Shown: positions 1-64,000 of the stretch, in pieces | Position numbering within the stretch: position 1 is the stretch's first letter | How the letters are laid out: each line of letters begins with the position of its first letter | Assembly (NCBI GenBank): GCA_001898935.1 | Contig: MKVT01000013.1 | Location: 62,001 to 126,000 of the forward strand | Reading direction: 5' to 3' | From: Paludibacter sp. 47-17 | GTDB taxonomy: Bacteria; Bacteroidota; Bacteroidia; Bacteroidales; Paludibacteraceae | DNA length: 64,000 nt | Translations under genes and position numbers: made by a program | The notes under the pieces: model-generated | Told to the model about the DNA's origin: nothing | The model's database searches: none | What the model saw: the letters and a program-made list of their open reading frames with translations, nothing else

Positions 1-2789
1 TCACCCTGGTATCCGGCGAAGAGGAAGCCTATGCCCAATTACGCGACCGCGCCTACGACCTTATCATCTCGATGCCCAGCGGCGACAGCATCAATCCATT
101 CGAATGGGCCAAGGGAGTGAAATCGGTATACCCCGACATTCCGATCGTGGTACTGACGCCTTTCTCGAAATCGGTTTCAAAACGCATCGCCAACGAAGAC
201 CTCAGCGCCATCGATTACGTATTCAGCTGGCTGGGCAACCCCGACATCCTGCTCGCGATCACCAAGATGCTGGAAGATAAGATGAATGTGGAGGAAGACG
301 TCAGTTCGGTAGGGGTTCAGGTCATTCTTTTTGTGGAAGACTCGATTCACTTTTATTCCTCCATCCTGCCTCATCTGTACAAATGCGTATTTCAGCAATC
401 GAAGTCGTTCATGACCGAGGCGCTGAACGAGCACGAACAAATGCTCAGGATGCGCGGCCGGCCGAAAATTCTGTTCGCACGCACCTACGAAGAAGCCATG
501 ACCTTGTACCTGAAATACAAGGATAATATGCTGGGCGTGATTTCCGACGTTAGCTTTCTTCGCAACGGAGAGCGCAACCGGCAAGCCGGAATCGACCTCT
601 GCCGCGAAATCCGGAGGATGGATAAATACATCCCGCTTATTGTTCAATCGTCGGACAACGGCAACAAAGAGGCTACCGAAGCGTTTAAAGGCACATTCCT
701 GAGCAAGAATTCGAAAACCCTGTTGAAGGAATTAAAAGATACGATTAACAACAACTTCGGCTTCACCGACTTCAACTTCATCAACCCTGCTACCGGAGAG
801 GTAGAGGCGCGGGTACGAAACCTACGGGGGCTGCAGGATGTGGTTTTTTCGCTGAGCGACGAAAGCTTGCTTTACCACGTGGGACGGTACGATATTTCGC
901 GCTGGCTGTATTCGAGGGCCATGTTCCCATTGGCCGAATTTCTCAAAAACACGAACATTTACGACCCCGGCATTGAAGATCTGAACAAGCTCCGGCAGGT
1001 TATTTTCGGCGCTATCGTAAAATACCGGAAGATCAAAAACCGCGGGGTGGTTGCCGTTTTTCAGCGCGACCGGTTCGACCAGTACTCCAACTTTGCCCGT
1101 ATTGGTGAAGGTTCGATGGGAGGCAAAGGGCGTGGCCTGGCTTTTATCGATTCGATGATTAAGCGTAACGAACAATTGCAGCAGTATGAAAATGCGCAGA
1201 TTATGATTCCGAAAACGGTGGTGATCTGCACCGATATCTTCACCGAATTTATGGAGACCAATCAGCTGTATCCCATAGCTCTTTCCGATTTGCCCGACGA
1301 AGATATTCTGAAACATTTTCTGAATGCCCGTATTCCCAAATCGCTCATCGCCGATTTATTTTCGTTTTTGGGCGTTGTGAACACTCCTATTGCCGTACGC
1401 TCGTCCAGCCTGCTCGAAGACTCGCACTATCAGCCTTTTGCCGGCGTATACTCTACCTACATGGTGCCTTACAACCACGAAAGCCGCACGCAAACGCTGT
1501 CGCTGCTCACCGAAGCCATTAAGGCCGTATACGCCTCGGTATTTTTCAGGCAAAGTAAGATGTACATGACGGCTACCAAAAACGTGATCGACGAAGAAAA
1601 AATGGCTATCGTACTTCAGGAAACGGTAGGTAATGCGCACGACAACCGCTTCTATCCTTCCTTTTCGGGAGTGGCCCGGTCGCTGAACTATTATCCTATA
1701 GGCTCGGAAAAGCCCGAAGACGGCATAGCCAATATAGCCATGGGGCTGGGAAAATACATCGTCGACGGTGGGGTCACCCTTCGCTTCTCACCCGCTTACC
1801 CCCACAACATCCTGCAAACCTCGAGTTTGGAATACGCGCTCCGTGAAACCCAGACTCATTTTAACGCACTCGACCTGAACAACATTCACTTTGTACCGCA
1901 GGTAGATGACGGATTTAACTTATTGAAAATAAATGTACAGGATGCGTTAAAAGACGGCACCCTGAAGTACCTTGCTTCCACTTTCGATCCGCGCGAACAG
2001 ATGATTTACGACAGCCTGTACGAAGGAGGCCGGAAACTAATCACTTTTGCCAATATCCTGCAACACAATGTATTTCCGCTGGCCGAAACCTTAAAAGAAA
2101 TCCTTAAAATATCGTCTCAGGAAATGGGGCGTCCTATCGAAATTGAGTTTGCAGTCAACCTGGATTATTCTGAAAACAAACAACATAGCTTTTACCTTTT
2201 GCAAATCAGGCCCATTGTCGACAGCAAAGAAACCATCAATGAAGACATTGGAAAAATCCCGGGCGAAAACACGATTATCAGCAGCAACAGCGTACTGGGA
2301 CACGGCATCACCAAAGATCTGTTCGATATTATCTATATTAAACCCGAAGCATTCAATCCGTCCAAAAACCAACTGATCATGTACGATATTGAAAAACTGA
2401 ATAAGCAAATGGCCGATGCCGACCGGCATTACATACTCGTAGGCCCGGGACGCTGGGGCTCCAGCGATCCCTGGCTGGGAATCCCCGTCAAATGGCCTCA
2501 TATCAGCAATGCGATGGTAATCGTGGAGTCGGGACTTTCGAGTTACCGGATAGAACCGAGCCAGGGAACGCATTTTTTCCAGAACCTTACATCGTTCGGA
2601 GTCTCGTACTTCACCATTAACCCGTTTCAGAACGACGGAAGCTACGATCTGGAATTTTTAAACAGCCAGCCGGCAGTATTTGAAAACCAATACCTGCGGC
2701 ACATCCGTTTCAATAGCCCCATGATCGTAAAAGCCGATGGACGAAAAAACATCGGAGTGATCATGAAACCGATTTTATGTGTCGATTAA
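1..2789 (+). CDS. Receiver-like / PEP-synthase ATP-grasp protein (5' partial)
   Basis: The gene enters from the left edge; the frame is open from base 3, so the Met at base 72 is internal. The visible ~929 residues begin with a receiver-like stretch, then a second receiver-like domain (about nt 318-760) with an acidic pair in FVEDS, a candidate phospho-acceptor Asp in GVISDVSF and a Lys in FLSKNS. From about nt 1100 an ATP-grasp of the pyruvate phosphate dikinase / PEP synthase N-terminal type follows, with GEGSMGGKGRG and VRSSSLLED. The phospho-His swivel domain and PEP-binding barrel of true PpsA/PpdK are missing; the C-terminus instead carries a segment with GPGRWGSSDPWLG. Annotated relatives are usually called PEP/pyruvate-binding domain proteins. 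A regulatory or phosphotransfer role is inference and the substrate is unknown. Only 12 bp separate it from the peptide transporter, so co-transcription is likely. Confidence 0.85.
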   Translation, partial: TLVSGEEEAYAQLRDRAYDLIISMPSGDSINPFEWAKGVKSVYPDIPIVVLTPFSKSVSKRIANEDLSAIDYVFSWLGNPDILLAITKMLEDKMNVEEDVSSVGVQVILFVEDSIHFYSSILPHLYKCVFQQSKSFMTEALNEHEQMLRMRGRPKILFARTYEEAMTLYLKYKDNMLGVISDVSFLRNGERNRQAGIDLCREIRRMDKYIPLIVQSSDNGNKEATEAFKGTFLSKNSKTLLKELKDTINNNFGFTDFNFINPATGEVEARVRNLRGLQDVVFSLSDESLLYHVGRYDISRWLYSRAMFPLAEFLKNTNIYDPGIEDLNKLRQVIFGAIVKYRKIKNRGVVAVFQRDRFDQYSNFARIGEGSMGGKGRGLAFIDSMIKRNEQLQQYENAQIMIPKTVVICTDIFTEFMETNQLYPIALSDLPDEDILKHFLNARIPKSLIADLFSFLGVVNTPIAVRSSSLLEDSHYQPFAGVYSTYMVPYNHESRTQTLSLLTEAIKAVYASVFFRQSKMYMTATKNVIDEEKMAIVLQETVGNAHDNRFYPSFSGVARSLNYYPIGSEKPEDGIANIAMGLGKYIVDGGVTLRFSPAYPHNILQTSSLEYALRETQTHFNALDLNNIHFVPQVDDGFNLLKINVQDALKDGTLKYLASTFDPREQMIYDSLYEGGRKLITFANILQHNVFPLAETLKEILKISSQEMGRPIEIEFAVNLDYSENKQHSFYLLQIRPIVDSKETINEDIGKIPGENTIISSNSVLGHGITKDLFDIIYIKPEAFNPSKNQLIMYDIEKLNKQMADADRHYILVGPGRWGSSDPWLGIPVKWPHISNAMVIVESGLSSYRIEPSQGTHFFQNLTSFGVSYFTINPFQNDGSYDLEFLNSQPAVFENQYLRHIRFNSPMIVKADGRKNIGVIMKPILCVD

Positions 2790-2801
2790 TGTAAATAAAA
2801 C

Positions 2802-4343
2802 ATGCAATCAGCTCACCCCAAAGGACTTTATCTTATTTTTTTCACCGGCATGTGGGAACGCTTCAGTTACTACGGCATGCGGGCGTTATTTGTGCTCTAC
2901 ATGACAAAAGCCTTGTTTTTCGACAAAGCGCTAAGTTCGCAAATTTACGGAAGTTACACCGGACTGGTATACCTTACCCCTCTTATTGGCGGATATATTG
3001 CCGATAAGTACTGGGGCAACCGGCGGTCGATCGTCATTGGCGGGCTGCTGATGGCCTTAGGACAATTGCTGATGTTCTTTTCCGGAATGTATTACCGGCA
3101 GGTTGAGCCGGCTACATGGCTGATGATGGGCGGTTTGGCGTTTTTGATTTTCGGAAACGGTTTTTTCAAGCCCAATATCTCGAGCATGGTAGGACAGCTG
3201 TATCCACCGGGCGACAAGCGGCTCGATTCGGCATTTACGATATTTTACATGGGAGTAAATGTAGGAGCATTTATAGCTCCGCTGGCCTGTGGTTTTGTAG
3301 GCGACACCGGTAATCCGGCCGATTTCAGGTGGGGATTTCTACTGGCGGCAATAGGGATGCTGATCAGCGTCGTGCTTTTTCTGGCATTAAAGAATAAACT
3401 GATCGTGACCGAGAAGGGCACTCCGGTTGGATTGAAACCGGCAAAACAGACGACGGCACACGACGCAGGAAACCTGGCGGCGCCGGGCTTTACCAAGAAG
3501 CACTTATTCGTTTGGGCGGGTATCGGCACCCTGATACTGATAGCCTTTTACTTTTTACTGGGCCGCGACCTTATCGGAGCTTTTGTATTTGCTCTTACGA
3601 TTGCAGCACCGGGATTGGTGATCACCGATCCGAGTCTTACCAAAATTGAACGGCAGCGGATTTGGGTGATTTTTATCGTAGCCTTTTTTGTGATTTTTTT
3701 CTGGGCTGCTTTTGAACAGGCCGGAGCGTCGCTCACGTATTTTGCCGAAGAGCAAACCAATCGCGAATTACTGGGTACTGTAATTCCCACTTCGTATTTT
3801 CAGTCGGTTAACGCTGTGGCCATCGTGATATTCGCTCCCGTTTTTGTTTGGGTCTGGGGATGGTTGGGTAAGCGAAAAATGGAGCCGGCTTCGCCTTACA
3901 AACAATCCATCGGTTTGTTCCTGCTGGCTATCGGCTATTTAGTGATTGCCTTTGGAGTAAAAGACATTGAACCGGGCACTAAAGTAAGCATGATGTGGCT
4001 TATCAGCCTGTATACGATCCATACATTTGGAGAACTGGCCCTCTCGCCCATCGGCTTATCGATGGTAAATAAACTGTCGCCGGTAAAATTTGCTTCACTG
4101 CTCATGGGAGTCTGGTACCTGAGCATGGCTTCGTCCAACATCTTTGCCGGCACACTGAGCGCGCTCTATCCCGAACCTGTCGCACCCGGATCCGGCCTCA
4201 CCCATGTTAAATATTTTATCGGTTTTGAAATCGCATCTTTATACGATTTCTTTATGCTTTTTGTAGTATTGGCAGGAGTGGCCTCGGTGATATTATTCTT
4301 TTTAAGCCGAAAACTGGTAAAAATGATGAATGGGGTACGGTAA
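2802..4343 (+). CDS. POT/PTR2-family proton-dependent oligopeptide transporter
   Basis: A polytopic inner-membrane protein of 513 residues, the usual length for the proton-coupled oligopeptide transporter (POT) branch of the major facilitator superfamily, which imports di- and tripeptides. The family signature near the N-terminus reads GMWERFSYYG (residues 16-25), and the second PTR2 signature is seen as FYMGVNVGAFIAPL around residue 150. About 12-14 hydrophobic helices alternate with short loops. In the ExxERFxYYG motif the first Glu is replaced by Gly16, while Glu19 and Arg20 remain; this may alter proton coupling. It follows the PEP-synthase-like gene by 12 bp and precedes the NADH dehydrogenase by 52 bp. 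Peptide import would suit a proteolytic or amino-acid-fermenting Bacteroidales. Family assignment is secure; the substrate range is not shown. Confidence 0.92.
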   Translation: MQSAHPKGLYLIFFTGMWERFSYYGMRALFVLYMTKALFFDKALSSQIYGSYTGLVYLTPLIGGYIADKYWGNRRSIVIGGLLMALGQLLMFFSGMYYRQVEPATWLMMGGLAFLIFGNGFFKPNISSMVGQLYPPGDKRLDSAFTIFYMGVNVGAFIAPLACGFVGDTGNPADFRWGFLLAAIGMLISVVLFLALKNKLIVTEKGTPVGLKPAKQTTAHDAGNLAAPGFTKKHLFVWAGIGTLILIAFYFLLGRDLIGAFVFALTIAAPGLVITDPSLTKIERQRIWVIFIVAFFVIFFWAAFEQAGASLTYFAEEQTNRELLGTVIPTSYFQSVNAVAIVIFAPVFVWVWGWLGKRKMEPASPYKQSIGLFLLAIGYLVIAFGVKDIEPGTKVSMMWLISLYTIHTFGELALSPIGLSMVNKLSPVKFASLLMGVWYLSMASSNIFAGTLSALYPEPVAPGSGLTHVKYFIGFEIASLYDFFMLFVVLAGVASVILFFLSRKLVKMMNGVR

Positions 4344-4395
4344 GGGTAAACAATTTCGCCTCGCGGCTGTTGAATAAGGAAATATTTCTTCATTC

Positions 4396-5688
4396 ATGAA
4401 TTTCAAACCCATCAAAAAAGGAGAGCGCATCGTCATCATCGGAGGCGGATTCGCCGGCCTGCAGCTCGCAAAATCCTTACGCAACACCGGAGTAAAAGTA
4501 GTGCTGGTCGACCGGCAAAACCATCATATGTTTCAACCGCTGTTCTACCAGGTAGCCAGCGGCCGGCTCGAACCGTCCAGTATTTCGTTTCCTTTCCGGA
4601 AAGTATTTCAGAATAATAAAAATATCGATTTCAGAATGTCGGACATCAGCCGCATCATTCCGGAGGAGAACAAACTCATCACCACTTTCGACCGTGAAAT
4701 AAAATACGATCACCTGGTCATTGCCACAGGCTGTAAAACCAATTTCTTCGGCAACGAGCAGATAAAGGCCAATGCCTTTTCGATGAAAACCACCCAGGAA
4801 TCGATCGATATCCGCAATAAAATCCTGTTCAGTTTTGAAAAGGAGATTTTTGCCCGTCCGGAAGACAAACAGGCCTGGATGAACCTCATCATCGTGGGAG
4901 CAGGCCCTACCGGAGTGGAATTGTCGGGCGCTTTTGCCGAATTGAAAAACGACGTATTGCCAAAGGATTACCACAACATAGACTTCTCCAAGTTTAATAT
5001 TATCTTGCTGGAAGGCAGCAAAAACACCCTCAACAACATGAGCGAGGCCTCACGGACCGCATCGCGCAGCTATCTCGAAAAACTGGGGGTGATTGTAAAA
5101 ACCGAAACCTTCCTTAAGAGTTACGACGGCACGACGGCCGTACTGAGTAACGGCGAAGAGTTACAATCGAAAAACGTGATCTGGGCGGCGGGTGTCACTG
5201 GAAATGTGATCGAAGGTATCAGCGAAAACGACATCGTACGGAATCGCTATGTAGTGGACCGTTTCAACCGGCTGGTGAATTACGACAACATTTATGCATT
5301 GGGCGATGTAGCCTATATGCAGACGCCTTTGTATCCGCAGGGACATCCGCAGGTAGCCAACGTAGCCATTAATCAGGCGAAAAACTTAGGAAAAAACATC
5401 CGCGGCAGTCTGAAAAGCAAATCGTTTCGGGCCGTACCGTACGAGTATAAGGACCTGGGCATGATGGCCACCATCGGGCATCACATGGCGGTAGTGGAAT
5501 TACCCTTTCTAAAATTCAAAGGTCCCCTGGCCTGGTATGTATGGATGTTTCTCCACCTGATGCTGATTTTGAGTGTACGCAACAAGCTGGTGATTTTTAT
5601 CAACTGGGCCTGGAGCTATTTTACGAAAGATACCTCTTTGCGCATCATCACAACAGTAGATTATAAGAAGGAGAAAATTGTGGTATAA
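4396..5688 (+). CDS. Type II NADH dehydrogenase-like FAD/NAD(P) oxidoreductase
   Basis: A 430-residue flavoprotein of the NDH-2 / pyridine nucleotide-disulfide reductase fold. The N-terminal FAD site is IVIIGGGFAGLQLAKSL (about residues 12-28), the second Rossmann site for NADH is IIVGAGPTGVELSGAFAEL (about 160-180), and the late FAD contact appears as NIYALGDVAY. There is no redox-active CxxC, which argues against disulfide reductases. The C-terminal ~70 residues contain hydrophobic and aromatic stretches (WYVWMFLHLMLIL, VIFINWAWSYF) that fit monotopic membrane attachment. NDH-2 enzymes pass electrons from NADH to quinone without pumping protons. The Met chosen has the FAD motif at the normal distance. 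It lies on the same strand as the two upstream genes and may be the end of that transcript. Confidence 0.88.
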   Translation: MNFKPIKKGERIVIIGGGFAGLQLAKSLRNTGVKVVLVDRQNHHMFQPLFYQVASGRLEPSSISFPFRKVFQNNKNIDFRMSDISRIIPEENKLITTFDREIKYDHLVIATGCKTNFFGNEQIKANAFSMKTTQESIDIRNKILFSFEKEIFARPEDKQAWMNLIIVGAGPTGVELSGAFAELKNDVLPKDYHNIDFSKFNIILLEGSKNTLNNMSEASRTASRSYLEKLGVIVKTETFLKSYDGTTAVLSNGEELQSKNVIWAAGVTGNVIEGISENDIVRNRYVVDRFNRLVNYDNIYALGDVAYMQTPLYPQGHPQVANVAINQAKNLGKNIRGSLKSKSFRAVPYEYKDLGMMATIGHHMAVVELPFLKFKGPLAWYVWMFLHLMLILSVRNKLVIFINWAWSYFTKDTSLRIITTVDYKKEKIVV

Positions 5689-5763
5689 CGTACAACTTAT
5701 CCGGACTTAAAAAATATAAGGCCGCAAATGAACATAATTCGAAATTATTTTAATTAAAAAGGG

Positions 5764-5771
5764 TATATTTG
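5764..5771 (+). promoter_or_regulatory. Bacteroidota -7 promoter box (TATATTTG)
   Basis: TATATTTG matches the Bacteroidota TAnnTTTG element exactly and lies about 80 bp before the GH27 start in an AT-rich intergenic stretch. No convincing -33 TTTG is seen. Confidence 0.55.
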
Positions 5772-5850
5772 CAAACACAACAACATATATCTCCCTGGAA
5801 AAATAAAATAAGAATATATATTCATTTGCAGCCTTGTATTTTTAATTACC

Positions 5851-7596
5851 ATGCAAAACATTACAACACTTTGCCTTTGTTTTCTCCTCAGCTGCTCCTT
5901 GCTTTCACCAGCACAGCAAACAACAACCCAGTGTAACGGCAGCAGCAGTCATTATCAGCAAGCCGATCAGCCGGCTCCCTCCCGATCGCCTAAACCTCCG
6001 CTGATGGGTCTTTCGACCTGGAATGCCTATCGCGCCCACATCAACGACAGTATTATCAGGGCCCAGGCCGATGCCATGGTAGCCAAAGGTTTAGTGGAAG
6101 CCGGATATAAATACCTGAATATCGACGATGGATTTTTTGCAGGACGAGATGCTGCCGGCCGGATGCTGATTAATTCAACAAAATTCCCGTACGGTATGAA
6201 AGCATTGGCCGACTACCTGCATTCCAAAGGGCTCAAAGCCGGAATGTATGGCGATGCAGGACCGAACACCTGTGCCTCCATCTGGGAAAATCCTCCCGAA
6301 ACAGGCGGAAGAGGCGCGGGTTTTTACAATCATGAACAACAAGATATGAACTTGTACTTCAAGGAATGGGGATACGATTACCTGAAAGTGGACTATTGCG
6401 GTGCTTCGCAACAAGCGCTGAAGCTCGACGAAGAAACGCATTACACCCGGATCAAAAATGCAATCGATGCCACCGGAGTCGACGATTATGTGTACAATGT
6501 ATGCCGATGGACCTTCCCAGGAACCTGGGTAACCCGGCTGGCCGACTCCTGGCGCATATCGCCCGACATCAATGCTACCTATGGACGCATGGTCGAAATT
6601 CTCGACATGAACACTTTTCTGGCGCCTTACATGAGCCCCGGCCATTACAACGACATGGACATGCTTGAAATCGGGAACGGTACGACAATGACCTACGAAG
6701 AAAACAAAGCACAAATGAGCCTTTGGTGCGTGCTGAGTTCCCCATTGGTATTGGGAACCGACTTGAACCGGATCACCCAGCAAACCCTCGACATCATCAA
6801 AAACCACGAAGTAATTGCCGTCAACCAGGACATGACCGAACAAGGCAGACTGATTTCCGATTTTCGGCATCCGCTGCAAGTATGGTCGAAAAAATTAAAC
6901 GGAAAACAAAGCGGAGAACGGGCTGTCGTGTTGTTTAACCGCACCAGTGCTGCAGCAACCATAACCCTCAACTTTGCCGATATCGATTTAGCACCTGCGG
7001 TAAGTATACGCGACCTCTGGGCACACCGCGACCTGGGAGAGTTTACAGGCAGTTATACAGCCACTGTACCTTCGCATGGAGTCGTAATGCTTCGGATAAG
7101 CGGTCAGAACATTCCTCCATCAGTGTACGAGGCTGAATATGCTTACCTTCACAACTATAACCACTTAGTTAATTGCGTGGTCATCCCCAATCAGGCAAGA
7201 GCCGGATATCATGCCGCCGCTTCAGGAAAAGCTGCTGTTTCACACATCGGAGGAAACAAAGACAACTACCTGGAATTCAATGATATTTATTGCAAAGAAG
7301 AAGGAACCTATCCGCTTACCATCTCGTATTTCTGTGAAAACACACGAACCGCCATCCTGAAAGTAAACGAAGAAACAGTTCCTACAGCACCCTTCCATTC
7401 GGGGAACGCTTCAACTGTTGCCATACAATCGGTATATGTACATCTGAAAGCCGGTAACAACCGGATAAGAATTGAGAATCCGGCCGGTTATGCACCCGAC
7501 ATCGATAAAATAAGTATTGGAAAAAAAGACGGTCCGCTGCCCGGAAGCCCTCATCTGGAAACCGGAAACGGTCAACTCCCGGAAGGGCTTCGATAG
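5851..7596 (+). CDS. GH27 alpha-galactosidase-type glycosidase with C-terminal CBM6/35-like domain
   Basis: Secreted glycosidase of 581 residues. An N-terminal hydrophobic signal is followed by a Pro/Gln-rich linker. The GH27 (beta/alpha)8 domain starts near residue 50 (PPLMGLSTWNAY). The predicted nucleophile is Asp181 in LKVDYCG and the predicted acid/base Asp239 in DSWRISPDI, matching the GH27 pattern of a retaining mechanism. After a beta-sandwich, residues ~428-560 form a carbohydrate-binding module of the CBM6/35 type (YEAEYAYLHNYN, then DNYLEFNDIY). GH27 members release terminal alpha-galactose (some alpha-N-acetylgalactosamine or beta-arabinopyranose), so the exact sugar is not proven. 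An LLSC sequence at residues 12-15 could be a lipobox, but the n-region lacks positive charge. It converges on the ABC ATPase gene, whose stop is 4 bp away. Confidence 0.9.
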   Translation: MQNITTLCLCFLLSCSLLSPAQQTTTQCNGSSSHYQQADQPAPSRSPKPPLMGLSTWNAYRAHINDSIIRAQADAMVAKGLVEAGYKYLNIDDGFFAGRDAAGRMLINSTKFPYGMKALADYLHSKGLKAGMYGDAGPNTCASIWENPPETGGRGAGFYNHEQQDMNLYFKEWGYDYLKVDYCGASQQALKLDEETHYTRIKNAIDATGVDDYVYNVCRWTFPGTWVTRLADSWRISPDINATYGRMVEILDMNTFLAPYMSPGHYNDMDMLEIGNGTTMTYEENKAQMSLWCVLSSPLVLGTDLNRITQQTLDIIKNHEVIAVNQDMTEQGRLISDFRHPLQVWSKKLNGKQSGERAVVLFNRTSAAATITLNFADIDLAPAVSIRDLWAHRDLGEFTGSYTATVPSHGVVMLRISGQNIPPSVYEAEYAYLHNYNHLVNCVVIPNQARAGYHAAASGKAAVSHIGGNKDNYLEFNDIYCKEEGTYPLTISYFCENTRTAILKVNEETVPTAPFHSGNASTVAIQSVYVHLKAGNNRIRIENPAGYAPDIDKISIGKKDGPLPGSPHLETGNGQLPEGLR

Positions 7597-7600
7597 GCGT

Positions 7601-8563
7601 TTAATGGATACTTTGCAGCAACTCTTCTATGGTTTGGAAAGTATCTTCACCTATCCGCCAGCAACCATTCTCGATCACAATACACCTGTCGGCTTTTTCG
7701 ACCACCGCATAGCCGGCACGGGCCAACGCCCGGAGGGTCCAGTAAAGGCGGGTTTTTTCGCCCACCAGTTCAATTTCTTTATCCAAATGGTAATTCATCG
7801 AAAAGTTGCCGTTGGCCGGATTAAAAAAGAAGTTGGAGCTCAAAAATGCATCACTGAAACTGCCCTGCAGTACCAGGTCTTCAGGAACTCCCACCTCAAT
7901 ACCTTTTTCGGTCATCAGCCAGATGCGGTCGGCTGCCTGCAACGCCATATCGAGTTCGTGGGTCGACAACAGAATAGCCTTGCCCGAACGATGGGCCAAG
8001 CGATGAAGCAAGAGCATGATTTCCACCCGGTTCGGCAAATCGAGGTGGGCAGTCGGTTCGTCGAGCATGATTACCGGAGTATCCTGCACGAAAGCTTTCG
8101 CTATCATCACCCGTTGTTTTTCGCCGTCCGAAAGTTCGGCAAATAACTGGCCGGCTTTTTTCTGAAGATGAACCATCCGTATGGCATCGTCGACTTTTGC
8201 CACTTCCGCCTCCGAAAGCGTGCCCCACCAATTACTGTAAGGATGTCGCCCCATGGCTACAATGGAACGCACCGTGGCATTCTCGATTTCCACCCGATCG
8301 GTAAGTACCAGCGAAATAAGCTGGGCCCGTTCGGCCGCCGAAACCTTCTGAATGGTTTGCCCGCTGATTTTCACTTGCCCGCCGAGCGGAGGCTGTAAAC
8401 CGGCCAGGGTACGCAGCAAGGTCGACTTGCCGCAACCATTCGGACCAATCAGACATACCATTTCACCCCGACGAACCTCGAGCTGCAAACCGGTTTGAAC
8501 GGTGGTTTTTTCCTTCCGATGAATGTAGCCGATAGATAAATCGGTAGTAGTGAGTAACGACAT
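7601..8563 (-). CDS. FecE/BtuD-type ABC transporter ATP-binding protein
   Basis: An ATPase of 320 residues with Walker A GPNGCGKST (about residues 39-47), signature LSDGEKQR, Walker B VIMLDEPTAHLD and H-loop LLSTHELD. The sequence is closest to ATPases of iron-siderophore, heme and cobalamin importers. It is longer than the usual ~255 residues: about 60 extra C-terminal residues (after NGNFSMNYHLD) form a small alpha/beta tail. No cognate permease or binding protein lies nearby, so the transported substrate cannot be told; the permease may be elsewhere. It lies 67 bp downstream of cydC on the same strand, so it may be read from the same transcript. Its stop converges with the GH27 gene 4 bp away, leaving no room for a conventional terminator between them. 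Confidence 0.85.
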   Translation of the reverse strand: MSLLTTTDLSIGYIHRKEKTTVQTGLQLEVRRGEMVCLIGPNGCGKSTLLRTLAGLQPPLGGQVKISGQTIQKVSAAERAQLISLVLTDRVEIENATVRSIVAMGRHPYSNWWGTLSEAEVAKVDDAIRMVHLQKKAGQLFAELSDGEKQRVMIAKAFVQDTPVIMLDEPTAHLDLPNRVEIMLLLHRLAHRSGKAILLSTHELDMALQAADRIWLMTEKGIEVGVPEDLVLQGSFSDAFLSSNFFFNPANGNFSMNYHLDKEIELVGEKTRLYWTLRALARAGYAVVEKADRCIVIENGCWRIGEDTFQTIEELLQSIH

Positions 8564-8630
8564 GCCTTAAACGTAGAATTAGATCACAAAAATAACAGAA
8601 TTCTGGCGTATTAAAAAACCCGCCTGCCAA

Positions 8631-10232
8631 TCACATCCGAACAACTTTATCCACTTCGTTTTCCATTTCTTTCAAATGGGTAGCCATCAACACCGTAATA
8701 CCCGGGTAATGGCGTTTAATTTTCCGGAAAACAGCAATCGCATTTTCGGTGCTGATACCCGCAGTGGGCTCATCCACCACCAGCAGCTGAGGCTGTTTCA
8801 GCAAAGCCTGAGCCAGCAGGAGTTTCTTACGCTGGCCGCCGCTCAGGGTCTCACCATTCTCGCCCAGCCAGGTTTCCAAACCATCGGGCAAGGTTGAAAA
8901 CCAGCTAAACAGATCGACGATTTCCAATACGTTCAGAATCGGGTCGTCGGCATACCCTTCGAAATTCTCGCGCAGGGTACCGGTGAGCAAATACGCTTTT
9001 TGGGTGACGTAAATACATTCGGGTACGGGCAAACTGTTGAGTTGAGTACCATTATTCCAAGTCATGCTGCCGCTGCGACGGTATTCAGGATAAAACAAAC
9101 TGTTGAGCAGCGTGGTTTTACCTCGTCCGGTTTCACCATACAGGGCAATCCATTCTCCCTTATGAATGTTCAACGACAAAAGCTCCGTTGTCACCTGAGT
9201 TTCGGGAATCCGGGCGCTATAACCGGTTAAACTGATGGTTGCCAGGCCAGCATCGATACGAATGGGATCTGGAGCCGGCGCTTCATTGCCGATCAATGCG
9301 TCGATATCCTTTTCCTGATGAGCTACTGAACTGCGCTCCGATTTTCCGGCAAACAACATCTCGGCCAACTCGGCTTGAGCCATAATCCCGAAAAACATAC
9401 CGATAGCCAGGGGAGCGCCGACTTCGTAATTGCCGGTATTCCAAAACACGAAAGCAGCAATAACGCTGAATCCCATACCCGCGACAAGTTGGAGCGTAAA
9501 GGAGTTTCGCTGCAGCTTAGCCTCCAGCTGTTCGAGCCTTTTGCGCGATCGCTCCTGCTGACCGATCGCTTTCTCTTCCAGCTGATACTTCGAAATCTCG
9601 ATCCGGCCGCGGAAACTCTGAATCAGCGCCTGATTGTTTTCGTCACGGAGCACTTTGAGCTCGGCATATAGTTTTCGGTTTCTCAGGAAGATAAACTGAG
9701 GAATCACAAATAGCAAAACGGCCGAAGAAACCAGAAACTCGAAAGCGATGGTCTGCGAAAACACCAGTAAAAATCCGGCATAGAGAACAATGGAGATACC
9801 AAGTGCAACTAACGGTAAAATCCACAACAAAATATGGTTCAAAATGAGGTCGATCCCAAAGGTACTGTTTTCCAGTATCGCCGCATTATTGTTCACCTGT
9901 TTCTTGAAATACGGCAAACGGGCCACCGCACCGAATATTTTCAGCTGCAGCCGGCTTTGTGCCTCCAGGGTGGTTTTATGATTCTCGAGGCGTTCGAAAT
10001 AGCGCGTAGCCGTACGCATAATGGTAAGCAACCTCACGATGGCCGAAGGAACCAGGTAGGAAAAGCCAATGCTGGCAGTGAGAAACACCACACTGCTCAT
10101 GGCCAGGAACCAACCCGAAATGGCCGGAAGCGCGATAAAAGCGACCGTCCAGAACAACAATAAAACGGCTCCGCGAAACCACCGGCGCGCGAGCGGTCGT
10201 ACAATATTTGCAGTTATAAATCTACTTATCAT
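8631..10232 (-). CDS. cydC: ABC exporter, CydC-type subunit
   Basis: A 533-residue half-transporter: six predicted membrane helices, then a nucleotide-binding domain with Walker A GETGRGKTT, signature LSGGQRKKL and Walker B LLVVDEPTAG. The membrane part resembles CydC: an early LPAISGWFLAMS segment and IVRLLTIMRTATRYFERL, equivalent to the CydC loop with an arginine-rich RTxxRYxER pattern. CydDC exports cysteine and glutathione and is needed for assembly of cytochrome bd oxidase in characterised bacteria. Its start overlaps the end of cydD by 11 bp, so translation is probably coupled and the two form a heterodimer. The cydAB oxidase genes are not in the window. A generic heterodimeric ABC exporter remains an alternative. 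Confidence 0.75.
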   Translation of the reverse strand: MISRFITANIVRPLARRWFRGAVLLLFWTVAFIALPAISGWFLAMSSVVFLTASIGFSYLVPSAIVRLLTIMRTATRYFERLENHKTTLEAQSRLQLKIFGAVARLPYFKKQVNNNAAILENSTFGIDLILNHILLWILPLVALGISIVLYAGFLLVFSQTIAFEFLVSSAVLLFVIPQFIFLRNRKLYAELKVLRDENNQALIQSFRGRIEISKYQLEEKAIGQQERSRKRLEQLEAKLQRNSFTLQLVAGMGFSVIAAFVFWNTGNYEVGAPLAIGMFFGIMAQAELAEMLFAGKSERSSVAHQEKDIDALIGNEAPAPDPIRIDAGLATISLTGYSARIPETQVTTELLSLNIHKGEWIALYGETGRGKTTLLNSLFYPEYRRSGSMTWNNGTQLNSLPVPECIYVTQKAYLLTGTLRENFEGYADDPILNVLEIVDLFSWFSTLPDGLETWLGENGETLSGGQRKKLLLAQALLKQPQLLVVDEPTAGISTENAIAVFRKIKRHYPGITVLMATHLKEMENEVDKVVRM

Positions 10233-11859
10233 CCACTTGCTCTCCCCAATTTAAATTCAACGTGGTGGTGGCTATTGCATCGAACCGGTCTTCATGCGAA
10301 GCAACGATCACCAGCCGGTCGGACGCCAGTTGTTCAATCTGTTCCAGAATAATCGCTACCGTTGCAGCATCCAAATTGGCCGTAGGCTCGTCGAGTATAG
10401 CCACCGGCCGGGGATGCAGCAACATACGCGCCAGCGTAACCAGCTGTTTTTCGCCCCCCGACAGCTGTTTGCCATTGTGACTCAACATCGTATCCCAGCC
10501 TTTTTCTTTCTTCAACAACAGTTTATCTAAAAATGCGGGATACACCTCCGTTTCCTTTTCCAAAAACACATTGTACCGCAAACTTCCATCAAAAATAAAC
10601 GGAAACTGATTCATGTACGACGAATTCACGCTCAGCCATTGTTCCGACCAGGCCGTATCGCGACCGTTCACCGAAACACTCCCCTCCCCGACCCGCAGAT
10701 TACCCGCCAGGATCTTCAGCAAGGTCGATTTACCCGATCCTGAAATCCCTTTTACCAGTACTAATCCTTTGGCAGGAAGCTTCAACCGGATAGCATGCAA
10801 CACTTTCACCATCGTTCCGGGATACGAGAAATTCAGGTCCTTAATTTCAACCGACCGGACGGCTTCTCCGGCATTCAACGGAGTGGAATTCATTTCTTCG
10901 TTCAGCACAGGCATCAGCAGCTTGGCCGAAGCAAGAGCCTTATTGCGATCGTGATAGGCACTCACAAACTTGCGCAGGTAGAAAAAGAAATAGGGCGCCA
11001 GCGTGAGCAGAAATAATGCGGTCTGAAAATCGTAACCCTTGCCGTAATTGGGCCCGGCCATAAAACCGAGCAGACTCATGCCGGTATACACGGCAATAGC
11101 AGCAATACTGATACTTACAAACAATTCGAGCACGGCCGACGACAAAATGGCCACCTGCATCACATGGGTAGTCGCCTTGTTGAGCGCTTTACTTTTCTCT
11201 TCTAAAAATCGATATTGAGGCTTCAGGTTGTTTAAGTTGACAATTTCGGCAATCGTATTGAGACGATTAAAAAAAACTTCCGAATAGCGTACAAATAAAT
11301 CGATATGCTTTTTGTGCAGATGCTCGGCACCGATCCCGATGATAATCATCTGCACCGGAATAATAAGTAAAGCAATCAACAGCACCAATCCCACCCACAT
11401 TTCGAACCAGAAACTCACAGCCAGCAACAGCACACTTACCAGCACCGAAGCAATGGCATAAGGCATAAAAAACGAATAAAAGGGTTTCAGATCGTCACTC
11501 ACGCGGGTAACCAGCAAGGTAGCGGCAACCGAATCGATGCGGTTGTTGTGGAGCAGTCGCGGGTAAAGCTGGGTTTTAATCCGGGCAACCACCTGGTTAC
11601 CTGCATTATAATTGATGACCGATGCGTAATAGGCCAGGAGATACCTGCCGGCAAGACAAACGAGGGCTATCAGTAATTGCTGAGGCAGAAGCCGGCCGTC
11701 GACCAGCCACCGGGCAGCAAAATCGGCCACATACCATCCAAAAAACACGAAACACACGGCACTCAACACGGTCAACACCGATGCAGCGAGATAAGCATTT
11801 TTAGCTTCCGCCAATCGCTTACTCAGCCACCGGGAGGCACTTTCCTGATTCGAACTCAT
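10222..11859 (-). CDS. cydD: ABC exporter, CydD-type subunit
   Basis: A 545-residue half-transporter with an N-terminal six-helix membrane domain and a C-terminal ATPase with Walker A GISGSGKST, signature LSGGEKQL and Walker B VAILDEPTANLD. The membrane part has the CydD-like run VSISIAAIAVYTGMSLLG followed by a LTLAPYFFFYLRKF helix, which aligns with the LAPEFFxPLR segment of CydD. It is the first gene of a cydD-cydC-ATPase run on the minus strand and overlaps cydC by 11 bp. A TAGTTTTG box on the minus strand at 12009-12016 is a plausible promoter with a ~150-nt leader. The pairing of two unequal halves with these signatures supports CydDC over a homodimeric lipid flippase, but no biochemical residue proves it. 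Confidence 0.75.
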   Translation of the reverse strand: MSSNQESASRWLSKRLAEAKNAYLAASVLTVLSAVCFVFFGWYVADFAARWLVDGRLLPQQLLIALVCLAGRYLLAYYASVINYNAGNQVVARIKTQLYPRLLHNNRIDSVAATLLVTRVSDDLKPFYSFFMPYAIASVLVSVLLLAVSFWFEMWVGLVLLIALLIIPVQMIIIGIGAEHLHKKHIDLFVRYSEVFFNRLNTIAEIVNLNNLKPQYRFLEEKSKALNKATTHVMQVAILSSAVLELFVSISIAAIAVYTGMSLLGFMAGPNYGKGYDFQTALFLLTLAPYFFFYLRKFVSAYHDRNKALASAKLLMPVLNEEMNSTPLNAGEAVRSVEIKDLNFSYPGTMVKVLHAIRLKLPAKGLVLVKGISGSGKSTLLKILAGNLRVGEGSVSVNGRDTAWSEQWLSVNSSYMNQFPFIFDGSLRYNVFLEKETEVYPAFLDKLLLKKEKGWDTMLSHNGKQLSGGEKQLVTLARMLLHPRPVAILDEPTANLDAATVAIILEQIEQLASDRLVIVASHEDRFDAIATTTLNLNWGEQVDDK

Positions 11860-12008
11860 TAATTCCTTTCTGTCGTCGTTAGTTTCAGAGGGTAACAGTT
11901 CCGGAAGCTAATTTGTTCTGACAGCACAGCATTCCAACCTTTTTTAATGCCCTTGCCCGCCTCTCCCGGGAAACGCCGGAGGTTGTTACATTTCGTCCCC
12001 TCCCGCAA

Positions 12009-12016
12009 CAAAACTA
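12009..12016 (-). promoter_or_regulatory. Candidate -7 box for cydDC (TAGTTTTG)
   Basis: Read on the minus strand, the bases give TAGTTTTG, fitting TAnnTTTG. It lies about 150 bp before cydD and 12 bp from an opposing box at 12029, giving a compact divergent promoter region. Confidence 0.35.
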
Positions 12017-12028
12017 GTATTTTTTTTG

Positions 12029-12036
12029 TAATTTTG
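12029..12036 (+). promoter_or_regulatory. Candidate -7 box for the sensor kinase gene (TAATTTTG)
   Basis: TAATTTTG matches TAnnTTTG about 77 bp before the kinase start. No clear -33 element is seen. Confidence 0.5.
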
Positions 12037-12112
12037 CACCTCGTTCATTTACGAAGCGCTTAGCACCTGAATTGCAGGTTGTCCGGCCCCTAACAAGTTG
12101 TCATATAAAACA

Positions 12113-14026
12113 ATGCGCGGTATACTAGTTACATTATTACTCAGCCTGAGCATACTGTCCTATGCTCAGGATAAGATGCGCGACAGTTTGCTGGCCGTGC
12201 TCGACAATCAGACCGGGACCGAACGTATCAATACGCTGATTTTACTTTCCGACCGTTTACTGTATCAAAACCCCGATACGGCCATTGTGTATGCCAATGA
12301 GGCCTACACGCTTGCACAAAGCCTCAAAGAACCCACGCTCCGATATAAAGCGCTCAAAATAAGGGCCTATGCCAACAATTTCGCGGGCAACATCACCCGG
12401 TCCATTTCCGATATTCAGGAGGGACTCGATTTTTACAGCCGCATACGCGATACCACTCTGCTGGCCGAGGCCATGAGCGACCTGGGCCAGTTGTACCTAT
12501 CGCAGGGTATTTTCGACAAGGCCCTGGAACATTTCGAACAGGCTTACTCGATTCGGGAACAGAAAAAAGATATCCCGGGGATGGCCTATTCGCTGAATAG
12601 CATCGGAGCGATGTACTGGCGCTCGGGAAAGTATGAAGAAGCGCTCGACTTTTTTAAAAAAGCGATTAAATTGTTCGAAAGTACCGGGCTCACCGAAGAA
12701 ACGGCTCAAACAACCGCCAATATGGGGGAAATTTATTTTCAAACCAATAATCCGGAAATGGCGCTGGAATATTTCAACAGAGCGATGAAGCTCAATCACT
12801 CCAACGGCCAATCGGGCTTCCGCTCGCGCAACCTTATCAATATTGGAAAAGTTTACCTTCAACGCGCTCAGCCGAAACGCGCCATCAGTTATTTCAGGCA
12901 GGCGCTGAATATCCAGCAAAAAACCGGCGACAGGGAGGGTATAGCTCAGTCGCACTACCACCTCGGGCTGGCGCTGCTTGAAAGCAATGAGCCGGTGGAA
13001 GCGCTCGAACATTTCAACATCAGCATCTCCACTTCGAAACGTATCCGCACCAGCGACATGCAGATCAAGGCACTCGAACAATCGGCCCGCATCTATTATC
13101 AGCTCGAACAATACCAGGTGGCCAGCGATTTGCTTTTCAGAGCCCGGTCGCTCAGCGACTCGATTTTCAATATCCAGCAAACCAAGCTGCGCGAAGAGCT
13201 GAAAACAAGGTACGAAACCGAAAAATACATGCTCGAAAACCGCAACCTGAAACTGTCCAATCAAAACAACGAAACCATTATCAGTCAGCAGCGCACCATG
13301 ATTATCCTCACCCTGGTTCTCAGCGCCCTGGTGGTGGTTACCGTACTGCTCCTCATGCAACGCCGTCGTTCGACCGACCGGATGACCTCCATCGAAATGG
13401 AACAAAAACTACTGCGCAGCCAGATGAATCCGCATTTCGTATATAATTCGCTCACGGTAATTCAAAGCAGCGTAATGAAAAAAACCGCCAAGGAAGCTGT
13501 CAATCTTATCTCCTCGATGGCATCGCTCATGCGGCTGATCCTCGATAATTCGACGCATGAATTTATTCCTTTTGAAAAAGAAATTCAAACGCTCCGTTAT
13601 TACCTCGAACTGCAGCAGCAGCGCTTTGCCGGACAGTTCGACTACGCCCTCGAAATCGATCCCGACCTGGAAGAACGCGAATTCAACATCCCGCCGATGC
13701 TCGCCCAGCCTTTTATCGAAAATGCAATCGAACATGGCTTTGCAGGCGTTGGCTACCCGGGTACCATCTCTATTCGTTTTAAAGCTACCGGCAACTCGCA
13801 CATCACGTGCGAAATTGAAGATAACGGCATCGGATTTTCGCAGGGATTGAAAAAAGAAAAAGAGCCCCAACACCGCTCGTATGGAATTGAAATTACCCGT
13901 CAGCGGATCCGAATCCTGCAAAAGCGCTACAACATGCACGCCGAACTCGAAATAATCGATCTGAACCACGATAATAAAAACGGAACCCTGGTACGCATCC
14001 AGATCCCCACTAAAAAAGAATTTTAA
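12113..14026 (+). CDS. TPR-containing LytS-type sensor histidine kinase
   Basis: A membrane sensor kinase of 637 residues. A signal sequence (MRGILVTLLLSLSILSYAQ) sends the N-terminal half to the periplasm, where about seven tetratricopeptide repeats (e.g. ALEHFEQAYSIREQ, ALDFFKKAIKLFES) run to residue ~350 and are followed by a coiled-coil. One membrane helix (about 395-418, ILTLVLSALVVVTVLLL) precedes the His_kinase domain with phospho-acceptor His441 in MNPHFVYNSL and the ATP-binding DNGIGF box. I start at ATG 12113, not the in-frame TTG 15 bp upstream, because the signal peptide begins there. The response regulator gene begins 2 bp after the stop, so the pair is an operon. The sensed signal is unknown. 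Confidence 0.9.
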   Translation: MRGILVTLLLSLSILSYAQDKMRDSLLAVLDNQTGTERINTLILLSDRLLYQNPDTAIVYANEAYTLAQSLKEPTLRYKALKIRAYANNFAGNITRSISDIQEGLDFYSRIRDTTLLAEAMSDLGQLYLSQGIFDKALEHFEQAYSIREQKKDIPGMAYSLNSIGAMYWRSGKYEEALDFFKKAIKLFESTGLTEETAQTTANMGEIYFQTNNPEMALEYFNRAMKLNHSNGQSGFRSRNLINIGKVYLQRAQPKRAISYFRQALNIQQKTGDREGIAQSHYHLGLALLESNEPVEALEHFNISISTSKRIRTSDMQIKALEQSARIYYQLEQYQVASDLLFRARSLSDSIFNIQQTKLREELKTRYETEKYMLENRNLKLSNQNNETIISQQRTMIILTLVLSALVVVTVLLLMQRRRSTDRMTSIEMEQKLLRSQMNPHFVYNSLTVIQSSVMKKTAKEAVNLISSMASLMRLILDNSTHEFIPFEKEIQTLRYYLELQQQRFAGQFDYALEIDPDLEEREFNIPPMLAQPFIENAIEHGFAGVGYPGTISIRFKATGNSHITCEIEDNGIGFSQGLKKEKEPQHRSYGIEITRQRIRILQKRYNMHAELEIIDLNHDNKNGTLVRIQIPTKKEF

Positions 14027-14028
14027 AG

Positions 14029-14781
14029 ATGAATAAAATACGCACGCTCATTATCGACGATGAGGCTCCTATACGGGAACTGATCAGCGGTATTTTAGAA
14101 TCGTACAGCGAACACACCGAAGTGTGCGGCACTGCCGACGGAGTAACTACCGGACTCGAAGCCATACGGCAGCTCAATCCGGAACTGGTGCTGCTCGATG
14201 TCAATCTGACCGACGGCACCGGCTTCGATCTCCTGCGTCAGCTCGACGACATCCGATTTTCGGTCATATTTATCACTGCCTACGAGAAATATGCTGTGAA
14301 AGCATTCCGGTTTTCGGCCGTGGATTACATCATGAAACCGGTCAATATCGACGAGTTGCTTACTGCCATCGACAAAGCGATTGAACTCATGGAGCGCAAA
14401 ACGCTCAATCAGCAGCTTAAAAATTTCTTCGACAATATGAACAGCAAACCCGAAGATAAGAAAATAGTGCTGAAAGACAGCAAAAGCATCTATATCGTGA
14501 AAGTGGCCGATATCGTACGGTGCGAAGCCGATCACAATTACACCACCTTTTATCTGCACAACGGAAAGCAGGTGATTGTATCGAAAACATTAAAAGAATA
14601 CGAAGAGCTGCTCAGCGACTTCATGTTCCTGCGCACCCACCAGTCGCACCTTATTAATATTAACCACATCATCAGTTTCGAAAAAAACGAAGGGGGGTAT
14701 CTGCGGATGGCCGATGGCAGTTCGGTCCCCGTTTCGAAACGTAAACGTGACGAATTGATGGATTTTTTCGACAATATTTGA
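14029..14781 (+). CDS. LytTR-family response regulator
   Basis: A 250-residue transcription factor made of a receiver domain (1-~120) and a LytTR DNA-binding domain (~145-250). Receiver residues: acidic pair in IIDDEAP, phospho-acceptor Asp57 in LVLLDVNLTDG, Thr/Tyr switch region in FITAYEKYAVKAF and Lys in MKPVN. The LytTR part shows the typical IVRCEADHNYTTFYL and FLRTHQSHLINI motifs. It starts 2 bp after the kinase gene, so it is the obvious partner of that kinase. LytTR regulators often control cell-surface or carbohydrate functions; targets here are not known. A hairpin at 14969-14994 may end the transcript. Confidence 0.92.
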   Translation: MNKIRTLIIDDEAPIRELISGILESYSEHTEVCGTADGVTTGLEAIRQLNPELVLLDVNLTDGTGFDLLRQLDDIRFSVIFITAYEKYAVKAFRFSAVDYIMKPVNIDELLTAIDKAIELMERKTLNQQLKNFFDNMNSKPEDKKIVLKDSKSIYIVKVADIVRCEADHNYTTFYLHNGKQVIVSKTLKEYEELLSDFMFLRTHQSHLININHIISFEKNEGGYLRMADGSSVPVSKRKRDELMDFFDNI

Positions 14782-14968
14782 TAAAAACGATCCGAATAGA
14801 CAATCAAACTGCCCGAATATTCATTCCGAAGATTTGTTTTTGATAAATGAATTACTTTTACTGCACCTAAAGAAATTATCAGATCACTTTCGCATTATAA
14901 CAGTCAACATTGTTGAGCATTTTTTAACCGTGATGATCTGTTTGCAATTCAAAATCAAAATCGCATTT

Positions 14969-14994
14969 ACGGTCGCTGAAATCTCAGCGGCCGT
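14969..14994 (+). terminator. Hairpin terminator candidate after the two-component operon
   Basis: Left arm ACGGTCGCTGA (14969-14979), loop AATC, right arm TCAGCGGCCGT (14984-14994): an 11-bp stem with a single T-G wobble, followed by TCGTGTTTTATC. It lies 187 bp beyond the regulator stop, which is far for a simple terminator. Confidence 0.5.
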
Positions 14995-15090
14995 TCGTGT
15001 TTTATCGCCCTCCCCCCCACAAAAGCCGACCGATGGATGAACTTTTAACCGAATTGACATGCCATTGTATCGCATCTGACTTAATTTGAT

Positions 15091-15098
15091 TAATTTTG
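15091..15098 (+). promoter_or_regulatory. Candidate -7 box for the LTA-synthase-like gene (TAATTTTG)
   Basis: TAATTTTG fits TAnnTTTG and lies 58 bp before the start codon; a TTG at 15065-15067, 23 bp upstream, may serve as the -33 contact. Confidence 0.5.
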
Positions 15099-15156
15099 CA
15101 GTCCGACAGCGCTCCGAATCCTATTCTATCTTTAAATTTAAGTTTGCGAGATTACC

Positions 15157-16983
15157 ATGCTACGAATCATTACACGTGTGCCTCTTTTTTTCTTCAGTAT
15201 TATCGGTATTTTTCTGGTAGGGAAAATCGTCTTCATGGCGTATTATCACGATTTATTTTCTGTTTTTTCACTTCGCAATTACCTGCAGGTACTGGTCAAC
15301 GGCCTCCTTCACGATGCTTCGATTGCCGGTTATCTCACGGCAATCCCTACATTGTATCTGATCGCCGCTACCTGGACTCAGCACCGGGCGATCAGGTTTT
15401 TTATAAAAGGTTATTTATGGGGTATTTCGGCCTTCATGGCCATTATATTGGTAGTTGATATTATTTTATACGAATACTGGGGGTTCCGTCTGGACGCATC
15501 TCCCCTATTTTATTTACTTTCACCCCAAGAAGCATTGGCAAGCACAAGCTGGTGGCTCAACATCGGGGGTATACTGAGCGCCATCGTACTCGCTTTGGTA
15601 ATATTCCGGATCAACAACCGGCTGCTCGTACCGGTTTCGTCCTCCGGCTTAGGGCTGAACAAACGAATTATGGCGAGCGGTATATTGCTCGTAGAGCTTG
15701 CCTTGCTCTTCATTCCCATCCGGGGTGGATTTAAAGAATCGACCATGAATGTCGGCAAGGTTTATTTCAGCAACGAGATTCTCCTCAATCATGCTGCGGT
15801 CAATCCTGCTTTCAGTCTGTTCGAGTCGCTCAGCACACTCCAGCAATTCGACAAGCAGTACCGTTTTCTCCCGGACGACGAAGCTACGGCGATTTTCGAC
15901 GGGCTCACCCAATCGGCGGCTTCCGATTCGATTCCTCAATTATTTACCCTGGAAAAACCGAATGTCGTTTTCGTGATTCTCGAAAGCTTCATGTCGTTGA
16001 ATCTTACTTCATTAGGCGGCATGCCCGGCGTTGCCGTGCACCTCGACAGCCTGGCACGAGAAGGAATTCTATTTACCAATATGTATGCAAACAGTTTCCG
16101 CACCGACCGGGCGCTGGTTTCGCTGCTCAGCGCCTTCCCGGCCCAGCCCACCACCTCGTTGATGAAATACCCCCGCAAACTCCAGAAACTACCCACCTTT
16201 CCGGGTGAGTTAAAAAAAGCAGGTTATCATTTACAATACCTGTACGGAGGAGATGCTGATTTCACCAGCATGCGCTCGTACCTGAAGGTATGTGGTTTCG
16301 AGAATATTATTGAAGATGTGAGTTTTCCCAGATCGTATAATACTACAAAATGGGGCGTACCCGATCAGCACGTTTTCAATGCTTTACGTAGTGAGATTGA
16401 AAATCAACACGAATTTCCGTTCTTAAAGGTTATCCAGACTCAAAGCAGCCATCATCCCTTCGATGTGCCCTATAAGAGCCGTCACACCGACCCCTACCTT
16501 AATTCGGTGGCCTATACCGACAGTTGCCTGGGCGAGTTCATCCGGCAGTTTCGACAACTGCCCGCCTGGAAAAACACGATCGTGGTACTGGTTCCCGATC
16601 ATGCCATGCGTTATCCGTACGATTTGGACAACCGGTCGGTGGAACGCTACAAAATCCCCCTGGTCATTGCCGGCGGTGCGATCAGGAATCCACAAAGAAT
16701 AGAGCGTTATGCGTCGCAAACCGACATAGCCGCCACTCTGCTGCATCAATTCCGACTCGATGCTTCGGGTTTCACCTTCAGTCGCGACATACTGAATCCG
16801 TCCAATCAACATTTTGGATTTTTCACTTTCAAGGATGGATTTGGGATGGTGAGCAGCGAAAACGCCTACGTATTTGACAACGAAGCCGGAAAAGTCAGCA
16901 CCAACACAGGCCTGGCCGGTTTTAACGAAAAACGGGCTCAGGCCTGGATTCAAAAACTGTACGATGTTCTGGATGCTTTGTAA
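15157..16983 (+). CDS. LTA-synthase-like membrane sulfatase-fold phosphotransferase
   Basis: A 608-residue protein with about five N-terminal membrane helices (to residue ~190) and a large extracytoplasmic alkaline-phosphatase/sulfatase-fold domain. Residues matching the LtaS active site: Glu276 in FVILESF, nucleophile Thr316 in SFRTDRALVS, and the metal pair Asp481-His482 in VPDHAMRYP. LtaS-type enzymes move phosphoglycerol, and relatives move phosphoethanolamine, from a phospholipid onto a glycan or lipid. Gram-negative Bacteroidota lack lipoteichoic acid, so the acceptor is probably a periplasmic glucan, a lipid or a surface glycan (inference). The gene stands alone on the plus strand and converges with GH105 9 bp away. 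Family call is secure, substrate is not. Confidence 0.85.
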   Translation: MLRIITRVPLFFFSIIGIFLVGKIVFMAYYHDLFSVFSLRNYLQVLVNGLLHDASIAGYLTAIPTLYLIAATWTQHRAIRFFIKGYLWGISAFMAIILVVDIILYEYWGFRLDASPLFYLLSPQEALASTSWWLNIGGILSAIVLALVIFRINNRLLVPVSSSGLGLNKRIMASGILLVELALLFIPIRGGFKESTMNVGKVYFSNEILLNHAAVNPAFSLFESLSTLQQFDKQYRFLPDDEATAIFDGLTQSAASDSIPQLFTLEKPNVVFVILESFMSLNLTSLGGMPGVAVHLDSLAREGILFTNMYANSFRTDRALVSLLSAFPAQPTTSLMKYPRKLQKLPTFPGELKKAGYHLQYLYGGDADFTSMRSYLKVCGFENIIEDVSFPRSYNTTKWGVPDQHVFNALRSEIENQHEFPFLKVIQTQSSHHPFDVPYKSRHTDPYLNSVAYTDSCLGEFIRQFRQLPAWKNTIVVLVPDHAMRYPYDLDNRSVERYKIPLVIAGGAIRNPQRIERYASQTDIAATLLHQFRLDASGFTFSRDILNPSNQHFGFFTFKDGFGMVSSENAYVFDNEAGKVSTNTGLAGFNEKRAQAWIQKLYDVLDAL

Positions 16984-16992
16984 AGCTGTCCG

Positions 16993-18285
16993 TTAAGGCC
17001 GGCCGGTCCTCAACCGCTCGAACTCCAGACTGGCCATGATGAATGGTCCGAGCACTTTACCCTCGGTATCGTTGTGAATAGCCACATCCGATCCGCAGAG
17101 ATAATAATCGGCATCGCCTTTGCGGCTCCCACTCAATCCGGCCGATTCGCAACTCCCGATCAGTTTGATCGTGCCGGATGGTTCTTCCACTACGAAGGTA
17201 TCAATAAAACCCAGGTAGGAGTTAACCGCCATTTTTTTATATTTCGATGCTTTCAACACACCGAGACGCATTCCTTTCAGGTACGAATAGATAAACATAG
17301 CCGATGCCGACGATTCGAGGTAATTGGGGATATTGCAGGGCCGGCCTGTATAGCGGTTGTCGTACTGCAGTAATTGATACCAGCATCCCGACTTTTTATC
17401 GCGCCGGGCTTTTAACCCATCGGCTACCTTTTCGGTATACATCATCAACCGGGGGCGGGCAGGATGGTGCTCCGGCATGTATTCGAGCACATCCACCAGG
17501 GCGGCAAAAAACCATCCCACACCTCTTCCCCAAAACTCCATCGAACGCCCTGTTGCGGGATCGGCCCAAAACGACGAAGCTTTGTTGAGCGGTTCGGCAG
17601 CCCAGGCATGATAATTCAGCTTTTTCGCCGGATCCCAGGTATAGTGAAAAATCGTATCGAATTGCTTCGCGATATCGTCCCACGACTCCACATCGCCGGG
17701 AGCACCGAAATTGCCCTGCCATTCGGCATACAAGGCCGGCCCCATGTACAGGCCGTCGAGCCACATCTGATTCACATACTGCAATTTATGCCAGAAACCG
17801 CCTGCTCCCGGAAGGGGCGCCTCGATACGCCGGTGCTGGTATTTGAGTAAATCGCGGGTATAAGTCACATCTTTTTTGTAACGTGCGGCCTTTTCGGTCT
17901 GTCCTTTGGCGGTGGCTCCCCGGTACAATTCGAAAAAAATCTTGGCGGCATTCAGATCGTCGATATTACTTTCTCCCAAATGCATTTTCACATGATCGGC
18001 ATAATCCTGAATTCCGGCGAAATACACCTCGCTCCAGGGCTTATCGCTGTATTGCTCCCAGGCCTTTACAATCGCCTTAGCCACCAGTCCGGGCACATAG
18101 TCCCATCCGGCAGTACGCGATGCGGCAGGGGTTAAAAACGAAACCGTTTCGGTTTTATTACGGAAATCGCCCATGCGCGAATCGATAATCCATTTCGAAT
18201 ACAACGAATCGGCACGAAAGGGAGCCGCAACAGCCGAAATTACGTACAAGCTTCCAAACAAAGAAATCCAGAAAAGACGCATCAT
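16993..18285 (-). CDS. GH105 unsaturated rhamnogalacturonyl hydrolase
   Basis: A 430-residue enzyme with a cleavable signal sequence (MMRLFWISLFGSLYVISAVA). The (alpha/alpha)6 barrel of GH88/105 is seen from motifs VNQMWLDGLYMGPAL, with predicted catalytic Asp177, and MEFWGRGVGWFFAALVDVL. GH105 enzymes remove the unsaturated uronic acid left on oligosaccharides by pectate or rhamnogalacturonan lyases, using hydration of the double bond. The start is 6 bp after the stop of the SASA esterase gene, so both are one operon. With that esterase the pair fits breakdown of acetylated rhamnogalacturonan or a similar plant or bacterial polysaccharide. No lyase, SusC/D pair or regulator is adjacent, so the wider pathway must lie elsewhere. 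Confidence 0.88.
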   Translation of the reverse strand: MMRLFWISLFGSLYVISAVAAPFRADSLYSKWIIDSRMGDFRNKTETVSFLTPAASRTAGWDYVPGLVAKAIVKAWEQYSDKPWSEVYFAGIQDYADHVKMHLGESNIDDLNAAKIFFELYRGATAKGQTEKAARYKKDVTYTRDLLKYQHRRIEAPLPGAGGFWHKLQYVNQMWLDGLYMGPALYAEWQGNFGAPGDVESWDDIAKQFDTIFHYTWDPAKKLNYHAWAAEPLNKASSFWADPATGRSMEFWGRGVGWFFAALVDVLEYMPEHHPARPRLMMYTEKVADGLKARRDKKSGCWYQLLQYDNRYTGRPCNIPNYLESSASAMFIYSYLKGMRLGVLKASKYKKMAVNSYLGFIDTFVVEEPSGTIKLIGSCESAGLSGSRKGDADYYLCGSDVAIHNDTEGKVLGPFIMASLEFERLRTGRP

Positions 18286-18291
18286 ATAAAT

Positions 18292-19809
18292 TTAATGATT
18301 AGTGGTTAGTGTTATTTCAAAGCTGCTCGCCGGCAATCCTTCTTCATTGATCAAATTGCCTTCGCTGTACGGCTGCCAGCCATAATATACTTTTACGGGA
18401 CGATGGGCAACAGGTAGTACCACCTTGTTTTTCTCGATCCTGGCTTCCACCTCCGTTTTACCATCCAGCGAAAAACCTTTCAACGGTGCAGAACCGGCTG
18501 TAGCCAAACCTTTTGCATGCTTAAAACAGACTACTACCCTCCCCTTTTTGTACCCGGCCTTCTGCACCTCCGGACCGTATGCCCCTACTTTCCGGCCATA
18601 CGCTTCTTTCAGCGCAAGACGGGCCAGGCGCTCGCCTATTACTTTTTTATTGGTGGGATGCACATCGTGACGGGCCCCGTGATCGCTGCTCACAACCATT
18701 CCCGTAAAAGGAACTTCCAGGGCCAGCAACCGCTGCTCGTTGCGAAACCAGGGCCACAACTGCGAACGGTAGCGCAGCGAGTCGATCGACGAAAGCTGTA
18801 CCCAGTAAAAAGGCATCTCCGGGTTGTTCCAGGCATCGCGGTACGACGCAATCATAAGAGCTTGCAGGGCGCGAAACTCGGCCACCCGCTCCGGTTCCTG
18901 GGCATTACTTTCGCCCTGGTACAACAATATACCCTTTACCGCCAGCGGCAACAAAGGCTTAATACCCGATTCGTAGGCAAAACCCGGTTTATAGGCGTGA
19001 TTCTTACCCCGCTCGTCGGCCGGCACCTGCTTTACATCGCCTATATTCTGCCGTCCCCGTTCGCGTACCCATACCGGCAACGACTCGTTTTCCAACCAAT
19101 CGCCCGGTTGCACCTTTGACCGGAATACCGGATGGGCTTGCAAGGCTTCGGCCGGAATAAATGTCTCGAGCGGAGCCCCTCCGATCGCCAGATTGATAAT
19201 TCCGACCGGGACGCCGGTTGAAGCAATAATCTGCTTTGCAAAATAATATCCGACCGCCGAAGTTTCGGAGACCTGCTCCAACCGGCTTTCCTGCCAACCT
19301 TCCCATAAATAAAAATCACGGGTATTCAGACGGGCAACCAGCGAATCAGGGTAGCTTACTCCGTACACATACCTTCCGGCAGGGATCGGATTGTTGATAC
19401 GTAACAGGGCATTTCCGGCATGCTGTTGTTCGTCCTTGAAATGCATTTCTCGCTTCAGCGGCCATTCCATATTCGACTGGCCGGTACAAATCCACACATC
19501 GCCCAGTAAGATATTCGTCAGTGTAAGGCTCTCATTCCCCGAACTCACCCGCAGTTCGCGAGGATACGCACTGGCTTTCAAAGCCCGGAAAACGACTTTC
19601 CAACTTCCCCGTTCGTCGGCAAGCGTGTGCTGCTGTTTCCCGGCAAAAGCCACCTTTACTGTCGAACCGGCAGTGGCCGTACCGAAAAAAGCCAGAGGGA
19701 CATCGCGCTGCAACACCATATTATTGCTGAACATCCTGTCGAGCGTAAGGCCGGCCGACGCTCCCTGCACGACCAGCAGGAGCAGTAATATTATCCAACT
19801 TTTTTGCAT
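18292..19809 (-). CDS. SASA-type carbohydrate O-acetylesterase
   Basis: A 505-residue SGNH-fold esterase annotated in relatives as sialate O-acetylesterase. A signal peptide (MQKSWIILLLLLVVQGASAG) precedes a beta-sandwich; the catalytic Ser112 is in ICTGQSNMEWPL, the oxyanion region appears as LLYQGESNAQEPE, and the Asp/His dyad is expected in SSDHGARHDVHPTNK. A C-terminal beta domain (WQPYSEGNLINEEGLPASSF) completes the fold. The enzyme removes acetyl groups from sugars. Nothing nearby concerns sialic acid, and coupling to GH105 suggests an acetylated pectic or other glycan instead (inference). It is the first gene of the two-gene operon; the start lies ~160 bp from the divergent GH97 gene. 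Confidence 0.85.
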   Translation of the reverse strand: MQKSWIILLLLLVVQGASAGLTLDRMFSNNMVLQRDVPLAFFGTATAGSTVKVAFAGKQQHTLADERGSWKVVFRALKASAYPRELRVSSGNESLTLTNILLGDVWICTGQSNMEWPLKREMHFKDEQQHAGNALLRINNPIPAGRYVYGVSYPDSLVARLNTRDFYLWEGWQESRLEQVSETSAVGYYFAKQIIASTGVPVGIINLAIGGAPLETFIPAEALQAHPVFRSKVQPGDWLENESLPVWVRERGRQNIGDVKQVPADERGKNHAYKPGFAYESGIKPLLPLAVKGILLYQGESNAQEPERVAEFRALQALMIASYRDAWNNPEMPFYWVQLSSIDSLRYRSQLWPWFRNEQRLLALEVPFTGMVVSSDHGARHDVHPTNKKVIGERLARLALKEAYGRKVGAYGPEVQKAGYKKGRVVVCFKHAKGLATAGSAPLKGFSLDGKTEVEARIEKNKVVLPVAHRPVKVYYGWQPYSEGNLINEEGLPASSFEITLTTNH

Positions 19810-19914
19810 ATAACCGTTTTTTCAATCCGGTGTAAAGATACTGATTTCTGGTAAAATGAACATTATTTATCGGTATCTTACCATTTTTTCCTCTTCTCGT
19901 CGAGCCGGAAATTG

Positions 19915-19922
19915 TATTTTTG
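19915..19922 (+). promoter_or_regulatory. Candidate -7 box for GH97 (TATTTTTG)
   Basis: TATTTTTG matches TAnnTTTG 49 bp before the chosen GH97 start. An in-frame TTG at 19920 lies inside this box, which argues against it being the start codon. Confidence 0.5.
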
Positions 19923-19970
19923 CAGCCGGAAGTTGTGAAAAGCACGGTACCCTCTAACGAAAAATACATT

Positions 19971-21929
19971 ATGCGCAAAATTAAATCGTTTTTCATCGTA
20001 TTACTTGCCGGTTGCACCCTATCGGCTCAGGAACTGAGTATTGCCAGTCCCGACGGTAACACCATCGTGACGCTTACCGTCAACGACGGCCGGCCCGGCT
20101 ATAGCGTTCGGCATCATTCGGCGGTATTTCTTCGCTCTTCGCCCCTCGGGATGCAAACCAATCTGGGCGATTTCACTCAGGCGATGGCGATGGAAACCAC
20201 AGGCGAGCTGCTAAACATTGATGAAACCTACGAACTGTCGTCGATCAAAAAAAGCAAGGTTCATTACCGGGCACACGAACGCACCGTGCGTTTCACACAA
20301 GGGGGCCGGCCGGCTTTCGATGTTCAGTTCCGGGTAAGCAACAACGACATTGCATTCCGGTACCAGCTCCTCCCCTGGAACAACAACCTGGCTTGCAGGG
20401 TATTGTCCGAAGCCACCGGCTTCAGTCTGCCCGAAGGCACCAGCACCTTCCTGAGTCCGCAAAGCAAGGCCATGGTGGGATTTGCCCGCACCATGCCTAG
20501 CTACGAGATGCCTTACCGGCTCGACGACGCAATGGGTAAAAACGGTTCCGAGAATAACGGTTATACTTTTCCGGCCTTGTTCAAGGTTGGAAAAGCCGGT
20601 TGGGTTCTTGTTTCGGAAACGGGAGTCGACAGCCGCTATTGTGGAAGCCGGTTGATGGGACAGAGTGGCGGCCTATATACCATTGGTTATCCGATGCCCG
20701 ATGAGAACAATGGGAATGGCACTGCCGAACCGGGGCTTGCTTTACCGGGGTATACGCCCTGGCGTACGCTCACACTGGGCGCTACGCTACAACCGATTGT
20801 AGAAACGACCATAGTGTTTGATGTGGTGAAACCGCTGTACGGGGCATCACGCGATTACGCGGGTACGAAAGGGAGCTGGAGCTGGATTATGAAGATGGAT
20901 GGCGGGACGCGCTACGACGTGCAAAAAGAATACATCGATTTCAGTGCGGCTATGGGTTACGAAACGGTGTTGGTGGATGCATTGTGGGATACCCAGATCG
21001 GGAAAGAGAAGATCGCGGAGCTGGCCCGCTATGGCGCCGGCAAAGGGGTAGGCCTGTACCTCTGGTACAATTCCAACGGTTACTGGAACGATGCGCCCCA
21101 GGGGCCACGTGGCATCATGGACAATACGATTGCCCGCCGCGCCGAAATGGCATGGATGCGAAGTATTGGGGTGAAGGGAATTAAGGTTGATTTTTTCGGA
21201 GGCGATAAACAGGCAACCATGCAGCTGTACGAAGATATTCTGGTGGATGCCAACGAATACGGTATTGCCGTCGTTTTTCACGGTTGCACCTTACCCCGGG
21301 GCTGGGAGCGCATGTATCCCAATTTCGTGTCGGCCGAAGCTGTGCTGGCCAGCGAAAACCTTCATTTTAATCAGCACCATTGCGACCGGGAGGCCTGGAA
21401 TGCCACCATTCATCCTTTTATTCGCAACACGGTAGGATCGATGGATTTCGGCGGGAGCGCACTGAATAAGTTTTATAATGCCCATAATACCCCGGGCAGA
21501 GGCTCGAAACGGATCACTTCGGAGGTGTTTGCCCTGGCTACCGCTGTACTGTTTCAAAGCAGTGTCCAGCATTTCGCCCTGGCTCCCGGCAACCTCACCG
21601 ATGCACCTTCCTGGGCCATCGATTTCATGAAACAAGTACCTGCTACCTGGGACGATGTACAGTTGATCGACGGATATCCCGGCAAATACGTGATCCTGGC
21701 CCGCCGCAAGGGTGACACATGGTATATAGCCGGCATCAATGCACAGCAGGAAACCCTGAAAACCACGATCAGCCTGCCGATGCTCAGTGCCGGAACTCCG
21801 CTTACAATGTACCACGATGATGCCCAATTGAACGGGGCGGTGAAAACAACCCGATTGCCGAAAAAACAGCATATCCAGATTGAAATACCGCAAAACGGAG
21901 GAGTAGTGCTGGTAAACGACCGGCGGTAA
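19971..21929 (+). CDS. GH97 glycosidase, retaining (alpha-galactosidase-like) type
   Basis: From ATG 19971 the product is 652 residues, the usual GH97 length. The N-terminus (MRKIKSFFIVLLAGCTLSAQ) could be either a plain signal peptide or a lipoprotein signal (LAGC). An N-terminal beta-super-sandwich (SIASPDGNTIVTLTVNDGRP onward) precedes the catalytic barrel. Asp407 in GIKVDFFGGDKQ matches the nucleophile of retaining GH97 members; inverting SusB-like enzymes use a Glu pair elsewhere. A retaining alpha-galactosidase activity is therefore favoured over alpha-glucosidase, by analogy only. It is divergent from the esterase/GH105 operon and convergent with sbcC. The in-frame TTG 51 bp upstream is rejected because it sits in the promoter box. 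Confidence 0.88.
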   Translation: MRKIKSFFIVLLAGCTLSAQELSIASPDGNTIVTLTVNDGRPGYSVRHHSAVFLRSSPLGMQTNLGDFTQAMAMETTGELLNIDETYELSSIKKSKVHYRAHERTVRFTQGGRPAFDVQFRVSNNDIAFRYQLLPWNNNLACRVLSEATGFSLPEGTSTFLSPQSKAMVGFARTMPSYEMPYRLDDAMGKNGSENNGYTFPALFKVGKAGWVLVSETGVDSRYCGSRLMGQSGGLYTIGYPMPDENNGNGTAEPGLALPGYTPWRTLTLGATLQPIVETTIVFDVVKPLYGASRDYAGTKGSWSWIMKMDGGTRYDVQKEYIDFSAAMGYETVLVDALWDTQIGKEKIAELARYGAGKGVGLYLWYNSNGYWNDAPQGPRGIMDNTIARRAEMAWMRSIGVKGIKVDFFGGDKQATMQLYEDILVDANEYGIAVVFHGCTLPRGWERMYPNFVSAEAVLASENLHFNQHHCDREAWNATIHPFIRNTVGSMDFGGSALNKFYNAHNTPGRGSKRITSEVFALATAVLFQSSVQHFALAPGNLTDAPSWAIDFMKQVPATWDDVQLIDGYPGKYVILARRKGDTWYIAGINAQQETLKTTISLPMLSAGTPLTMYHDDAQLNGAVKTTRLPKKQHIQIEIPQNGGVVLVNDRR

Positions 21930-21998
21930 GGCGCTATGAAACTCCAATTCCGAAGAGCGTAACAGCAGGTACTAATGACGATATGGCGTGCGGATAAA

Positions 21999-24900
21999 CT
22001 AACTGCGGATATTCAACTGCCTCACTCCCGGCCCTTTCAGCGTACTCCGCCCCATCACTCCTTTCTCCACGATAATCTGGGTGTTAATACTTTCTTTCAA
22101 CCCGGCCACGTGCGAGATAATACCGATGAGACGTCCTTCCTGATGAAGGGAGTTCAGCGCATCGAGCGCTATTTCGAGGGTATCCTCGTCGAGCGTACCA
22201 AATCCCTCGTCGAGAAACAAGGTTTCAATTTTGATATTCCGGCTGGAGATCTGGGCAAGGCCCAAGGCCAGCGCCAGACTAAACAGAAACGACTCGCCGC
22301 CACTCAGGTTGTCGGTGGAGCGAACACGGTTGTTCTGGTAAGTATCCACCACCTGAATGGCGAGTGCTTCGTTGGGATCGCGACGCATTATATAGCGGTC
22401 GGTAAGCTTTTGCAACTGGATATTGGCATAATTCAAAACAATTTCGAACGTGAGTCCCTGAGCATACTTATTGAAAACACTGCCGTCGGCCGAACCAATC
22501 AGCTGATTCAGCTTCGCCCAGCGGGTCGAAATAAGTCGCTGCTTTTCAATACGATGCAACAAATCACCCAGTTGCCGGCGATTTTGCTCGTCCTGATCCA
22601 GCCGCGATCGCACCTGCACCATCGCCTCGGTAGCCGCTTCCACCTCCTGCTTCAACAACAACTCTCGTTCGCTCAGGCTCTCCAGCGTTTCCTCCGTCAG
22701 GCGTTTCGCCTTTTCCGCGTCGAGTCGCTTCCGGGTTTCCGTCAGCAAAGTTTCCAACCGATCCAGCTCCGTTTGCAATTGCCTTCGCTGCGCTTGCAGT
22801 TGCTGCATCTCTACCCTGTCTATCCGCGAATACACCAAATCGTCGATATCCACAAATTGAGACTGTCGTAACTTCTGCAACAAATCGCCCGTGGCAGCAC
22901 TTAATTCCTTGTCCACCTCACTGTACTGGACACTCGCATCCTTCAACCGCTGCACCGCCTGCCGATACAAGCGTTCGGCCTCCGTGGCAGCCTGCTGCGC
23001 CTTCTCCCACCGCTGCTCGGCCTGCTGAACTTCGTTCTGGATGCGGGCCTCTTCATCATCTACCCGCTTATCGCCAAACAATTCGCTCCGCTCGGCCTTC
23101 AAGCCCGAGAACTTCGAAAGTTTCATCTGCAATGACTCCTGCAACTCCGTCTGCTGATGCTGCCGGAGCTCCAGCGCCGACTGCCTCGAAGCCAAGCCGT
23201 TACGAACCTGATTCAATTGTAACTCCGATTCCGAAATCCGGGCGATGGCCTTCTCCCATAATGCACCACGAGCAATCAACGCATTCACCACTTCGCCACT
23301 GGTTTCGGGTATCCATTCCGGAAAACCGAAAGGCGAGATCAAGGCCGTAATCTTCTTCTTCAGTCCTTCGTATTCGGTTTGAAGCGCTGTCTGCGAAGTG
23401 TCGAGTTCGTGCAATCGTTTCTGCAGCTCGAGACTATTCAGCGCATGTAATTCAAGTGCCTTTTCAGCCGATGCTACCTCCGCTCCGGCCTGCAACTGCT
23501 CCTGCTGCAACCGCCGGATTTCGCTGTTAAATTCCGAGATCCTGTTCAGCAAAGTATGCAGCGCGTCGATGCGCAGTACCTCTTCGTCGTCGGTAGGCAG
23601 ATTACCTTCGGCATAAGGATGATGCTCCGACCCGCAAAGCGGACAAGGCTGTCCGTCGTGCAAACGGGTCCGTTCTGCTTCCAGGCTCCTGATCTTGGAC
23701 ACCAACAGCCGCTTTTCCTGAAGCAATTGCAACTCGCGGCGAATCTCCGCCTCTTCCCTTCCGCCGGTGGTGGTGGTCAACGCTGCGGTTCGGCCGGCCA
23801 CTTGCTGCTGCAACTCCCCGAGTCGCCGTTGCGCAGCCCGAAGCTGCCCTGCCAGCACGGGCTCGGTTTGCCGCAGTTGGGAGTGTTGCTGCATCAGCCG
23901 CTGGTGCAATTGCTCCTGGCGTGCGCGCTCCTCATTCATCTTGATCGATTGCTGGTAATACAGCTCAACAGCTCCGAGCGTATTCTGAATCTGCTTATCC
24001 CCGGCATGCTCTGCGAGGTATTTCTGTGCCGATGCCTGCCGGGTCTGCAGCACATCCGATTCCTGCTGCAACGCCGCGATTTCCTGCCGCAATATTCCGA
24101 TCGAGCCGGCAAATTCCTCTTCTTTCTTCCTTTCTTCTTCAATACGTGCATACTGCGAAGTCAATTCGGCATCCAGCAACCTGACCTGCCGAAAACGGGA
24201 TTGGGATTCGGCAAAGGTGAGCTTCGACGCGTTCAACCAACTTCTGGCCAGTTCCAGCGCTTCGGAACGCTCATTAAAGACCGCATGCAGTTCAGGAATC
24301 AGGCTTTCGAGCTCCTCGATCTGCTTCGTAAGCGTCTGCTTGTGAGCCGATTTCAATGTAAAGATAGTATATTCCGCATCGAGTTGCGCCGCCAGCTCGG
24401 CCCGCTCCAGCCGGAGCAACTGGGGCCGAAAATGAGCTTGTTGCTGTGCCGCAGCGGCAGTGGATTGCTCCAGCTGCTCCAACTGCTGTTGCAGTTGCTC
24501 CACTAAAAGGAGCCAGTTTTTAAACAAACTTAACTGCTGCAACACCTCATTCCGGGCAGCTAGCTGAGCGTATTGAAAAGCCAGCGTTTGCTCGAGCTCC
24601 TGCTTTTCATCTTCCTTCAGGCGGGGAATAGCTGCCGATTGATCGGTAAGGCTTTTCAACTCCCGAAACTCCTGCGACGACCGTTCGTGTGCCTTAACCG
24701 ATAGTTCGGTATAAATTTGCTTGCCGGTAATTTCCTCCAGAATAGGCGACCGCTCCTTAGGCGTAGCTTTCAGAAATTGTGCAAAAGCCCCCTGGGCCAG
24801 CATCATCGACTGCACAAACCGATCGTAATCCATACCGGTAACTTCTTCAATTTTCAGCAGGGAATCCCCTATTTTTTCGGTCAGAATCTTTTCCTCTCCG

Positions 24901-25262
24901 GCGCCGATGCCGGCTACTTCCATCTGCTGGGGCTGCAAATTACCATCGGCCTTTTCACGCGAACGGCGCTGGCTCCAGGTGGATCTGAAAATGCCTTTCT
25001 GGGTCGAAAATTCAACTTCCGAATAACAAACCCCTGTATTGGTGGTCATGATCTCATTGCCCGAGGCATTGATCGATTTTAACCGCGGCGTACGTCCGTA
25101 CAAAGCCAGGCAAATGGCATCCATCAACGTCGACTTCCCCGCACCGGTGGAACCCACGATGGCAAAAATACCATCGTTTACATACCGTGGATTGGTAAAA
25201 TCGATTTCCCATTTTCCCGCCAGAGAGTTCAGATTCTGAAAACGAACTTTTAATATTCTCAT
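21999..25262 (-). CDS. sbcC: SbcC, ATPase subunit of the SbcCD nuclease
   Basis: A 1087-residue SMC-like ATPase of the Mre11-Rad50 type. The N-terminal half of the ATPase has Walker A GSTGAGKST (about residue 37). Two very long Gln/Glu/Leu-rich coiled coils flank a zinc hook CPLCG near residue 540. The C-terminal half has signature LSGGESFLFSLALALGLAQ and Walker B ETLFLDEGFGTLD. With SbcD it opens hairpins and degrades blocked DNA ends during repair. It follows sbcD by 31 bp and ends about 70 bp from the convergent GH97 gene. Length and motif order are complete. The coiled-coil codon bias produces long but meaningless open frames on the opposite strand. Confidence 0.96.
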   Translation of the reverse strand: MRILKVRFQNLNSLAGKWEIDFTNPRYVNDGIFAIVGSTGAGKSTLMDAICLALYGRTPRLKSINASGNEIMTTNTGVCYSEVEFSTQKGIFRSTWSQRRSREKADGNLQPQQMEVAGIGAGEEKILTEKIGDSLLKIEEVTGMDYDRFVQSMMLAQGAFAQFLKATPKERSPILEEITGKQIYTELSVKAHERSSQEFRELKSLTDQSAAIPRLKEDEKQELEQTLAFQYAQLAARNEVLQQLSLFKNWLLLVEQLQQQLEQLEQSTAAAAQQQAHFRPQLLRLERAELAAQLDAEYTIFTLKSAHKQTLTKQIEELESLIPELHAVFNERSEALELARSWLNASKLTFAESQSRFRQVRLLDAELTSQYARIEEERKKEEEFAGSIGILRQEIAALQQESDVLQTRQASAQKYLAEHAGDKQIQNTLGAVELYYQQSIKMNEERARQEQLHQRLMQQHSQLRQTEPVLAGQLRAAQRRLGELQQQVAGRTAALTTTTGGREEAEIRRELQLLQEKRLLVSKIRSLEAERTRLHDGQPCPLCGSEHHPYAEGNLPTDDEEVLRIDALHTLLNRISEFNSEIRRLQQEQLQAGAEVASAEKALELHALNSLELQKRLHELDTSQTALQTEYEGLKKKITALISPFGFPEWIPETSGEVVNALIARGALWEKAIARISESELQLNQVRNGLASRQSALELRQHQQTELQESLQMKLSKFSGLKAERSELFGDKRVDDEEARIQNEVQQAEQRWEKAQQAATEAERLYRQAVQRLKDASVQYSEVDKELSAATGDLLQKLRQSQFVDIDDLVYSRIDRVEMQQLQAQRRQLQTELDRLETLLTETRKRLDAEKAKRLTEETLESLSERELLLKQEVEAATEAMVQVRSRLDQDEQNRRQLGDLLHRIEKQRLISTRWAKLNQLIGSADGSVFNKYAQGLTFEIVLNYANIQLQKLTDRYIMRRDPNEALAIQVVDTYQNNRVRSTDNLSGGESFLFSLALALGLAQISSRNIKIETLFLDEGFGTLDEDTLEIALDALNSLHQEGRLIGIISHVAGLKESINTQIIVEKGVMGRSTLKGPGVRQLNIRS

Positions 25263-25293
25263 CGTATTACTTGTAATTCACAAACACCACTCA

Positions 25294-26511
25294 TTAAAGT
25301 ACCAGCTGCTGCAGTATTTCACGAAATGCCCGGCGCAGTTCTTCCCGTTCCTCTTCGGCCACTTTATGATCGTTCATGCAGTTTTCGAATACCTCTTCTT
25401 CGGTAAGATCGTCGAGCGAACGAATTTCGCTCCCGGTTTGAAGCGCATGTGCAGCAAAATTCCGGTTTTTGATTTTCAGTGCCTGCAGTCCCGACCCTGC
25501 CAGTAATTCCTGAATTTCTTCAGTGAGCTGGGGCTTTAATTCGTCGGAAGTAAGCTCTATTTCGAGCCAGGCCGTACTTCCTCCGGCCTTCAGCTGAAGG
25601 ATGCGTTCGGATATGCCGGCAAAGTCGCCTTCGAGTCTTAACAACGATTGAAAAACAGGAACTTCGAGTTCACGAGGCAACACTCGATTATCCTGCGTAT
25701 CGGCTATAATCACTTTTTTAGCATACAATGCCTCACGAAAACCCATGGGCAGCGGCGATCCCGAATAACGAAGGGTATCGCGGCCTCCCACGCGTTGCGA
25801 ACGGTGGATATGTCCGAGCGCCACATAATCGAAAGTCGGCGGAAACAGCGAAGCATCGACATAGGCCAGCGAACCCACGTATAAATCGCGGACCCCCTCC
25901 CCTTCAAACTCTTCGCTACGCTCCGACTGGGTAAACAAATGCCCCGTGGCAATCACCGGAATGGCTCTTCCCGCCGCCCGCCGCAGCTCCTCCGCCTTTT
26001 CGGCCACCAACCGGTAATGTCCGACGATGCCCCTTATCAATTGCTCCTGTCGCGACGACACCTCATCGCCCACCTGCACCGAACGCACATCACGGTCGCG
26101 CAAAAAAGGTACGGCACAAACAATGGCCTCTGCATGGCCCTGCCGGTCGCGAAGGATTATCAACTCCTCCTCCGGATCGCCGGTCATTTCACCCACCACG
26201 TGCACATTCAGCACTTTCAGCACCTGCGCAGGCGCGTTGAGCACCGAAGGCGAATCGTGATTACCACCCACCACCACTACGTTCGTGCAACAGCCCAGCG
26301 AAACGCGGTACAGAAAATCGTAGTACATATTCAGCACACGACTGGCCGGCGTAGCCGTATCGAACACGTCGCCCGCCACAATCAGCAGTTCAACCTGCTG
26401 CTCTTCAATGGTATGGAGCAACCAGTCGAGAAATGCTTCAAATTCGCGCCACCGGTTTTGAGCATAAAGCATTCGTCCCAGGTGCCAGTCGGAAGTATGT
26501 AAAAATCGCAT
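25294..26511 (-). CDS. sbcD: SbcD, nuclease subunit of SbcCD
   Basis: A 405-residue calcineurin-like phosphoesterase, the Mre11 counterpart. The five metal-binding motifs are present in order: SDWHLG, AGDVFD, GGNHDS, ATGHLF and LGHIHR. The C-terminal ~130 residues form the capping domain that contacts SbcC. The Met start is followed at once by the first metal motif (MRFLHTSDWHLG), which fixes the start. The gene is the first of the sbcD-sbcC operon. On the minus strand a TAATTTTG box at 26543-26550 is a likely promoter, overlapping the region that drives the divergent lipoprotein gene. Confidence 0.96.
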   Translation of the reverse strand: MRFLHTSDWHLGRMLYAQNRWREFEAFLDWLLHTIEEQQVELLIVAGDVFDTATPASRVLNMYYDFLYRVSLGCCTNVVVVGGNHDSPSVLNAPAQVLKVLNVHVVGEMTGDPEEELIILRDRQGHAEAIVCAVPFLRDRDVRSVQVGDEVSSRQEQLIRGIVGHYRLVAEKAEELRRAAGRAIPVIATGHLFTQSERSEEFEGEGVRDLYVGSLAYVDASLFPPTFDYVALGHIHRSQRVGGRDTLRYSGSPLPMGFREALYAKKVIIADTQDNRVLPRELEVPVFQSLLRLEGDFAGISERILQLKAGGSTAWLEIELTSDELKPQLTEEIQELLAGSGLQALKIKNRNFAAHALQTGSEIRSLDDLTEEEVFENCMNDHKVAEEEREELRRAFREILQQLVL

Positions 26512-26542
26512 AAAAAATTGATTACAGTTAGAAACCGGAGGA

Positions 26543-26550
26543 CAAAATTA
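26543..26550 (-). promoter_or_regulatory. Candidate -7 box for sbcDC (TAATTTTG)
   Basis: On the minus strand the bases read TAATTTTG, 32 bp before sbcD. It lies back to back with the plus-strand box at 26564. Confidence 0.5.
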
Positions 26551-26563
26551 TCAAATAAATCAC

Positions 26564-26571
26564 TACTTTTG
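26564..26571 (+). promoter_or_regulatory. Candidate -7 box for the small lipoprotein gene (TACTTTTG)
   Basis: TACTTTTG fits TAnnTTTG and lies 31 bp before the start codon of the downstream lipoprotein gene. Confidence 0.55.
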
Positions 26572-26601
26572 CATGCTTCGTTCAATTAAAAAAAATAAAT
26601 C

Positions 26602-27261
26602 ATGAAAAGTGGCTCGCTGTTTTTAACTATCGCCCTCGCAGGATTACTCAGTAGTTGCATCACCCTTAATTCGGGCTCGTTTTCTAATTCCGGGATTCTC
26701 AATTCCACAGGTTTCGAGTATATTCAACAATCGGCAGTGGGCTCCTCATCGACGTCCTATTTCCTGATGCTGTTCGGCGGTAACTCGCGCAATGCCTTAG
26801 TGGCCGATGCCAAGGCCGACTTAAGCCTGCGCTATCCGTTGAAAGCCAATCAGGCCTATGTGAACACAACCGTCAATTTCAAAAACACAGCCGTTTTGTT
26901 CGGCCTTTACACCAAAGTCGAATGTGTGGTTTCGGCCGACATTGTCGAATTTACCCGGCCGGCAACACCCGTACCGGTGATTGTACATACGACGCCGCAA
27001 GCCTCCACAGCAACGGCTTCCACCGCCACACCCGAAGCGGTCGCACCGGCTGCTCAGAACAACAACTATAAACCAGGCGATTTTGTTATTTTCACCACCC
27101 AACATCTTATTGGCGGAGTGAACAAAAAAGTACAGATCAACGAGGCTATGGTAGATAAAATTGTAGGCGACAAACTGGTGATTTCGTACAAATACAACGG
27201 GAAATGGTACCAGATTGAGAAAAATCAATCGGAGGTGATCAGGAAAATTGTGAACAAATAA
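26602..27261 (+). CDS. Small lipoprotein of unknown function (DUF6567-like)
   Basis: A 219-residue predicted lipoprotein: the signal ends in the lipobox LSSC (Cys19). The next ~100 residues (GFEYIQQSAVGSSSTSYFL to KVECVVSADIVEF) have the look of the Bacteroidota DUF6567/TRL-like lipoproteins, recalled from family pattern and not tested. A low-complexity Ala/Thr/Pro linker (about residues 128-152) separates this from a C-terminal ~65-residue module (YKPGDFVIFTTQHLIGGVNK ... KWYQIEKNQSEVIRKI) that resembles a small beta-barrel of the Tudor/SH3 kind. The product probably sits on a membrane facing the periplasm. No operon partner: sbcD is divergent and the HAD gene downstream has its own promoter. 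Confidence 0.75.
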   Translation: MKSGSLFLTIALAGLLSSCITLNSGSFSNSGILNSTGFEYIQQSAVGSSSTSYFLMLFGGNSRNALVADAKADLSLRYPLKANQAYVNTTVNFKNTAVLFGLYTKVECVVSADIVEFTRPATPVPVIVHTTPQASTATASTATPEAVAPAAQNNNYKPGDFVIFTTQHLIGGVNKKVQINEAMVDKIVGDKLVISYKYNGKWYQIEKNQSEVIRKIVNK

Positions 27262-27266
27262 TCCCA

Positions 27267-27298
27267 TTGCAGCCTTTGCCTGAAAAGAGTTATCTTTG
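27267..27298 (+). promoter_or_regulatory. Promoter with -33 TTG and -7 TATCTTTG
   Basis: TTG at 27267-27269 is followed after 21 bp by TATCTTTG (27291-27298), an exact TAnnTTTG. Transcription would begin near 27304, just before the HAD gene. Confidence 0.5.
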
Positions 27299-27318
27299 CA
27301 GGCAAAATGTTTCCCATA

Positions 27319-28104
27319 ATGATTAAAGCACTTTTTCTGGATATCGACGGAACCCTGGTAAGTTTCGACACCCATACCATAACCCCTTCCACCATCGACG
27401 CCCTGAGCCGGGCGAAAACACGGGGCGTGCGCATTTTTATTGCCACGGGGCGACCGCTGGCCATTATCAACAACCTGCAGCCCATAGAGCACCTTATCGA
27501 CGGATACATCACCGCCAACGGAGCCTATTGTTTTACCGGCAACGAAGAAGTGTTGTGTAAACCCATCCCGCGGAAGGATGTGGAACGGGTGATTCAGTTA
27601 TCCGACGAGCTGGCCTTTTCGTGCATCGTGGTGAGCAAAACCGAAATCATGGTGCACAATGCCGATGAACGCTTCGATAGCATCTTCAGGAAAATGCTGA
27701 ATGTAAATACCATACAGGACGACGTTCCGGTAGCCGGCTTTTTAAACCAACCCATTTTGCAGCTCACACCGCTTATTACGCCCGGACAGGAATCGAGCAT
27801 CATGCCGCAACTCCCCGGTTGTATGTCGACCCGCTGGCATCCCGCCTTCACCGACATCACCCTCACGGGCATCGACAAAGCCGCCGGCATCGAAGCAATA
27901 GCAGAACGCCTGGATATAACGCTTTCCGAAACCATGGCCATCGGCGACGGCGGCAATGATATAGCCATGTTAGGTCGCGCCGGCACCGGAGTAGCCATGG
28001 GCAACGCCAGTGCCGAAGTGCAGGCTGCCGCCGATTACGTCACCGCAAGTGTCGACGACGATGGAGTACGAAAAGCGCTGGAGAAATTTGGGGTGGTGGG
28101 ATAA
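27319..28104 (+). CDS. Cof-type HAD-superfamily phosphatase
   Basis: A haloacid-dehalogenase-fold phosphatase of the Cof/YbiV kind, 261 residues from ATG 27319 (265 from ATG 27307). Motifs: nucleophile and acid/base in FLDIDGTLVSF, motif II Thr in TGRPL, the Lys in GIDKAAGIEA and the metal-binding GDGGNDIAML. The C2-type cap lies between motif II and the Lys. Such enzymes dephosphorylate sugar phosphates, flavin mononucleotide or pyridoxal phosphate; the substrate is not evident. I prefer 27319 because the promoter would place the transcript start at about 27304, leaving almost no leader for 27307, and homologues begin MIKALFLD. A symmetric terminator begins in its stop codon. Confidence 0.88.
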   Translation: MIKALFLDIDGTLVSFDTHTITPSTIDALSRAKTRGVRIFIATGRPLAIINNLQPIEHLIDGYITANGAYCFTGNEEVLCKPIPRKDVERVIQLSDELAFSCIVVSKTEIMVHNADERFDSIFRKMLNVNTIQDDVPVAGFLNQPILQLTPLITPGQESSIMPQLPGCMSTRWHPAFTDITLTGIDKAAGIEAIAERLDITLSETMAIGDGGNDIAMLGRAGTGVAMGNASAEVQAAADYVTASVDDDGVRKALEKFGVVG

Positions 28105-28121
28105 ACCCCGCTATGGGGTTT
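28103..28121. terminator. Bidirectional hairpin terminator
   Basis: AAACCCC (28103-28109), loop GCTAT, GGGGTTT (28115-28121): a perfect 7-bp stem between the convergent HAD gene and the polysaccharide operon. The stem starts inside the HAD stop codon; the A and T tracts at its base could work in both directions. Confidence 0.6.
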
Positions 28122-28149
28122 GCAGGATCGTCAGAAGCGGAGCTGCAGG

Positions 28150-29178
28150 CTAGCGGACAAAGCGCGCGTTACCAAACAGCATGGTAGCGCTCCGACCGAT
28201 CAAAGTTCTTAAGCTCATCACCAATTTTCCGAACGCATACTTAAAAGGACGGAACACATATACAAAACGGCCATATTCCACAAGCTCCCCTCCGAACCGA
28301 AGCTTAAAATCTCGTACACCATAGGGCAATCCCGGCTTACCCGCCCCCATCATATCGAACAACTCAAAATTGTTTAATGAGGCGTACTCAATCCCCGCCC
28401 ATGTAGCCAATACAGAGGGGTAACAACGAGGGAACTCAGAGTCCAGACCGCATACATACCATTCGTACATGATGCGATTATTATAACTGACACATACACT
28501 TCCCCCGATCACTTTGCCCTGAACAAGAACCACAAAAAAGTGGCATGAATCCAGTTGTAACAGCTGCTCAAAAAACTCAACTGAAAAAAGAGGTTTCTTA
28601 ATTTTATTTTTATACAACTGTTGAAGTATCATATAAAAATGATGCATATCCTCCGGGGCCTTCGACTTGTAATAGCGAGCTCCGGATTTTCGGGCAATCT
28701 TTAACTGACGTCTTCTACTTTCCGACAACCCTCCATACACCTGTTGGATTCCCCTTAAAGGTAAATGGACAGTTAAATGTGCCTGGTATTGAAATCCGGC
28801 TGTAGTAAAAACATTCATCCAGTTGCTATAGGAGGAATAATTTCTGATCTCCAGATAAATGGCACCGGTGGCTTTCACTCTCCGAATCAACTGCGTGAGA
28901 TACAGCAACAATTCTTCGTCGGAACATTGTAATGGATCGATAATCAGGCCGCCATGTATAATAGCCCTGGCTGTAAAACGCCTTTTCAGGAAGCCCTTTT
29001 CAGCCATCACATACCCGGCAGCGGTTACATGTGGACATTCGTATGCTAAAAATTGGAATAGATCAACCTCCTTTTGTCCGGCAAGCAACTGCACATATTC
29101 AATGGATTGAAAAAAAGAAGCTCCTTCTGCCTCCAAAAGAAGCTTACTTAGCTTTTCTGTGCTATGCGAATTCATCAC
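28150..29178 (-). CDS. FemAB/GNAT-like acyltransferase
   Basis: A 342-residue protein with two GNAT-like halves as in FemAB/BioF2-type acyltransferases. The central part (about 150-290) shows SESRRRQLKIARKSGARYYK, then a core with HFFVVLVQGKVIGGSVCVSY and a C-terminal FELFDMMGAGKPGLPYGVRDFKLRFG, a signature seen in peptidoglycan bridge- or surface-polysaccharide-associated members. In polysaccharide loci these proteins are thought to add acyl or aminoacyl groups to a sugar; that role is inferred. The start ATG overlaps the stop of the deacetylase-like gene by 4 bp. It is the last gene of the operon before the bidirectional terminator. Confidence 0.75.
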   Translation of the reverse strand: MMNSHSTEKLSKLLLEAEGASFFQSIEYVQLLAGQKEVDLFQFLAYECPHVTAAGYVMAEKGFLKRRFTARAIIHGGLIIDPLQCSDEELLLYLTQLIRRVKATGAIYLEIRNYSSYSNWMNVFTTAGFQYQAHLTVHLPLRGIQQVYGGLSESRRRQLKIARKSGARYYKSKAPEDMHHFYMILQQLYKNKIKKPLFSVEFFEQLLQLDSCHFFVVLVQGKVIGGSVCVSYNNRIMYEWYVCGLDSEFPRCYPSVLATWAGIEYASLNNFELFDMMGAGKPGLPYGVRDFKLRFGGELVEYGRFVYVFRPFKYAFGKLVMSLRTLIGRSATMLFGNARFVR

Positions 29179-29954
29179 CTGTTAACAACTACTCTTTTTA
29201 TTTGATTCTTCATCGATTGCATCAACAATTCCAATAACCACTGAGGGGACGAATTCGACCAGCGTTGAGAATGCATCGTGATCATCGCTTGTTGTGGAAA
29301 ATTCTGATTTTCGATTGCCTTTATTATTTCAGCGGTAGAGCGATAACTAAACAATAAAGCGGTCGATTGGGAGCCGAATGGTTTGTCTCTTCTATTATAT
29401 TCCCTCCTATTCCAACTACGACCTGTATCGGTAAGATAAGCAATTCGTTCAAAATCGAGGTCCAAATAAGGTTCTGCGATAATACCCAAGTCTTTGTAAC
29501 TATACCTGTTCCATAAATCACGATTATCGAATCTCGACAAGGGCGAACCATCCATGGTCACGGTATCGACATTACCTACGACTCTTCGGAGTGCTTCTAA
29601 ATTGGACCTGAACCGCCCGATAGCTTTCTCGTAGTTGCCTCTGCATGCCGACAAGTCCTGATAATGATAGCCGACTTCATGGCCCATTTCCATAATTTTA
29701 ATTAGCACTCCCGGATTCTTATAAATTTCTTTCGAACGGAAATAATAACTGGATTCGACCCCTAACTGCTGCTCTACGATCGCCATATTATAGGCTGAAA
29801 ACGGTTTTTTATCAACATCGTGCCGGAGAATAACAAATCGTGCCGAGGCATACATCTCCTCGTTCAAAAAGTAATCCTTGCACCGGAGCAGATGATAGCC
29901 GGCTTGTTGGAACGACCGGATCAAGCGACGATAGGTATTCAATGTAAAATCCAT
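29175..29954 (-). CDS. Polysaccharide deacetylase-like protein
   Basis: A 259-residue protein with the NodB-like deacetylase fold in its divergent capsule-locus form. The first metal-binding motif is RHDVDKKPFSAYNMA (His/Asp), followed by SSYYFRSKEIY and the second His motif GHEVGYHYQDL; TMHSQRW near the C-terminus supplies the last His. These enzymes remove N- or O-acetyl groups from sugars in a metal-dependent way, but many locus members are uncharacterised. It ends with a 4-bp overlap with the acyltransferase gene and begins 4 bp after the DUF354 gene, so the three are translated together. Confidence 0.8.
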   Translation of the reverse strand: MDFTLNTYRRLIRSFQQAGYHLLRCKDYFLNEEMYASARFVILRHDVDKKPFSAYNMAIVEQQLGVESSYYFRSKEIYKNPGVLIKIMEMGHEVGYHYQDLSACRGNYEKAIGRFRSNLEALRRVVGNVDTVTMDGSPLSRFDNRDLWNRYSYKDLGIIAEPYLDLDFERIAYLTDTGRSWNRREYNRRDKPFGSQSTALLFSYRSTAEIIKAIENQNFPQQAMITMHSQRWSNSSPQWLLELLMQSMKNQIKRVVVNR

Positions 29955-29958
29955 AGAA

Positions 29959-31008
29959 TTACATTTTGAGCATGCTCCGTATGAAGTCGGTCATAAATGC
30001 AGTTACATCGATTTTATCGTGTAATAACCGCTCTCGGCGCAACTGGAAAACGGCCCGGCTATCCGCTTCTTTCAATACTTCTTCGGTTGTTTCGAGAAGC
30101 ATGTCGGGTTTGTCTGTCGGAACGCCAAAGGTCAGTTGATATCGGTGCTCCAACTCTTCCAACACGCTAATTCGCCCTACGAAATCGCTGAATCGTATGG
30201 ATGGAACACCTAAAACGGCAGCTTCCACCGACATGCTCTGACTGTCCGAAACGAGTAGCCGGGCGCCAGCCAGTATATGGTGCATATCATTCGCTTTCAT
30301 CACCAAACGGAATGGAGCAAATTTTGCTGGTAACGGCGATTCAGAACTAATGCAAACCCGAACACCTCTGCCCTGAATAATTCCGATCAGCTGTTCTACC
30401 AAGTTCTCCGTTAATCCCCCGATCCCTTTATCATGATGAGCAGTGAGCGCGGCCAGGCGAATGAGGACATAATCAGTGTTCAAATCATTTTTCACCAATA
30501 CTTCCTGTGAAGGCCTAAAGTATGCAGGATGTAAATAGGCAAGTTTCATATACCCCTGATATCCGACTTTTTTGGAGGTCCATCTACCCACATTGCAACA
30601 GGCCGGAACTACGATTACAGTTGTAAAAGGAAAGGTTAGCCGTGCCAGGTGTTTAATCACCTGGTAATCGTCCTCAAGGGTGGTTATCGACTTTTTCATC
30701 GACCAAAAAGCTGCATGGGCAATCGAAGCATCCGTGCCTATTAATAAATCTACCTTTTCCCGCTTCACCATGCGCCGGATTCTCCACGATCGTTGCAACA
30801 TGGCCCAAAAAATAGCAACAGCCCCGCTTTTACGGGGTACAGGCTGAATATTGCGATAGTTCCACCCCTGTTCTTGCACCAATTCTTCAAGAACATCCTT
30901 GGTTTTTATCACTACAAGCACTTTAAACTGCTGCCTTTCTAATGCTGATATAATAAATTTAAAAAAATGAAACTGGGCAGGATGGCTAAGGTAGATGAGG
31001 ATAGTCAT
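29959..31008 (-). CDS. DUF354 GT-B-fold protein
   Basis: A 349-residue protein of the DUF354 family, which shares the GT-B fold of UDP-GlcNAc 2-epimerases and MurG-like transferases. Markers are the N-terminal ILIYLSHPAQFHFFK, the LIGTDASIAHAAFWSMKK segment and the C-terminal LVSDSQSMSVEAAVLGVPSI, equivalent to the nucleotide-sugar-binding loop of this fold. DUF354 genes occur in capsule and O-antigen loci of many bacteria; function is not established. The gene overlaps the upstream GT4 gene by 4 bp. Confidence 0.78.
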   Translation of the reverse strand: MTILIYLSHPAQFHFFKFIISALERQQFKVLVVIKTKDVLEELVQEQGWNYRNIQPVPRKSGAVAIFWAMLQRSWRIRRMVKREKVDLLIGTDASIAHAAFWSMKKSITTLEDDYQVIKHLARLTFPFTTVIVVPACCNVGRWTSKKVGYQGYMKLAYLHPAYFRPSQEVLVKNDLNTDYVLIRLAALTAHHDKGIGGLTENLVEQLIGIIQGRGVRVCISSESPLPAKFAPFRLVMKANDMHHILAGARLLVSDSQSMSVEAAVLGVPSIRFSDFVGRISVLEELEHRYQLTFGVPTDKPDMLLETTEEVLKEADSRAVFQLRRERLLHDKIDVTAFMTDFIRSMLKM

Positions 31009-31916
31009 TGTGAAATTTTCAAATATAAATTTTTCAGACGTTCAGCAATCAACTGATTATTAACACCTAACTCATTTATTTTTTTGCTTCCATCGGATCG
31101 TTGCTGTAATTTCAGTATCCATTCGATCTTTTCCCGGATCAACTCAGGCTCATAATTAACAACAAAGGAGTTCGACACGCCCGTCAAAAGTTTGTCCACA
31201 TCGCCCACCGGCATGGCCACAACCGGACAATCGCATGCCATGGCCTCTTTCACGAACTGTGGCGAACCCTCGGAGTGACTGGTCAACAAACAAAGATCTA
31301 CGGCATTCATCAGCAAGGCTACTTCGTGCCGGCTGTATCCTTTTAGTTCAAGTAACCGCAGATCGTCGAATTGATTCGCCACCTCAAAGGCTAATCGGGC
31401 ATTCTTAACCGGATTATCGAAAGACCCTCCGAATAAAACCAAATACCTGTCGGCTGGCAAACCGAGTTGATGCCGGGCCTCCTGTCGGGGGATGGGCTTA
31501 AAAATCCGGGTATCGACTCCACAAGGCACAACAATCGTATTTTTCTTGCATCCGCTCTTATATAAAAGTTCGGGAGTAACGAAAACAGAACATACAGATA
31601 GTTTACATGCTAATTTCGAAAGCCGGCGCACGGATGAATCATTAATATCACTTCCATGGAACGTGGTAACAACGGGAACCTTACGCTGGAGATTGGTAAA
31701 AAAACCGGTAATACCATAATGAGCATGGATGAGATCGGGCTGAAATATTTGAATATTTTTCAGAAGCAATCGATAGTTCTGCCAGTTGTAGGCTGTGATT
31801 TTAAATATAGCGACCTGCACCCCTATCGCTTTCAACGCTTCGGCCTGATCCGCGATAAACGGTGCTACATGACCGGTATAGGAAGATTTGAACCGGCAAA
31901 CAAAAAGAACTTTCAT
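31005..31916 (-). CDS. GT4 glycosyltransferase
   Basis: A 303-residue GT-B glycosyltransferase, family GT4. The N-terminal domain has VLFVCRFKSSYTGHVAPF and LIHAHYGITGFF; the donor-binding domain has PVVTTFHGSD, VVPCGVDTRIFKP and the GT4 Glu motif SHSEGSPQFVKEAMACDCPV. It transfers a sugar with retention from a nucleotide donor to the growing repeat unit at the cytoplasmic face. Donor and acceptor are unknown. At 303 residues it is shorter than the typical ~370 but both domains are intact. It overlaps both neighbours by 4 bp. Confidence 0.88.
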   Translation of the reverse strand: MKVLFVCRFKSSYTGHVAPFIADQAEALKAIGVQVAIFKITAYNWQNYRLLLKNIQIFQPDLIHAHYGITGFFTNLQRKVPVVTTFHGSDINDSSVRRLSKLACKLSVCSVFVTPELLYKSGCKKNTIVVPCGVDTRIFKPIPRQEARHQLGLPADRYLVLFGGSFDNPVKNARLAFEVANQFDDLRLLELKGYSRHEVALLMNAVDLCLLTSHSEGSPQFVKEAMACDCPVVAMPVGDVDKLLTGVSNSFVVNYEPELIREKIEWILKLQQRSDGSKKINELGVNNQLIAERLKNLYLKISQ

Positions 31917-33322
31917 GCCAATCCCCTTCCCGCCAATTTAAACCAACTCCAGGCTACAAATAAGACCAATAGCACCACTAAATAAGGAACAAAAAAAACT
32001 TTCAACTTCGGACTGACATTTTCGACACCATACGCTGCCAGAATGAGTAACAAGGGTAGGACCGGCAAGTGAAATCTCTCGGAATGAGCAAACGAACTGA
32101 AGGCGATGACCAGTAAATACCCAAATGTAAACGACAGCAACAATAAATGTTCGCGGATTTTTTTAGTTGTAAACAACAATAACAAAGCTACAAAAACAAA
32201 AAAGGCCATTACATTTTTCACGTAATATCCTCCATGCAAAAGCATTTGATTTTGTTGCGATTCTACGTGTACCATGGTAGGAAAAGGAATGATGAAAATA
32301 GCCGGTGCCAGGTAGGCAGAAGAGATATTTCGTGCCAGTCTGTTTCCATCCTCCCGGGAACTCCGCCACTCGTACGACTCCTGCTGATTGATCTTCCTGC
32401 TTTCCCAAACTTCCTCTATTTCATTCGAAATCCGACCTCCGGCAAAATAGGCAATGGCAATCAACACCCACAAAGTAAAAAACCAGCGATTGGCTGCTTT
32501 GGAAACACGCCGGTTCGATAAAATGAGCGCTGTCAGAACCGAGAATAGTGCAGTGACCCCAAGAACTGTACGCAATGTAAACAGAACTGCCGCAATTACA
32601 ATAATTAAGACCAGGTTGGGGATGTTAACCACATCAGAACGCATCAGCTTATCGGCTCTCTCGAGGAACCATACGGTCAGAAACACCATTTCTATTTCCT
32701 TCAGATGCAAACCATTGTAGTAAATAAGGTTCGGCATCAGCATCGTAAAGATCCCCGCCATCCGGCCGGCATCATCGCCAAAATTACGCTGCGCAAGCCT
32801 GTACACCACAACCACCATATAGGCCGAAAGTAATGCTTTTATCAGACGGGGAAAAAGCACCTCACTTCCCAGTATTTTGTACAGCAAAGTCAGGTAAAAC
32901 GAATATCCGGCATCGGAAACACCACCGCCCCCCATAGCCACCAAGGTCTTCCAGGCAGTAACCAGCGAACCATTGCTGAGCCATTGCGCTGTTCGGTGAT
33001 AACCTAGCGAATCGGCCGCCGAAAACTCAAAGGGTCTGCCGGTCATCGTTTGATAGAGCAAATAGCTGAAAACGACCCAGACCAATCGGATAAGTAGCGA
33101 ATAGGCAAACAAATCCTTCACGAAACGCTTTTCCTCCCGATCGACCCACTTCCGGGTAAGCAGATTACCTGCAACAAAAAAAGCGACTACCTGGATACAG
33201 CCCATTAAAGCCCAGTGAACCGGGATGATGCGATTAAAAAAAAGTAACGACACCAAGGCTAAGCTGCCCAGATAAAAATAGATCGCCTTGGAGGAGTAAT
33301 AATTAGGGAAATAATAATTCAT
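31913..33322 (-). CDS. Polytopic membrane protein, GT39/GT-C-like
   Basis: A 469-residue protein with about 11-12 membrane helices and a periplasmic loop near residues 310-350 (ISNEIEEVWESRKINQQES). The early segment FEFSAADSLGYHRTAQWLSNG, with acidic Asp after the first helices, resembles the first loop of GT-C glycosyltransferases (GT39/ArnT relatives), which use polyprenyl-phosphate sugars. A Wzy-type polymerase is a weaker alternative because of the missing large loop pattern. In an ABC-exported polymer locus such a protein could decorate the chain outside the cytoplasm. Both ends overlap neighbours by 4 bp. Confidence 0.65.
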   Translation of the reverse strand: MNYYFPNYYSSKAIYFYLGSLALVSLLFFNRIIPVHWALMGCIQVVAFFVAGNLLTRKWVDREEKRFVKDLFAYSLLIRLVWVVFSYLLYQTMTGRPFEFSAADSLGYHRTAQWLSNGSLVTAWKTLVAMGGGGVSDAGYSFYLTLLYKILGSEVLFPRLIKALLSAYMVVVVYRLAQRNFGDDAGRMAGIFTMLMPNLIYYNGLHLKEIEMVFLTVWFLERADKLMRSDVVNIPNLVLIIVIAAVLFTLRTVLGVTALFSVLTALILSNRRVSKAANRWFFTLWVLIAIAYFAGGRISNEIEEVWESRKINQQESYEWRSSREDGNRLARNISSAYLAPAIFIIPFPTMVHVESQQNQMLLHGGYYVKNVMAFFVFVALLLLFTTKKIREHLLLLSFTFGYLLVIAFSSFAHSERFHLPVLPLLLILAAYGVENVSPKLKVFFVPYLVVLLVLFVAWSWFKLAGRGLA

Positions 33323-34404
33323 GGATGGAGAAGAGGTTGATATACCGATTGAATTAACTGGTTGATGTGCTCCTGAATGGAAAATAGCTTGCTGGTTTTT
33401 TGAGCTGTTGCTGCTTGTTGCGTCGATGATGTAGTGGTTATTAAGTGCCGAAATTGCCTATAAAAATCATCTTCATCTTTTGTTTTATATATACATGCCA
33501 ACTTTCCTTCCTCCGTAATTTCTTTCATCACTAGCCAATCGTTAACCAACACCGGCACACCAGCTGCCAATGCCTCGACAACAGCAATGCCGAATGTATC
33601 ATGCTCGGAAGCATAAATAAAGATGTCCGCTTTAGCCAGAAGCTGCGGAATATCCGAACGTGAACCTAAAAACACGACTTGCTGCGTCAAGTTGTGCTGC
33701 TGCACAAATTCCACGCACTGCCCGTAACGCCATGCTTCATCCTCCACCTGCTTACCTGCAAACAACCATTTAAAATTGACCCCTTCCTTTTTTAACCGAA
33801 GAGCAAACTTGCACAACGTAAGCTGATCTCTTACCGCGTTGAAATTACCGACCGAAAGTATCTGGATATCACTGGAAATAGGCTTTCCATACCTCGGGAT
33901 AAACTTATCCATATCAATACCGTTATATACCACTATCTCCTTCTTCGTGAACGGTCGATTGTACGTTCGCAAATAATACTCCCTTTGAAACTTACTTACA
34001 TATACATTGGCCGAGGTCAACCGAATCGACAATCCGATTAACATTTTAGTGGCAAACGGACTGTTCAAATCAAATCCATGAATCGTTTGCACCACCTTTA
34101 CCTTCAAAGCAGCACAGGCTATCGAGGCCAGAACAGCATCCAGCGATTGCACCGCATGGATGATGTGAATCTGATGCTGTTTCACCAATCTCCGCAAACT
34201 GTACAAATAGTGTAACGGATTTCTTCTAATAGGCAAATGCAACATCATGGCACCGCTTGCTTCAAATTCCGTTCGCAGGACACCCTCTTTCCGATAAATG
34301 CCAATAACCTCAAATTTATCCGCTGACACCGAACGAAACACATCCAACATCAGCGTTTCAGTTCCGCCCCTATTGAGAGAACCAAAAAGATAGGCTACAG
34401 TCAT
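33319..34404 (-). CDS. GT4 glycosyltransferase
   Basis: GT4 enzyme of 361 residues. I start at ATG 34404, where it overlaps the upstream stop by 4 bp (ATGA) and gives MTVAYLFGSLNRGGTETLM, the standard GT4 N-terminus; an in-frame ATG 51 bp upstream would add an unusual 17-residue leader. The donor site appears as YNGIDMDKFIP, SVGNFNAVRDQ and the Glu motif ASEHDTFGIAVVEALAAGVPV. The RGGTE motif near the start is typical of GT4 enzymes in O-antigen and capsule loci. Donor and linkage cannot be read from sequence. Confidence 0.88.
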   Translation of the reverse strand: MTVAYLFGSLNRGGTETLMLDVFRSVSADKFEVIGIYRKEGVLRTEFEASGAMMLHLPIRRNPLHYLYSLRRLVKQHQIHIIHAVQSLDAVLASIACAALKVKVVQTIHGFDLNSPFATKMLIGLSIRLTSANVYVSKFQREYYLRTYNRPFTKKEIVVYNGIDMDKFIPRYGKPISSDIQILSVGNFNAVRDQLTLCKFALRLKKEGVNFKWLFAGKQVEDEAWRYGQCVEFVQQHNLTQQVVFLGSRSDIPQLLAKADIFIYASEHDTFGIAVVEALAAGVPVLVNDWLVMKEITEEGKLACIYKTKDEDDFYRQFRHLITTTSSTQQAATAQKTSKLFSIQEHINQLIQSVYQPLLHP

Positions 34405-35375
34405 CGGCGAAGTAATCCTTTGACGTTCGAACCCAACTTCAGCACAGCAAACCACCAGCGGAGCATAGCTGGAGACAGAAGGTTATAATAAACAAAATAC
34501 TTCCTCTCATGTGCACGCCAGTTGATTGCATTTAAAATCCGGTCCACATCTTTGGAATTCTTTTTTGAAGCATAATACGGCATTAATCCATAAAGCGCCA
34601 ACCTTTGAAACAAGAATTCAAAATCCTTATTTTGCATAAGTTCTGAAGGATAAGAAACAAACAGCATATGTTCGTTGGGCTCGTACAATCGTGGACCTAC
34701 CGCCCGGTGTGCCCTCTCTACATCCTGATTGTAGTAGGCCAATGGTACATTGATATAAGCTACCGGATATTGGGTTGCCACCTGCGACCAGAGGTAAAAA
34801 TCTTCCCCCAGCTTAAGGTGCGAAGGAAAGCCCTTAAACGCCTCAAAAGCAGTCTTTTTAATAATTGTAGCCCCGGTCCAAAGAGGCATCCACAACGTTT
34901 GAGCGTACACCTTAAAATAATTTATCAAGCCTCGCTGAAACCCCTCATGCACTCCAATATTGGCTTGAATAGGTCTTCCCTTTTTCACTTTATAATAGCT
35001 GCTTCCGTAAATACCCGCTTCAGGAAATTGCGCTATCAGCCTCTTCATCTCTTCAAGGTAAGTAGCTGCCCACCAGTCATCCGCATCCAAAAAAGCAATG
35101 TACTCGTATTGGGCCAATTGCACGCCGTTGTTACGAGCGGCCGAAACACCTGAGTTATGTTGCCGAATTGCTCTCCAACCTCCGAAAGAAAGACTCAGTT
35201 CGCCCAGCATTTTTTCAGCAATGCCGAAACCATCGTCCGTCGACCCGTCATCAATGATAATCAACTCAAAGTCCCGGCAGGTTTGGGCTGCCACCGAACG
35301 AATGGCCGTCTCAATATACGGAGCTTTATTGTATAACGGAATAATAACAGAAAACATATTAGATTCGATATTCAT
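34401..35375 (-). CDS. GT2 glycosyltransferase
   Basis: A GT-A, family 2 transferase of 324 residues. Motifs: SVIIPLYNKAPYIETAI, the nucleotide-binding IIIDDGSTDDG, the acceptor-side NSGVSAARNNG and the metal-binding DADDWW (a DxD). The C-terminal third (ALYGLMPYYASKKNSKDVD) is variable, as expected for acceptor recognition. Met7 at 35357 is an alternative start directly before the GT2 motif. It transfers a sugar with inversion onto the repeat unit. It overlaps the next GT4 gene by 4 bp; a 69-bp gap separates it from the upstream DUF6625-like gene. Confidence 0.88.
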   Translation of the reverse strand: MNIESNMFSVIIPLYNKAPYIETAIRSVAAQTCRDFELIIIDDGSTDDGFGIAEKMLGELSLSFGGWRAIRQHNSGVSAARNNGVQLAQYEYIAFLDADDWWAATYLEEMKRLIAQFPEAGIYGSSYYKVKKGRPIQANIGVHEGFQRGLINYFKVYAQTLWMPLWTGATIIKKTAFEAFKGFPSHLKLGEDFYLWSQVATQYPVAYINVPLAYYNQDVERAHRAVGPRLYEPNEHMLFVSYPSELMQNKDFEFLFQRLALYGLMPYYASKKNSKDVDRILNAINWRAHERKYFVYYNLLSPAMLRWWFAVLKLGSNVKGLLRR

Positions 35376-35444
35376 AAGAGAAAAGGATCGGATGTAAGTA
35401 TAATGGTCCGAAAGCGACCCATCACCTCCTATGCAATGAACAGA

Positions 35445-36383
35445 TTACAACGCTTCAAAGCCAGACTTTGATATACATACTCCATTGGAGAAATCATAGG
35501 TTTCAGCCAGGCGATAATAGTTTTGTTCCCAACAATAATCCTTCCTAAATCCATTTTTTTTATAAATCATAAAATGCAGATAAATATATTCGGCACTGTT
35601 CTTTTTATTGATTACTTTTCCATTTTTATAAAACCATGTCTCGGAATCATGTCGGAAGCTTAATCCATCAGGATATAAGATGGGAGTCGTATGTTGCTCT
35701 TTAAAATAGAGTCGCTTGCTTTTAATACGGCAAACAAAGTTAAAAATCGGCGTTATCTTATAATATAAGACCCAGGCATCTCTCCAATTGAATATTTTCC
35801 GAATCACTTTTGAATAAAATTTAGAAATATAACGTACCTGAGGATACAATAACCAGGTAAATTCTTGTTCATCCAACGCGATCATTTGGTCAGACTTCAA
35901 TTTCGGTTGCCAATCTTTAATTTTAAAACAAAGATGAGTATAATAATGGGTGTTTAGAAATAGGGATAAATGGCCTGAAAGCCGATCGGCATGTGTTGAG
36001 AAAACATCATATTTATCAAGCAAATCGGGCGTATAGAACGATAAAATATCACCCCATACCACATCAACATCTCCGAATCCCCAAAAATCAAATTCCTTTA
36101 TCAACTCGGAATGAAGAAAGCCATAGAAAGGTTTTAAAGCACATAACTTATACGGATTTTGAGGTTTAAAATCGATTCCCAGGCGATCGCTCACATACTT
36201 GCAATAATCAAGAAAAGCATAACTTTGGAAGTGAAGATTTGCACTTTTATATTCTGGTATTTTACAATCAGTAAAGAAGAACCAATCGATACCTGTATTG
36301 TGTGCGCACGAATAAAAATATAAATCAATCCAGTCCGGCCACTTGCCAAAATAAGGAATTAGTATTGCTATTCGTTTATTCAT
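35445..36383 (-). CDS. DUF6625-like putative glycosyltransferase
   Basis: A 312-residue protein from ATG 36383, beginning MNKRIAILIPYFGKWPDW. Relatives in surface-glycan loci carry the DUF6625 name; the fold resembles GT-A transferases, with a DVDVVWGD segment as a DxD-like metal site and LSGHLSLFLNTHYYTHL following. An in-frame ATG 90 bp upstream (36473) was rejected: that extension runs through the remains of another gene (a DUF268 fragment read in a different frame) and delays the conserved N-terminus by 30 residues. The C-terminus is rich in aromatic residues and very AT-rich. Function as a transferase is inferred from family context. Confidence 0.7.
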   Translation of the reverse strand: MNKRIAILIPYFGKWPDWIDLYFYSCAHNTGIDWFFFTDCKIPEYKSANLHFQSYAFLDYCKYVSDRLGIDFKPQNPYKLCALKPFYGFLHSELIKEFDFWGFGDVDVVWGDILSFYTPDLLDKYDVFSTHADRLSGHLSLFLNTHYYTHLCFKIKDWQPKLKSDQMIALDEQEFTWLLYPQVRYISKFYSKVIRKIFNWRDAWVLYYKITPIFNFVCRIKSKRLYFKEQHTTPILYPDGLSFRHDSETWFYKNGKVINKKNSAEYIYLHFMIYKKNGFRKDYCWEQNYYRLAETYDFSNGVCISKSGFEAL

Positions 36384-36414
36384 TATCACAAAGTTTGAAA
36401 TTCGCAACGAAGAG

Positions 36415-36595
36415 TTATTGCTTTCTGAGCATGAATATTCCGCAAGCATGCATACAACCACACGTTTATACAAGGATAATTGTCATCGATACTACAATCA
36501 TTATTCTTGCATAGACTCTTAAACGTCTTATAATCTTTCCTATACCAGCGAGTCCATCTTTTATATAGCTTTTTTGATTTAACAAACATAACCAA
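36415..36595 (-). pseudogene. Internally deleted DUF268 gene remnant
   Basis: Reading the minus strand from ATG 36595, about 44 codons match the N-terminal part of DUF268 proteins: WYRKDYKTFKSL and DDNYPCIN align with WYVRDFNTFKRL and ADNYPCLN of the intact copy at 43879-44652. Near 36463 the frame jumps, and codons CGCMHACGIFMLRKQ-stop then match the C-terminal tail CGCNHGCGIFVLQKKI of the intact protein. Roughly 190 codons between these parts are missing. The fragment differs too much from the intact gene to be a fresh copy of it. The remnant lies between the GT11 gene and the DUF6625-like gene. Confidence 0.75.
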
Positions 36596-36637
36596 TTATT
36601 CAATTTTAGAGCCGTGACAGTGCTTTATGATTGTATT

Positions 36638-37537
36638 CTAAATTCTTATCCAACTGAAGGGTATCATTTCGGAAACATACCGATTCATACTATCCTTTGT
36701 ATACCAATGTAGCGGGCAAATCACTAATGGCGAACTATTCTTATTCAACCAGGCTCCCCACCAGCTAAAACTTGAATTAGCTATGATATTGTGTTTACAC
36801 AAACTCATCAACACCATATCCTTATAACTATCGGCACCTGAATTTCCATTTACTATTTTATAGGGCAGGCCGGGCTTGAATTCCTGCTCCACCCAGTCGA
36901 GGTCGTTTGTAAAAACATATAAAACAGGAGATTCCACTTTTTCTCTTATCAATGCTATAGCTCGTTGATAATAAGCCGCTTCCGCTGCACCAATAAAATT
37001 ACTGCCAAGGTAATCGCCACGTCGGATATGCAGACTTACGGGTGTCTGTAAACTCCCAACAATTTCCTGAGCGATATCAGACTGATAAAAGCTTTTGTCC
37101 TTCAACTCAAACAGCGCTCGAATCCGTTCTTCAAAACCGGAGAAATATCGTAAATTCATCCAATGACCCATAAAATAGTACCTTCTGCTGGTATCCAAGT
37201 GTTCAAAATGGATGCAATATTGACTGGGAAACCGCTCTGTTATCAGTTTTGCCGGATGAACTATCCGCCTTAATTTATAATAGATATAGGCCGTATATTT
37301 CTTTTCCAATCTGTAACGTGCCACCGAAAAAGGCATAAATACTTTTGTACTTGATTTATCTGCTACCCTATAATCTCCTGTTTCAAACACCTCCATATCG
37401 GTTTGTAAACCCGACACAAAATCGTCATTCATGATGTCAAACTCTACCGGAATATTATATTTCCATTCCAGCACCTTCCCAAATGCATATTGAAACATTT
37501 GATTACCCAAGCCGTTTTTTATCCCTACTATAATCAT
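36638..37537 (-). CDS. GT11 alpha-1,2-fucosyltransferase-like protein
   Basis: A 299-residue GT11-family protein. The N-terminal signature is VGIKNGLGNQMFQYAFG; the GDP-binding motif is SLHIRRGDYLG, and the C-terminal motif is ANSSFSWWGAWLN. Members transfer L-fucose from GDP-fucose in alpha-1,2 linkage; some use other deoxysugars. No GDP-fucose synthesis genes (gmd, fcl, fkp) are in the window, so the donor must be made elsewhere. A second GT11 gene sits ~5 kb upstream, different in sequence. It is 14 bp downstream of a GT2 gene and 42 bp upstream of the DUF268 remnant. Confidence 0.88.
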   Translation of the reverse strand: MIIVGIKNGLGNQMFQYAFGKVLEWKYNIPVEFDIMNDDFVSGLQTDMEVFETGDYRVADKSSTKVFMPFSVARYRLEKKYTAYIYYKLRRIVHPAKLITERFPSQYCIHFEHLDTSRRYYFMGHWMNLRYFSGFEERIRALFELKDKSFYQSDIAQEIVGSLQTPVSLHIRRGDYLGSNFIGAAEAAYYQRAIALIREKVESPVLYVFTNDLDWVEQEFKPGLPYKIVNGNSGADSYKDMVLMSLCKHNIIANSSFSWWGAWLNKNSSPLVICPLHWYTKDSMNRYVSEMIPFSWIRI

Positions 37538-37551
37538 TATCGTTATTCGGA

Positions 37552-38574
37552 TTATCCATCGTACACCAGGGAACGAAACTTTCTGAAGTATTTTCTGACA
37601 ATATAAAAATCAAAATAATAAAGTTGATAATAAAGTTTTAACTTTCTATTCAACAGCAATTTATAAAGGATAAACAAATCCAGGCTTCTTATACTTTTTT
37701 TAAAATTATCCCAATCTATCTGAGCATAAACAAGCTCTAAACGGTCATTGAGATTCCATACGTTTATCATATTAATTAAATGCATCAACTCAATACTCAC
37801 ATTTTTATATAAAAGCTGCTTAGAGATATTCTCTATAGGGATAAAAAAACGAAGCAAACTATTATTTACACGCACAATATCGTGAATTCTTTTTATTTTG
37901 GATTGTTCGCTGAACACCGATTGTGTTATACTTCCCGCTCTGATCCGGTAAACATATAAAACATCGGAAATAACCTTAACCCTTTTTGCATAATAACAAG
38001 CTAAGGGTGTAAACAGGTTATCCTCGTGATAAATACCTTCTTCGAAGAACAAACTATTTTTCAGCAGATATTCTCTTCTATACAAACGCAATACCGTACA
38101 TACAAAATGAAATTTACGACTTACTGATGCATATTTATTATAATACTCCCAGCCGGTTAACACAGGGTCGTCCATCCCCGGATCCGGCGCTTCGGCAGTT
38201 CCATCTTCGAAATACCTGCGACCGTTGAAACAAACCAAATCTTCGCCCTTTTGCTTTTCGGCAAGTAGTTTGAAAGTATCCGGTTCTATCCAATCGTCAC
38301 TGTCCAGAAAAAAAACATAATCTCCCTTGGCTGCTCTTATCCCGGCATTACGGGCAGCGCTCAACCCCTGGTTTTCCTGATAGAGCAACGTGAAGTTGGT
38401 ATGGTTGGAAGCATATTCATCCAATATTGAACTGCTGTCATCGGTAGAGCCATCGTTCACACAAATTATTTCAACATTCGTGTAGGTTTGACCTACTGCA
38501 GAATCCAGGCACTGTTTAAGATACGCTTCTACATTATAAACCGGAATTATGACACTAAACAAGATGGGAGTCAT
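37552..38574 (-). CDS. GT2 glycosyltransferase
   Basis: Family 2 enzyme, 340 residues, with FSVIIPVYNVEAYLKQCLDS, IICVNDGSTDDSS, NQGLSAARNAG and metal-binding FLDSDDW in a complete GT-A domain (1-~210). The remaining ~130 residues are helical and AT-rich. This arrangement is typical of capsule GT2 enzymes that add a hexose or HexNAc with inversion. The start is 3 bp from the stop of the upstream methyltransferase gene, and the stop is 14 bp from the GT11 gene, so it belongs to the same transcript. Confidence 0.88.
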   Translation of the reverse strand: MTPILFSVIIPVYNVEAYLKQCLDSAVGQTYTNVEIICVNDGSTDDSSSILDEYASNHTNFTLLYQENQGLSAARNAGIRAAKGDYVFFLDSDDWIEPDTFKLLAEKQKGEDLVCFNGRRYFEDGTAEAPDPGMDDPVLTGWEYYNKYASVSRKFHFVCTVLRLYRREYLLKNSLFFEEGIYHEDNLFTPLACYYAKRVKVISDVLYVYRIRAGSITQSVFSEQSKIKRIHDIVRVNNSLLRFFIPIENISKQLLYKNVSIELMHLINMINVWNLNDRLELVYAQIDWDNFKKSIRSLDLFILYKLLLNRKLKLYYQLYYFDFYIVRKYFRKFRSLVYDG

Positions 38575-38577
38575 GGA

Positions 38578-39351
38578 TTAAAAACTTTCATACCAGTCCC
38601 ACCTACGATCATCTTCGGCAATCTTGCGAAGAGCTATCATCGAACAATTCAACTTCTTGGTCAACACGGGATCCAATACACTCGCATCAAAAATTTTAGG
38701 CCGCATTTTTACAGGAAGCACGGCTGACAATACGCTAAAAAAACCTGGGATGAACCGATTATACAAAAAACTCTTCATGCCACCCGGCGTGGGCAAGCTC
38801 ACAGTTCCCAGCATCTCATAACATGGATAAGTAAGCATGTAACGAACAGCTTTTTTTATTCCCTTGAACGACACATCGTCAATTACAATAACGCCTCCCA
38901 CTTTTAACAAGCTATTGAGATAAAAAAAGTCGAGCAGGGTATGATCAAAAGTATGCCAGCCATCAATAAAACCAAAATCATATTTTTTACCCTCCGCAAG
39001 CAGTCGCGGTAACGCAATTTCGGATGGCTGTTCGATTAACTCATAGAAATCAACTCCGGAACGCTTCAGATTTTCAATCCCAATACCCGACCAATCGGTG
39101 GTTTGCATCGGATCAATAATAGTGTGATGCTTTTCATGCTGATTCCCTAGCGCTTCGCAAATAAACAACGATGAAATGCCCATGGCACAACCAATTTCGA
39201 TCGTATTCTTAAACTGATTTTCGCGAATAATCTCTGCTATAAACCGACCTTCCTGAAAATCGATATTCGACGATAATGTATGTTTTTTACCCTGTGAATC
39301 GGTAACTTGCTGTGTAGTAAAGATTTCAGAAATGAGTTTATGAATATTCAT
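38578..39351 (-). CDS. SAM-dependent methyltransferase (Methyltransf_24 type)
   Basis: A 257-residue class I methyltransferase. The SAM-binding loop reads NTIEIGCAMGISSLFICEAL, the second acidic contact is in HTIIDPMQT, and the late motif is FGFIDGWHTFDHTLLDFF, followed by VIVIDDVSFKG. This pattern marks the Methyltransf_24 / cephalosporin hydroxylase-like group, common in glycan loci, where members methylate sugar hydroxyls. I start at ATG 39351, 1 bp after the stop of the upstream GT2; an in-frame ATG 18 bp earlier would overlap that gene and add six residues without conservation. Confidence 0.82.
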   Translation of the reverse strand: MNIHKLISEIFTTQQVTDSQGKKHTLSSNIDFQEGRFIAEIIRENQFKNTIEIGCAMGISSLFICEALGNQHEKHHTIIDPMQTTDWSGIGIENLKRSGVDFYELIEQPSEIALPRLLAEGKKYDFGFIDGWHTFDHTLLDFFYLNSLLKVGGVIVIDDVSFKGIKKAVRYMLTYPCYEMLGTVSLPTPGGMKSFLYNRFIPGFFSVLSAVLPVKMRPKIFDASVLDPVLTKKLNCSMIALRKIAEDDRRWDWYESF

Positions 39352-39352
39352 C

Positions 39353-40330
39353 CTAATTATTAATGACATGAACCAGTTTAACCAATTGACGAAACCGTAA
39401 TTTTGACAACAGATACCAAGTAAAATGGTGTGTTGAAACTACAAAGTGAAATACTTTACCTGCAAGAACCCGGTTTAATTTCGTCTTTAAAAGCCGGTTA
39501 TCAAAAAAACCGGCTTGCTTATTGGCCTGTATCAGCGTATCAATCTGTTGTTTCATTACCCGAACATCATCGGTTGTTTGGGGCGTCTTATCCACAAACT
39601 GTTCGAAAAAGCCGGCTACAGACGCTGACGGTAAAGTTGGAACAGATGATGCCAAATATTCAAGTTGGATTTTTCGTATGCATTCAGTTGCCTTGCGATC
39701 TGTTTTGGGTACCTGCGTATCATGTATCCGGTAGTTATATAAAACATCCGGTAAATTCACCAATTTACAAACCTTGACGGCTCTGGACCATAACTCATAG
39801 TCCTCGGCAGGAAATGCCTCTTGACGATAGGTTAACTCATGATCCAGAAACAAACGCCTTCTAAACATAGAAGATGCGTGCAGAACAGGCGAATAAAACA
39901 ACATTGTAATTTTTATAGCTTCCGGATGATGCTCTCGAATCCAAACTTCTGAGTGTTTCCCGAATAATTGCATGGCTGTAGAACACAACCCAACGTCAGG
40001 ATGGGTATCAAGAAAGTTAATTTGAACCTGCAATCGATCGGGTAAGGATACATCATCCCCATCGAACCGGGCAATGTATTCTCCACGCGCTTTTGCCAGA
40101 CCGATATTCAAATTATTCGCAATACCGATATTTGACGCGTTCCGGTGATATCGTATCCTGGAATCGTTAAAGCTCAATACAATCTCTTCGGTCCTATCCG
40201 TCGAACCATCGTCCAGAACCAGCAATTCAAAGTCTGTAAATGTTTGGTTTAACATACTTTCAATCGCTTCCCGAACATAGAGTTCCCCATTATAAACCGG
40301 CATTAATACCGAAATCCTTGGATGAATCAT
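39353..40330 (-). CDS. GT2 glycosyltransferase
   Basis: A 325-residue family 2 transferase: ISVLMPVYNGELYVREAI, LLVLDDGSTDRTEE, NIGIANNLNIGLAKARG and metal-binding FDGDDVSLP. The ED motif expected for GT2 catalysis is seen in FPAEDYELWSRA. The C-terminal ~110 residues are variable. Its start overlaps the end of the upstream GT2 gene by 41 bp, a real overlap because the conserved N-terminal strand begins at once and no later Met would retain it. Linkage and sugar are unknown. Confidence 0.88.
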   Translation of the reverse strand: MIHPRISVLMPVYNGELYVREAIESMLNQTFTDFELLVLDDGSTDRTEEIVLSFNDSRIRYHRNASNIGIANNLNIGLAKARGEYIARFDGDDVSLPDRLQVQINFLDTHPDVGLCSTAMQLFGKHSEVWIREHHPEAIKITMLFYSPVLHASSMFRRRLFLDHELTYRQEAFPAEDYELWSRAVKVCKLVNLPDVLYNYRIHDTQVPKTDRKATECIRKIQLEYLASSVPTLPSASVAGFFEQFVDKTPQTTDDVRVMKQQIDTLIQANKQAGFFDNRLLKTKLNRVLAGKVFHFVVSTHHFTWYLLSKLRFRQLVKLVHVINN

Positions 40331-41240
40331 TCACATTCTTCAACTTGTAATACAACCGGTAGCCAAAATAGAATATTAAAACAGCAAAATGATCCTTAAA
40401 AGCTTGCTTTATTATCTTCGAATTGACTTCTGACGAAAAACCAAACTTTCGTTGATATTTAACCCATTGCTTCGCCCAACTGAAATATTCACTCAACCTG
40501 ATTGGCCTGTTTTCCCTGAAGCGTATATAGCTAAGAATCCGGAAACCCTCTAAAAAACTAAGGCCTTTTTTTTCAGCTGTAGCGGACGTGTTGGTATCAT
40601 GCATTCTGTAATTGCTGAGTGCTTTATTGACACACACCACATTACCTTGCAAACAGATCATAACATACAGCAACCAATCGCCACATAATTTCATAGACTC
40701 GATTAAACGATATTCGGTTTTCATGTAGGATTCACGGTGGATTAAGGTCATACTTACGTTATAAATCACGTTAGCGTTGATAAGAAAACGGCGAACATAC
40801 TCTTTTCCCTGAAAGAACTGTGTCGCATTGGTTTCATTCATTTTCCAGGCTTCTTCACCATTCCTGTTTATATACTTTGCCAACGAATACGCTAGCACAA
40901 CTCCCTTAAAACGATCGACCACACTGAGCATTTCTTCAAGAAACGTCAGCTCGGCCCAATCGTCACTTTCGGCAATCCAGACATATTCGCCTTTAGCCAG
41001 GCTCACACCTAAATTCCATTGAACAAATGGGCTACCACTATTAACTGAGTTAACAACCCATTGCGATACTTTAGGATGATGCTTATACCTGTGTAGAATG
41101 GCGATACTTTCATCGGTCGAATTATCGTCCAGCAGAATTAGCTCAAAATCCTGACAGGTCTGATTTAAAATACTTTCAATTCGCTGTTCAAGAAACTCAG
41201 CGTGATTATAATTGGGAACTATAACAGAGACTCGAGGCAT
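40290..41240 (-). CDS. GT2 glycosyltransferase
   Basis: Family 2 enzyme of 316 residues. Motifs VSVIVPNYNHAEFLEQRI, LILLDDNSTDESI and metal-binding IAESDDWAEL (a DD following ES). The region with CGDWLLYVMICLQG is the catalytic-base area of this family. The first base of its ATG is the last base of the upstream TAA stop (TAATG), and its own 3' end overlaps the next GT2 gene by 41 bp, so the run is translationally coupled. It closely resembles capsular GT2 enzymes but no specific donor can be assigned. Confidence 0.88.
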   Translation of the reverse strand: MPRVSVIVPNYNHAEFLEQRIESILNQTCQDFELILLDDNSTDESIAILHRYKHHPKVSQWVVNSVNSGSPFVQWNLGVSLAKGEYVWIAESDDWAELTFLEEMLSVVDRFKGVVLAYSLAKYINRNGEEAWKMNETNATQFFQGKEYVRRFLINANVIYNVSMTLIHRESYMKTEYRLIESMKLCGDWLLYVMICLQGNVVCVNKALSNYRMHDTNTSATAEKKGLSFLEGFRILSYIRFRENRPIRLSEYFSWAKQWVKYQRKFGFSSEVNSKIIKQAFKDHFAVLIFYFGYRLYYKLKNVNDSSKDFGINAGL

Positions 41241-42025
41241 TACGAACTTAAAACTTTCTTTTTAAACGATTTTATTTTCAAGTAAAAAGGAAGCAAACCA
41301 TACTTGTCTAAACAAACCATACGTTTTTTAGAACCCGACAACTCGGCCCAACTTCCTGCATTGTGATGAAATAACACTTCAAAATTCGGATTAACTGCAT
41401 CTGCGTATCCAAAAATACCTGTTTCAAGAATCAGCATATTTCCTGTCAGCACCTGTCGAACATCACGGTATTGAAATCCGTACTTTACGGCTTTATTGGC
41501 CAGTAAACCATCAATAGCAAAACCTTTGAAACCGGACGCAGGCAGTTCCCATGTCAAATAATAATCCAAACAATCTCGGAGCAAAGCGTTATCGCGGACC
41601 GTCCCTAATACAGAGGACAATAAACCAAAATAAGGAACAAACGAAGCCGGATTCTTCAGATGGTATCTTTCATCCAAATAACTTTCGCTGTATTGGTGGA
41701 ATTCTTTGTATGTTTCTATCGCAGTAAACAAATGATAATTCAAGTATTCGTTGAAATCGCCAATCAACTCAACATCCGTATCCAAATAGATCCCACCCTG
41801 TTGTGTCAAAAAATAACACCTGGCAACATCGGAAACATAGGCGTATTTTTTTGCTTTATACGCTTCTCTACTATACGAACAAATATTAACATCAAAATTC
41901 TTCTCATTCCATAATTGAAATTTAAAATCCGGGAGTTTCTTTTTCCAGTTCCTGATGTTCTTTTTATGGGATTGGGGGATGGGACCTTTACCAAACCAAC
42001 AGTAGTGAATTATTTGGGGGATCAT
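41240..42025 (-). CDS. GT32-like DXD-motif glycosyltransferase
   Basis: A 261-residue transferase of the Gly_transf_sug / GT32 kind. The N-terminus is IPQIIHYCWFGKGPIP, followed by FQLWNEKNFD, then AYVSDVARCYFLTQQGGIYLDTDVEL, which holds the DxD metal and donor site. Such proteins are common in bacterial capsule loci and transfer galactose, mannose or related sugars, with retention in characterised members. The start shares ATGA with the upstream stop, a 4-bp overlap; the stop shares a base with the next start. Codon use is AT-rich like its neighbours. Confidence 0.82.
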   Translation of the reverse strand: MIPQIIHYCWFGKGPIPQSHKKNIRNWKKKLPDFKFQLWNEKNFDVNICSYSREAYKAKKYAYVSDVARCYFLTQQGGIYLDTDVELIGDFNEYLNYHLFTAIETYKEFHQYSESYLDERYHLKNPASFVPYFGLLSSVLGTVRDNALLRDCLDYYLTWELPASGFKGFAIDGLLANKAVKYGFQYRDVRQVLTGNMLILETGIFGYADAVNPNFEVLFHHNAGSWAELSGSKKRMVCLDKYGLLPFYLKIKSFKKKVLSS

Positions 42026-42945
42026 AAACGAATAACTGGTTCAGCCTTGTTCAACTTTTCTTTAAAATCGGTTTCGATGACATCAACATCTTGTAAATAC
42101 TGAGCGCCTAATTCAAGCTTGTAATTTGACTTTGAATACCTGGCCTTATACATCTGATAGCGGCTAATCAAATATTCTTTCCCCAAATATTTATAATGCA
42201 ATAATTTCAGGGAGTTATCACTATTGAATTTAACAATACCCCATGGATAGCAATAATGCGATCCTGCCGTGAAATTCATTTCGATTATTCGTTGAGGATT
42301 GAACAGCAAACATTTATTAAAATCCGGATCGGGCCATCCCTGTCGGACCTGATCTGCCAATCCTGAATTTTTGGTGTAGTTTGGAAATATTGGAGAGATC
42401 ATATTATATCCTTCAGGTTTGAATATCGTAACCCCAGCCTTTAAACTTCGCGCGATATAATCGTCCATATGCTCGTGGTACATTAATTCATCCACATCGC
42501 AGACAATCACCAAGTCGGCTTTTCCGCGTGATTTTTTCCAGGCATTGTTTCGGATCTCCACTAATTTCTGCTCATCGTAGGTACCAGAGGTATCAAACTG
42601 AATAAGCTCCACCTGATTGTACGATTGCAGATAATCAAGTGTACCGTCGTCGGAATAATTATCGTAGAAAACAAACTGATCGACAAACTTGCTGTAATGA
42701 TCAACCATAAACGGTAATATTCTGACTTCGTTCCAGCAAGTAGCATAACAATGTACGATCGGGCGTCGAATACGATGCTTCCTTTTATAGGACTTTAATC
42801 GCATCGAATAAAAAAACATCAACGGCAGATTGAAGGTAATCTTCAAAACGGCATAGAAATAATACCAATTTGAAACGCCTTCGTCTTTTTTTAAGATATT
42901 TACATAGTGTTTAATCTGCTGGTATTGAAATCGAATTCTGTTCAT
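42022..42945 (-). CDS. Glycosyltransferase, Glyco_tranf_2_4 / GT92-like
   Basis: A 307-residue protein with PIVHCYATCWNEVRILPFM, then FYDNYSDDGTLDYL and VIVCDVDELMY, the DxD-like metal motif of the Glyco_tranf_2_4 family. A conserved FNPQRIIEMNFTAGSHYC precedes LKLLHYKYLGKEYL. The overall layout is that of a GT-A fold without the standard GT2 N-terminus, as in GT92-like enzymes. The N-terminal ~60 residues include a hydrophobic stretch (LPLMFFYSMRL) that may touch the membrane. The start is 8 bp after the GT11 stop, and the stop overlaps the GT32-like gene by 4 bp. Confidence 0.75.
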   Translation of the reverse strand: MNRIRFQYQQIKHYVNILKKDEGVSNWYYFYAVLKITFNLPLMFFYSMRLKSYKRKHRIRRPIVHCYATCWNEVRILPFMVDHYSKFVDQFVFYDNYSDDGTLDYLQSYNQVELIQFDTSGTYDEQKLVEIRNNAWKKSRGKADLVIVCDVDELMYHEHMDDYIARSLKAGVTIFKPEGYNMISPIFPNYTKNSGLADQVRQGWPDPDFNKCLLFNPQRIIEMNFTAGSHYCYPWGIVKFNSDNSLKLLHYKYLGKEYLISRYQMYKARYSKSNYKLELGAQYLQDVDVIETDFKEKLNKAEPVIRL

Positions 42946-42953
42946 TTGATAAT

Positions 42954-43793
42954 TTAAAATGTAACCCAGTTGAACCGTTCAGTAATGATTCCACCCGGAT
43001 ATACTTTTTCAACTTTATGGCCGAGCCAATAATTTGGAGCGTAAACCGTAGCATCAGTCTTTTGTGATAAATAGGCTGCCCACCAGGCAAAACTGCTGTT
43101 TGCAATGATGACAACATCGGCATATTGAATAAGCTGAAAATCGACAATAGCTATGTTCGACTCAAAACTTACATCCGGATACATACGAAACTCCTCTCTT
43201 ACCGATTCAATATCATCTCCGACAACCAAAATTTTATACTGTTCCAGGTTGCTAATCATGGAAAGAGCTGCGTGATAATACCGCATCGGGAGAGACACAT
43301 CAACTCCTCCTAACCCGTCATACTCAACATACTGATAATCTGTACGTCTGACATGAACAACAAGCATCTTATGCGTGGTAAGGATAGTGTGGTATTTCGC
43401 CAGAAATACTTCCTTGTATTCCTTTTTGATAGCGAAAGCTCGTTTAATTGCCGGTTCATTATCTTTAAAATAGCGGTCGGATTGAAAAAAACCTTCGTAA
43501 TAGGTTCGATTCTGTGCAGGAACAAAAACGGCCCCATCTTCGTCCGTTATTGTCTCTTTGATGTAAAATCGGATTAATTTCCGACAAATTCTTTTAAACT
43601 GTTTTGTTCTCCAACAATCTGTATAAATAAAATTTGTGAACCAATCGGTTTTAAAGTACAGTAATTTATAGGGGTAATAAGGTGTACTGAGGAAAGGTAT
43701 AAAAAAAGTTTTGAGTTTTTTTGCCTGTGCCACAGCAAATGCGTATTGAAACATTTGATTACCCATTTGGCAATGGAGGGAGAATAGGATCAT
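42954..43793 (-). CDS. GT11-family fucosyltransferase-like protein
   Basis: A 279-residue GT11 relative. The opening FSLHCQMGNQMFQYAFAVAQ matches the family entry motif, VVHVRRTDYQYVE matches the GDP-binding HxRRxDY motif (Thr in place of Gly), and ANSSFAWWAAYLSQ matches the C-terminal motif. It differs strongly from the GT11 protein at 36638-37537, so it likely uses another acceptor. Alpha-1,2-fucosylation is the family default; the donor is inferred. An 85-bp gap with no gene separates it from the DUF268 gene upstream. Confidence 0.82.
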   Translation of the reverse strand: MILFSLHCQMGNQMFQYAFAVAQAKKLKTFFIPFLSTPYYPYKLLYFKTDWFTNFIYTDCWRTKQFKRICRKLIRFYIKETITDEDGAVFVPAQNRTYYEGFFQSDRYFKDNEPAIKRAFAIKKEYKEVFLAKYHTILTTHKMLVVHVRRTDYQYVEYDGLGGVDVSLPMRYYHAALSMISNLEQYKILVVGDDIESVREEFRMYPDVSFESNIAIVDFQLIQYADVVIIANSSFAWWAAYLSQKTDATVYAPNYWLGHKVEKVYPGGIITERFNWVTF

Positions 43794-43878
43794 GGCTTAA
43801 TACTTATTTAATCCAACACCTCTGTCTTAAAACCCCTTTGACTAACTATCCCGATCATCATCGTGTTCCGGTAAGTGC

Positions 43879-44652
43879 TTATATTTTCTTTTGCAGAACA
43901 AAGATACCGCAACCATGATTACAACCACAGCTGGAATCAATTACTTCATCCGACAATTGAATGTTCTCGTTCAAATCTCCATTATCATCTACAAATGAAA
44001 ACGAAATAATATTGAAGTCTTTTGTTACCCATTTATATAAATAGCTTAAACTAAATATCCTATGTGCATTAAATTCAATACGTTGTATTCCCATAGGCAC
44101 CGAAAAATAGAACATACCATCTTTTTTCAACATTTGGGTAATTTTTTGAAACCCTTTTAAATGTCCATTTGGATCTATATCATCGCCATATCTCCCTAAC
44201 CCGAAGTGTTCCAACGCATGCAGGCATGAAATAGAGTCGCAATAATCAATATAATTAAAATTATCCGACATTAAATCGGCCCGAATAAAGGATATATTCT
44301 CAACCTTTGAATCTAATTTTCTTATATCAAAAATTTCAATTGGTCTAAAAACAGCTACATGAGCTATAAATCCATCAATTCTCGATCCTATATCAACGTG
44401 TTTCGTGGGTTTATGAGTATATATCTGCTTAGCAACAAATAAATCTTGATGAAAATACGCACCATTGGCAACTCCACTATCGTCAAATTTATCATTCAAA
44501 CAAGGATAATTATCTGCAATTGGAAATTCTGACTGTACGCCCGATAATCTTTTAAAGGTATTAAAGTCTCTTACATACCAAGCGTTTTGCGATAATTGCT
44601 TGGGATGTTTTTTTATATGTACGGTATACAAATTAAACAGGTTGATTTTCAT
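43879..44652 (-). CDS. DUF268 protein (methyltransferase-like)
   Basis: A 257-residue DUF268 protein from ATG 44652 (MKINLFNLYTV). Conserved stretches: WYVRDFNTFKRL, ADNYPCLNDKFDDSGVANG, KHVDIGSRIDGFIAHVA, an SAM-site-like segment, then SISCLHALEHFGLGRYGD and the tail CGCNHGCGIFVLQK. The VDIGS and LHALEHFGLG motifs resemble class I methyltransferases, but the activity of this family is not established. An earlier in-frame ATG (44745) would overlap wzt by 68 bp and add 31 unlike residues, so I reject it. A deleted relative lies at 36415-36595. Confidence 0.8.
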   Translation of the reverse strand: MKINLFNLYTVHIKKHPKQLSQNAWYVRDFNTFKRLSGVQSEFPIADNYPCLNDKFDDSGVANGAYFHQDLFVAKQIYTHKPTKHVDIGSRIDGFIAHVAVFRPIEIFDIRKLDSKVENISFIRADLMSDNFNYIDYCDSISCLHALEHFGLGRYGDDIDPNGHLKGFQKITQMLKKDGMFYFSVPMGIQRIEFNAHRIFSLSYLYKWVTKDFNIISFSFVDDNGDLNENIQLSDEVIDSSCGCNHGCGIFVLQKKI

Positions 44653-44677
44653 ATAAAAAGACGTGGAAAAAAGTGTG

Positions 44678-45973
44678 TTAATCGTGTTGAATTCTGAAAT
44701 AGCCATCCAATAACATAGGCCCAAAAAAATCAGGAGCTGTTTCACCTGTTTTGTAAAAATTACCTGATTCCACCTTTATTTCACATGCATTGGAAAGAAG
44801 ATCAAAAGTGTCGCCTCTTCCGTTGTCTGCTGATATAGTATAGGATAATAAATAGGTACCTGCATTTAACGCAAATTTAGTAACTATACATTCGAACACT
44901 CCGGAATTAGCAGACACATCGATTTTATCGCCAGTCAGCCGGTTATGAATTAAAAACAAGGGCATATCATTATCATCTGCCATAGAAAAACTAACAGTAA
45001 CGTTTTTATAAACCTCATTAGTTAATTTTTCATACGATAAACATATTTTAAAACCCTGGCCGGAAGCTACCGAGGACAGAGGGATATCTGTAAGTGTTTT
45101 AAGTTCTATATTCGTAGCTTTAATTAACTGATTGCCTCGTCTGTCTTTTCGTTGATCTAACGGAATCGCTAACACGGATTTCATCGACATCAGATAATAT
45201 GCTATACTATCGTGAATATCACCACTATACGACACTTGACCATCTTTCAGGACAAGCCCCTTATTACAGAGCGTTTTTATACTCCCCATATTATGACTCA
45301 CAAACAACACCGTCCTCCCCTCTCCTTTACTCACATCCTGCATCTTCCCTATCGCTTTCTTCTGAAATTCGGCATCGCCTACGGCGAGCACTTCGTCGAC
45401 GACGAGGATTTCGGGGTCGAGGTGGGCGGCGATGGCAAAACCGAGGCGGACGGTCATACCGCTTGAATAACGTTTCACGGGGGTATCGAGGTAACGCTCT
45501 ACACCCGAGAAGTCGACTATTTCGTCGAGTTTACGGGTGATTTCGGCCTTGCTCATGCCCATGATGGCGCCGTTCATGTAGATGTTGTCGCGACCGGTCA
45601 TCTCGGGATGGAAGCCGGTGCCTACTTCGAGCAGGGAGGCAATGCGGCCCCGGGCACGGATGGTGCCGGTGGAAGGAGATGTTACTTTGGAAAGGATTTT
45701 CAGGAGGGTGGATTTACCGGCGCCGTTTTTACCGATAATACCGAGTACGTCGCCTTGTTCGACTTCAAAATTGATGTCCTTCAGGGCCCATACATAGTCG
45801 CTCTGGCCACGGTGAGCGCGATCGTTGGTTTCGCCGATCTTCAGGTAGGGGTCGTCCTTGCCCCGGATATTCATCTGAAACCAACGGTTGAGGTCGTGCG
45901 AAAGGGTGCGGGTGGATACAAGTCCCAGCCGGTATTGTTTAGATATATTTTCAAATTTAATGGAGGTTGGCAT
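44678..45973 (-). CDS. wzt: Polysaccharide ABC exporter ATPase (Wzt-like)
   Basis: A 431-residue ATP-binding protein of the Wzt/TagH/KpsT type. Walker A IIGKNGAGKST, signature YSSGMTVRLGFAIA and Walker B ILVVDEVLAVGDAEF lie in residues ~60-205. After residue ~265 a C-terminal beta-sandwich (KNVTVSFSMADDNDMPLF) matches the Wzt carbohydrate-binding domain that recognises the finished polymer. Codon and base use change abruptly near 45290-45360, between Walker B and the H-loop FVSHN: GC-rich before, AT-rich after. This is consistent with homologous recombination that swapped the substrate-specific end with the cassette. Wzm is 1.3 kb away, separated by a GT4 gene. Confidence 0.9.
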   Translation of the reverse strand: MPTSIKFENISKQYRLGLVSTRTLSHDLNRWFQMNIRGKDDPYLKIGETNDRAHRGQSDYVWALKDINFEVEQGDVLGIIGKNGAGKSTLLKILSKVTSPSTGTIRARGRIASLLEVGTGFHPEMTGRDNIYMNGAIMGMSKAEITRKLDEIVDFSGVERYLDTPVKRYSSGMTVRLGFAIAAHLDPEILVVDEVLAVGDAEFQKKAIGKMQDVSKGEGRTVLFVSHNMGSIKTLCNKGLVLKDGQVSYSGDIHDSIAYYLMSMKSVLAIPLDQRKDRRGNQLIKATNIELKTLTDIPLSSVASGQGFKICLSYEKLTNEVYKNVTVSFSMADDNDMPLFLIHNRLTGDKIDVSANSGVFECIVTKFALNAGTYLLSYTISADNGRGDTFDLLSNACEIKVESGNFYKTGETAPDFFGPMLLDGYFRIQHD

Positions 45974-46035
45974 GTCGACGTAAATAGGTGCGGCTTATTA
46001 GCTATTGGAGTAAAAGCGGCAATAAAAAGTGATGG

Positions 46036-47040
46036 TCAGCCGGTTCCCCGGCATAACCAATTGAGCAAGGCACGGGGCGAAAAACTTGACAGCTGATTGC
46101 GCCGTGCACGGTAATACAACAGGGGCGATACTATCGTGGTGGCTGGTTTTTCTTTCACCGTACGTGTTTGATGGGCCAACGCCAGGTACTGCTGAGCAGC
46201 ATGCTCGATATTGAGTTCCTGCAGCGCGTAGGCACGCAGGGCCGGTCCGTCGGAAGGACGATATTTACGCAATTCGTTTTCAAACGTGGCTTCGTCCATT
46301 TTCCTGCGACTGCCCCGTCCCGAACAATTGTAACGGATGCTGTCGACTACAGTGGCGGCGTCGAGGTAGCCATCGCCGAGCGCTTCGCTGTACCTGCGTT
46401 TATCGAACGAGATGACCGTACGTCCGCAGGCCATTGCATCGTACAACGACCGGCCGATACCCACGACCAGATCGGCCTGATTGATCAGATCTTCGAGATG
46501 CCATACATTGTCGAGCTTCTTGTCGGCACTCAAATAACGGATTCCGTTGCGGCTGCACACCTGATGGATCATCGCGTTGGCCTCGTCGGACTGGCAAAGC
46601 GAAAGTACGCAGCCGAGTCGGTCGTTCAGTTGCTGCCGGGGTGCAAAGCGCCGGCAATTGATTCCATTCTTGATCAAGGTGGAATCGATGCCTTTGGTTT
46701 GCAGATGTTCATGCACTTCCTGCGTCACACTCACGTAGGCATCGGCAAATTTCGAAGGTTGCTCGAGCGTGGGTAAAGTGCCGTGACAGGTTTGGACCGT
46801 AAAGCCCTTCCGGTGTAAAAACTGAATGGTGGTTTTATGATTGGCCAGTATCAAGTCGTAAGTCTTCCGGCTTTTAAACCGTATGCCCGATTCTTCGAGT
46901 TTTTTCGACACATAGCCTTTTGTATAAGTAAAATATTCAACCTGATGTCCCAATCGCACCATTTCCTCCGCCAGGGCAAAGGAATAATTTTCGGTCCCTC
47001 CCGTACGTTTCAGATGATGATTGGCAATTAGTATATTCAT
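46036..47040 (-). CDS. GT4-like glycosyltransferase
   Basis: A 334-residue GT-B protein with ILIANHHLKRTGGTENYSFALA at the N-terminus, VQTCHGTLPTLEQP, and KNGINCRRFAPR at the domain junction. The GT4 donor loop is weak: VVGIGRSLYDAMACGRTVIS takes the place of the usual ExGxxxxxxEA motif, with Asp instead of Glu before the AMACG segment. GC-rich codon use puts it with the flank, not with the AT-rich cassette. It has a candidate promoter (47174-47181) and its stop is 62 bp from wzt. It may initiate or terminate the polymer, given its fixed position next to the exporter (inference). Confidence 0.8.
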   Translation of the reverse strand: MNILIANHHLKRTGGTENYSFALAEEMVRLGHQVEYFTYTKGYVSKKLEESGIRFKSRKTYDLILANHKTTIQFLHRKGFTVQTCHGTLPTLEQPSKFADAYVSVTQEVHEHLQTKGIDSTLIKNGINCRRFAPRQQLNDRLGCVLSLCQSDEANAMIHQVCSRNGIRYLSADKKLDNVWHLEDLINQADLVVGIGRSLYDAMACGRTVISFDKRRYSEALGDGYLDAATVVDSIRYNCSGRGSRRKMDEATFENELRKYRPSDGPALRAYALQELNIEHAAQQYLALAHQTRTVKEKPATTIVSPLLYYRARRNQLSSFSPRALLNWLCRGTG

Positions 47041-47173
47041 TTAGTATTCAAAGCACAGCCGCGTCGACCCCACACCCATGGCGCCAACCGGCTGATTGTT
47101 AACGCCATAAACCTTCCGGTATTTTATTCATCGGTTGAATGAGTCAGAGGTTTGTGGCGATTGAAATTAATAG

Positions 47174-47181
47174 CAAAGATA
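47174..47181 (-). promoter_or_regulatory. Candidate -7 box for the polysaccharide operon (TATCTTTG)
   Basis: On the minus strand TATCTTTG matches TAnnTTTG, 134 bp before the GT4-like gene. The surrounding 233-bp gap is AT-rich on its upstream side. The long leader would allow regulation of elongation, but no RfaH/UpxY-type gene is present here. Confidence 0.5.
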
Positions 47182-47273
47182 GTCTTTTCTTTAATTTATA
47201 AAAGTGTTGTTAACATAAAATTACGCAGGTAGTCAATCCACTGTCCCAAATTCAGGAAAAGACGCATCAATAA

Positions 47274-48110
47274 TCACACCGTATCCATGAAGCTACGTTG
47301 TACCTTATTGAAAACAACGATTCCCACTGCCAGTAGCACCACCATAAAAACAAAGCTGTAGATCAGGTGATTCCAGTCGAAAGTACCTATTCCCATAGTA
47401 GCTACCCGAAAAGTTTCGACAATCGAAGTTACCGGATTGAGGGCCATGAGGGCCTGCCTTTTTTCCGACATCGTACTCAGCGGATAAATTACCGGGGTGG
47501 CATACATCCAGAGTTGCACAATAAAACTGAATAAAATGGTGAGATCGCGGTATTTGGTAGTCATCGACGAGATGATGATACCGAAACCGAGTGCCAGTCC
47601 CGCCAGCATCACTACCAGCACCGGCAACAGCAGGAGATAAAGGGTGGGCGCTATGGCTACCCCTGCGATAAAATAATACAGGTACACTGCCACAAAAAGC
47701 AGGAACTGGATTCCCATGCGCACCAGATTGGAGGCGACGGTGGCCAGCGGAACGATGAGCCGGGGAAAATACACCTTCCCGAAAATCCCCTGATGAGTGG
47801 TGAAGGTAGTCGATGTTTTGTTGAGACAGTCGGCAAAGTACTGCCAGGTGACAATACCGGCCAGATAGAACAAGGGTTCAGGCAGACCGTCGGTTGAAAT
47901 CCCGGCTATACCTGCAAACACAATCCTGAACATCACCGTGGTAAGAACAGGTTGTATAAAAAACCAGGCGGGTCCCAGCACCGTTTGTTTGTACTGGGTG
48001 ATAATATCGCGCTTCACAAACATTGCAAATAAGTCGCGGTATTGCCAGAGCTCACGAAAATCGACCTCAAACAGACGATTTTTAGGTTTGATAATCGTAG
48101 TGTATTCCAA
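47274..48110 (-). CDS. wzm: Polysaccharide ABC exporter permease (Wzm-like)
   Basis: A 278-residue ABC-2 permease with a cytoplasmic N-terminal helix (ELWQYRDLFAMFVKRDI) and about six membrane helices, including QYKQTVLGPAWFFIQPVL, characteristic of Wzm/TagG/KpsM, and a late MYATPVIYPLSTM. With Wzt it pumps a lipid-linked glycan across the inner membrane. It is GC-rich, like the flank. Its start lies 48 bp from the stop of murU. Wzm and Wzt genes are normally adjacent; here a GT4 gene with its own promoter sits between them. Confidence 0.9.
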   Translation of the reverse strand: MEYTTIIKPKNRLFEVDFRELWQYRDLFAMFVKRDIITQYKQTVLGPAWFFIQPVLTTVMFRIVFAGIAGISTDGLPEPLFYLAGIVTWQYFADCLNKTSTTFTTHQGIFGKVYFPRLIVPLATVASNLVRMGIQFLLFVAVYLYYFIAGVAIAPTLYLLLLPVLVVMLAGLALGFGIIISSMTTKYRDLTILFSFIVQLWMYATPVIYPLSTMSEKRQALMALNPVTSIVETFRVATMGIGTFDWNHLIYSFVFMVVLLAVGIVVFNKVQRSFMDTV

Positions 48111-48158
48111 TTGTTAATTATTTAATTATACTTTGTAAAACGACCCGATCGTTGATAA

Positions 48159-48884
48159 TTAACACATAAACTCCTCCGCTTCTTTCAGGGTTTCAATTTT
48201 CCCTACATCCATCATCCGGTAGTTTTCCTGCATGTATCCTATACAGGTGTTTGCTTTCAGACTTTCGAGGTAGAAATCGGTGATCGAAAAGCGCTCGGGC
48301 CATGCGTCCATCAGGTTAAAGATCTCCGGCGAAAGCACCTGAATTCCCGAAAAGGCCAGCTTTCGATACCGGCCGGCATCTTGCAAATTTTCCGGTTTCA
48401 CCTGGCCGGTTTTCAGGTTGGTCCAGGCTCGCAGGTGCATATCATCGTCGAACAGGAAATACCGGAAGGTCTCCCGCTCGCTCACTACAAGGGTAGCCAG
48501 CGGATTGGTACGTCGGTGTTGCTCCACCAACGCTGCAATATCGAGATTGGAAAGAATATCGACATTATGAACCAGAAAAGGTTCGCCCGTATCGAGCCAG
48601 GTACGTGCCTTTCGTATTGCCCCGCCCGTTTCGAGCAATCCATCGGTTTCGTCGGAAAAATACACGGGAATACCAAACGAATGGTTTGCCTCCACATACC
48701 GGACTATTTGCCCGGGGAAATGATGTAAGTTGATCACCAGTTCGGTAATGCCACCTGCGACCAGTTTATCGATTACATGTCCGAGCAATGGTTTACCCGC
48801 CACCGGCACCAGCGCTTTGGGCATGGTATCGGTGAGTGGCTTAAGGCGTGTACCCAGCCCCGCTGCAACTATCATCGCTTTCAT
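48159..48884 (-). CDS. murU: N-acetylmuramate alpha-1-phosphate uridylyltransferase (MurU-like)
   Basis: A 241-residue sugar-1-phosphate nucleotidyltransferase. The nucleotide-binding signature is AAGLGTRLKPLTDTMPKALV, the metal and substrate region HNVDILSNLD, and GGAIRKA lies between them. On its own it could be called a mannose-1-phosphate guanylyltransferase. The 4-bp overlap (ATGA) with an AmgK-like kinase gene makes MurU the best call: in the AmgK-MurU bypass, MurU turns MurNAc-1-phosphate plus UTP into UDP-MurNAc, recycling peptidoglycan sugar and evading fosfomycin. The size matches characterised MurU (~220-240 residues). Confidence 0.82.
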   Translation of the reverse strand: MKAMIVAAGLGTRLKPLTDTMPKALVPVAGKPLLGHVIDKLVAGGITELVINLHHFPGQIVRYVEANHSFGIPVYFSDETDGLLETGGAIRKARTWLDTGEPFLVHNVDILSNLDIAALVEQHRRTNPLATLVVSERETFRYFLFDDDMHLRAWTNLKTGQVKPENLQDAGRYRKLAFSGIQVLSPEIFNLMDAWPERFSITDFYLESLKANTCIGYMQENYRMMDVGKIETLKEAEEFMC

Positions 48885-50377
48885 TCGGTTTCCTTTTGTC
48901 GGTGGATAGCTCCGAAAACTTCTTCCTTATTTTGCTCCCGGTGGATAAGGTGTACCTCCACCCCGAATTCCCGGTTGATATGTTCGGCCATTTTTTGCGC
49001 CGAATATACCGAACGATGTTGTCCGCCCGTGCAACCGAAGCTCACCATCAGGTTGGTGAATCCGCGGTCTTTATAGCGCTTTACCGAGGCATCCACCATC
49101 GCGTAGGCCTGGTCGAGCAAGCTCAGGATTTCACCGTCTTCTTCCAGAAATTGAATCACCGATTCGTCGAGCCCCGTGAAATGAGCATACCGTTCGTATT
49201 TCCCGGGATTATTGACCGCGCGACAATCGAATACAAATCCTCCTCCATTTCCCGAATCATCGTGCGGGATCCCTTTTTTATACGAAAAGCTGTAAACCTT
49301 TACGATGAGCGGTTTGCGCACCGCCACCTCGCGGTATTGTTTCAACTCACACATTTCACGGAGTACCTTCACGAGGTAGGGATAACCCGGAAGCTCGTCG
49401 CGCAAAATGACGCGCAGATTCTCCATGGCATACGGAATACTTTGCAAAAAGTGCGGTTTCTTCTCGAAATACCCTCTGAAACCATACGCACCCAGGACCT
49501 GCAAGGTGCGGAAGAGGACGAAATGCCGCAGCTGCTCGCGAAAGTTTTCGGGGCGGGCCACCAGTGCAAGGTTCCCGAGCGACGAGGGGGCGATGTCGGT
49601 GGTATTTTTTACCCCTTCCATTACTTCGGCCAGCGATTCGAGGTACACCGTCAGTAATTCATCACGTAGTTCCTCGCTGTATTTCGCCTTAGCCTGCCAC
49701 AGGAACGAAGCTACATCATAATGCAGCGGCCCCTTTCTTCCACCCTGGAAATCAATAAAGTAAGGTTTATCGTTATGAATCATTACATTCCGGCTCTGAA
49801 AATCGCGGTACATAAAGGTGTCGGTCTGCGAGCGCAACAGGATAGCTGCCAGTCGTTGAAAATCGTCCTCCAGACGATCCTCCTGAAAATCGATGCCCGA
49901 AGCTTTCAGGAAATTGTATTTGAAATAATTGAGGTCCCAAAACACCGACCGTTCGTTGAACGCAGGTTGCGGGTAGCACACCGAAAAATCGAAATCCCGT
50001 GCGCCATTCACCTGAATAAGAGGCAACAATCGCATGGTTTCGCGCAGCATTTCCTTTTCTGTTTCATGAAAAACACCGGTTTTACGCCCTTCGGCTATAA
50101 AATCGAACAGCAGGGTATTGCCCAGGTCTTCCTGGAGATAGAAGCGGCCGTCGTGCGAACGCACCAAGACGCGGGGAACAGGCAGAGCTTTCGCAGCGAA
50201 ATGAGCCGACATGGCCATAAAAGCAGCATTTTCTTCGATCGAAGTACCCTCGACTCCGATTAAAGAGTATCCTTCGGCCGTCAAACGGAAATAGCGCCGG
50301 TTGGACCCCGACGCCGATAATTCCGTTTTAGTATCGGGCTTCAGGCCTGTTATTTGTTGAAAAAGCGATTCAAGCAT
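48881..50377 (-). CDS. amgK: AmgK-like amino-sugar kinase fused to a RapZ C-terminal domain
   Basis: A 498-residue two-domain protein. Residues 1-~335 are an aminoglycoside-phosphotransferase-fold kinase: catalytic Asp192 in YRDFQSRNVM and metal-binding Asp209 in FIDFQGG, as in AmgK (MurNAc/GlcNAc anomeric kinase). Residues ~353-492 match the C-terminal domain of the RNA-binding regulator RapZ: SFSYKKGIPHDD, VFDCRAVNNP, GLDESVIQFL and FGCTGGQHRSVYSAQ. In E. coli RapZ this domain binds glucosamine-6-phosphate and small RNAs; here it replaces the N-terminal kinase domain by a different kinase. It is coupled to murU by a 4-bp overlap and follows pulA by 9 bp. A metabolite-sensing role for the RapZ part is inferred. 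Confidence 0.85.
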   Translation of the reverse strand: MLESLFQQITGLKPDTKTELSASGSNRRYFRLTAEGYSLIGVEGTSIEENAAFMAMSAHFAAKALPVPRVLVRSHDGRFYLQEDLGNTLLFDFIAEGRKTGVFHETEKEMLRETMRLLPLIQVNGARDFDFSVCYPQPAFNERSVFWDLNYFKYNFLKASGIDFQEDRLEDDFQRLAAILLRSQTDTFMYRDFQSRNVMIHNDKPYFIDFQGGRKGPLHYDVASFLWQAKAKYSEELRDELLTVYLESLAEVMEGVKNTTDIAPSSLGNLALVARPENFREQLRHFVLFRTLQVLGAYGFRGYFEKKPHFLQSIPYAMENLRVILRDELPGYPYLVKVLREMCELKQYREVAVRKPLIVKVYSFSYKKGIPHDDSGNGGGFVFDCRAVNNPGKYERYAHFTGLDESVIQFLEEDGEILSLLDQAYAMVDASVKRYKDRGFTNLMVSFGCTGGQHRSVYSAQKMAEHINREFGVEVHLIHREQNKEEVFGAIHRQKETE

Positions 50378-50386
50378 AAAAATGTT

Positions 50387-52393
50387 TTATTTCTTTAGAA
50401 TTGTTGCCGACGAAGGCGCTACCCACAAAATAGTATCGTTCACCACTCCCATTCCGTTGAGATTAATCACTCCGTCGTGTGCCACCACCTCCCAATCGTT
50501 TTGAGGAATTACCACCCGGGCTGTGCTGCGGTTACCATTAAAAACTACCAGGATATCGCGCCACGAATCGCCATTCACATTCCCGTTGAGCGTATACGCC
50601 ACCACATTGGGCGAGGCCGGGGTATCGAGAAATCGAAGGTGTTGCCGGACCATTTCGCGGGTAGTGAGCCGGAAGGCCGGATGCTCCCGGCGCATGCGAA
50701 TCAGGTCGCGGTAGTATTCGAAAACATCGAGGTGGCTCGTTTTCTGGTCCCAATTGATTTTGTTGATCGAATCGGGCGACTGATAGGTATTGTTCACTCC
50801 TTTTTTGTCGCGGTACACCTCTTCGCCGGCATAAATAAAGGGTATACCCTGCGAAGTAAACACCACGGTCTGAGCCAGTTTATTGAAGCGTTTCAGTTCC
50901 TGTTCGGTAGCACCTTCGGGCATGCGCGACCGCAGCTTATCCACCAGGCACATATCGTCGTGACACGACACGTAGTTGATCACCTGTACCGGATGATTCA
51001 CGTAATGCATCTTGGTATGCACCGCTTTCGACGCATCGACCTGCGGATGTTCGACTCCGCCTGCCACCGCAAACTTCACAGCCTCCTCCAGACTATCGGT
51101 CCCTGCCACAAACCCGGGAGTCGTATTGGTCCAGTTACCTTTCAGCACGTCACGGATATCGTCGCTAAATACGGCAATGCCGTCCATTTTGCGGGCATTC
51201 ACCTTTACAGCCCTCTTTTCTTCAGCGAGAGGCGAACCCGAAGCGGTCCAACCTTCGCCATACACCAAGATAGTCGGATCTACCTTATCGAGCGCGGCCC
51301 GCACCTGGTTCATGGTTTCCACATCATGAATCCCCATCAGGTCGAAACGGAAACCATCCACCTTGTATTCGTTTACCCAGTGCAGCACCGATTCGACAAT
51401 GAATTTACGCATCATCGGCCGTTCGGAAGCCGTTTCATTACCGCATCCCGAAGCGTCGGACCAGCTGAGGTCGGCGTTGAATCGATAAAAATAACCCGGC
51501 ACCAACAGGTTGAGATGCGAATCCTCGCCTGTGAACGTATGATTGTACACCACATCCATAATCACGCGGATTCCAGCCTGATGGAGCGCCTGCACCATTT
51601 GCTTAAACTCACGGATGCGGGTTGCCGGATCGTAAGGATTGGTAGAGTAACCCCCTTCGGGGACATTGTAGTTCAGCGGATCGTACCCCCAGTTGTATTT
51701 ATTCTCTTCCAGCTTCGTTTCGTCGATCGAAGCATAATCGTAGGAAGGCAACAAATGTACGTGCGTCACACCCAGCTCTTTCAGGTGATCGATCCCGGTG
51801 GCCTGGCCGGCCGTATTTTTCGTCCCTTTCTCGGTAAACGCCAGGAATTTACCTTTGTGCTGAATACCCGAAGTGGGCGAAATGGAAAAATCGCGCATAT
51901 GTACCTCGTAAATCACGGCATCGGTCGCATTCTCCATGGGCGGACGCCGATCGAGTTCCCAGCCTTCGGGATTCGTTTCGTTCATATCGATAATGGCCGC
52001 CCGCTTCCCGTTCACACCCACAGCTTTCACCCACATACCCGGAGTTTCGCCCAGCCAGTTGTCGCCTACCTTTACCTGGAAGGTATAAAACTTGCCCTTC
52101 AGATCGCCGTCGACCTTCAGTTTCCAGGTGCCTTTTTCGGCCCGTTTCATATTTTCCACCTGCACTGCCGCACCGTCGAGCCCATCGTCGTAAATAAGCA
52201 ATTTCACCTGATCGGCTGCAGGCGACCACACTCTAAAGCTCGAAGCCTGAGGCGTATAGGTCAGTTCCAGGTCGGTACCTTCGTACACGGGATATTCATC
52301 GTACGATTTGTACTCCGTTCGCCCGCAGGCAGTAAGCATAGCGACCGTTGCAAGCGTCGCCCACAGCAGTTTGGTTTTCATAAGCAGTTTCAA
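50387..52393 (-). CDS. pulA: Type I pullulanase, lipoprotein (GH13_14)
   Basis: A 668-residue secreted enzyme. A signal with lipobox LTAC (ending MLTAC) anchors it to a membrane. After an N-terminal CBM48-type beta-sandwich (SSFRVWSPAADQVKLL), the GH13 barrel contains the type I pullulanase signature YNWGYDPLNYN. Nucleophile Asp351 lies in FRFDLMGIHD, acid/base Glu380 in VYGEGWTA, and the third Asp in SCHDD. It cuts alpha-1,6 links of pullulan or glycogen. The in-frame Met5 is an alternative start. The gene is followed after 9 bp by amgK-rapZ, an unusual operon of glycogen or starch and cell-wall-sugar genes. Confidence 0.93.
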   Translation of the reverse strand: MKLLMKTKLLWATLATVAMLTACGRTEYKSYDEYPVYEGTDLELTYTPQASSFRVWSPAADQVKLLIYDDGLDGAAVQVENMKRAEKGTWKLKVDGDLKGKFYTFQVKVGDNWLGETPGMWVKAVGVNGKRAAIIDMNETNPEGWELDRRPPMENATDAVIYEVHMRDFSISPTSGIQHKGKFLAFTEKGTKNTAGQATGIDHLKELGVTHVHLLPSYDYASIDETKLEENKYNWGYDPLNYNVPEGGYSTNPYDPATRIREFKQMVQALHQAGIRVIMDVVYNHTFTGEDSHLNLLVPGYFYRFNADLSWSDASGCGNETASERPMMRKFIVESVLHWVNEYKVDGFRFDLMGIHDVETMNQVRAALDKVDPTILVYGEGWTASGSPLAEEKRAVKVNARKMDGIAVFSDDIRDVLKGNWTNTTPGFVAGTDSLEEAVKFAVAGGVEHPQVDASKAVHTKMHYVNHPVQVINYVSCHDDMCLVDKLRSRMPEGATEQELKRFNKLAQTVVFTSQGIPFIYAGEEVYRDKKGVNNTYQSPDSINKINWDQKTSHLDVFEYYRDLIRMRREHPAFRLTTREMVRQHLRFLDTPASPNVVAYTLNGNVNGDSWRDILVVFNGNRSTARVVIPQNDWEVVAHDGVINLNGMGVVNDTILWVAPSSATILKK

Positions 52394-52427
52394 TTATGTT
52401 CAACACTCCGGTTTTTATTTTGCAATG

Positions 52428-52435
52428 CAAACTTA
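52428..52435 (-). promoter_or_regulatory. Candidate -7 box for pulA-amgK-murU (TAAGTTTG)
   Basis: On the minus strand TAAGTTTG fits TAnnTTTG, 35 bp before pulA. Confidence 0.5.
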
Positions 52436-52634
52436 CATAAAAGTTACGACACATTGCTCACCCCGGGGGTATAAAACGAAGATTGAATTTCTAAATCGTT
52501 TGAAATGATGCGCTCTTTCGTTTCCTCTATCCCGAAAGCCTGTTCTCCGTTGGTTGTTCCGGCACCGCACTTAGCATTACGGCCGTAAATGGCCTCCTCA
52601 GCAGTGGGGTTGAACCGATACGACGGCAAAAAAA

Positions 52635-52701
52635 ATGATTCAAACCGTATAAACCGTTCCGATCGCCCGAAAGATGTATACAATTTGAATCATTTATACG
52701 G
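52635..52701. repeat. Interleaved inverted repeats (A B A' B')
   Basis: ATGATTCAAA (52635-52644) is the exact complement of TTTGAATCAT (52684-52693), and CCGTATAAA (52645-52653) that of TTTATACGG (52693-52701). The order A-B-A'-B' cannot form one hairpin but fits a pseudoknot or two alternative hairpins at the 3' end of the upstream operon. Confidence 0.5.
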
Positions 52702-52711
52702 AATGAATCCT

Positions 52712-54196
52712 TTATTTGATCACCACATTTTTCACCTCCCAGGTAGCAGCAGTAGCGGTGGTACTAACATATTTAAACGCAATCCGTACTTTCGGTTCGC
52801 CGGCAAAATCGTCGAGCGAAACAGCGCCCGATCCGACAAAGGTCCAGTTGGTTCCCGGCGGATAAACAGGAACACTTAACTGCGACCAGGCTGCCGTCGA
52901 AGGAGCACCGGAAGAATAAGTGGTCGACAGCCACACGGTTACAAAATCGGCAGCCTTAGCGCCGCGCAGGTAATTCAGTGCATGTTCGAATGTCATGGAT
53001 ACGGTCGACACATCAGCCAGGCTTATTTCCGGCGATATCAACCAGCTTTCGGTGGCTTTATTGCTACCGCCTACAAAGGCCGACGCCACCATACCATAGC
53101 TGGGCGAGGTAGTCCATACATAATTCACACCCGACGGAATAACCACATTTTGAATGGTAAAGGCTCCCTGACTATTGTTGGCAAAGCTTTCGCTGAAAAT
53201 AGTCTTTACCGGCTTTGTTCCGCCGGAGGTACCATTTTCGAGGGCATAGTAGGAAGTGCTCCGCATTCCGGGCGCTCCGAAGTAAGCTTCGAGCGATCCG
53301 GCAAGCGTTACTCTTTTGCCGAGCAGCGATTTATTATCCTTCAGGTTGATACCGGTGCGCACGGCTCCGGCAGGCAACTGAATAGCCATTGTTTTGGAAA
53401 GATACGTACCCACCGTATCGGCAATCAGGATATTGGTCGCCTGCGTACAGGTGTCGGAACCAAAAACGTAGTTGGTAAAGCTTCCCGACCAGACATAACC
53501 CACGATGATACCGGTCACCCAGTTCTCGCCGGTTTGGTTGGCAATTGCTCCTGCCACGGTATACGGTTCGGCCTCGGTACCTTTGCCCCAGTTACGTTCC
53601 ACGACCACTGCCTCGCCTTTGCGGACCAGGAAGTTTTTCAACTCCCACGAACCGGCTTTAGCCGTAGTCGATATGTATTTGAAACCGATGCGGATCTTTT
53701 TTCCCGCAAATGCCGTTAAACTAATCTCACCCGACGTGCCGAAAGTCCACGACCCGGGATCGGTAAAGGGCTCGGTAACCAGCTGGGTCCAGGCAGCAAC
53801 GGCCGGACTCTGATCGTCGACAAAATTTTCGGACACCCAAACCGTAGCCTCCGTTGCAGGGTTGGCAAAATAACGCACTACATGGTCGAAGGTAAGCCTT
53901 GCTGTTTCAACGGCGGTAAGATCAATTTCGGGGGAAATCAACCAGGCCTCGTTGGCTTTATTGGCATTTTCGACATAGCCCGAAACATAGGCGTAACCAT
54001 TGGAGTCGAAATGCCACATTTCGTCGCCCGATACATTTACGGCTTTAAAATCGCCCAGGTTATCGGTGAGCGTTGCCGAAAAAATCAGTTCCGATTCTTC
54101 ATCGATTTTCACATGCGAATCGTCGAGATTGGAACAACCAACCAGCCAGAGGCTTAGAAAAAGCACGGAATATGTTTTAAATTTTCTGATATACAT
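52712..54196 (-). CDS. Surface lipoprotein with two anchor-J-like domains flanking DUF6359
   Basis: A 494-residue lipoprotein (lipobox LVGC). Two similar beta-rich modules flank a central ~130-residue part. Module one includes WLISPEIDLTAVETARLTF and IRIGFKYISTTAKAGSWEL; module two includes WLISPEISLADVSTVSMTF and VRIAFKYVSTTATAATWEV: an internal duplication of choice-of-anchor-J-type domains. The middle part (GTEAEPYTVAGAIANQTGENW, then VTGIIVGYVWSGSFT) has the pattern of DUF6359, a small OB-like barrel. It is the last gene of the TonB-receptor operon (24 bp after the DUF5689 gene) and is likely exposed on the cell surface, binding the ligand taken up by the receptor (inference). Confidence 0.82.
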   Translation of the reverse strand: MYIRKFKTYSVLFLSLWLVGCSNLDDSHVKIDEESELIFSATLTDNLGDFKAVNVSGDEMWHFDSNGYAYVSGYVENANKANEAWLISPEIDLTAVETARLTFDHVVRYFANPATEATVWVSENFVDDQSPAVAAWTQLVTEPFTDPGSWTFGTSGEISLTAFAGKKIRIGFKYISTTAKAGSWELKNFLVRKGEAVVVERNWGKGTEAEPYTVAGAIANQTGENWVTGIIVGYVWSGSFTNYVFGSDTCTQATNILIADTVGTYLSKTMAIQLPAGAVRTGINLKDNKSLLGKRVTLAGSLEAYFGAPGMRSTSYYALENGTSGGTKPVKTIFSESFANNSQGAFTIQNVVIPSGVNYVWTTSPSYGMVASAFVGGSNKATESWLISPEISLADVSTVSMTFEHALNYLRGAKAADFVTVWLSTTYSSGAPSTAAWSQLSVPVYPPGTNWTFVGSGAVSLDDFAGEPKVRIAFKYVSTTATAATWEVKNVVIK

Positions 54197-54220
54197 AGTA
54201 GCTGTATTTATTGCTGATGA

Positions 54221-55195
54221 TTAGTTAAGCGATTGACGGTAGGCTTCGAATCCCTTGCCCAGGTCGTTGAGCGACCGGATGGTAAGCTGATGATAAATAC
54301 TGGATGCGACAGGGCTCAGGTCGCGGTCGTTGTACCAACCAACGATAGCGGTGATATGGCCCCGGTGGTTGGACGTAGGTATCGGCTTGGTAGCAAACTT
54401 GGCATATTCGCTGGTCGACACGAATACCGACCCCGTACCATCCTGGATTTCGCGCGACTGCGGATAACCAATACCGTTGGTGGAGGGTGCAAAAATGAGT
54501 TCGGCATCGGTGAGACGAACCGGACGTTTTTGCGAGCTCGAACCATTACCGGTGAAAAACGCATTTTTAATGACTACCAGTTTGTTGATCATTTCATGAC
54601 CACTGGTACGAATTTGTGCGATCGTCATCGTGTCGGGCCGGATAGCCGAAGGATCGGGCATACCATAAGGAATGATGTGTTTACGGGCCATCAGCTTAGG
54701 CATACGGCCCGGTTCGATCCTGTTGCGTTCAGAATTCATATAAAAAACTCCCATTTGCACCGACTGAGCGTACTGACCGATATACAAGTCATTACATACA
54801 ACGGACACCCTTTGTCCCAGCGGAAACATCGCCGACAAACCACTTACATCAACAGAAAGTTTAATGGCCTGACCTCCTGGCATTTCTTCCTGAATAGTAA
54901 GGTACTTATACACATTCCCTTCCACATCGGTACTCGTAACGATCCCATTGATAACTATATCGGTGATCGTAGTATCTATCCGGCTTTTTGTAGCACTATC
55001 CAATGCTGCGTATGAGATCTTATTGGCAGAGAATAAAGATTCATCTGTGATGAACACTTTCTTCAATCGTGCTATCGAATAAGTTGAATCGATTTTTTCT
55101 CCCAGCAAACCCGACACATCCATCGGTTCAAACTCCACTTGGTTACAGGCAACCAGCGAAACCAAAAGGAACAGCGGAACTATCTTCTTTATCAT
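54221..55195 (-). CDS. DUF5689 surface lipoprotein
   Basis: A 324-residue lipoprotein from ATG 55195 (MIKKIVPLFLLVSLVAC, lipobox LVAC, Cys17). The Bacteroidota DUF5689 region covers roughly residues 60-300, with VINGIVTSTDVEGNVYKYLTIQE and IKLSVDVSGLSAMFPLGQRV, an OB-fold-like pattern, and a second barrel-like part (KLVVIKNAFF to VFVSTSEYA). Upstream in-frame ATGs would place extra residues before the signal, and the earliest (55264) would overlap the receptor gene, so 55195 is preferred; ATG 55207 is possible. Between receptor and second lipoprotein, it occupies the SusD-like position, but no SusD/RagB motif is seen. It probably serves as the surface partner of the receptor. Confidence 0.8.
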   Translation of the reverse strand: MIKKIVPLFLLVSLVACNQVEFEPMDVSGLLGEKIDSTYSIARLKKVFITDESLFSANKISYAALDSATKSRIDTTITDIVINGIVTSTDVEGNVYKYLTIQEEMPGGQAIKLSVDVSGLSAMFPLGQRVSVVCNDLYIGQYAQSVQMGVFYMNSERNRIEPGRMPKLMARKHIIPYGMPDPSAIRPDTMTIAQIRTSGHEMINKLVVIKNAFFTGNGSSSQKRPVRLTDAELIFAPSTNGIGYPQSREIQDGTGSVFVSTSEYAKFATKPIPTSNHRGHITAIVGWYNDRDLSPVASSIYHQLTIRSLNDLGKGFEAYRQSLN

Positions 55196-55221
55196 ATCAT
55201 TTATCATTATTACATTTATCA

Positions 55222-57945
55222 CTAAAACCGGTAACCTATGTTGAGGAACATATTGAATCCCCATGCATAATAATATTTATTGGGAAAACGATTCAGGTTC
55301 CCTGCATCGATGGCACCATCCACCAGAGGCAAACGAGCCTGCTGGAAACCACCTGTAATCATTTTCTGATTGTTGAGGATATTACTCATACTCAGGTTCA
55401 CGTTGAGCGACCGGCGTTGTGGCAGGTAAATAAGTTTACCTATCGAAGCATCGAGCAGGAAGCCCCCCTGGAGTCGTTCCTGTGTTCCCAGCGCATCGAT
55501 CATTTGCTGAGTAGTATATTTCATACGATTGTCCTCGGTAAAGCGGTTGGGTGCAAAATCGAGGTAGTTCTTGTCGAAATAGTTCAGAGTGATATCGGCA
55601 AACCACATTTTAGGGTGGAAATAGTCGAGCGTGATATTGGCGGCCAGTTGCGGACCGTTGGACAGATACAGACCTTTGGTCATAACGGTTTCGTACACAT
55701 CGGCAAACGAGCCGTTCTCGGGACTCTTGATACCCATAGCGTTGTTGGTGTAGGTATAGTCGGCCAGGGTTCCGGCCATCGATACGGTAAAGCTGGTATT
55801 CAACACAACCGAAAGTCCTGCCTCCACTCCCATATAGCGTTTATTGGCCTGAGTGAGTGTGTGGTTGATAAAGGTGCGGTACTCGTCGTCGTAATAGCCC
55901 AACATATCGACCGCATTCATGATTTCGGTATGGAAACCCGAGATTCGTCCGCGAACGCCGGGGAAAGTAAAGGCGTAACCGGCATCGAAGCTGGTGATTT
56001 CCTCGGGACGCATGGGGATGGCCGAATCTTTAATACGTTGCGACACATACGAATTGGTCGATAAGGGCGCACGGCTCTCGCGCATGGCGTTGACCATAAT
56101 ACGGTTGCGTCCGTCGAATTTGTAGGTCAATCCTCCTTTGATGGAAGGATCGAGCGACCACCATGTTTTTCCTTTTCCGTACGACTGTGCACCTACTGCT
56201 ACTGCGCGGCCGTTCTCCATATGACCAAAACGATAGAATTCGGTATAAGTCATTTTGGCGGCATAATGTACTTCCAGGCGGTCGAAATTCCATTCGTTCT
56301 GGATAAATACATTGGCATGCGTCAGGTTGATGTCGTAATTGTATCCGAAAATATCGCCTTCGCGGATGATGCGGTTCGGATTACGTACATCGTTCTGGAT
56401 GATGTTGGGATTGGTAGGGAAATCGCGTTCGGCAAACTGGTCGATATCCACCCATTGGCCGGCACCCAGCAAGTCTTCCATGGTTTTGTAGTGCATCCCT
56501 TTCGACTTTTTGAATTCCACACCGGCTGTAAGACGGAACTTCTTTGAAATTTCGTTGGTAAATGTAGAGTTGAAAGCCAGTTCGGATAAGTTATTGTGCC
56601 GGCGTTCGACTGCATACTTGGCGTTACCGTCTTTGTTTTTTGCATTTTCGAGGTACAATTCGGCCCAATCGATCTGACGGATGGAAGGATTGTTTTGCCA
56701 TTCGCCGGCAATGTATTTGCCCGCTTCGGTATCGGCTCCCCAGAAACTCGGCAGCTCCCGGTAATAGTCGGGACGCGGATCGGGAGCATTATAGAAGGTA
56801 AGCGCCGAATTGCTGTAGAGGCTGTAATGGTAAGCCAGCCCGGTGCGCAGGCGTTTCTGATCGTCGATTTTAAAATCGTGTGACAAAATCACCGTGGGGT
56901 CGAAACTTTTCACGATACGTGAATTCCGTTTCTTTCCATCCTGGTAACCCCAATACGAGTTATAATAAATCGATCCGGCCAGGTCGTACACTTCCTGCGT
57001 GGTGGCACTACCCTGAGCGCGCTGGGTAGGAGCGCCGAAGGTTACCAGGCTCAGGCTGTGTTTGGGATTAAACACTTTTTCGGCCGAAAGAAAATATCCT
57101 CCTGAATTGTAGAACGTTCCGTCCACAATCCCTTCGTTGGCCCAACGTACGACCCCCGAAGCCGTAAAGGCCCATCCGTCGGGACGTAAACCGGTGGCGT
57201 AGGTAGCTTGTGCACGGTACCGGTAAGCGCGGTTGGTAAAGGCAATACTGCTGCGTACGCCTGCTGCATAGGCCGATGCACGGGTATTGATATTGCTCAC
57301 GCCCCCCAGGTTACCGAACGAAAACGAAGAGGATTGCAACCCGTATACATTTTCGCGGTTACGCATGGCATCGTTCAAACCGCCCAGAGCCGAATAATTA
57401 AAACCGCCCCGTTCGAGCGAATTGAAATGAACGCCGTTGATATAGGTGGTTTCGTAGTTGTTGTCGTACCCCCTCATGCGGAAGCGCATCGGCGAAAACG
57501 AGAAGCTGGCCTGCGAGATGTATACATCGCGATTGGATAAAGTGGTGGAAATATTCTGATCGCGCCCGTCGTCGTCGGTATTCAGACTCATTTCGCTGAG
57601 CTGAAGCACAATTTCCTGCTTTACTTCGGTGTTGATATCGATGCGCAGCGCCACATCGGGAATCACATTGACCGATGTCGCGCTCAGCTGATACTCGCGA
57701 ATTTGCGTGAAATACCCGTTCTTGACAAAACGGATTTCGACCAGTCCCGGCGCCGAAGCCTCCAGGGTAAATTCACCCGATCCGTTTGTCAAGGCTGTGA
57801 TATCCTGTTGCATAAGGGTAACAGAGACACCTGGCAGTGGCTGTTGAGAATCGGACGACACCACCTTCCCACGCACCATCACTTGTGCATGGATCGTCCC
57901 CATCAGGCCTAAAATGCTTAAAAATAGAATAAAAATTCGTCTCAT
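55222..57945 (-). CDS. TonB-dependent outer-membrane receptor
   Basis: A 907-residue outer-membrane protein. Signal peptide (MRRIFILFLSILGLMGTIHA), then a carboxypeptidase-regulatory-like domain (about 22-105, VRGKVVSSDSQQPLPGVSV), then a plug (~130-220, RFRMRGYDNNYETTYINGV), and a beta-barrel ending in the C-terminal aromatic YRF. The protein lacks the long SusC extension, and no SusD partner follows. It imports a substrate by TonB energy; what it takes up is unknown. It heads a three-gene operon with DUF5689 and DUF6359 lipoproteins and diverges from an EEP-family lipoprotein nuclease/phosphatase gene. A palindrome sits just upstream of its start. Confidence 0.9.
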   Translation of the reverse strand: MRRIFILFLSILGLMGTIHAQVMVRGKVVSSDSQQPLPGVSVTLMQQDITALTNGSGEFTLEASAPGLVEIRFVKNGYFTQIREYQLSATSVNVIPDVALRIDINTEVKQEIVLQLSEMSLNTDDDGRDQNISTTLSNRDVYISQASFSFSPMRFRMRGYDNNYETTYINGVHFNSLERGGFNYSALGGLNDAMRNRENVYGLQSSSFSFGNLGGVSNINTRASAYAAGVRSSIAFTNRAYRYRAQATYATGLRPDGWAFTASGVVRWANEGIVDGTFYNSGGYFLSAEKVFNPKHSLSLVTFGAPTQRAQGSATTQEVYDLAGSIYYNSYWGYQDGKKRNSRIVKSFDPTVILSHDFKIDDQKRLRTGLAYHYSLYSNSALTFYNAPDPRPDYYRELPSFWGADTEAGKYIAGEWQNNPSIRQIDWAELYLENAKNKDGNAKYAVERRHNNLSELAFNSTFTNEISKKFRLTAGVEFKKSKGMHYKTMEDLLGAGQWVDIDQFAERDFPTNPNIIQNDVRNPNRIIREGDIFGYNYDINLTHANVFIQNEWNFDRLEVHYAAKMTYTEFYRFGHMENGRAVAVGAQSYGKGKTWWSLDPSIKGGLTYKFDGRNRIMVNAMRESRAPLSTNSYVSQRIKDSAIPMRPEEITSFDAGYAFTFPGVRGRISGFHTEIMNAVDMLGYYDDEYRTFINHTLTQANKRYMGVEAGLSVVLNTSFTVSMAGTLADYTYTNNAMGIKSPENGSFADVYETVMTKGLYLSNGPQLAANITLDYFHPKMWFADITLNYFDKNYLDFAPNRFTEDNRMKYTTQQMIDALGTQERLQGGFLLDASIGKLIYLPQRRSLNVNLSMSNILNNQKMITGGFQQARLPLVDGAIDAGNLNRFPNKYYYAWGFNMFLNIGYRF

Positions 57946-57961
57946 AAATTTTTAGTGTGCT

Positions 57962-57982
57962 GACATTAAACACGTTAATGTC
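57962..57982. repeat. Palindromic element upstream of the TonB receptor
   Basis: GACATTAA (57962-57969) and TTAATGTC (57975-57982) form a perfect 8-bp dyad with the 5-base spacer ACACG, 16 bp before the receptor start. It could be an operator or a hairpin in the leader. A related ATTAATGTTC follows 9 bp later. Confidence 0.5.
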
Positions 57983-58075
57983 GATTATCAATTAATGTTC
58001 ATTTTTAAAAAGGGGATGCAAGATACAACATTTTTTGAAATCAGCCAAAAGAATCGGACCCACCTAAAATGAGAT

Positions 58076-58106
58076 TTTGTATTTCGAAGTTTTTTTCCCA
58101 ATTTTG
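58076..58106 (+). promoter_or_regulatory. Promoter for the EEP lipoprotein gene
   Basis: TTTG (58076-58079) and CAATTTTG (58099-58106) are 19 bp apart, close to the Bacteroidota TTTG / TAnnTTTG arrangement, with one mismatch (CA for TA) in the -7 box. It lies 22 bp before the start codon. Confidence 0.45.
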
Positions 58107-58128
58107 CAGACCATATTAAAATGAAACA

Positions 58129-59181
58129 ATGAAAAAACTTGTTCCTATTCTTTTTACAGCCCTTATTTTCATGGTTGGCTGTTCGTCGGGCAAAATCGAA
58201 AAAGCACCTCCCGTCAACGTATCGGTCAGTCCCGTAGCTTTCTACAATCTTGAAAACCTGTTCGACACGATCGATCAGCCCAATGTAAACGACATCGAAT
58301 TCACACCTCAGGGTTCGATGAAGTGGGGAACGATGAAATACATGGCCAAACTCGAGCGGATGTCGTACGCCCTGTCGCAGATCGCCCTCGATCATTCGCC
58401 CGTAGGCGCCGTCATAATTGGGGTCAGCGAGCTGGAAAACCGGGGAGTGCTCGAAGATCTGGTAAAGCAGCCCGCCATCCGGAACCGTTCGTACGAAATT
58501 GTTCACTACGACGGTCCCGACCGCCGTGGTGTGGACGTAGCCTTGCTTTACAATCCCAAATATTTTATCGTCACCAACAGTAAATCGTACCGGCTTCAAA
58601 GCCCCGACACCGCTTTCCGCACCCGCGACCAGCTCATGGTGAGCGGATACCTGCAGGACGAGAAAGTACACATTATAGTGAACCACTGGCCCTCGCGTTC
58701 GGGCGGCGAATTGCGTTCGCGCCCAAAACGCAACGAAGCGGCAGCGCTCACCCGTTCGATTGTCGATTCGTTGTTTCGAATCGAACCCAAAGCCCGCATC
58801 ATTGTGATGGGCGACCTCAACGACGACCCGCACAACGAAAGTGTTGCCACCATATTGGGAGCCAAAGAAAACAAAGAAGAAGTGAAACCCGGAGAACTCT
58901 ACAATGTGTTCTGGAAAACACACCGTCGCGGTATCGGATCGCTGGCCTACAACGACCAGTGGAATATGTTCGACCAGATCATCCTTTCGCACGAATTGGT
59001 GAATCCGGGCGACAAAAAACTGTATTTATGGAAAAGCGAAATATTCAACCGTGCCTTCCTCATACAACAGGAAGGAGCTTACAAAGGCACCCCTCTGCGT
59101 ACGCATGCAGGAGGAGTCTGGCTCAACGGTTATTCCGACCACTTTCCAACCATCGTATATTTAATCAAAGCGTTGAAATAA
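58129..59181 (+). CDS. Endonuclease/exonuclease/phosphatase-family lipoprotein
   Basis: A 350-residue predicted lipoprotein (lipobox MVGC) with the EEP catalytic fold. The metal and catalytic residues expected for the family are visible in order: FYNLENLFDT, GVSELENRGV, YDGPDRRGVDVALLY, VNHWPSR, MGDLNDDP and GYSDHFP. Family members hydrolyse phosphodiester bonds of nucleic acids, inositol phosphates or sphingomyelin. It is divergent from the TonB receptor operon, with 183 bp between, which suggests that it works on the same extracellular ligand, perhaps cutting it for uptake (inference). It precedes DUF4290 by 16 bp, so it may also read into the murA operon. Confidence 0.88.
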   Translation: MKKLVPILFTALIFMVGCSSGKIEKAPPVNVSVSPVAFYNLENLFDTIDQPNVNDIEFTPQGSMKWGTMKYMAKLERMSYALSQIALDHSPVGAVIIGVSELENRGVLEDLVKQPAIRNRSYEIVHYDGPDRRGVDVALLYNPKYFIVTNSKSYRLQSPDTAFRTRDQLMVSGYLQDEKVHIIVNHWPSRSGGELRSRPKRNEAAALTRSIVDSLFRIEPKARIIVMGDLNDDPHNESVATILGAKENKEEVKPGELYNVFWKTHRRGIGSLAYNDQWNMFDQIILSHELVNPGDKKLYLWKSEIFNRAFLIQQEGAYKGTPLRTHAGGVWLNGYSDHFPTIVYLIKALK

Positions 59182-59197
59182 CGTTTCAATCATTTTT

Positions 59198-59800
59198 ATG
59201 GAATACCCCAGTTCAGAAGGAAATCTTATTTTGCCGGAATATGGCCGGCATGTACAACAAATGGTGAATCACGCCATTACAATTGAAGATCGTGAAGAGC
59301 GTTCGCGTTGCGTACGGTCGATTGTTACAATAATGGGAAATATGTTTCCCCACCTGCGTGATGTAAACGACTTCAAACACAAATTGTGGGATCATGTGGC
59401 TATCATGTCCGACTTCAAGCTCGATATCGATTTTCCGTACGAGATAGTCGACCCCGGTAAACTCAATGCTCCCCCCGACAGAGTACCTTACCCGGCCAAC
59501 AAAATGCGTTATGTGCATTATGGAAGTACGCTCGAGAAAATGATTGAGCGGGTGGCCGACTACGAAGAAGGCGAAGAGCGCAACGAGCTCATCAGGCTCA
59601 TTGCCAATCAGATGAAAAAGTGTTTTCAGTCGTGGAACAAAGAAGTGGTGGATAACCGGAAAATCTTCACCGATTTAAAAGAGCTTTCGAAAGGAAAAAT
59701 CGACCTCGACGAAGAGAATTTCAAACTTTCCGAACCCCGGGAAAACTACTACAACAATTCACAGAATAAGAAATACAATTATAAACAGCGGAAGAAATAA
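59198..59800 (+). CDS. DUF4290 protein
   Basis: A 200-residue soluble protein of the DUF4290 family, restricted to Bacteroidota as far as I know. Conserved segments are LPEYGRHVQQMVNHAI, ERSRCVRSIVTIMGNMFP and VPYPANKMRYVHYGSTLE, followed by a charged, Asn/Lys/Tyr-rich tail (NNSQNKKYNYKQRKK). No signal sequence or membrane helix. The gene stands 5 bp before murA, an arrangement I recall from other members of the phylum, so a link to cell-wall synthesis is plausible but untested. Confidence 0.85.
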   Translation: MEYPSSEGNLILPEYGRHVQQMVNHAITIEDREERSRCVRSIVTIMGNMFPHLRDVNDFKHKLWDHVAIMSDFKLDIDFPYEIVDPGKLNAPPDRVPYPANKMRYVHYGSTLEKMIERVADYEEGEERNELIRLIANQMKKCFQSWNKEVVDNRKIFTDLKELSKGKIDLDEENFKLSEPRENYYNNSQNKKYNYKQRKK

Positions 59801-59805
59801 CAAAT

Positions 59806-61113
59806 ATGAGTTCATTCCGGATCACCGGCAAACAAAAACTTTCGGGAGAGATTGTTCCTCAGGGAGCAAAAAATGAGGCGCTTCAGGTGTTGTGCGCAGT
59901 ATTGCTGACACCCGAAGAAGTAATTATTAACAATATTCCCGATATCCTCGACATCCGGAACCTCATCAGCCTGTTGGCCGATATGGGAGTTGCGGTAAAA
60001 CGGTTAAGTGCCGACAGCTATTCGTTTAAGGCCGAAACAATTGACCAGGAGTATTTTCATACCCGCGAGTTTTACACGAAGAGTGCGTCGCTCCGCGGTT
60101 CGGTGATGATAGTGGGCCCGCTCGTAGCCCGGTTCGGAAAGGCCATGATCCCCAAACCGGGTGGCGATAAAATCGGTCGCCGCCGCCTCGATACCCACTT
60201 CCTGGGAATCCAGAAGCTTGGCGCCCGGTTTACCTACGATCCGGTGGAGAAACTGTACAATATTGAGGCTGAAAAACTGAGAGGAAGCTATATGCTGCTC
60301 GACGAAGCCTCGGTAACCGGCACCGCGAACATCGTGATGGCTGCCGTGCTGGCCGAAGGAATTACGCAGATTTACAATGCAGCCTGTGAACCTTATGTAC
60401 AACAGCTGTGTAAAATGCTGAACCGGATGGGCGCCCGCATTTCGGGAATCGGATCCAACCTGCTTACCATCAAGGGGGTACAATCGCTACGGGCCTGCAA
60501 TCACAGCTTGCTGCCCGATATGATTGAAGTAGGAAGTTTTATCGGACTTGCGGCTATGACGGGATCGGAGCTCACCATCAAAAATGTGCAATACGACGAA
60601 CTGGGAATCATTCCCGATAGTTTCAGAAAACTGGGTATTGTGGTGGAGCGCAGGGGCGACGATATTTATGTTCCCGCACAGGAGGAATATGAAATTGAAT
60701 CGTTTATCGATGGGTCGATCATGACATTGGCCGACGCACCCTGGCCGGGGCTTACCCCCGACCTGCTGAGTGTGTTTCTGGTGATTGCGGCAAAAGCCAG
60801 AGGGAGTGTGCTGATACATCAGAAGATGTTTGAAAGCCGGCTCTTTTTTGTGGATAAACTGATCGACATGGGGGCTCAGATCATTCTGTGCGATCCTCAC
60901 CGGGCGACGGTAATAGGCCAGGGCAACCGGCTGATGCTGAGGGCTTCGACCATGACTTCACCCGACATCAGGGCCGGTATTGCTCTGTTGATTGCCGCCA
61001 TGAGCGCCGAAGGAGTAAGTGTTATTCACAATATCGATCAAATCGACCGGGGTTATGAGGCCATCGACGAAAGGCTGAACCGGATTGGTGCAAAGATCGA
61101 ACGAATTGATTAA
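59806..61113 (+). CDS. murA: UDP-N-acetylglucosamine 1-carboxyvinyltransferase (MurA) with Asp active-site variant
   Basis: A 435-residue MurA, complete by length and motifs. It adds enolpyruvate from PEP to UDP-GlcNAc, the first committed step of peptidoglycan synthesis. Lys22 lies in GAKNEALQ, the substrate-site Asp319 in APWPGLTPDL and Arg389 in SPDIRAG. At the position of the usual PEP- and fosfomycin-binding Cys (Cys115 in E. coli, GGCxIG) the sequence has Asp121 (GGDKIG). The same change in other bacteria (e.g. Mycobacterium tuberculosis, Chlamydia) gives natural fosfomycin resistance. It follows DUF4290 by 5 bp and precedes ferritin by 46 bp. Confidence 0.96.
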   Translation: MSSFRITGKQKLSGEIVPQGAKNEALQVLCAVLLTPEEVIINNIPDILDIRNLISLLADMGVAVKRLSADSYSFKAETIDQEYFHTREFYTKSASLRGSVMIVGPLVARFGKAMIPKPGGDKIGRRRLDTHFLGIQKLGARFTYDPVEKLYNIEAEKLRGSYMLLDEASVTGTANIVMAAVLAEGITQIYNAACEPYVQQLCKMLNRMGARISGIGSNLLTIKGVQSLRACNHSLLPDMIEVGSFIGLAAMTGSELTIKNVQYDELGIIPDSFRKLGIVVERRGDDIYVPAQEEYEIESFIDGSIMTLADAPWPGLTPDLLSVFLVIAAKARGSVLIHQKMFESRLFFVDKLIDMGAQIILCDPHRATVIGQGNRLMLRASTMTSPDIRAGIALLIAAMSAEGVSVIHNIDQIDRGYEAIDERLNRIGAKIERID

Positions 61114-61159
61114 TTAATTGTTATAAGTTCAATATATAAACCTCTAAAAAAGAACGGAT

Positions 61160-61672
61160 ATGTTAGACAAAAAGATTGTGGATCTTATTAATTTACAGAT
61201 CAACAAGGAATTTTATTCCTCGTTTTTTTACATGGACATGGCCAATTATTACACCGATCAGAGTCTGAACGGTTTTGCCAACTGGTTTAACATTCAAACT
61301 CAGGAAGAGTATGCTCATGCCATGTTGTTTGTGCAATACCTTCAGCTGAATGGCGAGAAAGTGGTGCTGGAAGCCATTGCCAAGCCGATGGTTGAATTCA
61401 AGGATCATAAACATCCGTTGGTGGCTGCCTACGACCATGAGTTGATGGTGACCCGTTCGATAAACGATATTTACGCTGTCGCATTTGATCAAAAGGACTT
61501 CAAAACCATGCAGTTTCTCGACTGGTTTGTAAAGGAACAAGCCGAAGAAGAGCAAAATGTAGATGAGATGATCAAGCGTTACGATTTATTCGGAACCGAT
61601 GCCCGCGGCTTGTACATGCTCGATCAGGAACTGGGACAACGTACGTATGCCCCTCCCACCCTCACCCTGTAA
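61160..61672 (+). CDS. ftnA: Bacterial non-heme ferritin
   Basis: A 170-residue ferritin, cytoplasmic iron store that oxidises Fe(II) and lays down a mineral core in a 24-mer. All diiron ligands of FtnA sit at their standard numbers: Glu17, Glu50, His53, Glu94, Gln127 and Glu130. The four-helix bundle and short fifth helix are complete. It lies 46 bp after murA with no clear promoter of its own (TAAGTTCA at about 61124 is a poor match to the -7 box), so it may be co-transcribed or weakly self-promoted. The large hairpin at 61694-61758 follows it. Confidence 0.95.
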   Translation: MLDKKIVDLINLQINKEFYSSFFYMDMANYYTDQSLNGFANWFNIQTQEEYAHAMLFVQYLQLNGEKVVLEAIAKPMVEFKDHKHPLVAAYDHELMVTRSINDIYAVAFDQKDFKTMQFLDWFVKEQAEEEQNVDEMIKRYDLFGTDARGLYMLDQELGQRTYAPPTLTL

Positions 61673-61693
61673 ACGTATAAACTCTACACTGCA

Positions 61694-61758
61694 GACACCC
61701 CGGTAGTACTTGCACGGTTCATAAAACTCTCATACCATGCAAGTAATACCGGGGTGTC
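61694..61758. terminator. Long inverted repeat between ftnA and glmM
   Basis: Arms 61694-61717 and 61735-61758 pair at 22 of 24 positions around a 17-base loop. It sits between convergent genes, 22 bp after the ferritin stop and 40 bp from the glmM stop, and probably ends both transcripts, though no strong T-run follows on either side. Confidence 0.6.
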
Positions 61759-61797
61759 GTAATACAGGGATGTTTTATCCTGCAGGCGAAGCCCGGG

Positions 61798-63168
61798 TTA
61801 CAATTTACCGATAATCTCCTGTGCCAGTTGATCGGCTTCTTCCATCGAACCTGCTTCGGAATAAATACGAATAATAGGTTCGGTATTCGATTTACGAAGA
61901 TGTACCCAGCCATTGGGAAAATCGATCTTCACACCGTCGATGGTATTGACTTCAAACTGAGCATAGCTTGCGGCAACACGACCGAGTACTTCGTCGACAT
62001 TAATGGCAGGGCTTAATTCTTTCTTATTTTTCGAAATGAAGTATTCGGGATAGCTTTTGCGTAATTCCGACACTTTCATTCCTTTTTTGGCCAGATGAGT
62101 GAGGAACAGGGCAATCCCTACCAATGCGTCGCGACCGTAATGACTGGCCGGATAAATAACTCCCCCATTGCCTTCGCCACCAATCACCGCACCGGTTTCC
62201 TTCATCTTCGTCACCACATTCACCTCGCCTACGGCAGCTGCGTTGTACTCCATGCCATAGCTGCGGGTCACATCACGCAGGGCACGCGTCGAACTCAGGT
62301 TCGAAACCGTATTACCCGGAGTGCGCGACAATACATAATCGGCAACAGCCACCAGGGTGTATTCTTCACCGAACATCGATCCGTCCTCGCAAATAATGGC
62401 CAACCGGTCGACATCGGGATCGACCACAAAACCAACATCGGCTTTTCCCGACTTCATCACCGCAGCAATTTCGGTAAGATGTTCGGGCAGAGGCTCGGGA
62501 TTGTGCGGAAATTGCCCGTTAGGCTCACAGAACAGCTTTTGTACCTTCTTCACCCCCAAGGCCTCCAGCAAGGCCGGGATCGCAACCCCTCCCACCGAAT
62601 TTACACAGTCGATGGCCACCGAAAAATCCGCCGCACGAATGGCTTCTACATCTACTAATTCCAGATCGAGCACGCTCCGGATATGTGCATCGGTATAGTC
62701 CTTACGCGAAAGTTTTCCCAGTGCATCCACTTCAGGAAAAACAAAGGCCTCGCCGGCTGCCCGTTGCAACACATCTTCGCCCTGGGCAGCATTCAGAAAC
62801 TCGCCGCGCTCGTTGAGCAACTTCAACGCATTCCACTGACGGGGATTATGACTGGCCGTCAGTATAATACCACCAGCCGCCTTTTCCATCACCACCGCCA
62901 ACTCGGTAGTAGGCGTGGTCGCAAGTCCAATATTCACCACATCGAAGCCCATACCCAATAAGGTACCGGTAACTACCTGATCGACCATTTCGCCGGAGAT
63001 ACGCGCATCACGTCCCACCACGATAGTCATCGAATCGGTTGTTTTATTATCACGAATGTGCATGGCATAAGCAGCCGTAAAACGCACAATATCCAAGGGG
63101 TTGAGTCCCTCTCCTACCGAACCGCCTATAGTGCCGCGAATTCCGGAGATCGATTTTATTAATGTCAT
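61798..63168 (-). CDS. glmM: Phosphoglucosamine mutase
   Basis: A 456-residue alpha-D-phosphohexomutase. The phosphoserine is Ser106 in ILTASHNPRQWNALK, the metal loop DPDVDRLAI, the sugar-binding loop GEGNGGVIYP and the phosphate-binding RKSNTEPIIRIYSE. It converts glucosamine-6-phosphate to the 1-phosphate on the way to UDP-GlcNAc. The GEGNGG loop and close similarity in length to the Bacteroidota annotated GlmM favour this over phosphomannomutase. It lies 13 bp after the DUF4827 gene. It shares the amino-sugar pathway with murA, murU and amgK-rapZ in this window. Confidence 0.9.
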   Translation of the reverse strand: MTLIKSISGIRGTIGGSVGEGLNPLDIVRFTAAYAMHIRDNKTTDSMTIVVGRDARISGEMVDQVVTGTLLGMGFDVVNIGLATTPTTELAVVMEKAAGGIILTASHNPRQWNALKLLNERGEFLNAAQGEDVLQRAAGEAFVFPEVDALGKLSRKDYTDAHIRSVLDLELVDVEAIRAADFSVAIDCVNSVGGVAIPALLEALGVKKVQKLFCEPNGQFPHNPEPLPEHLTEIAAVMKSGKADVGFVVDPDVDRLAIICEDGSMFGEEYTLVAVADYVLSRTPGNTVSNLSSTRALRDVTRSYGMEYNAAAVGEVNVVTKMKETGAVIGGEGNGGVIYPASHYGRDALVGIALFLTHLAKKGMKVSELRKSYPEYFISKNKKELSPAINVDEVLGRVAASYAQFEVNTIDGVKIDFPNGWVHLRKSNTEPIIRIYSEAGSMEEADQLAQEIIGKL

Positions 63169-63181
63169 AGCAATATTTATG

Positions 63182-63727
63182 TTAATAATTCTTTTGTATC
63201 TTGATTTTCAAATCGTAGCCGATCGGGGTAGCCGGACGATTAAACTGAGTGAAGCCAATACGTGAAAAAACAAGGATACTTGCTTCCGAATTGTGGCGTT
63301 TCATATACCCTACCGCCTCGTGCCAGCCCACACAAGCCTGAGTGAAGTCGAGGTAATTGAATTTGGAGGGATACTCAAAATCGGTCGTCGACAAATTAAA
63401 AAGCGTATCGGGCTTTGCGGTAAGCGTATATTGGATATAACGGGGAACAATCAGGTCGCCCGACTCGACCGTATCGTTGCTTTGTGTATCGCCTGCATTG
63501 GTAAGCCGGAAATACAATCCCGAAGGACTTTTATAAAACACCTTGGCAGGCCAGGGCTGCGAGGGCATCGTAGTAACCACCGAAATACCGTTGCGTTTTA
63601 TAAAATCGGAAATGATCTTTTGCTCGGCAGCCAGTTCTTCGGCATAGGTTACATTATCGTCCTTACACGAACTAAGTACGAAACCCGCGAGCAAAACAGA
63701 AAAAAGAAAAATAACTAAAGACTTCAT
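63182..63727 (-). CDS. DUF4827 lipoprotein
   Basis: A 181-residue predicted lipoprotein with lipobox LSSC and KDDNVTYAEELAAEQK following the Cys. The rest resembles DUF4827, a Bacteroidota family with an FKBP-like outline: YFRLTNAGDTQSNDTVESGD, YIQYTLTAKPDTLFN and QACVGWHEAVGYMKR. FKBP-fold proteins can act as prolyl isomerases, but catalytic residues are not recognisable here. It lies between thrA (11 bp) and glmM (13 bp), so the three are one operon. Function is unknown. Confidence 0.82.
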   Translation of the reverse strand: MKSLVIFLFSVLLAGFVLSSCKDDNVTYAEELAAEQKIISDFIKRNGISVVTTMPSQPWPAKVFYKSPSGLYFRLTNAGDTQSNDTVESGDLIVPRYIQYTLTAKPDTLFNLSTTDFEYPSKFNYLDFTQACVGWHEAVGYMKRHNSEASILVFSRIGFTQFNRPATPIGYDLKIKIQKNY

Positions 63728-63738
63728 ATACTAAAAAA

Positions 63739-64000
63739 TTATCGAATATTGGCAATACTAATGACATCGGCAAACACTCCCGCAGCAGTTACACTCGCTC
63801 CGGCACCATAGCCCTTGATCATCATCGGGAATTCGTTGTAACGCGCCGTGGTAATCAGAATTATATTATTACTTCCCTGTAAATCGTAGAACGGATGCAG
63901 ATGATCGACCTCCTCGAGGCCTACGCTGCATTTACCCATGTCCATTTTGGCAACAAACCTCCACCGTTTGCCTTCCGAGGCCAGACGCCGGCGCTTCGCT
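63739..64000 (-). CDS. thrA: Bifunctional aspartokinase/homoserine dehydrogenase, C-terminal end (partial)
   Basis: Only the last ~86 codons are inside the window; the frame is open to the right edge. The sequence (EGKRWRFVAKMDMGKCSVGL, HPFYDLQGSNNIILITTARY, IKGYGAGASVTAAGVFADV) matches the C-terminus of homoserine dehydrogenase as fused in ThrA. The enzyme makes homoserine for threonine and methionine. Whether the N-terminal aspartokinase part is present cannot be seen; a monofunctional Hom is the alternative, although the ending is typical of the fused form. It is the upstream gene of DUF4827-glmM. Confidence 0.85.
   Translation of the reverse strand, partial: AKRRRLASEGKRWRFVAKMDMGKCSVGLEEVDHLHPFYDLQGSNNIILITTARYNEFPMMIKGYGAGASVTAAGVFADVISIANIR

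What the first reader, a model, noticed from the sequence alone, without database searches (positions are those of the whole stretch)
52712..59181. TonB receptor, two OB-like surface lipoproteins and a lipoprotein phosphodiesterase: a candidate undescribed scavenging system
The receptor lacks a SusD partner; in its place stand a DUF5689 lipoprotein and a DUF6359 lipoprotein with duplicated anchor-J modules, and the divergent neighbour is a lipoprotein of the endonuclease/exonuclease/phosphatase family. DUF5689 and DUF6359 look like OB-type barrels, which often bind nucleic acid or oligosaccharide, and EEP enzymes cut phosphodiesters. Together this suggests capture, cleavage and import of DNA, RNA, a phosphorylated glycan or a phospholipid headgroup. 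Seen: gene order, signals, motifs. Inferred: ligand and joint function.
Basis: partly seen in the sequence, partly recalled or inferred. Interest (0 to 1): 0.72.

Follow-up and report, generated by a model that had tools for sequence, protein, structure and literature searches.

The report
TonB-receptor locus for DNA uptake
These four genes match, gene for gene, a locus that another bacterium needs in order to take up foreign DNA, so they are probably an outer-membrane DNA-import machine with its own nuclease, in bacteria that mostly lack the pili usually used for that step.

Summary
The genes are as described. The locus is orthologous to Riemerella anatipestifer RA0C_RS04915 (outer-membrane barrel) and RA0C_RS04920 (DUF5689 plus anchor lipoprotein); deleting either abolishes natural transformation (PMC8459023). 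The receptors are reciprocal best hits (1.6e-96, 1.8e-99), and both genomes have the same order: EEP diverging from receptor, then DUF5689. In 197 genomes of the window's class, receptor and strong DUF5689 occur in the same 50, adjacent in 48; all 50 hold an EEP, within 3.1 kb in 40. Locus EEPs form a supported subfamily apart from the EEPs of receptor-less genomes. Six of six ComEC proteins scanned lack the Lactamase_B nuclease domain, so this EEP is a candidate for the missing strand-degrading nuclease. The window's genome has ComEC and DprA but no type IV pilus/T2SS ATPase; none of these traits tracks the receptor across genomes. Best reading: a pilus-independent outer-membrane DNA-import module. 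DNA binding, TonB coupling and the EEP's substrate are inferred. The organism was not identified.

The parts
52712..54196 (-). surface-type lipoprotein: anchor-J, DUF6359, anchor-J; its anchor part corresponds to the C-terminal half of the Riemerella lipoprotein
   Evidence: DUF6359 2.4e-27; choice_anch_J, 2 stretches; lipobox LVGC followed by SNLDDS; profile match of its anchor domain to the C-terminus of fused homologues, probability 99.1
54221..55195 (-). DUF5689 surface-type lipoprotein (ORF open up to 55264; start near 55195 inferred from the signal peptide)
   Evidence: DUF5689 2.8e-39; lipobox LVAC followed by NQVEFE; such a gene is directly downstream of the receptor in 48 of 50 receptor-positive genomes
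55222..57945 (-). outer-membrane receptor: signal peptide, CarboxypepD_reg domain, divergent plug and barrel (inferred); orthologue of RA0C_RS04915
57946..58128 (.). divergent promoter region between receptor and EEP; promoter-like element at 58018-58025 on the minus strand (TATCTTGC) resembling a TAAATTGC element before the receptor in six of nine relatives
   Evidence: by eye on the sequences printed; position; not tested statistically
58129..59181 (+). secreted EEP-family phosphodiesterase (PF19580), lipoprotein in this genome; candidate nuclease of the uptake machine
   Evidence: PF19580 2.5e-127; invariant residues in 11 homologues; locus subfamily

Best explanation
The locus is the outer-membrane module of natural transformation in this bacterium. 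Two surface lipoproteins (DUF5689, and DUF6359 with anchor-J) capture extracellular DNA and hand it to the TonB-type barrel, which brings it into the periplasm. There the divergently encoded EEP enzyme trims it or degrades one strand, and ComEC, which lacks its own nuclease domain here, passes single-stranded DNA to DprA and RecA. Shown: gene content, orthology and synteny with a locus genetically essential for transformation, strict co-occurrence of receptor and DUF5689, presence of ComEC and DprA, absence (at the thresholds used) of a type IV pilus/T2SS ATPase and of a ComEC nuclease domain. Inferred: DNA binding by the lipoproteins, passage through the barrel, TonB energising, the EEP's substrate and side of the membrane, and that this organism is competent.
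For: Receptor reciprocal best hits with Riemerella: 1.6e-96 (next 6.6e-21) and 1.8e-99, the only own-genome hit at E<=0.001. Same order in Riemerella: EEP divergent, receptor, DUF5689+anchor, with the EEP and one other gene between receptor and comEC. Markerless deletions of RA0C_RS04915 and RA0C_RS04920 were below detection for transformation (PMC8459023 section 18). tonBA and tonBB mutants transform less, tonBA without an iron-acquisition defect (PMC8383284 abstract and passages). Receptor and DUF5689 (E<=1e-20) in the same 50 of 197 class genomes, adjacent in 48 of 50; one receptor match per genome at E<=1e-90. EEP in 50 of 50, within 3.1 kb in 40 of 50. Locus EEP subfamily: 39 rows split from 22 with support 100/98. 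Own genome: ComEC and DprA found, PF00437 ATPase not found at E<=1e-10. No Lactamase_B domain in 6 of 6 ComEC scanned. DUF5689 core model resembles SSB-type OB folds, low confidence.
Confidence: 0.7

Rival explanations
1. Nutritional nucleic-acid import: the locus captures extracellular DNA or RNA mainly as a source of phosphate and nucleosides, EEP cuts it, and transformation is a by-product where ComEC is present.
For: A secreted phosphodiesterase subfamily is co-inherited with the receptor; Bacteroidota TonB systems are mostly nutritional (recalled); removing phosphate changes transformation in R. anatipestifer, but downward (PMC8383284 abstract).
Against: Single receptor copy per genome and strict co-occurrence with DUF5689; deletion phenotype is loss of transformation below detection; no nucleotidase or phosphate-uptake gene among the eight window proteins scanned around the locus. 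Neighbours in the relatives were not annotated beyond matches to the window's genes.
Confidence: 0.15
2. Indirect effect: the locus imports or remodels some other molecule (for instance an envelope phosphodiester) and its loss blocks transformation only by changing the cell surface.
For: Envelope genes such as an apolipoprotein N-acyltransferase and a lysophospholipid acyltransferase also lowered transformation in the same screen; EEP families include enzymes for phospholipids and inositol phosphates (recalled); the proteins are not basic.
Against: Those two envelope mutants still gave measurable transformation, whereas receptor and DUF5689 deletions were below detection, as were comEC, dprA and recA insertions; the DUF5689 core models as an OB fold of the single-stranded-DNA-binding type (low confidence).
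Confidence: 0.12
3. An ordinary glycan or other nutrient receptor with accessory lipoproteins and an unrelated EEP neighbour.
For: CarboxypepD_reg receptors with surface lipoproteins are the layout of SusC/D-like loci (recalled); a pullulanase gene lies next to it (50387-52393).
Against: No SusD; the window's pullulanase has no match in the 19 homologous loci fetched; one conserved receptor copy per genome; essential for transformation in Riemerella.
Confidence: 0.03

Closest known systems
Riemerella anatipestifer transformation genes RA0C_RS04915 / RA0C_RS04920 (PMC8459023)
   Same: Orthologous receptor, DUF5689 lipoprotein directly downstream, anchor-type domain, divergent EEP upstream
   Different: In the window the lipoprotein is split into two genes and carries a DUF6359 domain and a second anchor-J; the window EEP has a lipobox, the Riemerella one a signal sequence without one. 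The sections and passages I read give the EEP no role; they say once that the homologues are widely distributed in Bacteroidetes and once that RS04915 homologues were found only in Flavobacteriaceae
SusC/SusD-type nutrient importers
   Same: CarboxypepD_reg plus TonB-type barrel with surface lipoprotein partners
   Different: No SusD; DUF5689/DUF6359 instead; one receptor copy per genome at the threshold used; orthologues tied to transformation
Type IV pilus or T2SS-like DNA uptake of Gram-negative bacteria
   Same: Delivers DNA to the periplasm, then ComEC, DprA, RecA
   Different: No PF00437 ATPase found in the window's genome; a barrel in place of pilus and secretin (inferred)
EndA of Streptococcus pneumoniae (PMC12455585, passages)
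   Same: A separate nuclease does the strand degradation that ComEC does not
   Different: The window enzyme is of the EEP superfamily (PF19580); EndA is of another family (recalled); the EEP role is inferred

Membership tests
Riemerella-type outer-membrane transformation locus | Receptor orthologous to RA0C_RS04915 | tested here: met
   Reciprocal best hits 1.6e-96 / 1.8e-99. That the Riemerella protein is RS04915 is inferred from its domains, its DUF5689 neighbour, its place near comEC and the paper's gene numbers (-section text)
Riemerella-type outer-membrane transformation locus | DUF5689 lipoprotein directly downstream, with an anchor-type domain | tested here: met
   DUF5689 and anchor-J are both present, but as two genes; a relative (L029) has DUF5689, DUF6359 and DUF5017/anchor in one protein
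Riemerella-type outer-membrane transformation locus | Required for natural transformation | not testable with these tools
   Shown in R. anatipestifer, not for the window organism
NCBIfam NF052645 lipo_M949_1556 subfamily | Whole-protein score over the cut-off of 475 bits | tested here: not met
   Window proteins 101.3 and 68.4 bits; Riemerella protein 590.8. Not filed as a member of that subfamily
TonB-dependent receptors | Plug and beta-barrel domains | tested here: inconclusive
   Pfam Plug and barrel models silent, but 25% identity at 6.6e-21 to a protein that matches both; the receptor profile matched no barrel part of a solved structure at E<=0.001
SusC/SusD systems | SusD-family lipoprotein partner | tested here: not met
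   No SusD named among the locus proteins
EEP superfamily, PF19580 | Catalytic and metal-binding residues | tested here: met
   N40, E103, H186, D229, N231, D337, H338 invariant in 11 sequences; that these are the catalytic residues is recalled
Type IV pilus DNA-uptake system | PilB/PilT-type ATPase (PF00437) | tested here: not met
   None in the window's genome at E<=1e-10

The most novel reading that the evidence does not exclude
A pilus-free, TonB-energised DNA importer conserved across the class: surface OB-fold lipoproteins load double-stranded DNA into a receptor barrel, and a dedicated secreted EEP nuclease supplies the strand degradation for which ComEC in these bacteria has no domain. 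It would make TonB receptors importers of a long polymer for gene transfer.
Probability: 0.35. Interest if true: 0.88.

Novelty: new variant of a known kind. Interest (0 to 1): 0.68.

Why it matters
How DNA crosses the outer membrane in these bacteria is, as far as I know, open; 164 of the 197 genomes of the class searched show no PF00437 pilus-type ATPase. The finding ties an uncharacterised receptor, two domain families of unknown function and a nuclease subfamily into one conserved locus with an existing genetic phenotype, finds it under 17 family labels in the class set, and names a nuclease candidate that can be tested by one deletion and one enzyme assay.

Tried and rejected
Competence-gene profiles: HHH_3, DprA and ComEC are near-universal in the class, so they neither support nor refute a link; the pilus-type ATPase does not differ between receptor-positive and -negative genomes. 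The paper's fourth essential gene, DUF1343, was not searched.

Viral contigs: no relatives of DUF5689 or receptor confirmed. Charge: no bulk basic signature. Regulatory dyad at 57962-57982: reached by 17 of 300 shuffles and its sequence is not in the other nine intergenic regions, four of which hold different inverted repeats. The SusC/SusD reading was rejected for lack of SusD and for single copy.

Literature: DUF5689 in 1 paper, DUF6359 in 0, RA0C_RS04920 in 1, RA0C_RS04915/04910 in the same 1 and 'TonB-dependent DNA uptake/transport' in 0. The library holds open-licence PMC papers only, so other work may exist. M949_1556 occurs in 12 papers that I saw only as a listing.
Full report
What is there. 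Searches confirm four genes: an anchor-J/DUF6359/anchor-J lipoprotein (52712-54196, -), a DUF5689 lipoprotein (54221 to about 55195, -), a 907-residue receptor with an N-terminal CarboxypepD_reg domain (55222-57945, -) and, divergently, an EEP-family lipoprotein of PF19580 (58129-59181, +). Beyond the EEP lie a DUF4290 gene and a gene that I call MurA-like by eye; the order EEP, DUF4290, MurA-like recurs in four relatives, L021, L024, L026 and L027.

The lead. DUF5689 occurs in one paper of the library. PMC8459023 (abstract, sections 18, 20, 21 and passages; [quoted passage not shown] The authors proposed that RS04920 binds DNA and RS04915 passes it. [quoted passage not shown]

Orthology. A comEC primer printed in PMC8383284 located an R. 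anatipestifer genome. The window receptor's best match there is a full-length protein (E 1.6e-96, 29% identity; second best 6.6e-21), and that protein's only match at E<=0.001 in the window's genome is the window receptor (1.8e-99). On that Riemerella contig recA, dinB and sdh genes (named by eye) are followed by comEC (Pfam), a carboxyltransferase, the EEP, the divergent receptor and DUF5689+anchor. This fits the paper's gene numbers, so I take the last three as RS04910, RS04915 and RS04920; that is inferred, not read. The Riemerella lipoprotein is a full NF052645 member (590.8 bits, cut-off 475); the two window lipoproteins match its two halves below the cut-off, and the anchor part is matched by profile comparison (probability 99.1). 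A relative, L029, has DUF5689, DUF6359 and DUF5017 in one protein. So the window carries a split form.

Distribution. Among 40 relatives, the window's genome included, 19 have the orthologue (E 1.3e-80 or better; the next is 6e-46). I fetched 20 regions: the other 18 of these, the Riemerella locus and one distant homologue (L035). In the 19 without L035, a DUF5689-type partner lies directly downstream in 18 (not L032), and the EEP beside the receptor in 11; in five of the other eight the contig ends on that side, and in L022, L028 and L032 the gene there did not match the EEP. In 198 genomes of the phylum the orthologue (600 bits or more; next 257) is in 28, all in the window's class. In 197 genomes of the class it is in 50, under 17 family labels. 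DUF5689 at E<=1e-20 is in exactly these 50 and in none of the 147 others, 18 of which have weaker DUF5689 hits (E up to 1e-8). It lies downstream on the same strand within 1 kb in 48; in the other 2 it is on another contig. An EEP is in all 50 against 72 of 147; within 1 kb of the receptor in 33 (31 divergent, 2 co-directional), 1 to 3.1 kb away in 7, far off on the same contig in 5, on another contig in 5. The match list was cut at its weak end, so a weak EEP near a receptor could have been missed. The Fisher tests are not corrected for relatedness.

EEP subfamily. A tree of 61 EEPs, a selection (23 of the 33 close ones including the window's, plus the Riemerella one; 4 of 7 intermediate; 10 of 10 distant; 13 others from receptor-positive genomes; 10 from the 72 receptor-negative genomes with an EEP), has a branch with support 100/98. 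On one side are 39 rows: all 24 close, 4 intermediate and 10 distant ones, plus L092, which I had labelled a paralogue but which lies 4.5 kb from its receptor. On the other side are 12 paralogues and all 10 EEPs of receptor-negative genomes. The residues I take as catalytic are invariant in 11 aligned sequences.

Location. All 16 DUF5689 and all 14 DUF6359 proteins aligned have a lipobox with at least one acidic residue in the next six positions, broadly as in the Bacteroidetes surface-export signal (PMC5080379, passages). Of 11 EEPs my simple rule called a lipobox in 4 (one of these, L026, doubtful), with at most one acidic residue after it. This suggests lipoproteins outside and EEP inside, but the rule is rough and misses some lipoboxes.

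Link to transformation. In the window's genome ComEC and DprA were found and a PF00437 ATPase was not, so no canonical pilus engine was seen. These traits do not separate receptor-positive from receptor-negative genomes (DprA 193, ComEC 195 of 197; ATPase 9 of 50 against 24 of 147, p=0.83), so they are context, not proof. Six ComEC proteins scanned (window's genome, Riemerella, four other receptor-positive genomes) have the Competence and DUF4131 domains, DUF4131 just under its cut-off in one, and none has a Lactamase_B match at E<=0.01, in line with PMC6299819 (passages). That domain degrades the non-translocating strand in other species, and a separate nuclease, EndA, does so in S. pneumoniae (PMC12455585, passages). 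A secreted EEP co-inherited with the uptake locus is therefore a natural candidate. In Riemerella, tonBA and tonBB deletions lower transformation, and tonBA does so without an iron-acquisition defect (PMC8383284, abstract and passages), as a TonB-driven importer would predict; the authors speculate instead about nutrient transport.

Conclusion. The locus is real, conserved and orthologous to a genetically proven transformation locus (confidence about 0.95). That it imports DNA in this organism is likely (0.7). That TonB drives it and the EEP is the strand-degrading nuclease is a hypothesis (about 0.35). 

Noticed in passing
48159-50377 (-): A kinase of the APH/AmgK type fused to a RapZ C-terminal domain, next to a nucleotidyltransferase; looks like an AmgK/MurU-type sugar-recycling pair (recalled) with a RapZ fusion.
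   Followed up: no
50387-52393 (-): Type I pullulanase beside the locus (TIGR02104); no match to it in the 19 homologous loci fetched.
   Followed up: partly
63182-63727 (-): DUF4827 lipoprotein with sub-threshold similarity (74.5 bits, cut-off 120) to the BamK family of beta-barrel-assembly proteins.
   Followed up: no
57962-57982: Inverted repeat GACATTA-7-TAATGTC in the divergent promoter region; its sequence was not seen in nine relatives.
   Followed up: partly
L034 (4199-11849): One relative has EEP, receptor and a DUF5689-type gene co-directional, followed by an M3-family peptidase gene.
   Followed up: no
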